Assembly (NCBI GenBank): GCA_020832655.1
Contig: JAFIEF010000022.1
Coordinates: forward strand, 1-48,814
Reading direction: 5' to 3'
DNA: 48,814 bases
Source of the DNA: Paracoccaceae bacterium
Lineage (GTDB): Bacteria; Pseudomonadota; Alphaproteobacteria; Rhodobacterales; Rhodobacteraceae
Under the pieces are notes generated by a model that had not been told where the DNA came from, did no database searches, and saw only the letters and a list, made by a program, of their open reading frames with translations. This document shows, one piece after another, positions 1 to 48,814 of this stretch; position 1 is the stretch's first letter, and each line of letters starts with the position of its first letter. The translations under genes were made by a program, and so were the position numbers.

Positions 1-39
1 AAACCCTCCGTTCCGCAAGATACCTAAAATGTTCCATGG

Positions 40-1281
40 GTGCTGACGTCAGACAAGATCATGGGCGGCTCGCTGGAACAGCGCTTGCGGCTGGAAGGCG
101 CGCGCGTGGTCTGGTTCAAGGGCTATCAGCGCGCGCTTGGCGGGCTGCGCACACCGCATCGCCCGTTTGATGCCGTAATCTGCGATATCCGTCTGGGGGC
201 TGGGTCGGGTGAGGAACTGTTCCTGAAGCTGACAGAAACGACCGTTCCGCCACCATTTCTGTTCATGACCGGGCAGGCCAGCGCCGATCAGGCGGTGCGG
301 CTGCTGCGTTCCGGTGCGGCGGATTATCTGACCAAACCCTTTGATATGGGGCAATTGCTGGAACGCCTGTCATTGCTGATTGCACCGGGCTTTGATGATG
401 AGGGGCCAGGATTTGGCCCCTCAAAGGCGGCGCGCCAGATTGACGAGATGATCGTACGGCTGGCGCAGGCAGAGGGGTCGGTGCTGATCCTGGGCGAAAG
501 CGGTACCGGCAAGCGCGCGGCGGCACAGCGACTGCATGCGCGCTCTGAACGCTCTGCGGCGCCGTTCGTGGCGCTTGATCTGTCGCGGATTGCAGGGGAT
601 CAGCATGGCATGCGCCTGTTTGGTCAGGGCGGCGCCATCGAACAGGTCGGGCAAGGTGTACTGCTGCTTGAACGGCTGGGTCAGGCAAGTGACGCCGTGC
701 AAGCGCAGCTTCTGGCCGCGATCTGGGATGCCGGCAAGGACGGCATGCGCCTGATTGCGACAGAAGGGCTTGATGCACGCGACAAGCTGCGGCCCGATCT
801 GTTTTTTCACCTCAGCCCGCTGACCCTGACCATCCTCCCCCTGCGCGACCGGCCCGAGGACGCATTATGGATGATGATCCGTATGTTCGACGGTATGAAC
901 CGTCGCCGCGACACACCGCTTACCGGGATTTCAACCCAGGCCGAGGCCATCGCATTGCGCCATGACTGGCGCGGTAATGGCCGCGAAATCCGCGCGCGGC
1001 TGGCGCAGGCACTGGCGCTTGCCCAGGGCGAAATGATCATGCCCGCCGATCTTTTCCCGGATATGGCGGCAACACCAGATGCAGGGTTTGCCACCTTGGC
1101 CGAGGCGCGTGATCAGGCCGAGCGTGTGCAGATCCAGCGTGCGCTGGAGCAGTGTGCAGGCAGCATGGCGGCCGCTGCAAAGATGCTGGCCGTGGGGCGC
1201 ACCACGCTTTGGGAAAAGATGCAAAAGCTGGGTGTGGAGCGGCCAGAAAGCGATGTTCGGAAACCCGAACAGGAGCCATGA
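40..1281 (+). CDS. arxR: NtrC/ArxR-like response regulator lacking GAFTGA loop
   Basis: A 413-residue response regulator with a receiver domain (about 1-115), an AAA+ domain (about 125-330) and a C-terminal Fis-type helix-turn-helix. Asp49 in CDIRLG, Thr77 and Lys99 form the usual phosphoacceptor site. The AAA+ part keeps a Walker A (GESGTGKR) but has no GAFTGA loop, and its Walker B is degenerate (VLLLERL), so sigma-54 remodelling looks unlikely. GTG at 40 is the only usable start: an in-frame stop lies at 25-27, and the receiver begins at the first residues. In known arx loci a regulatory set arxXSR sits beside arxB2ABCD, and the position here fits ArxR; the kinase would lie left of the window. 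The ArxR name rests on context. The alternative is an unrelated NtrC-family regulator. Confidence 0.75.
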   Translation: MLTSDKIMGGSLEQRLRLEGARVVWFKGYQRALGGLRTPHRPFDAVICDIRLGAGSGEELFLKLTETTVPPPFLFMTGQASADQAVRLLRSGAADYLTKPFDMGQLLERLSLLIAPGFDDEGPGFGPSKAARQIDEMIVRLAQAEGSVLILGESGTGKRAAAQRLHARSERSAAPFVALDLSRIAGDQHGMRLFGQGGAIEQVGQGVLLLERLGQASDAVQAQLLAAIWDAGKDGMRLIATEGLDARDKLRPDLFFHLSPLTLTILPLRDRPEDALWMMIRMFDGMNRRRDTPLTGISTQAEAIALRHDWRGNGREIRARLAQALALAQGEMIMPADLFPDMAATPDAGFATLAEARDQAERVQIQRALEQCAGSMAAAAKMLAVGRTTLWEKMQKLGVERPESDVRKPEQEP

Positions 1282-1454
1282 ATTCCCGTCCGAAATCCCG
1301 AACACTTACATAAATATATAAAAAACAATTACTTGTGCTGCGCATATTGTCGCACCCTTTGTGCATTTTGCGATCCCACCTACGATATCCTGAGGCTGGA
1401 GAGCCAGAACTGCCCGGCACCATGTCCGGGGCGGTTTCAGCCGAGGGAGACATC
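1282..1454 (+). promoter_or_regulatory. AT-rich leader between arxR and arxB2, probable arx promoter region
   Basis: This 173-bp gap starts with an AT-rich run (about 1305-1330) in otherwise GC-rich sequence, followed by short inverted GTGC/GCAC half sites around 1334-1365, so it is the natural place for a regulated promoter of the arx operon. I see no clean sigma-54 -24/-12 element, which agrees with the regulator lacking GAFTGA. The last bases carry a good ribosome-binding site (GAGGGAGA, about 1443-1450) for a GTG start at 1455. Confidence 0.4.
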
Positions 1455-2558
1455 GTGAACGAGAGCGCAGAGATTGATCTGCGGCAGAAGCTGTCGCTTG
1501 ACGCGATGGCCTGCCTGACGATCCGCCGCCCTGACGCGACGTGCATCGCTTGCGCGGATGCCTGTCCGGCGCAAGTCATTGCCATTGATACGCGCGTGAT
1601 CGAGCTGGACCATGATCGCTGCACGGGTTGCGCGCGTTGCGTGGCGGCCTGTCCGACCGGCGCCATGGCATTGCCGACGTCTCTGGCACAAGCTGATCAT
1701 GCTCTGACGCTGGAGTGCAGCCGTGTCGCGCAGGCCGACCGACAGGGCGACACGCAAACCATCCCTTGTCTGGGTGGCGTAACGGCAAGCCGGCTTCTGG
1801 AACACCTGGTCGGGCACGCGCAGGTCACTGTGGTTGATCGTGGCTGGTGCGCGGACTGTCCTTCGGGCGGCTGCGCGCAGCCCTGGGCGGATGCGGTGCA
1901 ATCGGCGCAAGCTGATCTGGCCGATCTGGGCCATGATGCGGGTGCGGTGCAGGTGATTTCAGTGCCCACCCCCCTGCCCCATGCGCACCCCGCCCCCCAA
2001 CCGCGACGCCCCAAGCAACACGGCTATTCGCGCCGCCAGCTGTTTCAAAGGCTGACCACGCCCGCGCCTGCCCCGGACCGCAGCCGCGTGAGCGCTGATC
2101 AGCCCTTCAGCGGCAAGGTGGACGCCCCGGCGCTGGCGCATCGGCGCGACGCCTTGCGCGCGCTGCATGGCACCGACAGCCTGCCCGCCGCGCTGTTTCC
2201 GGCGCTGGACTGCACCGGCACGCCCGATATGCGCCTTGCCGCCAGCCTGTGCCCGACCCATGCGCTGAGCCTGGCAGAGACCCCCGACGCGGACGCGCTG
2301 GTCTTTGACGCGGCGCTGTGCCTGGCCTGCGGCGATTGCACGAAAGCGGGCGCGATCCGCCTGCATGCGCAAGGCCAGGGCCGCTATTCAGGACCAGTGA
2401 CGCTGGCCAGCCGGAACATGGCCGATTGCCCCAGATGCCTGCGCCGCTTCGCCCCGCGCGACGGCCAGCAGATTTGCGATGGCTGCCACAAGGACAATGA
2501 TCTTGCCGCTTCGGCCTTCGGGCTGATGCGGCGTGCCCAAGTGCCCTACGGGGCCTGA
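1455..2558 (+). CDS. arxB2: Polyferredoxin-like iron-sulfur protein, ArxB2-like
   Basis: A 367-residue cytoplasmic iron-sulfur protein without a signal peptide. The N-terminal half has a dicluster ferredoxin pattern: Cys30, Cys33 and Cys37 (CIACADACP), then Cys56, Cys59, Cys62 and Cys66 (CTGCARCVAACP). The C-terminal part adds CLACGDC and a zinc-ribbon-like pair (CPRC and CDGC). GTG 1455 is chosen because it directly follows a strong ribosome-binding site; an in-frame ATG at 1422 is possible. It is the first gene of the operon, 56 bp before the catalytic subunit, which is where arxB2 lies in described arx clusters. The function is not established; electron transfer or enzyme assembly is likely. 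The product class is secure from the cysteines, while the arxB2 name depends on synteny. Confidence 0.7.
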   Translation: MNESAEIDLRQKLSLDAMACLTIRRPDATCIACADACPAQVIAIDTRVIELDHDRCTGCARCVAACPTGAMALPTSLAQADHALTLECSRVAQADRQGDTQTIPCLGGVTASRLLEHLVGHAQVTVVDRGWCADCPSGGCAQPWADAVQSAQADLADLGHDAGAVQVISVPTPLPHAHPAPQPRRPKQHGYSRRQLFQRLTTPAPAPDRSRVSADQPFSGKVDAPALAHRRDALRALHGTDSLPAALFPALDCTGTPDMRLAASLCPTHALSLAETPDADALVFDAALCLACGDCTKAGAIRLHAQGQGRYSGPVTLASRNMADCPRCLRRFAPRDGQQICDGCHKDNDLAASAFGLMRRAQVPYGA

Positions 2559-2614
2559 ACCATGCGCGCCCGCTCGGGCGTTGCATCACGACCTAAGAAA
2601 GGGAGGAGCCAGCA

Positions 2615-5164
2615 ATGGACAAAATCAACTCCGGGATCAGCCGCAGGCGGTTTCTGGCCACAACCGGAACCGGCGCGCTGACGGTTTCGGCGGTGGCTGT
2701 GGGGGTGCCCGGAACAGGGGTGCAAAACACCCCTGCACAGGCACAGGCCGCACGGCCCAATACCACGATCACCAAGAATATCTGTGCCCAATGCCCTGCG
2801 CGCTGCGGCATTGATGTCTATACCACCAATGGCCGTGTTCATGCGATCTATGGCGATGTCGGCAACCCGATTGCCAATGGCAAGGGCTGCCCGAAAATGC
2901 ATCTGGGCACCTATTTCCTGTATGACCCCGACCGTTTCAAGGGGCCGATGAAGCGCACCAACCCCAACAAGGGCCGCAATGAAGACCCCGGTTTCGTGCC
3001 GATCAGCTGGGACGAGGCGTTCGATACTGTCGCCGCGCGCCTGAATGATCTTCGCGACCGCGGCGAAAGCCACCGTTTCGCGCATTTCTATGGCCGCGGC
3101 TGGGGGCCGACCGATGCCGGGCTTTATGGCGATTGGGGCAAGCTTTATGGCACGCCGAATGCGGCCATTGGCCATGCGTCCATGTGCGCCGAAGGATCGA
3201 AACGCGCCAAGCGCGCCACTGATGGCAACGATTCGTACAATTCCTACGACTATGCCAACACCAACTACATCCTGAACTTCGGCGCGAGCTTCCTCGAAGC
3301 CTTCCGCCCCTATAACTACCTGATGCAGATGTGGGGCAAGATGCGGTCGAAAAGCCCGCAGACGCGCATCACCTCGATCGATGTGCGCATGAACCCCACG
3401 ATGGCGGCTTCGGACCGCGCGGTCTATATCAAGCCCGCCACCGATGGCGCGATGGCGCTGGCGGTGGCGCATGTGATCCTGACCGAGGGGCTGTGGGACC
3501 GCGAATTCGTCGGTGATTTCGCCGATGGTCGCAACCATTTCGTCACTGGCCAGCCGATTGAAACGGCTGTCATGCCCGAGCCGGTCACCGACCCCGAAAC
3601 CGGCGAAGTCACCCAGGCCGCGCCCGAGGGCAGCGGATTTGTCGAGTTGTGGACACATGGCATGGCCCGCTGGTGGAACGAGGAACTGAAAGACCGCACC
3701 CCGGAATGGGCCGAAAGCGTAACCGACGTGCCCGCCTCCACCATCCGCGCGGTGGCGCGCGAGTTTGGCACCACCCGCCCGGCAATGGCGATCATGGAAC
3801 GCGGGCCGACCTCGCACACCAACGGCACCTATGCGGGCATGGCGATTCATGCGCTCAATGCGCTGGTAGGCAGCCTTTACGCCGAAAAAGGCGGGTTGTT
3901 CTACCAGATGGGCGTGCCTTATGGCGGCTTGCCGGTGAATGCCGATGACTACATGGATGACTGGGCGAAAAACGGCGCTTGGAAGAACTACCCGCGGATC
4001 GACAAGGCGCGCACCGAAGAATGGCCGATGGCATCGCATATGATGCAGGAAGCCGGGCCAAACCACTTGAAGGGGGATCCCTACAAGATGGACACGGCCA
4101 TGTTCTACTACACCAACCCGATCTGGACGGCCCCGAACCCGCAAGTCTGGGAAGAGGCGCTGAAGGATGTGTTCATCATCGAGACATCGCCCTTCCCAAG
4201 CGAAACCGCGATGTATGCCGATATCATCATGCCCGAGCACACCTATCTGGAGCGCTGGCAGGACAGCCCGACCTATCCGTTCGAGGGCTGGCCGATGACG
4301 GCACTGCGCGTGCCTGGAGTAGAGCCGATCTATGACACCAAGCATTTCGGTGACATGCTGATCGAGATCGGCAAGCGCATCAACGGGCCGATGGGCGACT
4401 ATTACCGCGAGATCGACAATGTCGAAAACGTCCTGCGCCACCGTGCCAAGGGCTTCGAGGCCAATCCCGGCGACAATGGCGTCAACAGCTTCGAAAGCTG
4501 GGCCGAAAAGGGCGTGTGGTACAAGAAACCCTATCACTGGCACCATCGTCGCGGCAAATTCTACGAATGGGATGGCGAGGGCTACAATGTCGAGATGACG
4601 CCCGAGGATGTGAAGGCGAAACTCTTGAAGACCCCCTCGGGCAAGTTCGAGTTCGTGTCGGGCTACCTGGAAGGCCACGCCGCTTACATCGAGCGCGAAC
4701 TGGGTGTGTCGGCAGATCGTGTCGGGCTGATCCAGTGGGTGCCGCCCGTGCATACCGGCGGTGGTGGGGATCTGCATTTTGTCAGCCCCAAGACGCCGCT
4801 TCATGCCGAAGGCCGCAGCGGCAACATCCCCCACGGGATTGCCATTCACCAGCCCATTGTCGGCGGCAAGAACACGGTCTTTCTGGAAGTCCACCCCGAT
4901 ACGGCACGCGCGCGCGGCATCCGCGATGGCGACCGTGTGCGCATCACCTCTGATGTGGGGTCGATCGAGGCCTATTGCCGCTTCATGCCGGGCCATCGCC
5001 GCGACACCATCGTTCTGCCGATGGAGCATGGCCACTGGGCGCATGGCCGCTGGGCCAGAGGCCGGCTGCCGGGCCATTCCGGCGATGTCACCGCAAATGT
5101 ATCCGATCCGATTTCAGGACTGGCCAGCTACTATACTGGCAAAGTCAAACTGGAACGGGTCTGA
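2615..5164 (+). CDS. arxA: Arsenite oxidase-type molybdopterin subunit ArxA
   Basis: Catalytic subunit (849 aa) of a DMSO-reductase-family molybdoenzyme. A Tat signal (RRRFLA, residues 10-15) places it in the periplasm. Cys57, Cys60, Cys64 and Cys92 bind the proximal [4Fe-4S] cluster. Residues 159-164 read YGRGWG, matching the XGRGWG motif that, as I recall, separates ArxA from arsenate reductase ArrA (RGRY). Cys191 in SMCAEG is the expected Mo ligand. The molybdopterin-dinucleotide-binding C-terminal domain is complete. The expected reaction is arsenite to arsenate, with electrons passed to ArxB and ArxC. A strong GGGAGGAG site precedes the ATG. Gene order B2-A-B-C-D supports the call. The alternative is a polysulfide, thiosulfate or selenium oxyanion reductase of the same superfamily, which the motif makes less likely. 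Confidence 0.82.
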   Translation: MDKINSGISRRRFLATTGTGALTVSAVAVGVPGTGVQNTPAQAQAARPNTTITKNICAQCPARCGIDVYTTNGRVHAIYGDVGNPIANGKGCPKMHLGTYFLYDPDRFKGPMKRTNPNKGRNEDPGFVPISWDEAFDTVAARLNDLRDRGESHRFAHFYGRGWGPTDAGLYGDWGKLYGTPNAAIGHASMCAEGSKRAKRATDGNDSYNSYDYANTNYILNFGASFLEAFRPYNYLMQMWGKMRSKSPQTRITSIDVRMNPTMAASDRAVYIKPATDGAMALAVAHVILTEGLWDREFVGDFADGRNHFVTGQPIETAVMPEPVTDPETGEVTQAAPEGSGFVELWTHGMARWWNEELKDRTPEWAESVTDVPASTIRAVAREFGTTRPAMAIMERGPTSHTNGTYAGMAIHALNALVGSLYAEKGGLFYQMGVPYGGLPVNADDYMDDWAKNGAWKNYPRIDKARTEEWPMASHMMQEAGPNHLKGDPYKMDTAMFYYTNPIWTAPNPQVWEEALKDVFIIETSPFPSETAMYADIIMPEHTYLERWQDSPTYPFEGWPMTALRVPGVEPIYDTKHFGDMLIEIGKRINGPMGDYYREIDNVENVLRHRAKGFEANPGDNGVNSFESWAEKGVWYKKPYHWHHRRGKFYEWDGEGYNVEMTPEDVKAKLLKTPSGKFEFVSGYLEGHAAYIERELGVSADRVGLIQWVPPVHTGGGGDLHFVSPKTPLHAEGRSGNIPHGIAIHQPIVGGKNTVFLEVHPDTARARGIRDGDRVRITSDVGSIEAYCRFMPGHRRDTIVLPMEHGHWAHGRWARGRLPGHSGDVTANVSDPISGLASYYTGKVKLERV

Positions 5165-5191
5165 TCCCCAGCATCGAGAAGGATATAGAAC

Positions 5192-5941
5192 ATGACGAAA
5201 TGGGGAATGGTCATTGACCTGGACAAATGCACCGGCTGTCAGGCTTGCACGACCGCTTGTGCGATGGAAAACAACACGCTGCCCGGCGAAAACTGGCAGG
5301 ATGTGTTGTATTACAGTGAAGGCAGCTATCCGACCGCCAAGCTGACATGGCTGCCGCGCCCGTGCATGCAATGCGAAAACCCGTCCTGCGTGGCGGTCTG
5401 CCCGACACGCGCGACCTACAAGGACATGGATGCAGGCGGCATCGTGTTCGTGGACTGGAACAAATGCATCGGCTGCAAATACTGCATGATCGCCTGCCCT
5501 TACGGCGTGCGCTTCTATGCCGATGAAAAGCCGGTGGTGGAACCCGATGTGCGCGATGTGTTTCCGGGCACGGGCCAGTTGCACGCGCCGCCCTATCAGG
5601 GGCCGCATGATGACGCCGTGCGCGGCATCGGTATCCAGCCCAAGGGCGTGGTGTCGAAATGCACCTTCTGCTATCACAAGGTGTCACAAGCCCCCGCAGG
5701 CGTCGCCGATCTGGACGAAGACAACCCGGAAACCAAGGAATTCACGCCCGCCTGCGTGCGTACCTGCCCGCCCAAGGCGCGCTATTTCGGCGATCTGGAC
5801 AACCCGGAATCCGAAGTGAACCGCCTGATCGCAGACCAGCGCGGGGTGCGTCTGAAAGACCATACCGGCAACCGCCCGCAGGTCTATTACCTTGGCTCTG
5901 GCGCAGATGTGCCGGCCTATCAACCACCCAAGAAAAGCTGA
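5192..5941 (+). CDS. arxB: Four-cluster [4Fe-4S] electron-transfer subunit ArxB
   Basis: A 249-residue protein of the DmsB/PsrB/NrfC type with sixteen cysteines for four [4Fe-4S] clusters: Cys13/16/19/23, Cys58/61/66/70, Cys92/95/98/102 and a C-terminal set in KCTFC and ACVRTCPP. It has no signal peptide, so it would be co-exported with ArxA through the catalytic subunit's Tat signal. It passes electrons between ArxA and the membrane subunit. It lies 27 bp after arxA and 13 bp before arxC, clearly in one transcript. The family is certain; the specific arx role follows from the neighbours. Confidence 0.85.
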   Translation: MTKWGMVIDLDKCTGCQACTTACAMENNTLPGENWQDVLYYSEGSYPTAKLTWLPRPCMQCENPSCVAVCPTRATYKDMDAGGIVFVDWNKCIGCKYCMIACPYGVRFYADEKPVVEPDVRDVFPGTGQLHAPPYQGPHDDAVRGIGIQPKGVVSKCTFCYHKVSQAPAGVADLDEDNPETKEFTPACVRTCPPKARYFGDLDNPESEVNRLIADQRGVRLKDHTGNRPQVYYLGSGADVPAYQPPKKS

Positions 5942-5954
5942 GGAGGGCTAGGAC

Positions 5955-7139
5955 ATGAACAAGGGTAACATCCTTCAAGGGCCGATGGGGCTGGGTCTGG
6001 CGGTCGTTTCGGCCATCGTGGCTCTGGCCGCTTTCGGCTATGCCTTCATGGATCTGTCGGCTGTGGGCCACCGCAGCTTCAACACCAGCTCGCAAATTCC
6101 GTGGGGCCAGCCGATTGCGACCTATCTCTACTTCGCGCTGGCCTCGTCAGGGCTGGGCATGATTGCGGCGCTGTCGCTGGTGTTTGGCTTCAAGCAGTTC
6201 CTGCCCATCGCCAAACGCGCGATTTTCCTGTCTTTCGTGATCCTGATCTCGGGCATGGCGGTCTTGGCGATGGAGCTGGGCCATGTGTTCCGCATGCTGT
6301 GGGTGATCCCGCTGAACATGCAGATCGAATCCGCCATGTTCTGGATGGGCGTGTTCTATGTGGCTGACTTGATCTTCCTTTTGTGGAAATTCCAGAAGAT
6401 GGAAGGCCGCGAATGGGACAGCAAGACCAGCAAGCAGATCGGGATCGCATCCTTCCTGGCCGTGCTTCTGGCCAGCGGCAATCTGGCGCTGATCTTCGGC
6501 ATGATGAGCATGCGCCCGTTCTGGTTTGATGGTCTGATGCCGATCTATTTCTACCTGACGGCAGTGGCCAGCGGGCTGGCGGCGGTGGTGTTCTTCACCT
6601 ACCTTGCCTATGGCTTCAATCGTGACGCCATGCCCGAGCGCACCCGCGCCATGTTCGAAGGGCCGATGGGCAAGCTGTTCGCGGCTGTTCTGGGCGGGAC
6701 GGTTCTGTTCATCGCCGTGCGCGCCGTGACCGGGCTTTACACCAACAATCCCGAAATCAGCGTGGTCTGGCGTGACTTCCTGTTCGCCTCGCCGGTCTAT
6801 CAGGCGTCGCTCTGGCTTGGGATTGTCGCACCTTTCGTGATCATGCTGGTCAAGGGGCTGCGCAGCAATCCTTCGATGCAGGTGCTGGTCTCGATGGCAG
6901 TGTTTGCGGGCCTCTTTGCCGAGCGCTACTTCTTCGTGGTCGGCGGGCAGGTTGTGCCGCTGTTCCGGGGCACATGGGAATGGGGGCTGATCCAGTACAC
7001 GCCCTCGCTGACCGAATGGGCGCTGACGATCATGGGGTCGGCGATGCTGTTCGCACTCTATGCGGCCGGTGAGCGGTTCCTGAACCTGTCGGACATGCCC
7101 GCCGAACCCGCCCCCGAGGGCGCAACTGCTGCGGCATGA
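5955..7139 (+). CDS. arxC: NrfD/PsrC-like membrane quinone-interacting subunit ArxC
   Basis: A 394-residue polytopic membrane protein with about ten hydrophobic segments, of the NrfD/PsrC family. The first segment (about 13-33) is followed by the periplasmic stretch SAVGHRSFNTSSQIPWG typical of the family. Such subunits anchor the FeS and molybdopterin subunits and exchange electrons with the quinone pool; in arsenite oxidation quinone would be reduced. A GAGGAGGG ribosome-binding site precedes the ATG. The C-terminal tail is short and Ala/Pro-rich. The family assignment is secure and the arx role is by context. Confidence 0.82.
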   Translation: MNKGNILQGPMGLGLAVVSAIVALAAFGYAFMDLSAVGHRSFNTSSQIPWGQPIATYLYFALASSGLGMIAALSLVFGFKQFLPIAKRAIFLSFVILISGMAVLAMELGHVFRMLWVIPLNMQIESAMFWMGVFYVADLIFLLWKFQKMEGREWDSKTSKQIGIASFLAVLLASGNLALIFGMMSMRPFWFDGLMPIYFYLTAVASGLAAVVFFTYLAYGFNRDAMPERTRAMFEGPMGKLFAAVLGGTVLFIAVRAVTGLYTNNPEISVVWRDFLFASPVYQASLWLGIVAPFVIMLVKGLRSNPSMQVLVSMAVFAGLFAERYFFVVGGQVVPLFRGTWEWGLIQYTPSLTEWALTIMGSAMLFALYAAGERFLNLSDMPAEPAPEGATAAA

Positions 7140-7157
7140 ACCGTTGACACAACGCAA

Positions 7158-7184
7158 GACAGGGCGGCACCATGCCGCCCTGTC
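7158..7184. repeat. Perfect 12-bp hairpin between arxC and arxD
   Basis: Bases 7158-7169 (GACAGGGCGGCA) and 7173-7184 are perfect reverse complements separated by a 3-nt loop. No T-run follows, so it is not a classical intrinsic terminator. It sits after the three structural genes and before the chaperone gene and could stabilise or attenuate the messenger, lowering expression of arxD and later genes. Confidence 0.75.
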
Positions 7185-7210
7185 GCATGTCACGCTCATG
7201 GGAGACAGAG

Positions 7211-8062
7211 ATGACTGACACAACCGCCGCTGATGCCTATTCCCGCCGCGACCTGTGGCTGTGTCTGGCGCGCGCGTTCAGCAAACCCGAAGGCGACGCG
7301 TTCCGCGATGTGTTCACCCGGCATCTGGCCGATGACCTGAAAGCCATTGCCGAAGAAACCGGACTTGTCGCGCATGAAGATATTGCCGCGCTGCGCATCG
7401 ACGCGGCGAAACTGGGCAAGGATCTGGATCTGCTGCTGCTTTATTCCAAGCTCTTCATCGCCCCGCCTGCACCTGTGGTGCTGAATGCGGGCTATTACAT
7501 GGAGGGCGGCAAAACCGGCCATATCGAACAGGATCTGCGCGCGCATTATGCCCGCCACGGGGTCGCGAAAAGCGAAACCATGCACGATTTTCACGATGCG
7601 GTGCCGATCCAGCTTGAATTCCTGTCCTTCCTCTATGGCCGCGCGGGCGATTACGCCAAGGCCGGGCAGAACATGGAAGCCCGCGCCTATATGGCCGAGG
7701 CCGAGAGCTTCATCGCCCGCTATCCGGCGCGCTGGTGCAGCCCGTTTCTGCGCGATATGGACAAGGCCTGCACCGAGCATGGCCTGAACCGCGCCTATAC
7801 GCATCTGGCCCGTATCCTGTGGCTGGCCGTGGAACAGGCCCGCGCCGGTGCCCCGATAGAGGCGCTGCCCGCAGGCGCGGATCTGCCGCAGGGGTCATCG
7901 CGCGGGCTGGGCGATGTCACCGTGCAAGACCTGGCCGAAGTCGCCTACCGGCTGGAACAGGCGGGGCTGGCATGGGACCATGTCACGGCCAATGACGCCT
8001 GGGATGATGACGTTTTTGCCGCCCGCTGCGCGCTGGGCGATACCGACAGGGTGCAGGCATGA
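7211..8062 (+). CDS. arxD: TorD-family molybdoenzyme chaperone ArxD
   Basis: A 283-residue, largely helical TorD/DmsD-type redox enzyme maturation protein. These chaperones hold the Tat catalytic subunit in the cytoplasm until the molybdenum cofactor is inserted. ATG 7211 follows GGGAGACAGAG; an upstream ATG at 7172 lies inside the hairpin arm and would add 13 poorly conserved-looking residues. The core around residues 115-175 (HDFHDAVPIQLEFLSFLYG and the helices after it) is typical of the family. The stop overlaps the next start as ATGA, so the two genes are translationally coupled. Confidence 0.8.
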   Translation: MTDTTAADAYSRRDLWLCLARAFSKPEGDAFRDVFTRHLADDLKAIAEETGLVAHEDIAALRIDAAKLGKDLDLLLLYSKLFIAPPAPVVLNAGYYMEGGKTGHIEQDLRAHYARHGVAKSETMHDFHDAVPIQLEFLSFLYGRAGDYAKAGQNMEARAYMAEAESFIARYPARWCSPFLRDMDKACTEHGLNRAYTHLARILWLAVEQARAGAPIEALPAGADLPQGSSRGLGDVTVQDLAEVAYRLEQAGLAWDHVTANDAWDDDVFAARCALGDTDRVQA

Positions 8063-8571
8063 CCCTCGCCTGTATCTCGGTTGCGGGCAAGGGGCTGACC
8101 GATGCCTGTCTTGCGCAGGCGGTGGCGCTGATACAGGCGCGGGGCGTGCGGCTGGCGGGCACGGTGCAATCCAACCCGCAGCGCGCGGATCGGCCAAAAT
8201 GCGACATGGATGTGCATATCCTGCCCGATGGGCCGGTGCTGCGCATCAGCGAAGATCGTGGCCCCCATGCCCGTGGCTGTCGGCTGGATGCCGGTGTGCT
8301 GGAAGCCGCCGTTGCTGCAACGCTTGAACGGCTGGACGGGGCGGAAATGCTGGTGATCAACAAATTCGGCAAGCAAGAGGCCGAAGGGCGCGGCTTCGTG
8401 CCGGTGATCGCCGAGGCAGTGGCGCGGGGCTTGCCGGTGCTGGTGGGGGTCAACCCGCTGAACCACGCGGCCTTTCATGCCTTCGCCGAAGGCATGGTGC
8501 AGGATCTGACCGCCGACCCCGACACGATAGTCAACTGGGCCATTGCGCAATGCCGCGACCGCGTCGCCTGA
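8059..8571 (+). CDS. DUF2478 family protein
   Basis: A 170-residue cytoplasmic protein that I recognise as DUF2478. Family features visible here are the early glycine-containing strand-loop (SVAGKGLTDACLAQA), a central MDVHILPDG stretch and LVINKFGKQEAEG, which resembles nucleotide-binding folds. My recollection is that this family often accompanies molybdenum uptake or molybdoenzyme genes in alphaproteobacteria, which suits its place here, but no activity is established. It starts within the arxD stop (ATGA overlap) and ends 8 bp before the cytochrome gene, so it belongs to the arx transcript. Confidence 0.65.
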   Translation: MTLACISVAGKGLTDACLAQAVALIQARGVRLAGTVQSNPQRADRPKCDMDVHILPDGPVLRISEDRGPHARGCRLDAGVLEAAVAATLERLDGAEMLVINKFGKQEAEGRGFVPVIAEAVARGLPVLVGVNPLNHAAFHAFAEGMVQDLTADPDTIVNWAIAQCRDRVA

Positions 8572-8579
8572 GGGGCTGA

Positions 8580-9113
8580 ATGACCCGCCTGATGAGCCTT
8601 GCCTTGCTGGTTTTGCTTCTGGCCGTGCCTGTGCAGGCCGAAATGGACCCTTCCGACTACGCGGTGCCGCCCGCTGACCTGACGCCCGAGGAAGCCGAAG
8701 CGCTGCGCGCGCGCATTGCCGCCGAGATCGCCGCCGACCGCGGCCGCGCTGATGCCGAGGCCGAAGTCCGTCGCAAGGCAGAAGCCGAAGAGGCCGCCCG
8801 CCTTGCCGCGCGGCCTTTGGGTGAACAGCTTGTCGATCTGCGCTGCGCCAGCTGTCACAGCGCAGACAGCTATCAGCAAGCCGATCTGGGCTGGCTGGGC
8901 TGGCACGCGACAGTCTGGCGCATGGATCTGCTCAATGGCGCCGGACTGGGCGCGGGCGAACACGGGCTGATTGCCGACTGGCTTTACGCGCAGCACCCGC
9001 CGACAGGCGCGCGCGCGGCACTGGAATGGCTGGCACTTCTGCTTGTGGCCGTGGCGCTGCCGCTGCCCTGGGCGCTGTGGCGGCGTCACAAACGAAGAAC
9101 TCTGAAACGATAA
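8580..9113 (+). CDS. Membrane-anchored monohaem cytochrome c
   Basis: A 177-residue exported protein with an N-terminal Sec signal (residues 1-20, ending VQA), a charged Ala/Glu-rich helix (about 35-78), one haem c site (Cys89, Cys92, His93 in CASCH), Met115 as a likely axial ligand, and a C-terminal transmembrane helix (about 146-165) followed by a basic cytoplasmic tail. The haem domain is small, about 65 residues. In the arx operon it may take electrons from the enzyme or pass them to a soluble cytochrome, oxidase or photosynthetic reaction centre; this is inference. It is not part of the five-gene arxB2ABCD set that I know. Confidence 0.75.
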   Translation: MTRLMSLALLVLLLAVPVQAEMDPSDYAVPPADLTPEEAEALRARIAAEIAADRGRADAEAEVRRKAEAEEAARLAARPLGEQLVDLRCASCHSADSYQQADLGWLGWHATVWRMDLLNGAGLGAGEHGLIADWLYAQHPPTGARAALEWLALLLVAVALPLPWALWRRHKRRTLKR

Positions 9114-9125
9114 GGGAAACTCCGC

Positions 9126-10226
9126 ATGTCCGTCACCAAAGACACTATCCTTGCGCAGTTGCAGACTGTACCGCTGCCCGATGGCGGCAACCTGATCAGC
9201 GCCGATATGGTGCGCGCGCTGCAGATTGACGGGGCCAAGGTGCGCTTCGTGCTGGAAGCGCCTGACGCGGCCAGCGCGCAGAAACTCGGGCCGGTGCAAC
9301 AGGCCGCCACCGCGGCATTGCGCGCGCTGGATGGTGTGAACGAGGTGCAGATCGCCATCACCGCGCACCAGGCCAAAGGGCAGCCCGGCTCCGGGCAAGG
9401 CGCGCCGCCACAGCTGGAAATCGGCCGCCACCCCACAGGCAAGCCAGAACCGAAATCCATTCCCGGCGTCAAGCGCATCCTTGCCATCGGGTCCGGCAAG
9501 GGCGGCGTGGGCAAGTCTACGGTGTCATCGAACCTGGCCGTGGCGATGGCGCGGCAGGGCTGGAAGGTGGGCTTGCTCGATGCCGATATCTATGGCCCCA
9601 GCCAGCCGCGCATGATGGGGCTGGACCGCCCGCCCATGTCCCCGGACGGCAAGCAGATCATCGCGCTGGAATCGCATGGCGTGAAATTCATGTCGATCGG
9701 GGTTCTGCTGCCCAAGGATGAGGCCGTGATCTGGCGCGGCCCCATGCTGATGGGGGCGTTGCAGCAACTGCTGAACGATGTGCGCTGGGGTAATCTGGAT
9801 GTGCTGATCGTGGATATGCCGCCGGGCACGGGCGATATTCAGCTGACACTGTGCACCTATTTCGATGTGACAGGCGCGATTGTGGTCTCGACCCCGCAGG
9901 ATGTGGCGATGCTGGATGCGCAAAAGGCGCTGGTGGCCTTTACCAAGCTCGGGACCGAAGTGATCGGCCTGATCGAGAACATGTCCGGCTATATGTGCCC
10001 CGAATGCGGGCATGAGGCGCATATCTTCGGCCAGGGTGGCGTGCGCGCCGAGGCCGAAAAGCTGGGCCTGCCGCTTCTTGCGGAAATCCCGATCAACCTT
10101 GATATACGCCTGTCCGGGGATGAAGGCAGGCCCATTGCGCTTGGCGATGACAAAATCGCAGAGATCTACGGCAAACTCGCCGCGCGGCTGATCATGGCCG
10201 CAGAGCATAAGGCACAGGCTGGTTGA
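9126..10226 (+). CDS. apbC: Mrp/ApbC-type P-loop iron-sulfur cluster carrier
   Basis: A 366-residue Mrp/NBP35-type ATPase. An N-terminal MIP18-like (DUF59) domain (about 1-85) is followed by a deviant Walker A (GSGKGGVGKST, about 122-132), switch regions (DADIYGPSQP and DMPPGTGD) and the CPEC motif that holds a bridging [4Fe-4S] cluster in the dimer. It delivers Fe-S clusters to apo-enzymes. The 12-bp gap after the cytochrome gene suggests cotranscription with arx, where four or more cluster-bearing proteins need maturation. It may equally be the housekeeping mrp, since only one copy is visible. Confidence 0.87.
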   Translation: MSVTKDTILAQLQTVPLPDGGNLISADMVRALQIDGAKVRFVLEAPDAASAQKLGPVQQAATAALRALDGVNEVQIAITAHQAKGQPGSGQGAPPQLEIGRHPTGKPEPKSIPGVKRILAIGSGKGGVGKSTVSSNLAVAMARQGWKVGLLDADIYGPSQPRMMGLDRPPMSPDGKQIIALESHGVKFMSIGVLLPKDEAVIWRGPMLMGALQQLLNDVRWGNLDVLIVDMPPGTGDIQLTLCTYFDVTGAIVVSTPQDVAMLDAQKALVAFTKLGTEVIGLIENMSGYMCPECGHEAHIFGQGGVRAEAEKLGLPLLAEIPINLDIRLSGDEGRPIALGDDKIAEIYGKLAARLIMAAEHKAQAG

Positions 10227-10332
10227 CCATCCGGGCTTAGGGCAATCCGGGGCATGTTCATTGCGCGTTGCAGCGGCCTCGCAACCCTGTTTTCTCTTGA
10301 CGGGTGGCCCTGTGCGGGGACATGCGGAAAGA

Positions 10333-11271
10333 ATGCGGATCCTCACTTTCAACGTGCAGAACCTGCGCCTGCGCCGCCCGGATGGCCGCGCGCGGTTCGA
10401 TGGCGCGCGCGACTATGACGTGCCCGAAGACAACACGCCGGACGCAGTTGCGCTTGATCTGGCCGATCGCAGGCTTACCAGTGCGGTTCTCGCGCAGGCG
10501 GATGCGGATGTGATCTGCCTGCAGGAAGTGTTCAATCTTGCCACGCTGGACTTCTTTCACGACCATCTGCTGCGCCATGCAGGCGCGCAGGCCTATCCGC
10601 ATCGCATCTGTCTGCCCGGAAACGATGGCGGCGGGCGTGACCTTGCGGTGCTCAGCCGCAGACCACTTGAGGATGTACGCAGCCATGCCGATCTGACACC
10701 GGACGACCTTGGCCTGCCCACGCCTGCCGGGATGCGGCCTGATGCGCCGATCTTTCGGCGCGACTGCGTTACCTTTCGCGTGAATGAACTGACCCTGTTC
10801 CATTGTCATTTCAAAGCCCCCTGGCCGGATCAGCAGCGCGCTTGGCCGATCCGCCGCATGGAAGCGCTGGCAGTTCGCAAGCTGGTGGAACGCAACTGCG
10901 CGCATGACCCCGCGGCGCTCTGGCTGATCCTCGGGGATCTGAACGAACCGTCTGACCCCGCCGATGCTGCCCCGGATCCGGCGATTGCCCCCTTGCTTCC
11001 GCCCTTTTCAGTCGATCTGCTGGCGCGAATGCCGCAAGCCGAGCGATGGACCTTCTACAATGCGCTGGACGATCATTATGCCTGCCCGGACGCGCTGCTG
11101 GGCGCCCCTGCTTTGGCGCAGCGCTGGCCAACTGCCATTCCGCGTGCCCGGCGTGCGGGGTTGGACCGGGCCGCGCATCGCGCGACAGAGGACCGGCTGA
11201 CCGATGTCGGCGCGCACCGTCCCCATGCCAGCGATCACGCAGCGATTGTTCTGGACCTTGACGGGCTGTGA
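10333..11271 (+). CDS. Endonuclease/exonuclease/phosphatase-fold protein
   Basis: A 312-residue protein of the EEP superfamily: the opening MRILTFNVQNLRLR, the catalytic ICLQEV glutamate, LILGDLNEP and a terminal SDHAAIVLDL (Asp-His pair) are all present. It has no signal peptide. The ATG at 10333 gives the canonical strand-1 start; an in-frame upstream start at 10261 would add a Cys-rich, non-family extension. The substrate cannot be told from sequence: DNA, nucleotide or phosphoester hydrolysis are all possible. It is about 100 bp after apbC, in the same direction, and probably a separate unit. Confidence 0.75.
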   Translation: MRILTFNVQNLRLRRPDGRARFDGARDYDVPEDNTPDAVALDLADRRLTSAVLAQADADVICLQEVFNLATLDFFHDHLLRHAGAQAYPHRICLPGNDGGGRDLAVLSRRPLEDVRSHADLTPDDLGLPTPAGMRPDAPIFRRDCVTFRVNELTLFHCHFKAPWPDQQRAWPIRRMEALAVRKLVERNCAHDPAALWLILGDLNEPSDPADAAPDPAIAPLLPPFSVDLLARMPQAERWTFYNALDDHYACPDALLGAPALAQRWPTAIPRARRAGLDRAAHRATEDRLTDVGAHRPHASDHAAIVLDLDGL

Positions 11272-11368
11272 CGCGCCGGGATTTCGCAAGCGGGCCATAC
11301 CAGGGGCGGGCTGAAACTCTGGCGTTATCTGGCTGGCGATGGCGCGGGTTGGCCTGCGCCGGATGTGC

Positions 11369-12148
11369 CTATTGCGCCATCCGCGCCGCATAAAGCGCGA
11401 CCGCCGCCGCGTTGGACACATTCAATGACCCGAACGCCCCTGCTGCCGGAATACGCGCAAGGAAATCGCACATGTCGCGGGTCTTGTCGCGCAGCCCCGG
11501 CCCCTCGGCCCCCAGAACCAGTGCGACAGGCCCGGCGGGCAGGGCTGCCAGCGTCTGATCCAGCGTTTGCGGGCCATCGCCATCCAGACCGATCAGCACA
11601 TAGCCCAGCCGTTGCAGCGCTGCCATCTCTTCGGAAAGATTGCGCACCCGCAGATAGGGCTGACGCTCCAGCGCGCCGCTGGCGGTCTTGGCCAGCGCGC
11701 CGGTTTCGGGGGCCGCGTGGCGCTGGGTGGCGATCACCGCGCAGGCGCCGAACACTTCGGCCGAACGCAGGATCGCGCCCACATTATGCGGGTCGCTGAC
11801 CCGGTCCAGCAGCACCACCAGCCCGCCCCCGTCCTGGCGCGCGCAGCATTCTGCAACACTGCCCCAATCAAGCGGGCGCACCTCCAGCGCGGCACCCTGA
11901 TGCACCGAATCGGCGGGCACGGGGGCTGCAAATTTGCGCGGGTCAGAGAGTTCAGGTGCAAGACCGCTGGCGGCAATCGCCACCTCCAACCGCTGCGCGG
12001 CATTCTGGGTCACGACCAGGCGCAGCTTTTCGCGCGCGGGGTTGGTCAGCGCATCACGCACTGCGTGAATCCCGAACAGCCACAGCGTTTCACGCTGCGC
12101 GGCGCGCTTGGCCTGTTCCTTGGCGATCACCCAATCCGGCTTCTTCAT
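11369..12148 (-). CDS. rlmB: 23S rRNA 2'-O-methyltransferase RlmB-like (TrmH family)
   Basis: A 259-residue SpoU/TrmH-type methyltransferase with an N-terminal substrate-binding domain (about 18-90) and a C-terminal SPOUT knot. All three motifs are visible: LLDRVSDPHNVGAILRSAEVFG, VLGAEGPGLR and LNVSNAAAVALY. RlmB methylates G2251 of 23S rRNA. ATG 12148 (MKKPDWVIAKEQ) is chosen because upstream residues in the same frame overlap the intergenic tRNA leader and look random. The gene is divergent from the tRNA-Tyr gene. A related TrmH-family specificity cannot be excluded. Confidence 0.85.
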   Translation of the reverse strand: MKKPDWVIAKEQAKRAAQRETLWLFGIHAVRDALTNPAREKLRLVVTQNAAQRLEVAIAASGLAPELSDPRKFAAPVPADSVHQGAALEVRPLDWGSVAECCARQDGGGLVVLLDRVSDPHNVGAILRSAEVFGACAVIATQRHAAPETGALAKTASGALERQPYLRVRNLSEEMAALQRLGYVLIGLDGDGPQTLDQTLAALPAGPVALVLGAEGPGLRDKTRDMCDFLARIPAAGAFGSLNVSNAAAVALYAARMAQ

Positions 12149-12362
12149 TTGTGGTCTGCCCCTGATACCCGGCCAGCGCGTGCCGCCGCCCTGCCCGCAA
12201 CCATGCGCAGCCGCGCGCGCGGGTTCAACCCCGAATGCGGCCCCGGTCGGCGATCGCGGGCAGCGGCGCAGGGCGTGGCGCGGCAGAGTTGCGAAACTGC
12301 CACCGCGCTGCTTTTCCGCCCTTGACGCGATGCAGGGGCTTGGGTATCCCACCGCCACGTCA

Positions 12363-12446
12363 GGGCGACGAGCTGCAAGGTGCGGCAGCGGACTGTAACT
12401 CCGCCGGGGAGACCCACGCCTGGTTCGATTCCAGGGTCGCCCACCA
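12363..12446 (+). tRNA. tRNA-Tyr (GTA), also the left attachment site
   Basis: A complete 84-nt class II tRNA. Acceptor GGGCGAC pairs with GTCGCCC. D arm is GCTG/CGGC, anticodon stem GCGGA/TCCGC with loop CTGTAAC (anticodon GTA), a long variable arm with GGG/CCC, T arm CCTGG/CCAGG, and encoded CCA. Its 3' 58 nt (12389-12446) recur at 21793-21850, so the gene is the integration target of the mobile element and was kept intact by it. Confidence 0.95.
12389..12446 (+). repeat. attL: 58-bp direct repeat in tRNA-Tyr
   Basis: This is the 3' part of tRNA-Tyr from the anticodon stem to CCA. It is identical over 58 bp to 21793-21850; the bases before (G versus T) and after (C versus T) differ, which defines the repeat precisely. 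Confidence 0.93.
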
Positions 12447-12486
12447 CCTTCAAAATCAATAACTTAGCGGGTTTTGGGGTGGTGGT

Positions 12487-12528
12487 GCTTACAAGCGGAA
12501 AAACAGAAAAGTAAGCATTTTGTAAGCA
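12487..12528. repeat. Left-arm GTAAGCA sites, candidate Int/Xis arm sites
   Basis: Three copies of the motif TTGTAAGCA or its core lie just inside attL: inverted at 12487-12494 (GCTTACAA), direct at 12511-12517 and direct at 12520-12528. The last two GTAAGCA cores are 11 bp apart (12511 and 12522). The same arrangement recurs inside attR. Confidence 0.6.
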
Positions 12529-12569
12529 GGTCAGCGAGTAGGCATGAGAAGCGGTAACGGCTTCGTGAT

Positions 12570-12758
12570 CTACGCAGCGCGCCGCCTGAAACTCTGCAAC
12601 CCGGCATTGAACGCCCGCACAACCGCGTCATGATCCAGCCCCGCCAGCGCGCATACAGTCGCCGCGTCCTGTGTCCTGATCCATCGCGCCGCGTCATCAT
12701 CGCGTAGCGCCAAGGCCAGCACTGCGCGCCATAGGTGCAACTCCGGGTTCTGTGCCAT
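12570..12758 (-). CDS. Small hypothetical protein of the element
   Basis: A 62-residue soluble protein (starting MAQNPELHLWRAVLALAL) that I cannot assign. ATG 12758 follows a strong AGAGGGG ribosome-binding site at 6-8 nt; an upstream in-frame ATG at 12881 has none. It is the last gene of the leftward packaging operon, next to attL. A helical pattern with Asp-rich turns is visible. It could be a morphogenesis helper or cargo protein; there is no evidence to choose. Confidence 0.6.
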   Translation of the reverse strand: MAQNPELHLWRAVLALALRDDDAARWIRTQDAATVCALAGLDHDAVVRAFNAGLQSFRRRAA

Positions 12759-12865
12759 CGCATCCCCTCTTGTGAAAAAGGGCAGGCCCGAAAGCCTGCC
12801 CCCCATATGACCAGCCCGGAAATGAGGCAACCGCGCCGCCATATTTGCAGACTTCGCAAAACACA

Positions 12866-13564
12866 TCACGCGGGTTTGCAAAGTGTCTCGATCCAGTCAG
12901 GGGCTTTCGGTGCCGCCTCGCCAAGTTCCTGCGCCGCCGCAACCGCGCCTTGATGCAACCCCTCAAGATCGCGCGGCATGGCCTGCAACCGTTCATAGGC
13001 CCGCTGGTCATCCAGCCATTGACGATAACGCGCCGCCCCGTCTGCCAGCGCCTCGGCTTCGGCTTTCTTCGCTTCAATCGTGGCGCGGTAGTCATCCAAC
13101 GTAGCACGCGCGCGCCGCTCGGCCCGAGCCTGAGCATCTGCCGCCGCTTGTTCCGCCTGCACTGCCAACTTGCGAAGGTAGCCGCGAAGATGTGTCGCCT
13201 CTGCAATCAGATCGCCGTGGTTCGTTCCAATAGCACCCACCAGCCCCGGAAAACCCCGCGTTTCAAAGGTCACTTCACGCAAACCCCTGATCGCGGCCAT
13301 ACGCGGCTTGAAATGACGTTCCAGCGCCTCGGCCCGTTCCGCATCCGTAGGGGCGCGCAATGGCCCGTTCCCGTTCAAGATGCCGGACAACGCCCGCAAG
13401 CGCTTCTCAGCATCCGCCCGCGCCCATGCGGGTTTGAATTCAGCGCCACGCGACTGCAACGGAAAATCCGGGCAATCCAGCGCATCAGGCCAGATCGCCG
13501 CCGGGTCTTTCGTCAACGTCAAATCGGGCTTCGGGTCGATCTGCTTTTGTGCTGCCGCTTCCAT
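12866..13564 (-). CDS. Hypothetical coiled-coil protein of the element
   Basis: A 232-residue protein with no family I recognise. Residues about 130-185 are Ala/Glu/Arg-rich heptad-like sequence (AEQAAADAQARAERRARA and on) and predict a coiled coil; the N-terminal third is Pro/Asp-rich. ATG 13564 lies one base after the stop of the upstream gene, so the pair is coupled. Its place after the large terminase is where portal or head genes lie in a phage, but it has no portal features. A role in packaging or capsid interaction is possible, unproven. Confidence 0.6.
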   Translation of the reverse strand: MEAAAQKQIDPKPDLTLTKDPAAIWPDALDCPDFPLQSRGAEFKPAWARADAEKRLRALSGILNGNGPLRAPTDAERAEALERHFKPRMAAIRGLREVTFETRGFPGLVGAIGTNHGDLIAEATHLRGYLRKLAVQAEQAAADAQARAERRARATLDDYRATIEAKKAEAEALADGAARYRQWLDDQRAYERLQAMPRDLEGLHQGAVAAAQELGEAAPKAPDWIETLCKPA

Positions 13565-13565
13565 G

Positions 13566-13841
13566 TCAGTGATCCTTTTCGCTTGGCAGGCTCGCCGCCC
13601 AGTCAAAGCCCCCGGCCTGCGCATGACGTGACGGTGCAGGCTTGGATGGATGCGCCGCCGGGGTGTCATCCTCCCTCGGTAAGTTCGCTGTCCAGTCAAA
13701 TGCAGCAGGCTTGACAGGCGGCTTGGCATTGCCCTGAGCCTGCGCAATGCCCTCTTGCACGGCACGCCGGACAAGCGCGTTAAGCGCCGCCTTGTGGTCC
13801 GGCCTGCCCCGCGCGGCTGTCGTTACAAAGGTAAGTCCCAT
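13566..13841 (-). CDS. Small protein with duplicated FDW-LP motif
   Basis: A 91-residue protein beginning 19 nt inside the terL 3' end behind a good AGGAG site. Two related segments, AFDWTANLPREDD (about 47-59) and GFDWAASLPSEKD (about 78-90), suggest an internal duplication or a repeated short binding motif separated by a Pro/Ala-rich linker. The N-terminus looks like a small helical domain. Repeated short linear motifs often contact a partner protein, here perhaps a terminase or helper protein; that is inference. Confidence 0.6.
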   Translation of the reverse strand: MGLTFVTTAARGRPDHKAALNALVRRAVQEGIAQAQGNAKPPVKPAAFDWTANLPREDDTPAAHPSKPAPSRHAQAGGFDWAASLPSEKDH

Positions 13842-15277
13842 GCGATATGCTCCTTTTGTGGGATTGGTTCTGTGCGGCCCGTAGCGCCGCGATGACGTAG
13901 CAAGATGCCCGGCGATGACGTGCGCTTAGTGAGTGTCGCCACAACGCCCGCAACCGCGTTTGCACGGTCATCATGGCCCCCCGGCGCATGGTCGATCTGG
14001 TCACGCCCGCTGCGGCTGGTGCGCCGTTCCAGCCCGATAAGCTGGCGCTGCACCACCTCACATGGTGGCAGTTCAACACGGCCCGAATTCAGCGCCGCAA
14101 GCGTTTCAAGATAAAGCGCGCTGCGGTCCAGTTCCGACACGTCATAGGCAATGCCATGCTTGCGGAATTCATCCCCCGGCCATCGGCCCGCGTATCTGTC
14201 GCCCATCACGCGCTTGATGCCGTAGCGGCTCAATATGTCCACATACTCGGCCACGATCCCGGCGGGTGATCCCTTGCGCCCCTGCACCAGATCAATAACA
14301 GCGGCGTCACCTTCCCGGTGGCCTATGCAAAGCGTGAATTCATCCGCGCCGCCGCCGCTTGGGTCAACAAAGGCCAGGTATTGAACGCCCGCAACACGCG
14401 GCAATTCGCGCGGCTTCGGACGGGTGCAATCGGCTATCAATTCAGGGTCAACAAAGCTGGATATGTCGCTGCGAAACTCTGCCAGATACTCGGCCCGCGC
14501 CGCCTCTGGATCGTCGCGCATGGCGTCATCAATGACACGTTGCGGCAAGGTCGGGTTCATCATCCTTGACGGTGCACGCGCCACCAGAACGCGGCTTTCC
14601 GCGTCATCTGCGAAACTGCGCCTGAAGGTATCCCAAAGCACGCCCCGTTTTGCGTAGGGCGATGACAAGGCAATCAACTTGCCGCCCAAGGTCGCCAAGG
14701 CTGGCCGGATTGCCGCGATGATTTCCTTGTCAGGGCTTGCGCCGTCAGCATGCCAAAAGCTGATTTCGTCGCAGATGCACGCGGCCAGCGTGTAGCCCCT
14801 GACTGACCTATGGCTGGCCGTGGTGATCTCGATCACGCAACGGTTATTCAGTTCGATCTGTTCCGAATTCTCGCGCACCACCATGCGCCGCAACATCGGG
14901 TTTTCATTCACAAGCCCGGACGTGTAGCGCATCACGGCCCGCGCCTGCTTTCGATCTGCCGCGATTGTCATCACGGTTGCAATCTCGCCGGGTGCAAGTC
15001 TGTCGCGGTAGTCAAAGAAACACGCCAGATACACGGCCAGAAACGCCGCTGCATGGCTCTTGCCGCCCCTGCGCCCTATGGCTAGCCAAAGCTCTGCAAA
15101 GGCGTCATGTGGGGCTTCTGTGCGCGCTGTAAGCGCCTTGAACGTGTCCAGTTCGGTGGCGTCCAGTTCCAGCCCGTAAAAGCCTGAAAGCAAGGCACGC
15201 CATGCGCTGAAACTATCGCCCCCAAAGATCGGCCCGAATAGCTGCGCCTCGGTCATGGCTTGGCGTATGTCGATCAT
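13823..15277 (-). CDS. terL: Terminase large subunit
   Basis: A 484-residue packaging motor. The ATPase domain has a Walker A variant GRRGGKS (residues 68-74) and Walker B with CDE (Asp170, Glu171). The C-terminal nuclease has Asp305 (FVDPSGGG), Asp360 (GDRYAG) and DDRANA near residue 445, the three acidic positions of the RNase-H-like fold. ATG 15277 overlaps the preceding stop (ATGA). Full length and all catalytic motifs present, so it is probably functional. It powers DNA translocation into a procapsid and cuts the DNA, yet no portal or capsid gene is near. The nearest relatives are expected in tailed phages. Confidence 0.88.
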   Translation of the reverse strand: MIDIRQAMTEAQLFGPIFGGDSFSAWRALLSGFYGLELDATELDTFKALTARTEAPHDAFAELWLAIGRRGGKSHAAAFLAVYLACFFDYRDRLAPGEIATVMTIAADRKQARAVMRYTSGLVNENPMLRRMVVRENSEQIELNNRCVIEITTASHRSVRGYTLAACICDEISFWHADGASPDKEIIAAIRPALATLGGKLIALSSPYAKRGVLWDTFRRSFADDAESRVLVARAPSRMMNPTLPQRVIDDAMRDDPEAARAEYLAEFRSDISSFVDPELIADCTRPKPRELPRVAGVQYLAFVDPSGGGADEFTLCIGHREGDAAVIDLVQGRKGSPAGIVAEYVDILSRYGIKRVMGDRYAGRWPGDEFRKHGIAYDVSELDRSALYLETLAALNSGRVELPPCEVVQRQLIGLERRTSRSGRDQIDHAPGGHDDRANAVAGVVATLTKRTSSPGILLRHRGATGRTEPIPQKEHIAWDLPL

Positions 15278-15375
15278 GCCAGCCCCCATGCAAGGAAGGC
15301 CAGCCCGTAGCACTCAAGGCCAAGGGCCAAGGCAAGCGCCCGGTTGCGGGTCAGGACATAGGCCAGCGCAATCAT
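15274..15375 (-). CDS. 33-residue hydrophobic peptide, overlapped in terminase operon
   Basis: A short frame encoding a 33-residue peptide (starting MIALAYVLTRNRALALALG) with one predicted membrane helix. Its start overlaps the stop of the upstream 46-residue gene and its stop overlaps the terL start, both as ATGA. The exact overlaps on both sides are the main evidence that it is translated. Function unknown. Confidence 0.5.
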   Translation of the reverse strand: MIALAYVLTRNRALALALGLECYGLAFLAWGLA

Positions 15376-15512
15376 CCCGCCCCCCTGATCGCTGTCGCAA
15401 GATCGGCCAGCAAGGCAAGCGCGGCTCCGTGTGTGAGCGGCACTTCTGCAAACGCTTCCCCGTCACGCCAGATATGCAGAACAGGGCCGGGTCGGATCGT
15501 GATCAGCATCAT
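15372..15512 (-). CDS. 46-residue hypothetical protein in terminase operon
   Basis: A 46-residue protein (starting MMLITIRPGPVLHIWRDGE) with a beta-rich N-terminal half and a helical C-terminal half. Both ends overlap neighbours by ATGA, making a continuous translational chain from the 120-residue gene to terL. I do not recognise the family. Confidence 0.55.
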   Translation of the reverse strand: MMLITIRPGPVLHIWRDGEAFAEVPLTHGAALALLADLATAIRGAG

Positions 15513-15871
15513 GACGCGGCCCGCCCGGCGATGTAGCTGGCAAGGTCTGTCACGTCTTTCTGTCTGCGCTCCAAGCCCAGCTTAACAAGGATGCCTTGAA
15601 GGGCATTGCAGGCTTGTGTCCACTTTCCAGCGTCAAAGCTGGCATGGTCGCCATCGGCAAGGGCTTGCTCTTGAATGTGAAGCCAATGTTCCAGCCATAG
15701 CGCGCGCTCCACAAGACTGCGCTGCGAATAGGACAACTGGTCAGCGCCGCCAAGGTCATCGGTCATCGCCTGCCAGCGTGCGCGCATATCAACTGCGACC
15801 CTGCTACGCCCGTCCAGGCGGTCAAGGTATCCGGCGGTAAACTGGTCAGGAATGGCGGTTAGTTTGGGCAT
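15509..15871 (-). CDS. Candidate terminase small subunit
   Basis: A 120-residue helical protein, first gene of the leftward packaging operon. Its position two tiny genes upstream of terL, its size and its helix-rich composition suit a small terminase, which selects the DNA to be packaged, but I see no certain HTH and the sequence does not match a family I know. The stop overlaps the next gene as ATGA. It is preceded by the iteron-containing gap and by two GTAAGCA sites at 15887-15905, so its expression may be tied to the element's own DNA-binding proteins. Confidence 0.55.
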   Translation of the reverse strand: MPKLTAIPDQFTAGYLDRLDGRSRVAVDMRARWQAMTDDLGGADQLSYSQRSLVERALWLEHWLHIQEQALADGDHASFDAGKWTQACNALQGILVKLGLERRQKDVTDLASYIAGRAAS

Positions 15872-15886
15872 ATATCCGGCGCATCT

Positions 15887-15905
15887 GCTTACATTATGCT
15901 TACAT
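15887..15905. promoter_or_regulatory. Paired GTAAGCA sites upstream of the packaging operon
   Basis: Two copies of ATGTAAGC (read on the minus strand) at 15887-15894 and 15898-15905, 11 bp apart, 16 bp upstream of the first packaging gene's ATG. The motif and spacing match the pairs inside both attachment arms, suggesting one protein binds all three places. Confidence 0.5.
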
Positions 15906-16079
15906 GATAGCCCATGCCCTAGGTAATGTCATTTTCTAACAGTTACTTATGCGACCTTAACGGCGGATTTATGATCCGATGATGACCAGAAAGTGCGAAT
16001 TTTGCAAAGCGGTCGAGGGTAGCGGCCAGCGTGAAGGCGATATGTCGCGCCGAATATAACGCCCATGCTGCCATGAGGG

Positions 16080-16338
16080 TGTAACCGACTGTAACCGACT
16101 GTAACCAAGCCTCTGGTTACATTTTAGCCTTGATATCATTCGCTTTTTTCACGGTGTAACCGTGTAACCGGGATTTCGGGCTACTCTATATTTTCAAAAA
16201 CACACTCATACTTCTCTGACTGTTTTTCTCCCAATTATCGAAAAATGTCGGTTACACGGTTACACATGGTTTTTTCCCTTTAAAAACAACGCTAAAATGT
16301 AACCGCGCCTCTGGTTACACTTGGTTACACTGGTTACA
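16080..16338. repeat. Symmetric TGTAACC iteron array, putative replication origin
   Basis: Twelve copies of TGTAACC or its complement: direct at 16080, 16090, 16100, 16155, 16163 and 16298; inverted at 16115, 16250, 16258, 16313, 16323 and 16332. Each direct copy pairs with an inverted one about a dyad at 16209.5 (one pair is off by half a base). The first three are spaced by exactly 10 bp. The centre (about 16180-16245) is AT-rich. It lies in the only long gene-free stretch of the element (15872-16348), right downstream of the helicase gene. Iterons flanking an AT-rich centre are the known design of PICI/SaPI origins. Confidence 0.75.
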
Positions 16339-16348
16339 CTTTCCCGCA

Positions 16349-17857
16349 TCACTTCAACATCACAGCTTTGACCACAACGCCGTTGACGCGGTGCGCGGCA
16401 TTACCCCTGCCATCTGCGGCCATGTGCTGCATGATCTCAGGCTTGCGTCTGCGCAGTGTGCCAACTTCGCTGAATGTGAAGTGCTCTGTCAGATAATCTT
16501 CAAGCGCCTTATTGGCGTGTTGCAGATACTCGATGCCGCCGGAGTAGGTAATCAGATCGGGCTTCATGCGCCGCAACCAATCCACTGCCTGCGTGGCGAT
16601 ATCCGGGTAGCTGTCGGATAAGCGTTGAAAATGCTGGTCAAGTCCGTGCTCGGCAATGAATGCGTTTAGAACATCATCGGCTCGTTTTTCAGCGTCCGTG
16701 CGTCCAAGTGCGATATACTCAGCAATCAAACTGTTCAGGCTTCTGGCGATGTAGGTTCTCACAACGCGATAATAATAGCCCTGATCGGCCTGATATCGCG
16801 TGCGCTGGTTTAGCGTCCCTGTGCCTGTAATCATCGACATGCGATTGGCGAATTGATCTTCAACGCCGTTTTCAGTCACTAGTGAACCAACGCTTTCAGC
16901 AGAAAGAAACAGCTTCGTAAAAATCTCGACACGCGCTGTAAGCTGATATTTCGGCGCAAGATAGATTTCAGACTGCAACTGTTTCAGTTCAGACTTTACC
17001 GCTTTGAATTCATCAACTGCCAGAATCATGGCGCGCTTGAAGTCTGCTGGGCTTCGTCCGGCGGGTTTACCTTCAAAGACGCCCTCAATCTCTCTGACGC
17101 TCATCTCGACCACAAGCCCATGATCCTTTAGCGCGCCCATGAGAAAGCCTTTTCCCCAGTCTGACTGCGCCAATAACCAGAGGTATGCTTTCTTGCGGTC
17201 AAGTGCGAAACGCGCCGCGATGATATAGCCTAACACTTGGTCGATCTGCGGAAAGTGCGCGCGGTAGTCATCAATGACTGCCTGATCTCTCGGCCCTGTC
17301 ACATCAAGCGGCTGGTGTGTCAGCACAATGCGGACAACATCCTCTTTCAATTCCAGCTTGGCGCGCTTGGCGAACATATCAACTGACCATTCCACCTGAT
17401 CGCGCTGGTTTTCGTATTTCAGATAATCCAGTATCGGGTCGATAACTGAGGCGTGAACAGCTTTTGCAATCTTGTCCTGATCGCGCTGTGATATGTCTTT
17501 CTGCTCGTCGCCTTGGTCTTGTGCTGCGACACGGGCGGCCTTGACCTGTTCAATGATGCATTCAACATCAACGGGCTTGCCAAAGCGGCGACATAGAAAC
17601 TTCCATGCGTCTTGCCCTCCGAATTGCACGAGACATTCATCATGATTGAGAAGGAATATTTTTGACTTCACGCCAGACCAGAATGCGCCCTCAATCATGT
17701 TTTGAATGATCGCGCCATCTATATCGGGATCGTCTTGCAGATCGGGCAAGCTGTCCCTGATCCGCTTCGCAATGGTCTTGACGATACGTTCTGCATCTCG
17801 ACTGATTGGCGGTCTCGTCTCCGGCGTGTATTCTTGCAGATAATCCTCAACATTCAT
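16349..17857 (-). CDS. SF3-like replicative helicase/ATPase of the element
   Basis: A 502-residue protein with a P-loop-like AQSDWGKG segment (about residue 233) and a hydrophobic strand ending in VDEF (about residue 278) as Walker B, spaced as in superfamily 3 / virulence-associated-E-type ATPases of phages and satellites. The N-terminal 200 residues are unassigned. Its start overlaps the primase stop (ATGA) and it ends 11 bp from the iteron array, so it is the likely origin-binding initiator and helicase. Base composition is more AT-rich than host genes. Confidence is good for an ATPase with a replication role and moderate for the exact family. Confidence 0.7.
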   Translation of the reverse strand: MNVEDYLQEYTPETRPPISRDAERIVKTIAKRIRDSLPDLQDDPDIDGAIIQNMIEGAFWSGVKSKIFLLNHDECLVQFGGQDAWKFLCRRFGKPVDVECIIEQVKAARVAAQDQGDEQKDISQRDQDKIAKAVHASVIDPILDYLKYENQRDQVEWSVDMFAKRAKLELKEDVVRIVLTHQPLDVTGPRDQAVIDDYRAHFPQIDQVLGYIIAARFALDRKKAYLWLLAQSDWGKGFLMGALKDHGLVVEMSVREIEGVFEGKPAGRSPADFKRAMILAVDEFKAVKSELKQLQSEIYLAPKYQLTARVEIFTKLFLSAESVGSLVTENGVEDQFANRMSMITGTGTLNQRTRYQADQGYYYRVVRTYIARSLNSLIAEYIALGRTDAEKRADDVLNAFIAEHGLDQHFQRLSDSYPDIATQAVDWLRRMKPDLITYSGGIEYLQHANKALEDYLTEHFTFSEVGTLRRRKPEIMQHMAADGRGNAAHRVNGVVVKAVMLK

Positions 17858-18738
17858 GCCGCAACCTTCCGTTTCTGCAAAATATCATTCCAATCGCGGC
17901 CCTGCGGCGCGGGCAAAATGCTGCACTTCCAGCCCAGACCATGCGCGCGTTGTGCGAGTTCGTGACCAGCAGCGCGGCCTGCGTCATCGCCATCGGTCGC
18001 AATCGTGATCCGGCCCGGTGACGATGGAAGGCGCAAGGCGCGCATCCCGCTGGTGGATAATGCCGCCCAGATCGTCGCAGGCGCGCGTAGCAGGCCGCTG
18101 GCAAGGCTCAAGCCCGTCTCTATGCCCTCGCATATGACGAGCGGCCCTTGCGCCTGTGTGAGCCTAACAGCGCCGCCGCGCGTGCATCCCAGCATCATCT
18201 TGTCCGGGTCGACCTTGGCTTTTCCTCGCCCGTCAGCGTCAAGGAAAGTGCGATGTATCGCAAAGCCCTCGGCCCCTTCCACCAGCGCGACCATTGCAGG
18301 CCATCGCCGCGCGGTCGGCCCATGCCAGCAGTCACCATGAAAGCGAAGGCTGTCAGGCATGGCGCAAGTGATCCCGCGCCCGCGTAGGTAGGTTTCGGCA
18401 AGCGTTCCGGTGATCGGTGAAGCCTCATCCCAAAGCGCGCGCGCCTGTCGTGACCTCTTGTCGATTTCGGCCCGCCGTTCGGTTTCCCTTTGGGCGATGA
18501 TTGCAGGGTCAGGCGGTGCATAGCTGCCGGGTGCAACACCAGCAGCGCGGATGATATCCGTAAAGCTGCATCCGCTCTTTTTGCAGTGCAGCAGCAAGCG
18601 CCCGCCGTTGCCATCTGTAAGGGTCAGCGCGGTCTGATCGCGCCGCCGTTCGGGCTGGCAACAAGGGCAAGCTGCGCTGCCATATGCGCCATGCCATCGA
18701 CCAGCCAGGTCGAGTGTGATCTTCTGTGCATCTGTCAT
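17854..18738 (-). CDS. Toprim-domain primase
   Basis: A 294-residue phage-type primase. The N-terminal zinc finger (Cys24, Cys27, Cys52, Cys57 region) is followed by a helical linker with a WDEA segment and a C-terminal Toprim domain with the glutamate in VICEGIETG and the acidic pair in IATDGDDAG, closing with RDWND. ATG 18738 is selected for its GAGGTGG ribosome-binding site; an in-frame upstream start (18846) overlaps the previous gene. It makes RNA primers for replication of the element. Coupled to the helicase by an ATGA overlap. Confidence 0.8.
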   Translation of the reverse strand: MTDAQKITLDLAGRWHGAYGSAACPCCQPERRRDQTALTLTDGNGGRLLLHCKKSGCSFTDIIRAAGVAPGSYAPPDPAIIAQRETERRAEIDKRSRQARALWDEASPITGTLAETYLRGRGITCAMPDSLRFHGDCWHGPTARRWPAMVALVEGAEGFAIHRTFLDADGRGKAKVDPDKMMLGCTRGGAVRLTQAQGPLVICEGIETGLSLASGLLRAPATIWAALSTSGMRALRLPSSPGRITIATDGDDAGRAAGHELAQRAHGLGWKCSILPAPQGRDWNDILQKRKVAA

Positions 18739-18748
18739 GATGACCACC

Positions 18749-19207
18749 TCAAAACGGGACTTTTTCGTGTTCGTCAGAACATTCTGCGGCGTTCGGCGTT
18801 TGGTAATCAAAACACCCAGCCCGCTCCGCGATAATGAGGAAGTCATGAAGCATATCGCCTGCCGCCTTGGCTTGCGAATATGTCGGAAATGCTTTGCTCA
18901 ATACGTCAACTTGTCCGTCCCATACTGCGCATTCCCACTTCTGCGATGCCTGATCGCGATGCACGCAGACATTCAGCGCATGATTGCCACGCGCGGATTC
19001 TGCCGCATTGGCTTTTTCCAGCTTGTCGAGAAGAATGCGGTGGTGCGTATCGCTCAGGTCGCCATATTCTCGGACAAAACAAAGTGTGTCGAATAGCTGC
19101 GCCCCGTCCATTTGGGCGATTGCAACGTCGATCTTGTCGAGTGCGGATTGCAGGTCATCGACCAGCGCGTCCAAGTTCTGCGCGGTTTCATTTTTATGAT
19201 AAGTCAT
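18749..19207 (-). CDS. Hypothetical protein of the element
   Basis: A 152-residue acidic protein, no family recognised. The N-terminal half is helical (MTYHKNETAQNLDALVDDL and on) with several Asp/Leu heptads; the C-terminal half includes a CVHRD and WECAVWD stretch that may be a small beta sheet. It ends 10 bp before the primase start, in the replication operon. Low GC relative to the host. It may be an accessory replication or single-strand-binding factor, but nothing proves this. Confidence 0.6.
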   Translation of the reverse strand: MTYHKNETAQNLDALVDDLQSALDKIDVAIAQMDGAQLFDTLCFVREYGDLSDTHHRILLDKLEKANAAESARGNHALNVCVHRDQASQKWECAVWDGQVDVLSKAFPTYSQAKAAGDMLHDFLIIAERAGCFDYQTPNAAECSDEHEKVPF

Positions 19208-19313
19208 GCTCTAGCCTTTCGGTTGCCCGATAGGCGCGGCGGTGGTATAATCTCAGGTGAAGCTGCCCGCTTCTGAATACCCCAAGCCCGCGCCGCGTCC
19301 CTCGGTGCGGGTT

Positions 19314-19547
19314 TTACTTTTGGGGAAGGTTTACGATCTCAGCGCCGCCTGCGCGCCTGATCCCCTCGCGCTCCAGTTCGTCAGCTTGGCGTTCCAGCCA
19401 ATGCCCCATGTCACGGATAGCCGCTGCAATCGCTGGCAAAGCCTCGGGACAGGCTTCTAGCCGCTGCAAGAGGAAATGAAGCTGGACGCCTTTATACTCG
19501 CCTGCGCCTTCCATAGTGGCGCGCACAACTTGTTTCTGCCAATCCAT
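19314..19547 (-). CDS. Small helical hypothetical protein of the element
   Basis: A 77-residue helical protein (starting MDWQKQVVRATMEG). ATG 19547 overlaps the alpA-like stop by one base (TGATG); a GTG one codon earlier is an alternative. It lies in the early region next to the AlpA-like regulator and probably shares its transcript. No family recognised. The 106-bp gap that follows (19208-19313) contains an imperfect GC-rich inverted repeat but no gene. Confidence 0.6.
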   Translation of the reverse strand: MDWQKQVVRATMEGAGEYKGVQLHFLLQRLEACPEALPAIAAAIRDMGHWLERQADELEREGIRRAGGAEIVNLPQK

Positions 19548-19756
19548 CACGCCACCTCGACCGAATTGGATTCAACAAAGGCGACCACGTCAGCAGCGCG
19601 GTAACGGACGCCGCGTCCTACCTTGATGTAGGGAATTTTCGCGCCCAGCCATCTGTCGCGTTCTAGCCATTTCGGACTGACGCCTAGATAGTCGGCAGTC
19701 TGGCGTTGATCCCACAAGACAGGGACGGTGACGGTTGTTTGAGTAATGCTTTGCAT
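19547..19756 (-). CDS. AlpA/excisionase-like DNA-binding protein
   Basis: A 69-residue MerR/AlpA-type winged helix-turn-helix protein: WDQRQTADYLGVSPKWLERDR forms the HTH and YIKVGRGVRYRAADV the wing. In P4-like satellites and PICIs, AlpA acts as excisionase and/or activator of early genes. Its ribosome-binding site (GAGGG) is inside an 8-bp perfect inverted repeat at 19763-19785. It is the best candidate binder of the GTAAGCA pairs in the element, though the integrase is the other choice. Confidence 0.8.
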   Translation of the reverse strand: MQSITQTTVTVPVLWDQRQTADYLGVSPKWLERDRWLGAKIPYIKVGRGVRYRAADVVAFVESNSVEVA

Positions 19757-19762
19757 GTTTTG

Positions 19763-19785
19763 CCCTCATGTAGCAGTCATGAGGG
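19763..19785. promoter_or_regulatory. Inverted repeat covering the alpA ribosome-binding site
   Basis: CCCTCATG at 19763-19770 and CATGAGGG at 19778-19785 are perfect complements with a 7-nt spacer, immediately upstream of the alpA-like ATG (19756). On the mRNA (minus strand) the GAGGG that would bind the ribosome is in the 3' arm, so a hairpin would hide it; as DNA it could be a repressor operator. This could be the element's lysogeny switch. Confidence 0.6.
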
Positions 19786-19821
19786 GAATTAAGCATTTGT
19801 TTCTAAATGATAAAACTAAAG

Positions 19822-19857
19822 AGGCTAGGCTTTTCGGAAATACCTAGCCTTTTCCTT
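19822..19857. terminator. Likely bidirectional terminator between int and alpA units
   Basis: AGGCTAGG (19822-19829) and CCTAGCCT (19843-19850) form an 8-bp perfect stem with T-rich sequence after it on the plus strand and a partial T-run on the minus strand. It includes the stop codon of the 177-residue gene, so it probably ends the integrase transcript before the alpA-like operon. Confidence 0.55.
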
Positions 19858-20377
19858 TTCTGCGCGGTGGCGGGATATCGCAATGCGGGCTTTCCACAAG
19901 TTCACTAAGCCAGGTTCGCAGTGTCCGCTCCGTGACGGTCAATTTTTGGGTGAGCCTACGAAGCGTCTGTGCGAAGTTCAGACCCTCACTTTCACATTGA
20001 ATGACTATCTCAAGAAATTTGGGCTTCTGCTTATCCGCAGTTTCTGGCCGCTTAGATGCAGCACCTTTGCGTCTCGCCTTTTCTTTCTTCAAGTTTAGAA
20101 CATCGTCTAGCGTCAAATCTAAAGCTTTGAGAATTGAAAGATCAAACTTGCTGTAGTGTTCGATTTCTCGTTGTCGCCGCCGCCGTCTATGTTCTTGCTC
20201 GTCATACGTCCGCATCAACTCATCTACATCGTATCCATTCTTGCGGAAAATATCACGCATTCCCGCTGCAATAGCTTCGCCGATCTGCTTTGACTTACCC
20301 GGCTCTTTTAGTTTCCAGTGCTCTTCCCAAGCCTCTAATTTTTTCATCTCTAGTTCGTCTTTGTCCAGTTTCTTCAT
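19844..20377 (-). CDS. Basic hypothetical protein coupled to integrase
   Basis: A 177-residue highly charged protein, Lys/Glu-rich at the N-terminus, with an Arg-rich stretch (about 68-74) and a C-terminal region that resembles an HTH (RRLTQKLTVTERTLRTWL, about 143-160). This suggests DNA binding. The start overlaps the integrase stop (ATGA), so it is made together with the recombinase. It could be a recombination directionality factor or a replication/partition protein; I do not recognise a family. Codon use is more AT-rich than in host genes. Confidence 0.6.
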   Translation of the reverse strand: MKKLDKDELEMKKLEAWEEHWKLKEPGKSKQIGEAIAAGMRDIFRKNGYDVDELMRTYDEQEHRRRRRQREIEHYSKFDLSILKALDLTLDDVLNLKKEKARRKGAASKRPETADKQKPKFLEIVIQCESEGLNFAQTLRRLTQKLTVTERTLRTWLSELVESPHCDIPPPRRKGKG

Positions 20378-21654
20378 CCCCGCGCCTCCAGCTTCACCAC
20401 GTTATCTGTCGGCACGATCCGGGCAGGTGACAGAATGAAGTCTGCAACGGCCTGCGCGGCCTGTCTGATATCGTCCGGCTCGATCTGGACATACCCGGCG
20501 GTCACATCCGCCTTCGCCACGACATGGTTTATCAGCGCCTTCAGAACGAAGGCATTGCAGCACCTGCTGGCCGCTGTGGCGTAGCTGCGCCGCAAGTCAT
20601 GGCTTGTGACGCGAAACCCCATCGCCTTTTCAAGACGCGCATATGCGCTGCGGATATCCTCTGCCACATCGCCCTTGGCATTGGCGAAAACATACCGTCT
20701 CTTGCCACTGACCTTGTGCCGCTGGCGTAGCAGTTCGACCACTTGTCGAGATAGATATAGGGTGAAGGGCTGGCGGTTTTTCGGCTCAGGGAAAAACACT
20801 GTCGCGGCGTCCAGATCAACCTGCGACCACTTCAAAGGCTCATATCCTGATTTCGCATCGCCCATCACTTCGGCATGGCGCGCGCCTGTAAGCAGCATGA
20901 ACAGGATAGCGTCACGGTGTTCATTCTCATGCCGCAAGCCCACCAGACCAGCCTGCACGGCCTGCACGAAGTCTGCGAGACGGTCAGCAGGAACATGACC
21001 TTTTGCGGCTTCCACATTGGCCCATGCACTCACTCGGTTCAAACGATCAACCGGGTTATACGAAAGTGCTGGATTGTCCTTCGGGCTGTCAGCAATGGCA
21101 TAGTTCAAACATGCGCGAAGATACCGAAAAGCCAGATCGGCCTGCGCGGGTGAAACCTCGGCAATCTTCTTGTGACGCGCCTTCACCATATCTTCGGTGA
21201 CATCCTTAATGGGCAGTTCCAGCCAATCCTTAAAACGCATCATCTGCAAACGGATATCTCGGACAGTGCGCGGCTTGCGCACCTTGCCTCTGGACGCCCC
21301 CTTTTTCTGCACTGGCGCTGCAATGTAGTTTTCAAACGCTGCGCGCAAGGTCAGGGCTTGAACGGCTTGGCGCTCTTGTTCCTGCACAGGGTCGATCCCG
21401 TCCACGATCTGCGCGACCAGCTTGGCCGCTTCCTTGCGCGCCTTGTCCAGCGTCATGTCGCCCGCGCGACCGATGGTCATGCGCCGCTCTTTCTTACCTA
21501 TGCGGCGTTGCAGGATGTATGACTTGGCCCCGCCACTTGAGACGCGAAGCCCGAAACCGCGCGTTTCCGTATCCCATACGATGATGGTTTTACCTGCCAC
21601 CGGTGCGATATCCGCCACGCTGGTCTTGGTCAGTTTTTTCCGATTGTCGCCCAT
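20374..21654 (-). CDS. int: Tyrosine-type integrase
   Basis: A 426-residue site-specific recombinase of the P4/tRNA-integrating kind. The N-terminal arm-binding domain (about 8-100) is followed by a SAM-like core-binding domain (about 105-215) and a catalytic domain with Arg259 (LLTGARHAEV), His352 and Arg355 (SHDLRRS), His377 and the nucleophile Tyr388 (TAGYVQ). All catalytic residues are present. ATG 21654 is chosen since the 14 upstream residues match nothing. It lies beside attR, as usual for elements in tRNA genes, and targets the tRNA-Tyr 3' end. Confidence 0.92.
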   Translation of the reverse strand: MGDNRKKLTKTSVADIAPVAGKTIIVWDTETRGFGLRVSSGGAKSYILQRRIGKKERRMTIGRAGDMTLDKARKEAAKLVAQIVDGIDPVQEQERQAVQALTLRAAFENYIAAPVQKKGASRGKVRKPRTVRDIRLQMMRFKDWLELPIKDVTEDMVKARHKKIAEVSPAQADLAFRYLRACLNYAIADSPKDNPALSYNPVDRLNRVSAWANVEAAKGHVPADRLADFVQAVQAGLVGLRHENEHRDAILFMLLTGARHAEVMGDAKSGYEPLKWSQVDLDAATVFFPEPKNRQPFTLYLSRQVVELLRQRHKVSGKRRYVFANAKGDVAEDIRSAYARLEKAMGFRVTSHDLRRSYATAASRCCNAFVLKALINHVVAKADVTAGYVQIEPDDIRQAAQAVADFILSPARIVPTDNVVKLEARG

Positions 21655-21667
21655 GATATCCGCCCGT

Positions 21668-21687
21668 TTGTAAGCAATTTGTAAGCA
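21668..21687. repeat. Right-arm GTAAGCA pair, candidate Int/Xis arm sites
   Basis: Two copies of TTGTAAGCA (21668-21676, 21679-21687), 11 bp apart, lie between the int promoter and its ATG. A third, inverted copy is at 21761-21768, 25 bp from attR. Bound Int or AlpA here could also control int transcription. Confidence 0.6.
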
Positions 21688-21720
21688 AATAAGCAAGAAA
21701 AGCCTAGAAGCTACGGCGGA

Positions 21721-21749
21721 TATATAGGCTAAATAGCGTTGTTTTGCAA
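21721..21749 (-). promoter_or_regulatory. Promoter of int
   Basis: On the minus strand TTGCAA (21749-21744) is separated by 17 bp from TATATA (21726-21721), a good match to a housekeeping -35/-10 promoter. It would start transcription upstream of the paired GTAAGCA sites, so the int leader carries the arm sites. Confidence 0.55.
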
Positions 21750-21792
21750 GGGTTTTGAGTGCTTACAAGGGGGTGTGAGAAGCCCATCCCAT

Positions 21793-21850
21793 CGGACTGT
21801 AACTCCGCCGGGGAGACCCACGCCTGGTTCGATTCCAGGGTCGCCCACCA
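21793..21850 (+). repeat. attR: 58-bp copy of tRNA-Tyr 3' half
   Basis: Perfect copy of 12389-12446 running from the anticodon stem to CCA. It lacks the acceptor 5' strand and D arm, so it is not a functional tRNA. It marks the right end of the element; chromosomal sequence resumes at 21851, and nothing recognisable lies between 21851 and 22015. Confidence 0.93.
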
Positions 21851-22015
21851 TCTCCCCCTCAGGATCAAGCGATATCCGCGCATGACAGACGCCTGCCGGG
21901 GTAAGCTGTTCGCTGAAGCATACGCGCCAGCCCACAGGACGCGCATATTCCAGACAGCCCCGGCCCCACGCCGCACTGACGCGGCGGCCGGGCCAGCCAG
22001 CCCAACCCGCGCGGA

Positions 22016-22525
22016 TCAGTAGATATAGCGGATGCGGTCGCCCCAGAAGCGTTCGATCTGGCGCAGACTGCGCGCGACCGTGTCAAGGCGCGCGTAATCG
22101 ACAATGCCCTCGGCCTGCAACTCTTCAGCGTGGCGGGCAAACAGCGCTGCAACCTGTTCGCGGATGATCCCGCCCTTCTTGGTCAGCCGCACCCGGACTG
22201 CGCGCCGGTCCACCGGGCAGCGCTGGTGGTGCATATAGCCCTGATCGACCAGCTTCTTTAGATTGTAGGACACATTCGAACCCTGATAATAGCCGCGCGA
22301 CTTCAACTCGCCCGCGGTCACTTCATTCTCGCCGATATTGAACAGCAACAACGCCTGCACCGGGTTCACATCATTGATGCCAAGGCGCTCGAATTCATCC
22401 TTGATCAGATCCAGCAGCAACCGGTGCAGGCGTTCCAGCAACGCCAGATTGTCCAGATATCTGACAAGATACTCTGACCGGACCGCTGCACCGATGCCTT
22501 GCTGAATACTCACAACACTCTCCAT
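22016..22525 (-). CDS. MarR-family transcriptional regulator
   Basis: A 169-residue winged-helix protein of the MarR family: a long N-terminal dimerisation helix, the HTH in TAGELKSRGYYQGSNVSYNL (about 90-109), the wing with CPVDRRAVRVRLT (about 122-134), then a C-terminal helical dimer segment. Target and ligand are unknown; no adjacent divergent gene points to one. It is the first gene right of attR, reading left, and probably belongs to the chromosome. Confidence 0.82.
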   Translation of the reverse strand: MESVVSIQQGIGAAVRSEYLVRYLDNLALLERLHRLLLDLIKDEFERLGINDVNPVQALLLFNIGENEVTAGELKSRGYYQGSNVSYNLKKLVDQGYMHHQRCPVDRRAVRVRLTKKGGIIREQVAALFARHAEELQAEGIVDYARLDTVARSLRQIERFWGDRIRYIY

Positions 22526-22605
22526 CTCGAAGCCTGGCAGCGACCATGCCAGAAACTCACAAACAGAGCGTTAATCGAAAGCCGACAGGTTGAATAAAGG
22601 CCGAA

Positions 22606-22630
22606 GGGTCTGCGCATTCCCGGCAGACCC
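22606..22630 (-). terminator. Hairpin downstream of rpoD
   Basis: GGGTCTGC (22606-22613) and GCAGACCC (22623-22630) form a perfect 8-bp stem with a 9-nt loop about 40 bp past the rpoD stop on the minus strand, followed by a weak T-containing tail. It likely ends the rpoD transcript. Confidence 0.5.
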
Positions 22631-22670
22631 CGAGGCGGGCAGTCACAAAGGGGCGCACCATCCGCGCGCC

Positions 22671-24668
<1,998 letters not shown>

Positions 24669-24832
24669 GAAAGCTCCCGCTGAAATAGGCGCAAAGGGGT
24701 TGTCCCGAATCGATTCGGCGAATCACCCTGAAACATGCGCAGACTGTGACCCATGTAGGAAAAACAGACACGATTTTCCAGTTCTAGAATGAAGAAAGCG
24801 CTGCCGATACTTGCGCTGTGGCAACGGTCAGG

Positions 24833-26740
24833 TCACTTTTTGCGCTTTACCCAGACCTGTGATTCGATCAGCCGGTCAAGCTGGCCCGATAATTCGGCGC
24901 GATCCTCGCCCAGATCGGTCGAATCCGTCAGCTTTGCACGTTCCGCGCGGTTGCGCGTGTCAGCGGCCTGCCGCAAGCGCCAGGTCACGCCCTCATCGGC
25001 CAGATCGGACAGGTCTTCCAGCGCATCGCGCAATTCGGCTTCAAGGCCGCGACGTGCGGTCAGCCGGGTGAACTCGTCGCGCAGACAGCTTCGCGCAAGT
25101 TCGACATCATCACTGCGCACGGGCGGTGCGATGCGCACATGGCCCAGTGCCATGAGCACCGCCTTGGCCGCAGGGTCGATGGACGAGGCGCCATGCAGCA
25201 GCGCTGTGCGCAGTGCGTCATTGCGCGCATCCTGCATCGTAACGCTTTCCAGATCGGATTCGAATTCCGCCAACAGCGTGGGATGGCGCAGCAGGATCGC
25301 AAGGATGATCTCTTCATGCATCTGATCGGTGACCTGCCCGTCCTGCGCCGCAGCCAGCAAGGTAGAGCGCGTGGCAGGCAGCGGGCTGCGCGGGGCAAGC
25401 GGCCTGCCGCGCCCCCTGCCCTGCCAGCTTTGACCATTCCCGGCACGGCCCTGCGCGGGACGAAAATGCGCAGCGCGCAGCGCTTTCAGCCCTTCGGCAT
25501 AATGCGCGCGCAGGCCGGGATCGCTGATCTTGCCCAAAGCCGCGCGCAACCTTTTGTCCAGCGCGGCGCGGCGCTCTGGGCTGTCGAAGTCCTGGCCTTC
25601 GGTTTCGCGCTGCCACAAAAGCCGCACCAGCGGCACCGCTGCGTCGATCAGCTTGCGCATCGCCGCAGCGCCGCCTGCGCGCAGCACATCATCGGGGTCC
25701 ATCTTTTCGGGCAACAGGCAGAAGCGCAGCGCATGGTCGGGGCTGAGCATGGGCAGCGCCAGATCAATCAGCCGGTAGCCTGCCCGCAACCCCGCCTGAT
25801 CGCCATCCAGTGCGATCACCGGCTCGGGCGAAAGCCGCCAGATCATGCGCAGCTGATCCTCGGTGATGGCCGTGCCCAAGGGCGCGACCGAGGCGGCAAA
25901 GCCTGCCCGGTCCAGCGCGATGACGTCCATATAGCCTTCGGCCACGATCAGGGGCTGGCCCTTGCCGCCGGCACTGCGCGCAGGCCCGGCATTGTAAAGC
26001 GAGCGGCCCTTGTCAAACAGCGGCGTTTCCGGCGAGTTCAGGTATTTCGCCGGGGCATCAGGGGCCATAGCGCGCCCGCCAAAGGCAATGCAGCGCCCGC
26101 GCGCATCGCGAATGGGGAAGATGATGCGCCCGCGAAAGCGGTCATAGGGCGCGCGCCCGTCATCGGGCTGCGCCGCCAGCCCGGCCTCTATGACCTTGGC
26201 CGCCGCGATCCCCGCCCCGGTCAGATGATCCAGCAATGTCTGGCGCGCATCGGGGGCAAAGCCGATCTCGAACCGCGCCAGTGCTGCATCATCCAGCCCG
26301 CGCTTTTGCAGATAGGCGCGCGCCTCGCGCGCTGCCGTCGCATTGAGTTGCGCGCGGAAGAACCGCACAGCCGCTTCGTTGATCTGGGCCAGCTCTGACA
26401 GATGGTCGGCCTTTTGCGCGGCTTGCGGGTCGCGCGCGGGCATGGTCATGCCAGCCTGCTGGGCCATAGCCTCGACCGCTTCCATGAAGGACATGTTTTC
26501 GGTTTCTTGCAGGAAGGTCAGCGCATCGCCCTTGGCGTGACAGCCAAAGCAGTAGTAAAAGCCCTTGCGGTCATCGACATGGAAGGACGCGGTCTTTTCC
26601 TGATGGAACGGGCATGGCGCCCAGAAATCGCCCTTGGCCTGATTGGATTTGCGCATGTCCCATGTGACCTTGCGCCCGACAATGGACGAGATCGAAACAC
26701 GGTTGCGCAGTTCATCCAGAAAACCGGGGGGCAGACTCAT
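24833..26740 (-). CDS. dnaG: DNA primase DnaG
   Basis: A 635-residue primase with an N-terminal zinc-binding domain (CPFHQEKTASF and YYCFGCHAKGD), the RNA-polymerase-like catalytic core with a Toprim fold (IVAEGYMDVIAL, ALDGDQAG), and a C-terminal helicase-binding domain. It makes Okazaki primers for the host chromosome and is distinct from the element's own primase at 17854-18738. It precedes rpoD with a 164-bp gap that probably carries an rpoD promoter. Confidence 0.96.
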   Translation of the reverse strand: MSLPPGFLDELRNRVSISSIVGRKVTWDMRKSNQAKGDFWAPCPFHQEKTASFHVDDRKGFYYCFGCHAKGDALTFLQETENMSFMEAVEAMAQQAGMTMPARDPQAAQKADHLSELAQINEAAVRFFRAQLNATAAREARAYLQKRGLDDAALARFEIGFAPDARQTLLDHLTGAGIAAAKVIEAGLAAQPDDGRAPYDRFRGRIIFPIRDARGRCIAFGGRAMAPDAPAKYLNSPETPLFDKGRSLYNAGPARSAGGKGQPLIVAEGYMDVIALDRAGFAASVAPLGTAITEDQLRMIWRLSPEPVIALDGDQAGLRAGYRLIDLALPMLSPDHALRFCLLPEKMDPDDVLRAGGAAAMRKLIDAAVPLVRLLWQRETEGQDFDSPERRAALDKRLRAALGKISDPGLRAHYAEGLKALRAAHFRPAQGRAGNGQSWQGRGRGRPLAPRSPLPATRSTLLAAAQDGQVTDQMHEEIILAILLRHPTLLAEFESDLESVTMQDARNDALRTALLHGASSIDPAAKAVLMALGHVRIAPPVRSDDVELARSCLRDEFTRLTARRGLEAELRDALEDLSDLADEGVTWRLRQAADTRNRAERAKLTDSTDLGEDRAELSGQLDRLIESQVWVKRKK

Positions 26741-26842
26741 GGCGGGGATAATGACAGATCACGCAGGCTTGTTGAAGAAGTCTTGCAACAATGCCCTAAA
26801 TGAAAACGACACGGCAGTGATGCAACCTGACAGGAGGGGAAG

Positions 26843-27364
26843 ATGATTGATCGCAGGTCTTTTCTGGCAGCCGCAGGGCTTGTCATGTTCGGCGCGCGCG
26901 GGGCCGTGGCCGGGCAGTCCTTTCCGCTGACGCTGAGTGATCAGGAATGGCGCGCAAGGCTGACGCCAGCGCAATATGCCGTATTGCGCGATCACCAGAC
27001 CGAACGCGCCTTCACCAATGCGCTGATGGGCGAACGCTCGCCCCTGCTGAATGAATCACGCGCGGGGGTCTATAATTGCGCGGGTTGCGGGCAGCCGCTC
27101 TATCGGTCGGAAACCAAATATGACAGCCGCACCGGCTGGCCCAGCTTCTGGGACGCCGTTGATGGCGCGGTAGGCACCAAGACCGACCGGCGCTTCTTCA
27201 TGACCCGGACGGAAGTGCATTGCGCCAATTGCGGCGGGCATCTGGGCCACATCTTCGATGATGGCCCCGCGCCCACCGGCAAGCGCCATTGCATCAACGG
27301 GCTGGCCATGACCTTCACCCCCGATGACACCGGCGCGGTCGAGGGGCTGCCTGTGAAGGACTGA
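26843..27364 (+). CDS. msrB: Tat-exported methionine-R-sulfoxide reductase MsrB
   Basis: A 173-residue MsrB with an N-terminal twin-arginine signal (RRSFLA, residues 4-9, then a hydrophobic run ending GAVAG). The zinc site is formed by CAGC and CANC; the catalytic Cys lies in RHCINGLAM near the C-terminus. GWPSFW and GHLGHIFDDGP are family motifs. It repairs oxidised methionine, here in the periplasm. A strong GGAGGGGAAG site precedes the ATG. It is followed 7 bp later by a TerB-domain gene. Confidence 0.93.
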   Translation: MIDRRSFLAAAGLVMFGARGAVAGQSFPLTLSDQEWRARLTPAQYAVLRDHQTERAFTNALMGERSPLLNESRAGVYNCAGCGQPLYRSETKYDSRTGWPSFWDAVDGAVGTKTDRRFFMTRTEVHCANCGGHLGHIFDDGPAPTGKRHCINGLAMTFTPDDTGAVEGLPVKD

Positions 27365-27371
27365 GTCAGCC

Positions 27372-27845
27372 ATGAAGGCATTTCTGAAATCCGCGCTGCA
27401 CAAATGGCGCGCGCCCGCGATGGACAAGACAGCCGGGCCACCGGATGCCAATGCACCGCTGGCCGCACTTCTGGTACGCGCAGCAAGGGCCAATCTCGAT
27501 TACGACCCGCGGCAGGTCGCGATGATCGATAGCGTGCTGTGCGAAAGGCTGGATCTGGCGCCTGCGCAATCGCGCGCGCTGCGCCAGGCGGGTGAGCGTC
27601 TGGAAAGCGCAACCGGCGACACCGTGCATCTGACCCGCGCGGTCAAGGCGCTGGTGGCGCTCGACGACCGCGCAGGGCTGTTGCAGGATATGTGGCGGGT
27701 CATTCTGGCAGACCACGCCCGCCATGACGAAGAAGACGGGTTGATGCGGCTGGTATCCAACCTGCTGGGGCTGGCGGATCGCGATTCGGCATTCGCGCGC
27801 CAGCGTGCCCAGGCGCAGCAGGCAGAAAGGGCCGCGCATGGCTGA
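27372..27845 (+). CDS. TerB-domain (COG4103-like) protein
   Basis: A 157-residue cytoplasmic helical protein with a TerB-like domain: the acidic turn in DHARHDEEDGLMRLVSNLLGL (about 118-138) is the family's putative metal-binding loop. Function of this branch is unknown; TerB proteins occur in stress and tellurite resistance settings, but a stand-alone gene does not show tellurite resistance. It closely follows msrB and converges on the glutamate dehydrogenase gene. Confidence 0.78.
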   Translation: MKAFLKSALHKWRAPAMDKTAGPPDANAPLAALLVRAARANLDYDPRQVAMIDSVLCERLDLAPAQSRALRQAGERLESATGDTVHLTRAVKALVALDDRAGLLQDMWRVILADHARHDEEDGLMRLVSNLLGLADRDSAFARQRAQAQQAERAAHG

Positions 27846-27887
27846 CCCCTCCTCCGCGGCCTCGGCCCCTGATCCGGCCTGTCCGCC

Positions 27888-29318
27888 TTACAGCCCCTTG
27901 GCGCGGTAGCTGGCGGCAACCCGTTCGATGGCCAGAATGAAGGCAGCAGTGCGCAAATCATGCACATCGCTGCGGCTGTTCCAGGTTTCAGAGATGTCCT
28001 GATAGGCCTTGCGCATGGTGTCATCAAGCCCCGAGCGCACAAGCTGCAACTCATCTGCGCCCTGAAGATAGCGGCGTTTGAAGTCGGGCTTGAGTTCCCA
28101 TCCCAACCCCTTATCGGCCGAGAGGCGTTCCAGTTCCTTGACCAGCAGCAGGGCGTGGGCCTCTTCATTGCGCCGCTGCATCCGCCCGAAGCGGATATGG
28201 CTGAGGTTCTTGACCCATTCGAAATAGGACACCGTCACCCCGCCTGCATTGGCATAAAGGTCAGGAATGATCACGACCCCCTTTTCGCGCAGGATTTCGT
28301 CGGCATTGGCGGTGATCGGGCCATTGGCGGCCTCGATGATCAGCGGTGCCTTGATATCCCCGGCATTGTTGATGTTGATCACCCCTTCAAGTGCAGCCGG
28401 GATCAGGATGTCGCAGTCCATTTCCAGCACGGATTGGCCATTCTCGACATAGTCGACCCCCGGAAAGCCCTTGACCCCGCCATTCTGCCCGATCCACTCG
28501 CGCACCGCATCGGGGTCCAGACCGTCCTTCGATACCAGCGCCCCGTCGCGTTCGATGACCGCGGTGATGATCGCATCATCTTCCTCGCGCAGGAATTTCG
28601 CTGCGTGAAAGCCCACATTGCCCAGACCCTGCACGATGACGCGCTTGCCCGCCAGACTGCCCGACAGTCCGGCCTTCTTCACGTCATCAGGGTGGCGGAA
28701 GAACTCGCGCAGCGCGTATTGCACGCCGCGCCCCGTGGCCTCGACCCGGCCCTTGATGCCACCGGAATTCAAGGGCTTGCCCGTGACGCAGGCGCGGGCA
28801 TTGATATCGGTGGTGTTCATCCGCGCATACTGGTCGGCAATCCAGGCCATTTCACGCTCTCCCGTGCCCATATCGGGGGCGGGCACGTTCTGGGCGGGGT
28901 GAATCAGGTCGCGCTTGGCCAGTTCATAGGCGAAGCGGCGGGTGATCTGTTCCAGCTCATGTTCTTCATATTTGCGCGGGTCGATGCAAAGACCGCCCTT
29001 CGATCCGCCAAAAGGCGTTTCCACCAGCGCACATTTATAGGTCATCAGCGCGGCCAGCGCCTCGACCTCGTTCTGGTTGACCTCTGGCGCAAAGCGGATG
29101 CCGCCCTTGACCGGCTCCATATGTTCGGAATGCACAGAGCGGTAGCCCACAAAGGTTTCGATCTTGCCGCGCAGCCGAACCCCGAAACGCACAGTATAGG
29201 TGGAATTGCAGATCTGGATTTTCTCGGCCAGCCCCGGCGGAAGATCCACATGCGCGACTGCACGGTGAAACATCAGATCGACATTTTCGCGAAAGCCCGG
29301 TTCCTTGACATCCAACAT
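27888..29318 (-). CDS. gdhA: Glutamate dehydrogenase (Glu/Leu/Phe/Val family)
   Basis: A 476-residue hexameric-type dehydrogenase. The substrate-binding part has KGGIRF, the catalytic-lysine segment (TYKCALVETPFGGSKGG) and PAPDMGTGEREMAW; the Rossmann part has VQGLGNVGFHAAK. It interconverts glutamate and 2-oxoglutarate plus ammonia. ATG 29318 follows an AAAGG site; an in-frame start at 29438 would add 40 residues unlike the family. NAD versus NADP use cannot be settled by eye. The sequence looks like the long alphaproteobacterial GluDH form. Confidence 0.9.
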   Translation of the reverse strand: MLDVKEPGFRENVDLMFHRAVAHVDLPPGLAEKIQICNSTYTVRFGVRLRGKIETFVGYRSVHSEHMEPVKGGIRFAPEVNQNEVEALAALMTYKCALVETPFGGSKGGLCIDPRKYEEHELEQITRRFAYELAKRDLIHPAQNVPAPDMGTGEREMAWIADQYARMNTTDINARACVTGKPLNSGGIKGRVEATGRGVQYALREFFRHPDDVKKAGLSGSLAGKRVIVQGLGNVGFHAAKFLREEDDAIITAVIERDGALVSKDGLDPDAVREWIGQNGGVKGFPGVDYVENGQSVLEMDCDILIPAALEGVININNAGDIKAPLIIEAANGPITANADEILREKGVVIIPDLYANAGGVTVSYFEWVKNLSHIRFGRMQRRNEEAHALLLVKELERLSADKGLGWELKPDFKRRYLQGADELQLVRSGLDDTMRKAYQDISETWNSRSDVHDLRTAAFILAIERVAASYRAKGL

Positions 29319-29434
29319 GGCACACCTTTCCCTGTCCGCGCCGCCTGAACTGCGACATTCTGTAGCAGACAGCCTAGCAGTTTCTGCATCAATCGAAACC
29401 ACAAATACGCCGAAATGCACAAATTTCGGGCGCT

Positions 29435-30022
29435 TCACACACCGACCGCCTGACGCACCATATTCCAGTAGATATCTTCCACCCGCGCAAGGCTCAGCCG
29501 CCCGCCTTCACGATACCATGTGTTGACCCCGGTCAGCATGGCGATCAGCGCGTAAGTGGCCAGCTTGGCATCAGGCACGGCAAAGACCCCCGCTGCCTGA
29601 CCCCGTTCCAGAATGGCTTGCAGATGGGCTTCATACTGGCGCCGCATGGCCTCGATCCGCGCGAAATTCGCAGGTTCCAGATTGCGCAACTCCATATAAG
29701 CGATGAAAACCGCATCGCTGCGCGCAGTGTGAAAACGGATATGGAAGCGGGTGAACTGTTCCAGCGCGGCCACGGGATCATCCGTACCGGGCAAGGCGGC
29801 ATAGCTGTCCAGCAGTTCGGCCAGATGCGCCTGCATCAGATCAAAGAGCAGGCTTTGCTTGTCGGGCGTGTAGCGATAAAGCGCGCTGGCCTGAACGCCG
29901 ACCTCGGCCGCGATCTGGCGCATGGACACGGCGGCATAGCCGTATCGGGCAAACAGCCGCAGGGCTGCCGCGCGCACCCGCGGCCCGGTGATTTCCCCTG
30001 AAGAGTTCTTCTTGCGCGCCAT
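29435..30022 (-). CDS. TetR-family transcriptional regulator
   Basis: A 195-residue TetR-type repressor. The N-terminal HTH spans about residues 12-58, with RQIAAEVGVQASALYRYTPDKQ the recognition part. The C-terminal ligand domain resembles the TetR_C_41 type often tied to fatty acid or CoA metabolism, but the ligand is unknown. ATG 30022 (MARKKNSSG) is selected; the longer frame upstream overlaps the leader. It ends 117 bp upstream of the glutamate dehydrogenase start and in the same direction. Confidence 0.85.
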   Translation of the reverse strand: MARKKNSSGEITGPRVRAAALRLFARYGYAAVSMRQIAAEVGVQASALYRYTPDKQSLLFDLMQAHLAELLDSYAALPGTDDPVAALEQFTRFHIRFHTARSDAVFIAYMELRNLEPANFARIEAMRRQYEAHLQAILERGQAAGVFAVPDAKLATYALIAMLTGVNTWYREGGRLSLARVEDIYWNMVRQAVGV

Positions 30023-30138
30023 AACGTGGTGTTTGGCCCGGAATTCGGCCAAAGTGCAAGCTGCAACTGCGCATTGCAGGGCTTGCACCCGGTCGCAACA
30101 TCGCGCATGGTTTGATGTATCCGGGACAGGGGTGGCAG

Positions 30139-30450
30139 ATGACAGCAGGCTTCGGGCATGGGACAAGACGCGCCGTGCTGGTGCTGGCCGCGCTTGGCCT
30201 GACGGCCTGCCTTGCCCCTGCCGATTTGCCCGAACGGCGCGGAACCGCGCAGGGGCCGACACCGGAATTGCTGCCGATCCGCGATATCCTTGCCCAGCAC
30301 GCGGACGGCCCGAACACCGCCCGTCTGAGCGAAACCTCGACCGAGGCCCGCGCCGCGGCGCTGCGCGCGCGCGCCGCCAGACTGCGCGGCCCGGTCATCG
30401 CAGCGCAGGACCGCGACAGGATGAATGGCAGCGCGGCGGCGCTAGACTGA
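30139..30450 (+). CDS. Small predicted lipoprotein
   Basis: A 103-residue protein with a lipoprotein signal: basic start, a hydrophobic run (AVLVLAALGL) and lipobox LTAC, with Cys24 as the lipidated residue. The mature part is Ala/Arg-rich and helical, unassigned. ATG 30139 follows a good GGGGTGG site; ATG 30112 is possible. It runs divergently from the tetR gene and its 3' end overlaps the convergent DUF3445 gene by 9 bp. Confidence 0.65.
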   Translation: MTAGFGHGTRRAVLVLAALGLTACLAPADLPERRGTAQGPTPELLPIRDILAQHADGPNTARLSETSTEARAAALRARAARLRGPVIAAQDRDRMNGSAAALD

Positions 30451-31221
30451 CAGCTGCGCCAGCACTGCGCGCTGTTCGGGCGTCAGCGCGTCGTAATGCA
30501 CCTGTGCGGTATGGATCGAAAACACCACCGCCCCGCTTTGCGGCAAACGCAGCAGCACCTGGCGCTCGGACCGGATATAGACCCCGTCATGGCGCTTGTC
30601 CTTGGGGGCGAATTCGCGGCGGGGTTGATAAAGATCGGGATTGGCATAGCGCAGCAGATTGGCCCGCCATAGCGGCTGTTCGGGGCGAATTCTGTCGAAC
30701 ATGCGCTGCACCCGCGCGCCCATCTGCGCATCATAGCTGTCCACAGGTGCATGAATGCGCAGCAAGGGGCGGCCCAGCTTCTCGGACAATGTCCAGCTTG
30801 ACGGAAAGCACAGAATAGCGGCGGTCAGGACATGCTCGGCAGCATCTTGCGGCTTTTGCAGGATGCAGAAATCCGCCTGCAACAGATGCCCCAGCGACCA
30901 CAGCGGGCGCGCGGGATCAGGCTGCACCTGCACCCCGTCCGGGCGCGTCACATACGATTGCGTCACCTCGAATCCCAGACCCGGCAGATCGGCCAGCACC
31001 CTGGCCAGCAATTCCCGCGCGGCGGCGGCGGCCTGTGGCTGACAGGCCACGACCCGCTGGGAGATTTCTGCCAGAAGCCGCGCGCGTTCCGCCATCTGCG
31101 CGCCATAGGCGTCATCGATGAACAGCCACTCGGCCATATCCAGCGGCATCACCCCCGGCAGGCGCTGACCTGCGGGTGTCATCCAGGGCGCATAGGGCAA
31201 GGCTGCATTCACAATGACCAT
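30442..31221 (-). CDS. DUF3445, haem-dependent oxidative N-demethylase-like
   Basis: A 259-residue protein of the DUF3445 family, whose characterised members are haem-dependent oxidative N-demethylases such as the dimethylamine monooxygenase alpha subunit. Visible family features are LGHLLQADFCILQK (about 109-122) and the HAPVDSYD and LRYANPDLYQPR segments in the middle and C-terminal thirds. No partner subunits are adjacent, so the substrate is open. The gene is convergent with the small lipoprotein. Confidence 0.8.
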   Translation of the reverse strand: MVIVNAALPYAPWMTPAGQRLPGVMPLDMAEWLFIDDAYGAQMAERARLLAEISQRVVACQPQAAAAARELLARVLADLPGLGFEVTQSYVTRPDGVQVQPDPARPLWSLGHLLQADFCILQKPQDAAEHVLTAAILCFPSSWTLSEKLGRPLLRIHAPVDSYDAQMGARVQRMFDRIRPEQPLWRANLLRYANPDLYQPRREFAPKDKRHDGVYIRSERQVLLRLPQSGAVVFSIHTAQVHYDALTPEQRAVLAQLSV

Positions 31222-31315
31222 CAGCGAGTGTTAGCGCGCCGGTCACGCAGGGAAAAGCCCTTCTGACAGCGCAAAACGCTTTTGCGATTGCGGCGGCGCG
31301 CGCTAGGCTGCGGAT

Positions 31316-32464
31316 ATGGACAGTGACGCCACCAACTACACATTGGGCATCGAGGAAGAATACCTTCTGGTCGATGCCGAAAGCTGCGCGCTGGTCGATG
31401 TGCCCGATGCGCTGATGACCGATTGCGCGAAAGCGCTGGGCGACAAGGTCTCGCCCGAATTTCTGGCCTGCCAGATCGAGGTGGGCACCGGGGTCTGCGC
31501 CAATATCGCCGAGGCGCGCGCCGATCTGGGCCATCTGCGCCGCACCATCGCCGATTGCGCTGCCGAATACGGCATGGCCCCGCTGGCCGTGTCCTGCCAT
31601 CCCTTTGCCGACTGGCACACGCGCAGGCATACCGAAAAGAAGCGCTATAACGACCTTGCCCGCGATCTGGCGGGGGTGGTCCGCCGGATGCTGATCTGCG
31701 GGACGCATGTGCATGTCGGGCTGCCCGATGATGATCTGCGGCTCGATATCATGCGCCAGTTCAGCTATTTCCTGCCGCATCTGCTGGCACTGTCGACCTC
31801 GTCGCCCTTCTGGGGCGGGCAGGATACCGGGCTGAACAGCTACCGGCTGACAGTCTTCGACAATCTGCCACGCACCGGGCTGCCGCCCGAATTCATTTCT
31901 TACGGCGAGTATCGCCGCTCGGTCGATACCATCATCGGCGCGGGGCTGATCGAGGATACCTCGAAAATCTGGTGGGATATCCGGCCTTCGGCGCATTTCC
32001 CGACACTGGAAACCCGCATCTGCGATGTCATGCCGATCATGGAGCACACGCTGACCATCGCCGCGCTGATCCAGTCGATCACCCGCATGCTGGTCGAGTT
32101 GCGCCGCCGCAACCAGCGCTGGCGCATCTATGACCGGTTTCTGATCGCAGAGAACCGCTGGCGCGCGCAGCGCTATGGCCCGCGCGAGGGGCTGCTGGAT
32201 ATCGGGCGCGGCAAGCTTGTGCCAATGCCCCAACTGGTGGCCGAACTGATCGAGATGCTGGAAGCCGATGCAATGGTGCTCGAATGCCTGAATGAATTGC
32301 GCGGCGCGCAGGATATTCTGGCCCTGGGCACCAGCGCCGAACGCCAGCGCGCGACCCATGCCGATGCCGTGGCGCAAGGCGCAAGCCCCGATGAAGCCCT
32401 GCGCGAAGTGGTGCGCGCCTTGATGGCCGAATTTCGTCAGGGGCCGGCACCGACCGCGCCATAA
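31316..32464 (+). CDS. YbdK-type carboxylate-amine ligase (GCS2-like)
   Basis: A 382-residue ATP-dependent carboxylate-amine ligase of the glutamate-cysteine ligase 2 family. It shows the starting [22 protein letters not shown] (metal/ATP binding) and [19 protein letters not shown] (catalytic) motifs. Members have weak glutamate-cysteine ligase activity in vitro; the natural substrate is uncertain. It stands alone; downstream is a 49-bp gap then a convergent gene. Confidence 0.88.
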
Positions 32465-32513
32465 GCCGCCCAGTAGCGCGACCGCACAGTGCTACAGGCG
32501 GCGCGGCACAATT

Positions 32514-33347
32514 TCAGCGGAACATGAACGCATCATGCAGCCCCATCACGCGGGCAAGCTGCATCGCCCGGTTGGCCTGCGCCAGATCGGCGAAAGGCGC
32601 GGAGGTGACAACGCTATACCCGCCCGACTGGTGGATATGAGCCGCCACGCCATGCGCATGCAGATGGTCGCGGACGCGGACGGCATTCTGGGCCACGCGA
32701 AAACTGCCGAACTGCACCCGCATCCCGTAGGGTGGTGGCTCGACGGGTTGGGGCAACTGTGCGGGCGCGGGCAGCCTGACCGGAGCGCTGGAAATGCGCC
32801 CATCCTTGCCGACCAGCCATTCGGGGAAATGATCGGGATGGGCCACGCAATAGATCATCAGCCGCCCGTCGGATGTGCGCACTGGCTGACCATAGGGTGC
32901 ATTGCGCGGGCAGTCGGGATGGCGGCCAGAGGCATCGGCCTGACGGATGCGCGCGCTGCGCGTCGGCGCGGCGGGGCGGGGCGGGGTTGCGCGCCGCAAG
33001 GTGCCGGGGCGCGCCTCTCTCTCCTTGCCCAGCCATTCGGGCGTCGCGGGGCGCGGGGCGGAACCCGCGGGCTGCGGCACGGGCCGAACCTGATCAGAGG
33101 CGAGCGGATCAGCCGTGGCCTGGGCGCCATTGCATATGGGCTGGCGGTTGGCATCAAGACGCGGCACCCATGTCACCTCGCCGCCGAAGGTAGAGCGCAG
33201 GAACACGCAGCCGCGGCTGTCGGTATATTCGCGCCCCTCGAACCCGGCAGGCGGTGTTTCCGCCGGGGTAATTCCGGCATTCTGGGCAATGGCCGGCATG
33301 CCCAACAACATGCATAATGCCAAGGCTGGCAACTGTCTGAAATTCAT
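32514..33347 (-). CDS. Exported SPOR-domain protein
   Basis: A 277-residue secreted protein: Sec signal (1-21, MLLGMPAIAQ), a segment with a PxxGFEGREYTDSRGCVF disulfide-like motif, a Pro/Arg-rich middle, and a C-terminal SPOR domain (about 205-275, MRVQFGSFRVAQNA). SPOR domains bind denuded peptidoglycan, often at the division septum. ATG 33347 gives a perfect signal peptide. Role otherwise unknown. Confidence 0.82.
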   Translation of the reverse strand: MNFRQLPALALCMLLGMPAIAQNAGITPAETPPAGFEGREYTDSRGCVFLRSTFGGEVTWVPRLDANRQPICNGAQATADPLASDQVRPVPQPAGSAPRPATPEWLGKEREARPGTLRRATPPRPAAPTRSARIRQADASGRHPDCPRNAPYGQPVRTSDGRLMIYCVAHPDHFPEWLVGKDGRISSAPVRLPAPAQLPQPVEPPPYGMRVQFGSFRVAQNAVRVRDHLHAHGVAAHIHQSGGYSVVTSAPFADLAQANRAMQLARVMGLHDAFMFR

Positions 33348-33440
33348 GTGTCCCCCAAGATCACTGGTGCCAGAATGCCCGCGTTCCATGCGCCAAGTAA
33401 AGGCGATTCGGACAGCGCCGCCAATGCGCCGCCAAGCCTG

Positions 33441-34076
33441 CTACCCGGTGCCGAATATCCGGTCACCGGCATCGCCCAACCCCGGCAGGATATAACCCTT
33501 GTCATTCAATCGCTCATCCAGCGCGGCGGTCAGGATGGTGACATCACGATGCGCGCGGTGCAGGCAATCCGCGCCTTCCGGGGCGGCCAGCAACGCCAGC
33601 AGCCAGATATCATGCGCCCCTGCCGCCTTGATCAGATCGACCGCGGCAACAGCGGTGTTGCCGGTGGCCAGCATCGGGTCCAGCACCAACACCCGGCGCG
33701 CGCCAAGCCCATCGGGCAGCTTGCAATAATACTGCACCGGGCGCAGCGTGGCCTCGTCGCGGTAAAGCCCCACAAACCCTACCGGCGCATCGGGCAGGAA
33801 CTGTTGCAGCCCGTCCAGCATGCCATTTCCCGCCCGCAGGATCGACACCAGCACCGGTTCGGGCCGGGCCAGAACCGGCGCGGCCATGCCCTGCAACGGC
33901 GTGGTGATGTCGCGGCTTGCCAGCGGCAGATCGCGCGTGGCCTCCAGCGCCAGCGCCATGCTTATCTGGCGCAGCAGCGCGCGGAATACGGCGGGCGGGG
34001 TGTTGGGCTGACGCATCTGCGACAGCCGGTCCTGCACCAGCGGATGTGTCAGGATGATCGGCATTGGCGCGGTCAT
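33441..34076 (-). CDS. upp: Uracil phosphoribosyltransferase
   Basis: A 211-residue UPRTase that converts uracil and PRPP to UMP. The PRPP loop DPMLATGNTA (about 133-142), LRAGNGM and the C-terminal YILPGLGDAGDRIFGT uracil-binding flap are present, full length. The start overlaps the deoB stop (ATGA), so cdd-deoB-upp form one operon for pyrimidine nucleoside salvage. Confidence 0.96.
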   Translation of the reverse strand: MTAPMPIILTHPLVQDRLSQMRQPNTPPAVFRALLRQISMALALEATRDLPLASRDITTPLQGMAAPVLARPEPVLVSILRAGNGMLDGLQQFLPDAPVGFVGLYRDEATLRPVQYYCKLPDGLGARRVLVLDPMLATGNTAVAAVDLIKAAGAHDIWLLALLAAPEGADCLHRAHRDVTILTAALDERLNDKGYILPGLGDAGDRIFGTG

Positions 34077-35320
34077 GATCGCTCCTCCTGTGACCGTGGC
34101 GGGGTTGAGCTTTCAGCGAAGGGCAGGAAGCTGCGCCCTGCCCCTTGCGATGCCACGCCCAGATGCGCGGCGATGCTGGCGGCGACATCGACAAAGCTGC
34201 AATGCCCGATGCAACCCGCCCCGGCGCCTGCCACCAGAACCGGCACACGCTCGCGGGTGTGGTCTGTGCCGGGAAAGCCCGGATCATTGCCGTGATCGGC
34301 GGTGAACACCAGCATATCGCCGGGCCGCATGCGCGCCAGCACCTGCCCCGCCCATTGATCAAATCGTTCCAGCGCGCGCGCATATCCGGCTATGTCGCGG
34401 GCATGGCCATAAAGGGTGTCAAACTCGACAAAGTTGCAAAAGATCAAGGAACCTGCCGCTGCACCGTCGATCAACCACAGCAGATGTTCGAAAAGTGCAG
34501 TATCATCCGCGCCCTTATAAACATGATCAATGCCTTGCCCGGAAAAGATGTCACTGATCTTGCCCACGGCATGAACCGTGCCGCCTGCATCCTGCACCCA
34601 GTCGCACAAGGTGGGCGCGGGTGGGCGCATGGCGAAATCGCGCCGGTTGCCGGTGCGCCGAAACCCCGAGACTTCATCGCCCGTGAATGGCCGCGCGATG
34701 ACCCGCCCCACCCGCATCGCATGCAAGGTCGGGGCCAGATCGGCACAGAGTTGATGCAGCCGTTCCAACCCGAACGCCTGCTCATGTGCGGCGATCTGGA
34801 AAACGGAATCGACCGAGGTGTAACAAATCGGCCAGCCCGTGCGCAGATGTTCGCCCCCCAATTCCTGCACAATGGGGATGCCCGCCGCGTGGCAATTGCC
34901 CAAAATCCCGTCGGTCCCGGCCAAAGCGCAGACCTGCGCGGTCAGTTCCGGCGGGAAGGCCGGGATCTGGCGTGGAAAACAGGTCCACTCCCAGGGCACC
35001 GGCACGCCCGCAAGTTCCCAGTGTCCCGACGGGGTGTCCTTGCCGCGCGACACCTCGGTCGCGGCGCCCCACAGCCCCTGCGGCGCGGCCCTCAGCCCCG
35101 GTGTTGCGCAGCCGGAAGCCAGCCGCACTGCAGCGCCCAGCCCCAGACGGTCCAGTACCGGCACGCGCAACGGGCCGCTGCGCCCCTGCCCGGCCTGCCC
35201 TGCCGCGCAGGCGGCAATGATCCGGCCCAGCGTATTTGCCCCCTCATCCCCGAAATCGGCGGCATCGGGGGCGCCACCGCAACCCACGGAATCCAGCACG
35301 ATCAGGAACGCCCGCGCCAT
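34073..35320 (-). CDS. deoB: Phosphopentomutase
   Basis: A 415-residue alkaline-phosphatase-superfamily mutase interconverting (deoxy)ribose 1- and 5-phosphates. Motifs: FLIVLDSVGCGGAPDA with the metal Asp, GKDTPSGHWE with the phosphorylated Thr, and the C-terminal metal site FTADHGNDPG...DHTRE. ATG 35320 overlaps the cdd stop by one base (TGATG). It sits between cdd and upp. Confidence 0.96.
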   Translation of the reverse strand: MARAFLIVLDSVGCGGAPDAADFGDEGANTLGRIIAACAAGQAGQGRSGPLRVPVLDRLGLGAAVRLASGCATPGLRAAPQGLWGAATEVSRGKDTPSGHWELAGVPVPWEWTCFPRQIPAFPPELTAQVCALAGTDGILGNCHAAGIPIVQELGGEHLRTGWPICYTSVDSVFQIAAHEQAFGLERLHQLCADLAPTLHAMRVGRVIARPFTGDEVSGFRRTGNRRDFAMRPPAPTLCDWVQDAGGTVHAVGKISDIFSGQGIDHVYKGADDTALFEHLLWLIDGAAAGSLIFCNFVEFDTLYGHARDIAGYARALERFDQWAGQVLARMRPGDMLVFTADHGNDPGFPGTDHTRERVPVLVAGAGAGCIGHCSFVDVAASIAAHLGVASQGAGRSFLPFAESSTPPRSQEERS

Positions 35321-35712
35321 CAGCCCCGATCCATCACTGACCGCCCGAAAGCAGCGGGCAGCAAGTCGGCCAGACGCATCACGCGGGTCTCGCCCGACAG
35401 GGTGGCCATTGTGATCTTCACATCGGGGGCTGCGAATTCCGCAATCTTCTGGCGGCACCCGCCACAGGGCGGCACCGGGTCGGGGCTGTCAGCCAGCACC
35501 AGCAATTCCACAATTTCCCGCTCGCCCGCGGCGATCATCGCGGCGATGGCACCGGCTTCGGCGCAAATCCCTTCGGGATAGGCCGCGTTTTCGATGTTGC
35601 AGCCGCAAAAGATCTGCCCGCCTGCACTGCGCAGCGCCGCACCCACCCGAAAGCCCGAATAAGGTGCATAGGCGTGCGTGCGCGCGCGGCAGGCCAGGTC
35701 AAACAACGTCAT
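35320..35712 (-). CDS. cdd: Cytidine deaminase
   Basis: A 130-residue homotetrameric-type deaminase of cytidine and deoxycytidine. The zinc and catalytic residues are in CAEAGAI (Cys50, Glu52) and PCGGCRQ (Cys83, Cys86). NIENAAYPEG is the nucleoside-binding stretch. First gene of the cdd-deoB-upp operon. The long frame that continues upstream is antisense to maeB and is not coding. Confidence 0.95.
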   Translation of the reverse strand: MTLFDLACRARTHAYAPYSGFRVGAALRSAGGQIFCGCNIENAAYPEGICAEAGAIAAMIAAGEREIVELLVLADSPDPVPPCGGCRQKIAEFAAPDVKITMATLSGETRVMRLADLLPAAFGRSVMDRG

Positions 35713-35826
35713 GCAATCCCTTTCCATTCCTGCCCGACTATGCGCCGCAAAGCGCGCTGGCACAAGCGCCGCGCTTGTCGCACGCAAGCCCGCTGTCACC
35801 ATCCCACTTGCGCATTCGGAGGAATG

Positions 35827-35840
35827 GTTTAATACTAAAC
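35827..35840. promoter_or_regulatory. Short dyad upstream of maeB
   Basis: GTTTA (35827-35831) and TAAAC (35836-35840) are inverted around ATAC, in the only AT-rich part of the cdd-maeB gap, 25 bp before the maeB ATG. A regulator site or the -10 region of the promoter; nothing more can be said. Confidence 0.3.
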
Positions 35841-35865
35841 AAACCCCCACGCGCAAGAGGACAGC

Positions 35866-38145
35866 ATGACAGACCTGCCACAGGATGAGAGCCGCCATCC
35901 GGCACTGCTCTATCACGAATTCCCACGCCCCGGTAAGCTGGAGATCCGTGCCACCAAGCCGCTGGCCAATGGTTATGACCTGTCGCGCGCCTATTCGCCC
36001 GGCGTGGCCGAAGCCTGCATGGAAATCAAGGCAAACCCCGAAGACGCGGCGCGCTACACGGCGCGGGGCAATCTGGTGGCGGTTGTCACCAATGGCTCTG
36101 CGGTTCTGGGGCTTGGAAATATCGGGCCACTGGCGTCGAAGCCGGTGATGGAAGGCAAGGCGGTGCTGTTCAAGAAGTTCGCCAATATCGATTGCTTCGA
36201 CATCGAAGTAAACGAATCCGACCCCGAGAAACTGGCCGATATCGTCTGCGCGCTGGAACCCACTTTCGGTGCGATCAATCTGGAAGACATCAAGGCACCC
36301 GATTGCTTCATCGTCGAAAAGCTGTGCCGCGAACGCATGGGCATCCCGGTCTTTCATGACGACCAGCACGGCACCGCGATTGTCGTGGGCGCGGCTGCCA
36401 CAAATGCGCTGCGCGTCACCGGCAAGCGGTTCGAGGATATCAGGATTGTCAGCACCGGCGGGGGCGCGGCAGGGATTGCCTGCCTGAACATGCTGCTGAA
36501 GCTGGGGGTGAAGCGCGAAAATGTCTGGCTTTGCGATATTCACGGGCTGGTCTATCAGGGCCGCGAAGAGGACATGAACCCGCAAAAGGCCGCCTTCGCG
36601 CAAGCCAGCGACAAGCGCACACTGGATCAGGTGATCGACGGCGCGGATCTGTTTCTGGGCTTGTCCGGCCCCGGCGTGCTGAAGCCCGAACATGTCGCGC
36701 GCATGGCCGCGCGGCCCATCATCTTCGCCCTGGCCAACCCGACCCCGGAAATCCTGCCCGATCAGGTGCGCTTGGTCGCGCCGGATGCGATTATCGCCAC
36801 AGGGCGGTCGGATTTCCCCAACCAGGTCAATAATGTCCTGTGCTTTCCTTTCATTTTCCGCGGCGCGCTGGATGTCGGCGCGACAGAGATCAACGACGCC
36901 ATGCAGATCGGCTGTGTCGAAGGTATCGCGGCGCTGGCGCGCGCCACCACCAGCGCCGAAGCAGCAGCGGTCTATAAGGGCGAGCAGCTCAGCTTCGGGC
37001 CGGATTATCTGATCCCCAAGCCCTTTGACCCGCGCCTGATGGGGGTTGTGGCCAGCGCCGTGGCCCGCGCGGCGATGGAATCGGGTGTGGCCAAGCGGCC
37101 TGTGCCTGATCTGGAAGCCTACAAGGCGCAGCTTGACGCCTCTGTCTTCCGGTCGGCGATGATCATGCGACCCGTCTTCGAGGTGGCGCGCCAGACCACC
37201 AGACGCATTGTCTTTGCCGAGGGCGAGGATGAGCGCGTGTTGCGCGCGGCGTCCGCGATGCTGGAGGAAACCGTCGAGGTGCCGATCCTGATCGGCCGCC
37301 CCGAGGTGATCGACATGCGGCTGGAACGCGCAGGGCTGTCGATCAAGCCGGGGCGCGATTTCGAACTGGTCAACCCGCAGGATGACCCGCGCTACCGCGA
37401 CTACTGGCAAAGCTATCACCACCTGATGGAACGCCGCGGCGTCACCCCTGACCTGGCGCGCGCCATCCTGCGCACCAACACCACGGCAATTGGCGCGATC
37501 ATGGTCCATCGCGGGGATGCCGACAGCCTGATCTGCGGCACATTCGGGCAGTTCCTGTGGCATCTGAACTATGTCAGCCAGATCCTGGGCAACAGCAGCC
37601 GCCACCCGGTCGGCGCGCTCAGCCTGCTGATCCAGCAGGAGGGCAATCTGTTCGTTGCCGACACCCAGGTTCACCCCAACCCCACCGCCGAACAGATTGC
37701 CGAAACCGCCATCGGCGCGGCGCGCCATGTGCGCCGTTTCGGCATTCCGCCGAAAATTGCGCTGTGCTCGCACAGCCAGTTCGGCAATCTCGATACCCCG
37801 TCAGGGCGCACCATGCGCGCGGCGATGGAAATCCTGGACGCGCAGGCGGTTGATTTCGACTATGAAGGCGAAATGCATGTTGACGCCGCGCTTGACCCGG
37901 ATCTGCGCGCGCGGCTGATGCCCAATGCCCGCTTTGCCGAACCCGCCAATGTGCTGATCTTTGCCAATACCGATGCGGCCAGCGGGGTGCGCAACATCCT
38001 GAAAACCCGCGCCGGCGCGCTGGAGGTCGGCCCGATCCTGATGGGCATGGGCAATACTGCGCATATCGTCACCCCCTCGATCACCGCGCGGGGGCTGTTG
38101 AACATGTCGGCATTGGCGGGCACGCCGGTTGCGCAATATGGCTAG
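35866..38145 (+). CDS. maeB: NADP-type malic enzyme with PTA domain (MaeB)
   Basis: A 759-residue malic enzyme that decarboxylates malate to pyruvate. The N-terminal malic domain (about 20-160, [12 protein letters not shown], with Lys in [12 protein letters not shown]), NAD(P)-binding domain ([12 protein letters not shown]) and a C-terminal phosphotransacetylase-like regulatory domain (about 430-755) are all complete, as in MaeB/TME of alphaproteobacteria. It feeds pyruvate and NADPH in growth on C4 acids. Divergent from cdd. Confidence 0.95.
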
Positions 38146-38288
38146 CCTGCGCACGCACGCCATCGCGGGCTGAGCCGCAGTACAAGCGAAGACATGCCGA
38201 TCCGGCGCGGCTTTCGCGCCGGGCGCTTGCCAAACCCCCGCCGAGGCTGGAAGCTGTCCGTACCGATAGCAAAAATGCAGGCTTGGGT

Positions 38289-39452
38289 ATGGCGCTGGCA
38301 TCTCGGCAGCGGCGGAACGCACTGATCGACAGCATGCGCGCGCTGGCCTTGGGCGGCGTCGTGATCGTCAACATGCTGACCCTGTCGGGCCTGGCCTATA
38401 TGGCCCCGGACACACGGGCCGAATTTCTGAGTGCAATGGATCTGGCATTGTGGAAGCTGCTGGCGCTGTTTCTGGAAAGCAACGCGCTGGCCGCATTCTC
38501 GTTCCTGTTCGGCTTCAGCTTCAACCTGATGCTGCAGAAACTGGGCCACGCCGCGCATTCCGGCATCTCGATGATATTGCCGCGGATGGCGGTGTTGTGG
38601 GGGATCGGGTTGTTCAACGCGATCTTCCTGTTCTGGGCCGACATCCTGATGACCTATGCCGCGCTGGGGCTGATCCTGCCGCTGGCCGCGCGACTGCGGC
38701 TGCGCATAATTGCCATGACGGGGGGCGCGCTGATCATCGCGGGCCCGCTGGTGCTGATGCTGAGCGGCGCGCCGGTGCCCGGCGCCGTGCCCACCGGCAT
38801 AGAGGACAGCATTCCGGCCTATGCTTCGGAAAGCTATGCGATGGTGCTGGAACAGAACATCGTCATGGCCACCACCGCGCCCGGCCATGCCGCCGGTCTG
38901 ATCCTGCTGCGCTTCTTCGTGCTGTCGGGGATGTTCCTGCTGGGCATGGCCGCAAGCCGGGCGGGATTGCTGGAGCAGATCCTGTCGGCGCCGCGGGTCT
39001 GGGCAATTCTTGGCGCGGCGCTGATCGTTGCAGGGGTGGGAATGCAGCTTGCACCCGCGACGGAAGCAGCGCGACACGGCGCAATGCTGTTGCTGCATCT
39101 GGACATGGTGGTGATGGCGTTTGGTTATCTGATCCTGATTTCAGCCCTGCTCAGCCGCCCCTGGGCCATCGGGCTGCGCCGAATTCTGGCGCCGCTGGGA
39201 CGGATGAGCCTGACCGGCTATCTCTTGTCGGCCGTGCTGGGGCAGGCAGTGTTCTATGGCTGGGGGCTGGCGCTGATCGGGCAGTTGGGCGTGGCCGCCG
39301 TTCTGGCCATTGCGCTATGCGTCTACACCCTGCTTCTGGCCTTCGCGCATCTGTGGTTCAGCCGCTACCTGTTCGGCCCGTGGGAATGGCTGTGGCGCAG
39401 CCTGAGCGAGTTGCGGCTGCAACCCCTGCTGCGCCCGTATCCTTCAGGCTAG
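38289..39452 (+). CDS. DUF418 family membrane protein
   Basis: A 387-residue protein with about ten membrane helices. The N-terminal RNALIDSMRALALGGVVIVN stretch and the C-terminal LFGPWEWLWRSLS are DUF418 hallmarks. These proteins resemble acyltransferase-type membrane families but have no confirmed function. ATG 38289 is taken over a TTG two codons before. 143 bp after maeB, probably its own unit. Confidence 0.82.
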   Translation: MALASRQRRNALIDSMRALALGGVVIVNMLTLSGLAYMAPDTRAEFLSAMDLALWKLLALFLESNALAAFSFLFGFSFNLMLQKLGHAAHSGISMILPRMAVLWGIGLFNAIFLFWADILMTYAALGLILPLAARLRLRIIAMTGGALIIAGPLVLMLSGAPVPGAVPTGIEDSIPAYASESYAMVLEQNIVMATTAPGHAAGLILLRFFVLSGMFLLGMAASRAGLLEQILSAPRVWAILGAALIVAGVGMQLAPATEAARHGAMLLLHLDMVVMAFGYLILISALLSRPWAIGLRRILAPLGRMSLTGYLLSAVLGQAVFYGWGLALIGQLGVAAVLAIALCVYTLLLAFAHLWFSRYLFGPWEWLWRSLSELRLQPLLRPYPSG

Positions 39453-39608
39453 GTGCATCTCGTGCAAAAGCGGGAAACGGTTTGGCCCTGTGCCCGCACC
39501 GAAGAACAGAAGATGATGCGCGCACGCGCATGGGCGCGACCCGCTCTTGCCGTTGCACCTGCCCCGCCGCTTTGCAAAACAGCGTTGCGACCAGGGCTGA
39601 AGGCCGGG

Positions 39609-39628
39609 TTTGGCGAGATATTTGCAAA
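39609..39628. promoter_or_regulatory. TTTGCAAA-type site upstream of prpE
   Basis: TTTGGCGA (39609-39616), 4 bp, TTTGCAAA (39621-39628). This resembles the TTTGCAAA-N4-TTTGCAAA site that I recall for PccR, the short-chain fatty acyl-CoA regulator of propionyl-CoA genes in Rhodobacter. A further TTTGCAAA is at 39571-39578. The whole 312-bp gap 39453-39764 has no gene of its own. Confidence 0.5.
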
Positions 39629-39764
39629 TTTTCACATGCTGCACCCGCAGGATATGCAAAGTTTTCCTGGCCCATGCCGCTTTGTTGCCGGTAACAGCCA
39701 TTGCGCGGGCTGGCGCGTGTCGTCTATCCCTTTGCCACGACCAAACCGAGGGAGAGGACCACTC

Positions 39765-41657
39765 ATGCGCTATGCCGATCTGCACCGGAAATCGATCACC
39801 GACCCAAACGGGTTCTGGATGGAACAGGCCAAGGCAATCGATTGGGTGACGCCGCCTTCGAAAGCGCTGTTTGACGACAACGCACCGCTATACGAATGGT
39901 TCAGCGACGGCATGGTCAATATGTGCTGGAACGCGCTGGACCGCCATGTCGAGGCCGGACGCGGCGACCAGATCGCGGTGATCCATGACAGCCCGGTCAC
40001 CAACAGCATCACCCGGCTGAGCTATGCCGAGATGCGCGACCGCGTGGCCGCACTGGCAGGCGCGCTGGCGGCACAGGGCATCACCAAGGGCGACCGGGTC
40101 ATCATCTATATGCCGATGGTGCCCGAAGCGCTTATGGCGATGCTGGCCTGCGCGCGGCTGGGGGCGATTCATTCGGTGGTGTTTGGCGGCTTTGCCGCGC
40201 ATGAGCTGGCCGTGCGGATTGACGACGCGCAGCCCAAATGCGTGATCGCAGCTTCTTGCGGGATCGAGCCGGGGCGTGTGGTGGCCTATAAGCCGCTGCT
40301 TGATGGCGCGATTGCAGAGGCCAGCCACAAGCCCGACTTCTGCGTGGTGCTGCAACGTGATGCACTGGCCGCCGATCTGACGCCGGGACGCGATCATGAC
40401 TGGGCGGAATTCGTGGATGGTGCAGCCCCCGCCGATTGCGTGCCCGTCGAGGGCAACCATCCATCCTATGTCCTGTATACCTCTGGCACCACGGGCCAGC
40501 CCAAGGGCGTGATCCGGGCAACAGCGGGCTATATGGTCGCGCTGAACTGGACGATGAAGAACATCTACAATCTGGATCAGGGCGATGTGTTCTGGACCGC
40601 GTCCGATGTCGGCTGGGTCGTGGGACACAGCTATATCTGCTATGGCCCGCTGATCGCGGGCAACACCACAATCGTCTTCGAGGGCAAGCCCGTGGGCACG
40701 CCCGATGCCGGCACCTTCTGGCGCGTGATTTCCGAACACAAGGTCAAAAGCTTCTTTACCGCCCCGACCGCGTTCCGTGCGGTCAAGCGCGAAGACCCCG
40801 CAGGCGCGTTTGTGGGCAAATACGATCTGTCCTGCCTGAAAACCGTCTATCTGGCGGGCGAACGTGCGGACCCCGACACCATTCAATGGGCGCAGCGGCA
40901 GTTGAATGTGCCGGTGATCGACCATTGGTGGCAGACAGAAACCGGCTGGGCGATTGCCGCCAACCCGATCGGGTATGAACCGCTTCCGGTCAAGCTTGGC
41001 TCGCCTTCAGTCGCGATGCCGGGATATGATGTGCAGGTGCTGGATGAAGGCGGCCACCCGGTCAGCCCCGGCACGCTGGGCGCGATTGCGATCAAGCTGC
41101 CCCTGCCGCCGGGCACGCTGCCCAATCTGTGGAATGCCGAAGCGCGGTTTCGCAAAAGCTATCTGGAACAGTTCCCCGGCTACTATGCGACGGGCGATGC
41201 GGGTTACATGGATGAAGATGGCTATATCTACATCATGGCGCGCACCGATGACGTGATCAATGTCGCCGGACACCGCCTGTCCACCGGCGCGATGGAAGAA
41301 GTGCTGGCCAGCCACCCTGATGTCGCTGAATGCGCCGTGATCGGGGTGTCGGATGATCTGAAGGGCCAGTTGCCGCTGGGCTTTTTGTGCCTCAATGCAG
41401 GGACAACGCGCGACCAGTCAGAGATTGCCCGCGAATGCGTCAAGCTGGTGCGCGACCAGATCGGGCCGGTCGCGGCGTTCAAGCTGGCGGTTGTTGTCGA
41501 CCGGCTGCCCAAGACCCGTTCGGGCAAGATTTTGCGGGGCACGATGGTCAGCATTGCCGATGGCAAGGAGTTCAAGATGCCCGCTACCATCGACGACCCC
41601 GCGATCCTGGATGAAATCGCCATCGCGCTGAAAAGCCTCGGCTATCCGAAAGCCTGA
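39765..41657 (+). CDS. prpE: Propionyl-CoA synthetase
   Basis: A 630-residue adenylate-forming acyl-CoA synthetase of the PrpE/AcsA type. An N-terminal ACAS_N segment, the AMP-binding P-loop YTSGTTGQPKGV (about 231-242), WWQTETGW, YATGDAGY and the C-terminal lysine in KTRSGKILR are present. The ADGxxxWVVGHSY segment and EGNHPSYVLYTSGTT favour propionyl over acetyl. ATG 39765 follows GGGAGAGG. A longer in-frame extension upstream (39453) runs through the regulatory gap and is unlikely. It activates propionate to propionyl-CoA. Confidence 0.9.
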   Translation: MRYADLHRKSITDPNGFWMEQAKAIDWVTPPSKALFDDNAPLYEWFSDGMVNMCWNALDRHVEAGRGDQIAVIHDSPVTNSITRLSYAEMRDRVAALAGALAAQGITKGDRVIIYMPMVPEALMAMLACARLGAIHSVVFGGFAAHELAVRIDDAQPKCVIAASCGIEPGRVVAYKPLLDGAIAEASHKPDFCVVLQRDALAADLTPGRDHDWAEFVDGAAPADCVPVEGNHPSYVLYTSGTTGQPKGVIRATAGYMVALNWTMKNIYNLDQGDVFWTASDVGWVVGHSYICYGPLIAGNTTIVFEGKPVGTPDAGTFWRVISEHKVKSFFTAPTAFRAVKREDPAGAFVGKYDLSCLKTVYLAGERADPDTIQWAQRQLNVPVIDHWWQTETGWAIAANPIGYEPLPVKLGSPSVAMPGYDVQVLDEGGHPVSPGTLGAIAIKLPLPPGTLPNLWNAEARFRKSYLEQFPGYYATGDAGYMDEDGYIYIMARTDDVINVAGHRLSTGAMEEVLASHPDVAECAVIGVSDDLKGQLPLGFLCLNAGTTRDQSEIARECVKLVRDQIGPVAAFKLAVVVDRLPKTRSGKILRGTMVSIADGKEFKMPATIDDPAILDEIAIALKSLGYPKA

Positions 41658-41966
41658 TCTTCGCCCTAGGACCGCGGCCGAACGCATCGTAGTGCCAGAC
41701 CCCGGATGGCAGTGCGGTGCGCAGGGCACTTGCACATAAGGCAGCTTGCAGCCATTCAGCTTTAGGTTGTATTGCCCAACGCTGCCCGCTAAGGTGCCGC
41801 CAATCGCGGCGCAACCGTCCGTTGACGTAGGGTCACGCCACGTTATTGGCGTGACTTTACCATAATTCGGGCACTGCTTTTGGTGTATAAAATAAGGATT
41901 ACCATCGACAACCGCTGCCGGTCGATCGGGCGGCTTATTGATTTGATGATTTGAAGGCATGACAAG
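41658..41966. other. Gene-free 309-bp gap with a 9-bp inverted repeat
   Basis: No gene that I can support. GTCACGCCA (41832-41840) and TGGCGTGAC (41847-41855) form a perfect 9-bp inverted repeat with a 6-nt loop, followed by TTTA: a weak terminator of prpE or an operator of the HPt gene. The minus-strand frame here reads protein-like for about 70 codons but has no convincing start. Confidence 0.5.
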
Positions 41967-42332
41967 ATGACGACGATTTTGGACTCCGACTCGCTCGCCG
42001 CGCTTCTGGGATGCGGTGACAGCACTGTGGTGGCAGCGCTGCTGGAACAGATGATGTCTGATTTCGCGCGCCTGCATGATCAGGGCGTGGTGCTGATGGC
42101 CAGTCTTGGGGCTCAGGCAGACACCGATTTTTCGGCCCTTCGCCGGCTTGCCCATGAAGCAAAGGGGCTTGCATTGACCATAGGGGCGCATAAGCTAACC
42201 CAGATATGTGCCGAGGCCGAGGTGCTGGCCCAGAAGGGCGACCGCGATGCGCTGTCGCAGTGCTGGGCAGACATGATCGGGCTGTGTTCGGACGCAAGGG
42301 TTGAGCTTGCCCAAAACCGTATGAGGGTGTGA
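41967..42332 (+). CDS. Histidine phosphotransfer (HPt) protein
   Basis: A 121-residue HPt domain protein. His63 in LAHEAKGLALTIGAHKL is the phosphorylated residue, followed by the conserved GA-L-C pattern and a four-helix-bundle layout. It passes phosphate between a hybrid kinase and a response regulator. Its stop overlaps the start of the response regulator (TGATG), so the two are a coupled pair like LuxU-LuxO. No hybrid kinase is nearby. Confidence 0.88.
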   Translation: MTTILDSDSLAALLGCGDSTVVAALLEQMMSDFARLHDQGVVLMASLGAQADTDFSALRRLAHEAKGLALTIGAHKLTQICAEAEVLAQKGDRDALSQCWADMIGLCSDARVELAQNRMRV

Positions 42333-43762
42333 TGAGTTTGGACAGTCCCGCAACAACGACCCCAAGCATATTGCTGGTCGAAGATACCGCATCGCTGCAA
42401 ATGCTTTACAGCACAGTGCTGCGCAAGGGCGGGTATGGCACGATCTGCGCATCAAACGGGCAGGAAGCGCTGCAGAAATTTGCAGAGCATCGCCCCGCTG
42501 TGGTGCTTCTGGATCTGATGTTGCCGGATACAGATGGCATGATCGTGATGCGCGAAATGCTGGCGCTGCAGCCGCAGACGCGCATCATCGTGATCACGGC
42601 CAATGGCTCGGTTGATATCGCGGTCGAGGCAACGCGCGCCGGGGCGCATGACTTCCTCGTCAAGCCGCTGGGCGATATCCGGCTGATCAGCGCAGTCGCC
42701 AATGCCGTGGCCGAAACCCGGCTGGGCACGGCGGACAGTTTCGAAGCGGAGGACCAGCGCGACCATCCGTCCGGCGCCATTGACGCCGCGTTTCCCGGTC
42801 AGTCAGAGGTCATGGCGCAACTTCTGAAGAAGATCAGCGCGGTTGCCTGTTCGATGGCCCCTGCTTTCATCATGGGCGAAAGCGGCACCGGCAAGGAACT
42901 TTGCGCGCGCACCATTCACCTGAAATCCAACCGCGCGGCAGGCCGCTTTGTAACCTTTAATTGCAGCGCCGTGCCTGCCGAGATGCAGGATGCCGAGTTG
43001 TTCGGGCAAGGGGACAGTCCGGCCAAACCCGGCGCGACCAGTATCAAGGCAGGCGCCCTCACCAGAGCGCACAGGGGCACGCTGTTTCTGGAAAACCTGC
43101 ATGACATGTCCCCGGCTGCGCAGGCCAAGCTGCTGAACTTCCTGCAACATGGCGCGATCACGCTTCCCAACGGGGCCGAACCTGTCAAGGTCGATGCCCG
43201 CATCATATGCGCCGCAAATCATGATCCGGTAGACGACATGCGCAACGGCAAGCTGCGCGAGGATCTGTATTACCGGCTTTTCGTCATCCCGCTGACGGTC
43301 CCGCCGCTGCGCGCGCGCGGCGATGATGTCAATATCATCGCCAAGACCCTGCTGGTTCAGATCGCGGATGAAGAAGGCAAGCACTTCACCGGGCTTGCCC
43401 CGGAAACTGCCGCAGCGTTTCGCGCAGCAAGGTGGCCCGGCAATATCCGCGAGTTGATCAATGTGTTGCGGCTGGCCGTGGTGCTGCATGACGGGCCGAT
43501 CGTAACCCCAGAGATGCTGCCACCGGAAATGCAGCGCGCTGGCAACGGGCCGGACAGCGCAGCGGCGCAGGCCAACGGACAGGCGCAGACCAGCCTTGCC
43601 GATATGCTGGGCGGCATGACCATGTCCGAAATCGAGGAACTTGCCATCACTGCCGCGATTCGCCGGCATAACGGCTCGGTCCCGCGCGCGGCACGCGAAC
43701 TGGACATCGCCCCCTCTACCATTTACCGCAAGCGCGAGACTTGGAACACGGGCGCAGCGTGA
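42332..43762 (+). CDS. LuxO/NtrC-like response regulator without GAFTGA
   Basis: A 476-residue regulator: receiver (about 12-125) with Asp61 (LLDLMLPD), AAA+ domain with Walker A GESGTGKE, and a Fis-like HTH (NGSVPRAARELDIAPSTIY) at the end. The GAFTGA loop that contacts sigma-54 is replaced by GATSIKAGAL, and Walker B reads GTLFLENL with the acidic pair altered (usual GTLFLDEI). It probably does not activate sigma-54 promoters. ATG 42332 is preferred over a GTG one codon earlier because it overlaps the HPt stop. Confidence 0.87.
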   Translation: MSLDSPATTTPSILLVEDTASLQMLYSTVLRKGGYGTICASNGQEALQKFAEHRPAVVLLDLMLPDTDGMIVMREMLALQPQTRIIVITANGSVDIAVEATRAGAHDFLVKPLGDIRLISAVANAVAETRLGTADSFEAEDQRDHPSGAIDAAFPGQSEVMAQLLKKISAVACSMAPAFIMGESGTGKELCARTIHLKSNRAAGRFVTFNCSAVPAEMQDAELFGQGDSPAKPGATSIKAGALTRAHRGTLFLENLHDMSPAAQAKLLNFLQHGAITLPNGAEPVKVDARIICAANHDPVDDMRNGKLREDLYYRLFVIPLTVPPLRARGDDVNIIAKTLLVQIADEEGKHFTGLAPETAAAFRAARWPGNIRELINVLRLAVVLHDGPIVTPEMLPPEMQRAGNGPDSAAAQANGQAQTSLADMLGGMTMSEIEELAITAAIRRHNGSVPRAARELDIAPSTIYRKRETWNTGAA

Positions 43763-43780
43763 CGCCCAAAAAGGGCAGCG

Positions 43781-44605
43781 ATGCGCACCGTTTTGATCAC
43801 AGGCTGTTCCTCTGGCATCGGATATCACGCGGCGCATGCCCTTGCTGGGCGCGGCTGGCGTGTCTTTGCCACCTGCCGCAGCCAGACCGATTGCAACCGC
43901 TTGCAGGCAGACGGGCTGGAAAGCTTTAAGCTGGATTACACCGACAGCACCAGCATTCACGCCGCCCTTGCACAGGCTCTGTCGCGCAGCGACGGGCGGC
44001 TGGACGCGCTGTTCAACAATGGCGCCTATGCCATTCCCGGCGCGACCGAAGATCTGCCCACCGATGCGCTGCGCGCTATCTTCGAAACCAACCTCTTTGG
44101 CTGGCATGAACTGACCCGCGCCGTGCTGCCGGTGATGCGCGCGCAGGGGCATGGGCGGATCGTGCAGAATTCATCAGTGCTGGGGCTGGCGGCGCTGAAA
44201 TGGCGCGGTGCCTATGTGGCCACCAAATTCGCGCTGGAAGGGCTAAGCGATGTGCTGCGGCTGGAAATGGCAGGCAGCGGCATTCATGTCAGCCTGATCG
44301 AACCGGGACCGATCACCTCGCGCATTCGCGAAAACTCGATTGCGCATTTTGAACGCTGGATCGACTGGGAAAACAGCCCGCGCGCCGATCAGTATCGCGA
44401 AACCCTGCTGGCGCGGCTATATGACAAGCAGGGGCCGGACTTCTTTGAACTGCCCCCCGATGCTGTCACCCGCCGCCTGATCCATGCGCTGGAAGCCCGC
44501 CGCCCACGCGCACGCTATTATGTCACCACACCCACCTATCTTCTGGGCGGGTTGCGGCGCATTCTGCCCACAAGGCTGCTGGATCAGGTGCTGGGCAGAA
44601 TCTGA
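43781..44605 (+). CDS. Short-chain dehydrogenase/reductase
   Basis: A 274-residue classical SDR. The cofactor motif TGCSSGIG (about 7-14), NNGAY (usual NNAG, about 85-89) and the catalytic YVATK with Ser upstream (NSSVLG) are present. Substrate unknown; the long C-terminal region after the catalytic site suits retinol- or lipid-type SDRs. The gap from the response regulator is 18 bp, same direction, possibly cotranscribed. Confidence 0.85.
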   Translation: MRTVLITGCSSGIGYHAAHALAGRGWRVFATCRSQTDCNRLQADGLESFKLDYTDSTSIHAALAQALSRSDGRLDALFNNGAYAIPGATEDLPTDALRAIFETNLFGWHELTRAVLPVMRAQGHGRIVQNSSVLGLAALKWRGAYVATKFALEGLSDVLRLEMAGSGIHVSLIEPGPITSRIRENSIAHFERWIDWENSPRADQYRETLLARLYDKQGPDFFELPPDAVTRRLIHALEARRPRARYYVTTPTYLLGGLRRILPTRLLDQVLGRI

Positions 44606-44681
44606 TCTGCGCCGGGGATTTCCCCCTCGTATTCGGCGCAGTTTGCATTAGGTTGCCACCCACGTGATGGGAGAATGACCA

Positions 44682-44891
44682 ATGCTGCTGCAAGACCCGC
44701 TATTTCTGATCGCTGCCTTTGCGTCGCTGGTGGTGCTGGTGATCCTCGCCATCGGCATAGGCGGCTTCGCCAGAGGGGGCGAATTCAACCGAAAGCATGG
44801 CAATCGCATGATGCGCTGGCGGCTATATGCGCAATTCGTCGCCGTGGTGCTGATTGTGGCATTCGCCTATTTCCGTTCAAAGGGGGCATGA
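44682..44891 (+). CDS. HIG1-like twin transmembrane protein
   Basis: A 69-residue protein with two membrane helices (about 7-28 and 46-64) joined by a short polar loop (GGEFNRKHGNRMMRWR). This pattern is the HIG1/twin-TM family found in many alphaproteobacteria beside the cobalamin adenosyltransferase gene. Bacterial members are poorly understood; mitochondrial Hig1 helps respiratory complexes assemble. It ends 3 bp before the next gene. Confidence 0.82.
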   Translation: MLLQDPLFLIAAFASLVVLVILAIGIGGFARGGEFNRKHGNRMMRWRLYAQFVAVVLIVAFAYFRSKGA

Positions 44892-44894
44892 TCA

Positions 44895-45467
44895 ATGGTG
44901 GTTCTGAACAAGATTTACACCCGAACCGGCGATGCCGGCGAAACCGCGCTGGGCAATGGCACGCGCGTGGCCAAGCATTCGCAGCGCGTCACGGCCTATG
45001 GCACGGTGGATGAACTGAATGCAACGCTGGGGTTGGCGCGGCTGCACGCCAGCGGCGATCTGGCCAAGGCGCTGGCGCGCATCCAGAATGATCTGTTCGA
45101 TCTGGGCGCTGATCTGTGTCGCCCCGAAATGGAGCGCGACGCAGAAGCCGAATACACCCCCCTGCGCATCATCCCCGCCCAGACCGACCGGCTGGAAGCC
45201 GAAATCGACGCCATGAACGCCAATCTGCAACCGCTGCGCAGCTTCATCCTGCCCGGCGGCGCGGCGCTGTCGGCGCATCTGCATCTGTGCCGCACTGTCG
45301 CGCGCCGGGCCGAGCGTGAAGCCGTCGCCCTGGCCACGATAGAGGGGATCAACGAATCGGCGGTCAAATACCTGAACCGCCTGTCGGACTGGCTGTTCGT
45401 GGCCGGACGGGTGGCCAATGACAATGGCACCGATGACATATTATGGGTTCCCGGCGCCAACCGTTAG
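44895..45467 (+). CDS. PduO-type cob(I)alamin adenosyltransferase
   Basis: A 190-residue corrinoid adenosyltransferase: N-terminal KIYTRTGDAGETALGNG (ATP binding), AYGTVDELNATLG, FILPGG and the RRAEREAV corrinoid/ATP-contact motif are present. It makes adenosylcobalamin, needed for example by methylmalonyl-CoA mutase downstream of PrpE. Coupled with the twin-TM gene. Confidence 0.92.
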   Translation: MVVLNKIYTRTGDAGETALGNGTRVAKHSQRVTAYGTVDELNATLGLARLHASGDLAKALARIQNDLFDLGADLCRPEMERDAEAEYTPLRIIPAQTDRLEAEIDAMNANLQPLRSFILPGGAALSAHLHLCRTVARRAEREAVALATIEGINESAVKYLNRLSDWLFVAGRVANDNGTDDILWVPGANR

Positions 45468-45584
45468 CGCCCACAAGGCCGGTAACGCGGCGTCCCCACA
45501 TCCAGTTGCGTCGTTTTTTCACTGTTTTCTGCACTAGCGAAGCGTTAGAACCGGGTCAGAACAATTGATGGGAGATACTCGCTG

Positions 45585-46346
45585 ATGAAGGTGCTCGTGC
45601 CGGTCAAGCGCGTGATCGACTATAACGTGAAAGTCCGCGTCAAGGCGGATGGCAGCGGGGTCGATCTGGCGAATGTGAAGATGTCGATGAACCCGTTTGA
45701 CGAGATTGCCGTGGAAGAGGCGATCCGCCTAAAGGAAGCAGGCGTCGCGTCGGAAATCGTGGCCGTGTCCATCGGCGTGAAGCAGGCGCAGGAAACCCTG
45801 CGCACCGCGCTGGCGATGGGGGCCGACCGTGCGATCCTGATCGTGGCCGCTGACGATGTGCATACCGATATCGAACCGCTGGCAGTGGCCAAGCTGCTGA
45901 AAGCGGTTATCGACGAGGAAGCGCCGCAGGTCGTGCTGTGCGGCAAGCAGGCCATCGACAATGACATGAACGCCACTGGCCAGATGCTGGCAGCACTGAC
46001 CGGCTGGGCGCAGGCGACCTTCGCCTCGGCGGTCAAGATCGAGGGCGACAGCGCGCTTGTCACGCGCGAGGTCGATGGCGGCTTGCAGACCATCAAGGTC
46101 AAGCTGCCCGCGATTATCAGCGTCGATCTGCGCCTGAATGAACCGCGCTATGCCTCGCTTCCCAATATCATGAAGGCCAAGAAAAAGCCGCTCGATGAAA
46201 AGACGCCTGCCGATTACGGCGTCGATGTCAGCCCGCGGCTGAGCGTGGTCAAGACCGCCGAACCGCCCGCGCGCGCAGCCGGGGTCAAGGTGGGTTCAGT
46301 CGATGAATTGCTGGCCAAACTCAAAGACGAAGCGGGGGTGATCTGA
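45585..46346 (+). CDS. etfB: Electron transfer flavoprotein beta subunit
   Basis: A 253-residue Etf[20 protein letters not shown] start, [11 protein letters not shown] and the AMP-binding [15 protein letters not shown]. With EtfA it carries electrons from acyl-CoA dehydrogenases to ETF-quinone oxidoreductase. The stop overlaps the etfA start (TGATG). Confidence 0.96.
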
Positions 46347-47272
46347 TGGCGGTTCTTCTTCTGGCGGAAGTCACCGATGGGGTGCTTAATCTGGACGCGA
46401 CCGCAAAGGCGGTCAGCGCCGCAAGGCAACTGGGCGATGTGACGGTTCTGTGCGCCGGGGCCAAGGCAGCGGATGCCGCAGCCGAAGCTGCGAAAATCGA
46501 CGGTGTGGGCAAAGTGCTCTGCGCCGAAGATGCCAGCCTCAGCCACCGTCTGGCCGAACCCACTGCGGCGCTGATCGTGTCGCAGGCGGGGGATTACAGC
46601 CATATTCTGGCCCCTGCGACCACGGACGCCAAGAACATCCTGCCGCGCGTCGCGGCGCTGCTGGATGTGATGGTGATCTCGGATGTTTCTGGCGTCGTTG
46701 ATGCCGACACATTCGAACGCCCGATCTATGCAGGCAACGCGGTGCAGACGGTCAAATCCTCGGATGCGACCAAAGTCGTGTCGGTCCGCACCTCGACCTT
46801 TGATGCGGCGGGCCAGGGCGGCGATGCCCCGGTTGAAACAGTCTCGGCGGCCGACAATCCCGGCCTGTCGGAATGGGTGGAAGACAAGGTTGCCGAAAGC
46901 GACCGCCCCGAACTGACCTCGGCCAAGGTTGTGGTCTCGGGCGGGCGCGGTGTCGGCTCGGAAGAAGATTTCAAGCTCATCGAAGGGCTGGCCGACAAGC
47001 TGGGCGCAGCCGTGGGCGCATCCCGCGCCGCCGTCGATTCGGGCTATGCCCCGAATGACTGGCAAGTGGGCCAGACCGGCAAGGTGGTGGCGCCCGAGCT
47101 TTACATCGCCGTGGGCATTTCCGGCGCGATCCAGCACCTTGCGGGCATGAAGGACAGCAAAGTCATCGTCGCCATCAACAAGGACGAAGAAGCCCCCATC
47201 TTCCAGGTCGCCGATTACGGGCTGGTGGGTGATCTGTTCACAGTGGTGCCGGAACTGACAGAAAAGCTCTGA
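46346..47272 (+). CDS. etfA: Electron transfer flavoprotein alpha subunit
   Basis: A 308-residue EtfA with the C-terminal FAD-binding region ([39 protein letters not shown]-type stretch and [10 protein letters not shown]). Full length. Second gene of the etfBA pair. Confidence 0.96.
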
Positions 47273-47299
47273 TCATTATCGGGATATCAATTCCCTGAG

Positions 47300-47324
47300 G
47301 GCGGCCTGCAAGGGCCGCCTTTTT
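47300..47324 (+). terminator. Intrinsic terminator after etfA
   Basis: GGCGGCC (47300-47306), 6-nt loop, GGCCGCC (47313-47319), then TTTTT. A clear rho-independent terminator 28 bp past the etfA stop, also between convergent genes. Confidence 0.88.
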
Positions 47325-47372
47325 CATGTAAAGCGCGCATTTCGGCAAGCCGGACAGAAACGCCAGCAAGAC

Positions 47373-48392
47373 TTATCTGAATGGCGGGGCGTAAAGCAGC
47401 CCGCCGCGGGTCCATTGCGCGTTCAGCCCGCGCGCCAGCCCGATTGGCGTCTGCTCGCCAATATTGGCGGCAAATATCTCGCCGTAATTTCCGGCAGCGG
47501 CGATGGCACGCATACCCCAGCCCGGTTCCAGCCCCAGCATCTGGTGATACTTGCCCTCGACGCTGAGCAGGCGGTTGATTTCGGGCGTGTCACTGCCCTG
47601 GGCCAGTTCCGAGACATTGGCAGAGGTCACACCCAACTCTTCGGCAGCGATCAGGGCGAACAAGGTCCAGCGCACGATGGACTCCCACTGCGCATCGTCA
47701 GACCGCACCACCAGACCCAGCGGCTCTTTCGAGATCAGCTCCTGCAGGATGACATGCTCGCCCGGCTCTGCGAAAGTGGCCCGTATCGCCGCCAGCCCCG
47801 ACACATCGGTGGTGTAGGCATCACATTCTTCGGCCAGATACTGCTTTTGCGCGTCATGCGGTCCCATCACCGGAACCGGCAGATAACTCATATTGTTGGC
47901 CTTGAAGAAATCGGCCAGATTGTTCTGCGTGGTGGTGTCAGGCTGCACGCAGATCCGCGTGCCGTCCAGTTCCAGCGCCGACGATACGCCCAGCGCGCGG
48001 CGCACCAGAAAGCCTTGCCCGTCATAGTAATTCACCCCGGCAAAGCTTAGCCCCAGCCCGACATCGCGCGAAAATGTCCAGGTGGTGTTGCGCGCCAACA
48101 TGTCGACATCGCCATCCAGCAGCATATCGAAACGGTTCTGCGTATCGGTCGGCGTGAACTCCACCGCAGATGGATCACCGATCACCGCCGCCGCAACCGC
48201 GCGGCATTTCGCGACGTCGAATCCCTGCCAGACGCCATTTGCATCCTGCGCCGAAAACCCTGCCAACCCTTCGGAAACACCACATCGCAGCACGCCACGT
48301 TCCAGCACGCTTTCCAGTGTCGATACTGCGTAACAGGGGGTCGCAATCGCTGTCATGGCAAGACATGCACTGACGAAGAAGGATGCCTTCAT
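47373..48392 (-). CDS. Amino-acid ABC transporter substrate-binding protein (AapJ/BztA-like)
   Basis: A 339-residue periplasmic binding protein: Sec signal (1-22, ending CYA), then LESVLERGVLRCGVSEGLAGFS and the SBP_bac_3 fold with the family's GFDVAKCRAVAAAVIGD and DMLARNTTWTFSRD. It matches the general L-amino acid / glutamate-glutamine type. ATG 48392 is used; the longer frame upstream has no signal peptide. No permease or ATPase gene follows, because etfA converges, so it is an orphan in this window. Confidence 0.88.
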   Translation of the reverse strand: MKASFFVSACLAMTAIATPCYAVSTLESVLERGVLRCGVSEGLAGFSAQDANGVWQGFDVAKCRAVAAAVIGDPSAVEFTPTDTQNRFDMLLDGDVDMLARNTTWTFSRDVGLGLSFAGVNYYDGQGFLVRRALGVSSALELDGTRICVQPDTTTQNNLADFFKANNMSYLPVPVMGPHDAQKQYLAEECDAYTTDVSGLAAIRATFAEPGEHVILQELISKEPLGLVVRSDDAQWESIVRWTLFALIAAEELGVTSANVSELAQGSDTPEINRLLSVEGKYHQMLGLEPGWGMRAIAAAGNYGEIFAANIGEQTPIGLARGLNAQWTRGGLLYAPPFR

Positions 48393-48653
48393 CTTGTATA
48401 GAACCCTCTCTGTTGGTGCCACATCCGGGCCGCTGTTTATTGCCTGCTCGTGCAGGATTTGCCCGCAGGGTACCCCCCGCAGGCATGGCCAACCTTGCGC
48501 CGAGTTTTCGGTATCGGTCAACCCCGAATATGGGCTGCCACCCCGCCACCAGCGTGCCAGAACTTGGCCGCGTGCCAAGTGCATCAGCCCCCTTCAGCCA
48601 TCGGGCAAGGCCCGATCAAAGCACCCGGTTGCGCCCGTGAAAGGGCGCAAGGG
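48393..48653. other. Gene-free gap between binding protein and tRNA
   Basis: No supported gene. A GAGGG site for the binding-protein gene lies at its left end, and a self-complementary stretch GGGCGCAA / TTGCGCCC occurs at about 48629-48651, just after the tRNA 3' end on the minus strand, possibly its terminator stem. Confidence 0.45.
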
Positions 48654-48730
48654 TGGTAGGCCCGGAGGGACTCGAACCCCCAACCAAAGCGTTATGAGCG
48701 CTCTGCTCTAACCAATTGAGCTACAGGCCC
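48654..48730 (-). tRNA. tRNA with CAU anticodon, probably tRNA-Ile2
   Basis: A complete 77-nt tRNA. Acceptor GGGCCTG pairs with CGGGCCT (two G-U pairs), D arm GCTC/GAGC, anticodon loop CTCATAA, T loop TTCGAGT, CCA encoded. The anticodon is at 48694-48696. It lacks the three G-C pairs of initiator tRNA. The GGGCCTGTAGCTCA start resembles alphaproteobacterial tRNA-Ile, so the C34 is probably lysidine-modified; elongator Met is the alternative. Confidence 0.85.
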
Positions 48731-48814
48731 GCCTGCGCGTGGTGCTAAGCCCAAAGCGCGGGCGGGTCAAGACGGCTGCGGGGCTTGTCTGCTTGCCCTG
48801 CCTGCCCTGATCCG

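Follow-up and report, generated by a model that had tools for sequence, protein, structure and literature searches.

A tRNA-Tyr-borne element of a Paracoccaceae bacterium, with its own terminase, read as a helper-dependent phage satellite

Genes and ends of the element

We analyzed a window of 48,814 nucleotides from a Paracoccaceae bacterium (contig JAFIEF010000022.1) that contains a 9.4-kb element bounded by perfect repeats of the 3' end of a tRNA-Tyr gene. The integration target, an intact tRNA-Tyr(gta) gene, was located with ARAGORN at 12363..12446 (plus strand), and its 3' 58 bp (12389-12446, plus strand) constitute the left end repeat. The copy at the far end lies at 21793-21850 (plus strand), and exact matching gave a length of precisely 58 bp for both, as the first-pass annotation had described. 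In one genome of the same genus (L120), the site is empty, with the 58 bp of tRNA-Tyr stopping at 2377 and the right flank restarting at 2408. The repeats and the empty site correspond to site-specific integration between att repeats, a general mark of satellites. Among plasmid records, the repeat sequence alone was matched, in a single record, and the rest of the element was not found.

Every gene of the element is located on the minus strand and reads leftward. A tyrosine integrase (20374..21696; PF00589, 4.7e-10; PF13356, 1.1e-17) is followed by a 177-aa protein (19844..20377) with weak family matches at most and none in PADLOC, by an AlpA-type HTH_17 regulator or excisionase (19547..19756; PF12728, 1e-7, above its cut-off), by a 78-aa protein (19314..19550) in common with L028 and L055, and by a 152-aa protein (18749..19207) that matched no family in Pfam, PHROGs, NCBIfam or PADLOC. 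The replication module begins with a primase containing DUF7146 and Toprim domains (17854..18846, Pfam). The integrase, AlpA-like regulator and primase named at first reading, and their leftward direction, were thus upheld. The next protein (16349..17857) is of the helicase/primase replication type: almost its whole length aligns to the COOH-terminal half of phrog_35045, annotated as DNA primase (5.5e-93), and relatives with 34-38% identity occur in nine phage records. A sequence search of PDB gave nothing for it. It had no Pfam match either, so that its initial description as an SF3-like helicase holds for a replication protein, whereas no family model backed the SF3 label. The motif TGTAACC occurs 14 times in the window, compared with 1.18 expected, a count reached by none of 100 shuffles, and 12 of these copies, six on each strand, fall within 259 bp at 16080-16338 (no strand assigned). 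This iteron array, which had also been noticed initially, is a likely candidate for the replication origin of the element.

The large terminase gene (terL, 13823..15313, with a start perhaps at 15289) remains open over 496 codons. The protein matched the PHROG terminase large subunit (6.4e-24), with Pfam terminase models matching only below cut-off, and the columns of its motor and nuclease motifs were invariant or nearly so in an alignment of 13 sequences; the earlier call of an intact large terminase was borne out accordingly. Annotated phages yielded 12 records, the best showing 29% identity over 61% of the protein, and comparison of a TerL profile with PDB returned three weak matches to the nuclease domain. 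A 120-aa protein encoded at 15509..15871 appears, by its fold only, to be the small terminase (TerS). In addition to its position, the evidence comprises a structure model (pLDDT of 88.1) for which 12 of the top 20 rows from a viral library were named terminase small subunit and for which HK97 TerS appeared at ranks 3, 14, and 44 in PDB; the Foldseek E-values were all >0.001, with the best at 0.018. A small conserved gene between the two (orf46, 15372..15512) was detected by tblastn in L026, L027, L028, and L042. No packaging site was found in the element.

Two genes occupy the region after TerL, which we refer to as the slot. The first encodes a 91-aa protein (13566..13841) that overlaps the end of TerL and has no tblastn relative, and the second a 232-aa protein, acc232 (12866..13564), with relatives in L040 and L077. 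At the thresholds applied, neither had a match in Pfam, PHROGs, NCBIfam, or PADLOC. The model for acc232 consists mostly of long helices at moderate confidence (pLDDT of 71.9, three sequences) and gave no meaningful structural match. The protein is weakly conserved, with 34% identity to that of L040 and a dN/dS of 0.39 at which synonymous sites are near saturation. Direct searches of IMG/VR with acc232 and with fam37 yielded no relative, and a wider TerL search gave L077 (acc232, 38%) and L064/L068 (fam37, 23-24%). In both L040 and L077, a small gene likewise sits between TerL and acc232, and no similarity of this gene to the 91-aa protein was detected.

Adjoining the tRNA gene is a 62-codon gene, fin61 (12570..12758), which is kept in relatives, with tblastn matches in nine loci, a count that includes the window and L027, where the copy is interrupted; phage records gave just one marginal match, in a Wolbachia phage. 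Upstream of fin61 lies a terminator-like hairpin with a T run (12764..12803, minus strand; fold z of only -1.84), of which 40 bp are identical in L029, 39 bp are shared at 97% with L027, and 26 bp are identical in L026. As far as families in Pfam, PHROGs, and NCBIfam tell, no element protein belongs to a capsid, portal, protease, tail or lysis family, consistent with the initial description of this copy, and the element is in this respect without a complete virion and lysis gene set, as is general for satellites.

Relatives and the slot after TerL

TerL searches turned up 17 elements of this kind, spread over 14 genomes of the bacterial family. Both ends are present in eight of the 17, with a unit of 8.7-11.0 kb, and the 17 TerL proteins form one clade with a support of 100 SH-aLRT in a 64-row tree and of 100/99 in a 20-row tree. 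Ratios of dN/dS were 0.15-0.22 for TerL, TerS, integrase, and primase, and 0.30 for the regulator, values indicating that the core genes are under purifying selection. Some copies are damaged, given that L039 lacks both slot and fin61 and that the TerL frames of L042 and L058 are shortened.

Slot contents could be read in 15 elements, and in all of them the variable genes are positioned after TerL. Four carry an HK97-type coat (PF05065 in L029 and L017, with its relatives in L054 and L058), three carry a different coat together with a short scaffold (phrog_247 and phrog_206 in L027, with relatives in L055 and L056), and eight carry no recognized family. The scaffold of L027 was assigned from a single PHROG match (3.7e-6) and its position ahead of the coat, and it had no match among phage records. 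L056 also possesses a tape-measure-like gene, so that not every member of the family is free of tail genes. No portal was recognized in any of the 17 elements; the local BLAST check for portals was insensitive, recovering them in only five of 47 viral contigs. When 1325 six-frame frames taken from the 17 elements were compared with 23 proteins of heads and tails, the four HK97-type coats and the L056 tape-measure-like gene gave matches. Five further matches, of 16-38 residues with E values of 0.002-0.007, were read as chance.

The four elements nearest by TerL bear four different slots. The same genome harbors a second element (L006), at tRNA-Gly, whose TerL is 88% identical to that of the window over 1357 bp and whose fin61 is 79% identical, whereas the slot and origin region differ and the integrase shows only 23% identity. 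The explanation that best fits these sequence comparisons is that the terminase pair represents a conserved lineage, with the integrase, the replication genes and origin, and the slot being exchanged. TGTAACC was missing from the 15 other regions checked, and we rejected the idea that this iteron is common to the whole satellite family. Other repeats were found, with CGTCACA in L026, L039, and L055 and CGGGACA in L017 and L027; among these loci, the count in L026 alone exceeds that of its shuffles. The repeats may track the type of replication gene, a hint at most.

Portals are present in some contigs outside the family that have a related TerL (L083, L100, and L074; 42-49% identity to that of the window), and they blur the borders of the family. 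Portal, protease, and coat were recognized in L083 and L100 by match to gene transfer agent (GTA) proteins, and the portal of L074 is phrog_145. The label 'phage/portal' in the 64-row tree covers 19 rows, three of which have a portal match (L074, L075, and L083) and 16 of which were so labeled from the size and location of their genes. None of these labels enters into the finding for the family clade. As a contrast, a phage region of the same genus (L139) has consecutive genes for TerL, portal, scaffold, and coat.

Readings of the element

The element is probably a phage satellite, integrated and dependent on a helper, that encodes its own motor and has a slot that may modify the particle. Discrete insertion at a tRNA gene, the empty site, the single TerL clade of small elements, and purifying selection support the satellite reading. 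The capsid-less island proposed in the first-pass annotation holds for this copy as far as families tell, but not as a description of the family, in which seven of the 15 readable relatives carry a coat after TerL. We infer a helper, its induction, and a function for the slot as follows. On infection by a helper tailed phage, or on induction of one, the element would excise and use the iteron origin to replicate; heads made mainly of helper proteins would be filled with its DNA by the terminase that it encodes. Gene products of the slot would then alter the particle, a step of which we are less sure. Given that sister slots encode a coat, or a coat and a short scaffold, acc232 and its 91-aa neighbor would most likely act as a scaffold-like or coat-interacting factor, making the helper head accept the element's own motor or genome size.

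We also consider, more tentatively, that the elements may constitute an old satellite lineage in which an own terminase pair is joined to an interchangeable cassette for one virion part or a few: an entire coat protein in some elements, a coat plus a shortened scaffold in others (in one case accompanied by a tape-measure-like protein), and in yet others unrelated factors, of which acc232 is an example. If so, each element would build chimeric particles and would be retuned to a different helper by swapping its cassette. A satellite that substitutes its own coat for that of the helper, and still borrows the portal, would pirate in a way intermediate between PICIs and capsid-forming PICIs (cf-PICIs). 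Where the tail is concerned, more distant relatives sharing this TerL would act likewise (tape measure, chaperone, hub, and fiber).

It seems rather unlikely that the satellite makes no head part at all and that its slot holds anti-phage or helper-interference genes, with packaging as concatemers in unchanged helper heads as in PICMI. Slots are indeed variable, like defense cargo, those of the window match no head family, and concatemer packaging without capsid remodeling is reported in PMC10803314. Seven of 15 slots, however, contain a coat or a coat and scaffold, PADLOC matched none of the three familyless slot proteins scanned (acc232, the 91-aa protein, and a 199-aa protein of L006), and the small gene between TerL and acc232 recurs in L040 and L077.

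The reading of the element as the remnant of a prophage deprived of structural and lysis genes was weighed with the TerL trees and the selection data, and we retain it as a minor and highly unlikely rival of the satellite reading. The portal-bearing contigs with a related TerL are candidate prophages, some relatives are damaged, and the head genes after TerL in seven of 15 relatives, together with the tape-measure-like gene of L056, approach the arrangement that had been named at the outset as evidence of a deleted prophage, that of complete prophages with head genes after terL. The coat-bearing relatives are nevertheless not complete prophages, in view of the eight two-ended elements of small size and of the failure to recognize a portal or protease. 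The 17 TerL proteins form one clade in which no portal was recognized, many independent losses would have to halt at the same small size and a similar layout, the core genes have open frames and show purifying selection, and slots swap across the tree instead of decaying in place.

Mobilization by the GTA of the host, which had been suggested as a helper, has a next to negligible probability, given that nothing ties the GTA cluster of the genome to the element, that the window element itself has no coat gene, and that GTA heads contain only a few kilobases and are thus below the size of the element. The only PF04860 portal and the only PF05065 coat match of the genome do share one cluster on contig C24, whose gene order we take to be that of a Rhodobacter-type GTA, and the L029-type coat is 36% identical to the C24 coat; it also matches ordinary phages at 31.7-43.1% among the matches listed (25 of 519 records). 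A limit on GTA capacity set by an oblate capsid is described in PMC7296036.

Comparison with known satellites

A P4-type set comprises P4 alpha, Sid, delta, and psu, and no such Pfam match was obtained among the element proteins. VEIMEs and tycheposons are linked to tRNA sites. They are integrated elements of marine bacteria packaged in phage particles, and the likeness, as judged from descriptions of VEIMEs, consists in the integrated state and, for the window element, in a predicted packaging. Classical PICIs (SaPI and Gram-negative types) rely on the large terminase of the helper. The element resembles them in its integrase, AlpA-type regulator, primase, and att repeats, and the window copy combines the first three with no recognized structural or lysis gene; the average PICI size is given as ~9.5 kb. 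Described PICIs encode at most TerS or a TerS redirector, with the large terminase being that of the helper (PMC10690885), whereas the window element has its own open TerL with intact motifs.

In the same text, cf-PICIs encode coat, protease, portal, connectors, both terminases, and an HNH nuclease (PMC10690885). The element is likewise a small integrated satellite with its own terminases, TerL by family and TerS by fold only, and some relatives have a coat gene. It differs in that none of coat, protease, portal, or connectors was recognized in the window element and in that the family adds to its terminases no more than a coat, sometimes accompanied by a scaffold and in one element also by a tape-measure-like gene. 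Neither a portal nor a protease nor a connector was recognized in the family clade, and the seven coat-bearing relatives have the coat alone or with a scaffold. Streptomyces MulchRoom and MiniFlayer share with the family both terminases and a coat, but their gene sets further include portal, scaffold, and adapter and are without key replication genes (PMC10690885), whereas the window family has replication genes and no recognized portal. PICMI is fis-associated, with integrase, AlpA, and a DUF3987/DUF5906 primase (PMC10803314); the site here is tRNA-Tyr and the primase is DUF7146/Toprim.

PLEs, of ~18 kb, encode a capsid scaffold, TcaP (PMC10945586), and give rise to chimeric tails in which the tape measure, tail chaperone, and hub are those of the satellite (PMC12987554). 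As compared by description, analogies lie in the slot idea and in the tail genes that L056 and distant relatives possess, but PLEs reside in V. cholerae with the virulent helper ICP1, and here the coat genes themselves are carried. We read the lineage as lying between PICIs and cf-PICIs and as akin to PLE satellites with chimeric particles. With satellites grouped by the share of the virion they make, it would sit between kinds that steal everything and kinds that build a whole head, and it suggests satellites that take most of the virus particle from a helper and contribute a component themselves. Given that closely related terminases have as neighbors coat, scaffold, or unknown genes unrelated to one another, the lineage allows a direct test of which single component makes a particle the satellite's own.

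Among the papers listed from open-licence literature, there was no report of phage satellites in Rhodobacterales, and the word 'satellite' occurs 0 times in a Paracoccus virome paper (PMC6536676). Our reading would place such elements in a group in which GTAs are the main known vehicle. Two named cultured organisms are among the carriers, Phaeovulum veldkampii DSM 11550 (L017) and Roseibaca ekhonensis CECT 7235 (L016/L028), and in their assemblies the contig stops inside the element, short of the integrase.

The tRNA-Tyr element and its gene set

The window element is very likely a phage satellite that encodes a packaging motor of its own, a reading that retains the first-pass interpretation as a phage-inducible island and draws on its discrete insertion and on the existence of related small elements. 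The tRNA-Tyr repeats proposed as its boundaries were found as exact 58-bp copies at 12389–12446 and 21793–21850, the former being the 3' end of the tRNA-Tyr gene at 12363–12446. The G+C content of the element is 0.566, compared with 0.636 and 0.628 for the flanks. With the left flank and tRNA as query, matches were obtained in 17 of 26 genomes. In contig L120, from another genome of the genus, the 58-bp tRNA-Tyr sequence stops at 2377 and the right flank of the window (from 22018) restarts at 2408 with 72.5% identity; given that the two nearly abut, the site is empty in L120. The corresponding sequences lie ~0.8 kb apart in contig L111. Sequence comparison indicates that the window element is a discrete insertion. 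The same-genus contigs L115 (6–128) and L117 (16–129) are broken inside sequence 88–90% identical to the tRNA-side end of the element, so that further copies are probably present in draft genomes.

The leftward gene set described initially (integrase, regulator, primase, helicase, iterons, and large terminase) was recovered, except that the SF3 type of the helicase was confirmed by no model and that the family matched by the regulator was HTH_17, not one specific to AlpA. The tyrosine integrase and HTH_17 regulator were identified by family match, as was the primase (DUF7146/Toprim); the replication protein of 502 aa matched phrog_35045 (5.5e-93), and the large terminase (TerL) matched the PHROG terminase large subunit (6.4e-24). 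The motif TGTAACC occurs 14 times in the window (1.18 expected), with 12 of the 14 copies at 16080–16338, six per strand. Family scans of the element's proteins detected no virion or lysis family, in agreement with the reported absence of head, tail, and lysis genes. A terminator-like hairpin at 12764–12803 precedes fin61, a 62-codon gene adjoining the tRNA end; its 40 bp are identical in the related element L029, whose TerL gene has a DNA similarity of only about 66%.

The 120-aa protein had no match in family scans. It was aligned with 18 relatives, and its structure model had a pLDDT of 88.1. Foldseek searches with this model gave no E-value below 0.001; the best 20 viral-library rows comprised 12 named terminase small subunit, six uncharacterised, one putative zinc ribbon protein, and one nameless, and in the PDB the HK97 small terminase appeared at ranks 3, 14, and 44 amid unrelated helical proteins. 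The predicted fold makes a good but not conclusive case for a small terminase (TerS).

Related elements in Rhodobacteraceae

Matches to TerL were found in 5 of 147 near relatives (E ≤ 1e-20) and, at E ≤ 1e-60, in 5 of 394 family, 10 of 390 order, and 3 of 385 class genomes, with these draws overlapping and each including the window's genome. The family total was 17 elements in 14 genomes: the window, L006, L026, L027, L028, L029, L017, L015, L039, L040, L041, L042, L054, L055, L056, L057, and L058, with L015, L017, and L028 (which coincide with G473, G431, and G025, respectively) each counted once. Their TerL proteins formed one clade, both in a quick tree of 64 rows (SH-aLRT 100) and in a careful tree of 20 rows (100/99). 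End repeats on both sides were identified in 8 of the 17 (window, L006 [17 bp, exact], L027, L029 [19 bp], L040, L055 [16 bp], L056, and L057 [16 bp]), and these units measure 8.7–11.0 kb. The 16-bp repeats are short, yet are positioned at the tRNA 3' end and past the integrase. The eight are inserted at genes for tRNA-Tyr, Gly, Pro, Cys, and Arg, and a tRNA-Asn or Leu gene adjoins some of the other elements. Gene order in L040 is turned round relative to the tRNA, and a Type II-like DNA methyltransferase (6113–7333), apparent cargo, lies beside its integrase. The window's genome harbours another member of this TerL clade, L006 (6618–15401 of contig C76, tRNA-Gly), which differs from the window element in integrase, origin region, and slot.

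Contents and exchange of the slot

The slot between TerL and the element end was readable in 15 of the 17 elements, given that L041 ends inside TerL and the next gene of L039 is host-like. An HK97-type coat occupied four slots (L029 and L017 by PF05065, L054 and L058 by 58–62% identity to L029), and a phrog_247 coat with scaffold occupied three (recognised in L027 by PHROGs and in L055 and L056 through their identity to L027). The remaining 8 of 15 contained genes without recognised family, of four kinds: fam37 (L026, L028, L057, and L042), the 232-aa acc232 (window and L040), and one kind each in L006 and L015, the 183-aa protein of L015 giving weak matches below any cut-off. Neither portal nor protease emerged among the slot proteins covered by profile scans, which extended to only a minority of the relatives' other genes. 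BLAST of all frames of at least 40 aa from the 17 elements, with 23 head and tail proteins as the comparison set, likewise detected neither; this search is insensitive, its control having recognised portals in 5 of 47 viral contigs.

Scaffolds of the three coat-plus-scaffold elements measure 160, 166, and 174 aa, versus 273 aa in L139 and 263 positions in the profile. They align poorly to the L139 scaffold, and that of L027 had no match in phage records; judged from one PHROG match and gene place, they are likely shortened. L139 (5856–10439), a same-genus phage region in which TerL, portal, scaffold, and phrog_247 coat genes are consecutive, illustrates what sort of phage might donate coat and scaffold. 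After the scaffold and coat, L056 encodes a 493-aa protein (13472–14953) with no Pfam or PADLOC match. It has one stretch in common with an Ensifer tape measure, and its C-terminal 100 residues gave matches to tail proteins from 48 phage records, including the Rhodovulum phage vB_RhkS_P1 tape measure (41%, covering 21% of the protein). With this tape-measure-like gene, the slot can therefore also carry a tail part. A role of the slot in forming chimeric particles would be plausible.

On well-supported branches of the careful tree, three changes were forced for the coat-plus-scaffold slot and two for acc232. All slot types together required eight changes (minimum, 5; shuffled mean, 9.5; 17 of 200 shuffles as low), and slot types are therefore only weakly clustered. 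The closest four elements (window, L006, L026, and L015) have four different slots. Between the window and L006, DNA identity is 88% over 1357 bp for TerL and 79% for fin61, with no match in between; between the window and L027, it is 84–90% for integrase, primase, regulator, and TerS but only 68% for TerL, with helicase and slot unshared. Such patchy sharing implies that the element was assembled from exchangeable blocks. These patterns indicate that the slot is exchanged between elements. Simple counting gave the following dN/dS values: TerL, 0.21 and 0.15; TerS, 0.16; integrase, 0.18; primase, 0.22; regulator, 0.30; fin61, 0.20; coats, 0.15–0.17; and acc232, 0.39, its synonymous sites being near saturation. 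The ratios point to clear constraint on core genes and weaker constraint on the slot, fam37 lying outside this set.

Helper candidates and wider relatives

In the window's genome, PF04860 (portal) and PF05065 (coat) each matched once, both times within a single cluster resembling a gene transfer agent (GTA), and no relative of the L027 coat was found in the genome. A resident helper of another type may exist, the search having covered PF04860, PF05065, and the L027 coat only. The L027-type coat was present in 2 of 147 near relatives (the genomes of L027 and L139) and, among the top rows of 722 records, was nearest to phages of Stenotrophomonas, Pseudoxanthomonas, Xanthomonas, Achromobacter, and Pseudomonas (38–43%).

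PMC12987554 shows that PLE satellites form chimeric tails by inserting a tape measure, chaperone, and hub of their own, and one figure legend mentions putative tape measure genes in cf-PICIs; to this extent, single virion parts in satellites have published precedent. Among the papers listed in literature searches, none was found to describe a portal-less satellite lineage that combines its own terminase with a slot for coat or for coat and scaffold.

Related TerL proteins were present in 47 viral contigs. Portal follows TerL in some of them (recognised in L083 and L100 through a match with the GTA portal and in L074 and L075 through phrog_145); L080 has a baseplate hub and tape measure, L065 and L063 a tape measure, and L093 a protease. 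In rhizobial relatives, TerL is accompanied by neck and tape measure genes (Ensifer L019) or by protease-like, tail chaperone, tape measure, and neck genes (L023), with L018, L020, and L021 included by shared genes. Scans of 10 proteins from each of L019 and L023 detected neither coat nor portal, and these relatives are possibly satellites that replace tail parts. In L077 (5914–10023), an acc232 relative follows TerL and a tail fibre gene (phrog_5616, 6.1e-56) is located near the contig end; if complete, L077 would be a satellite with its own host-recognition part.
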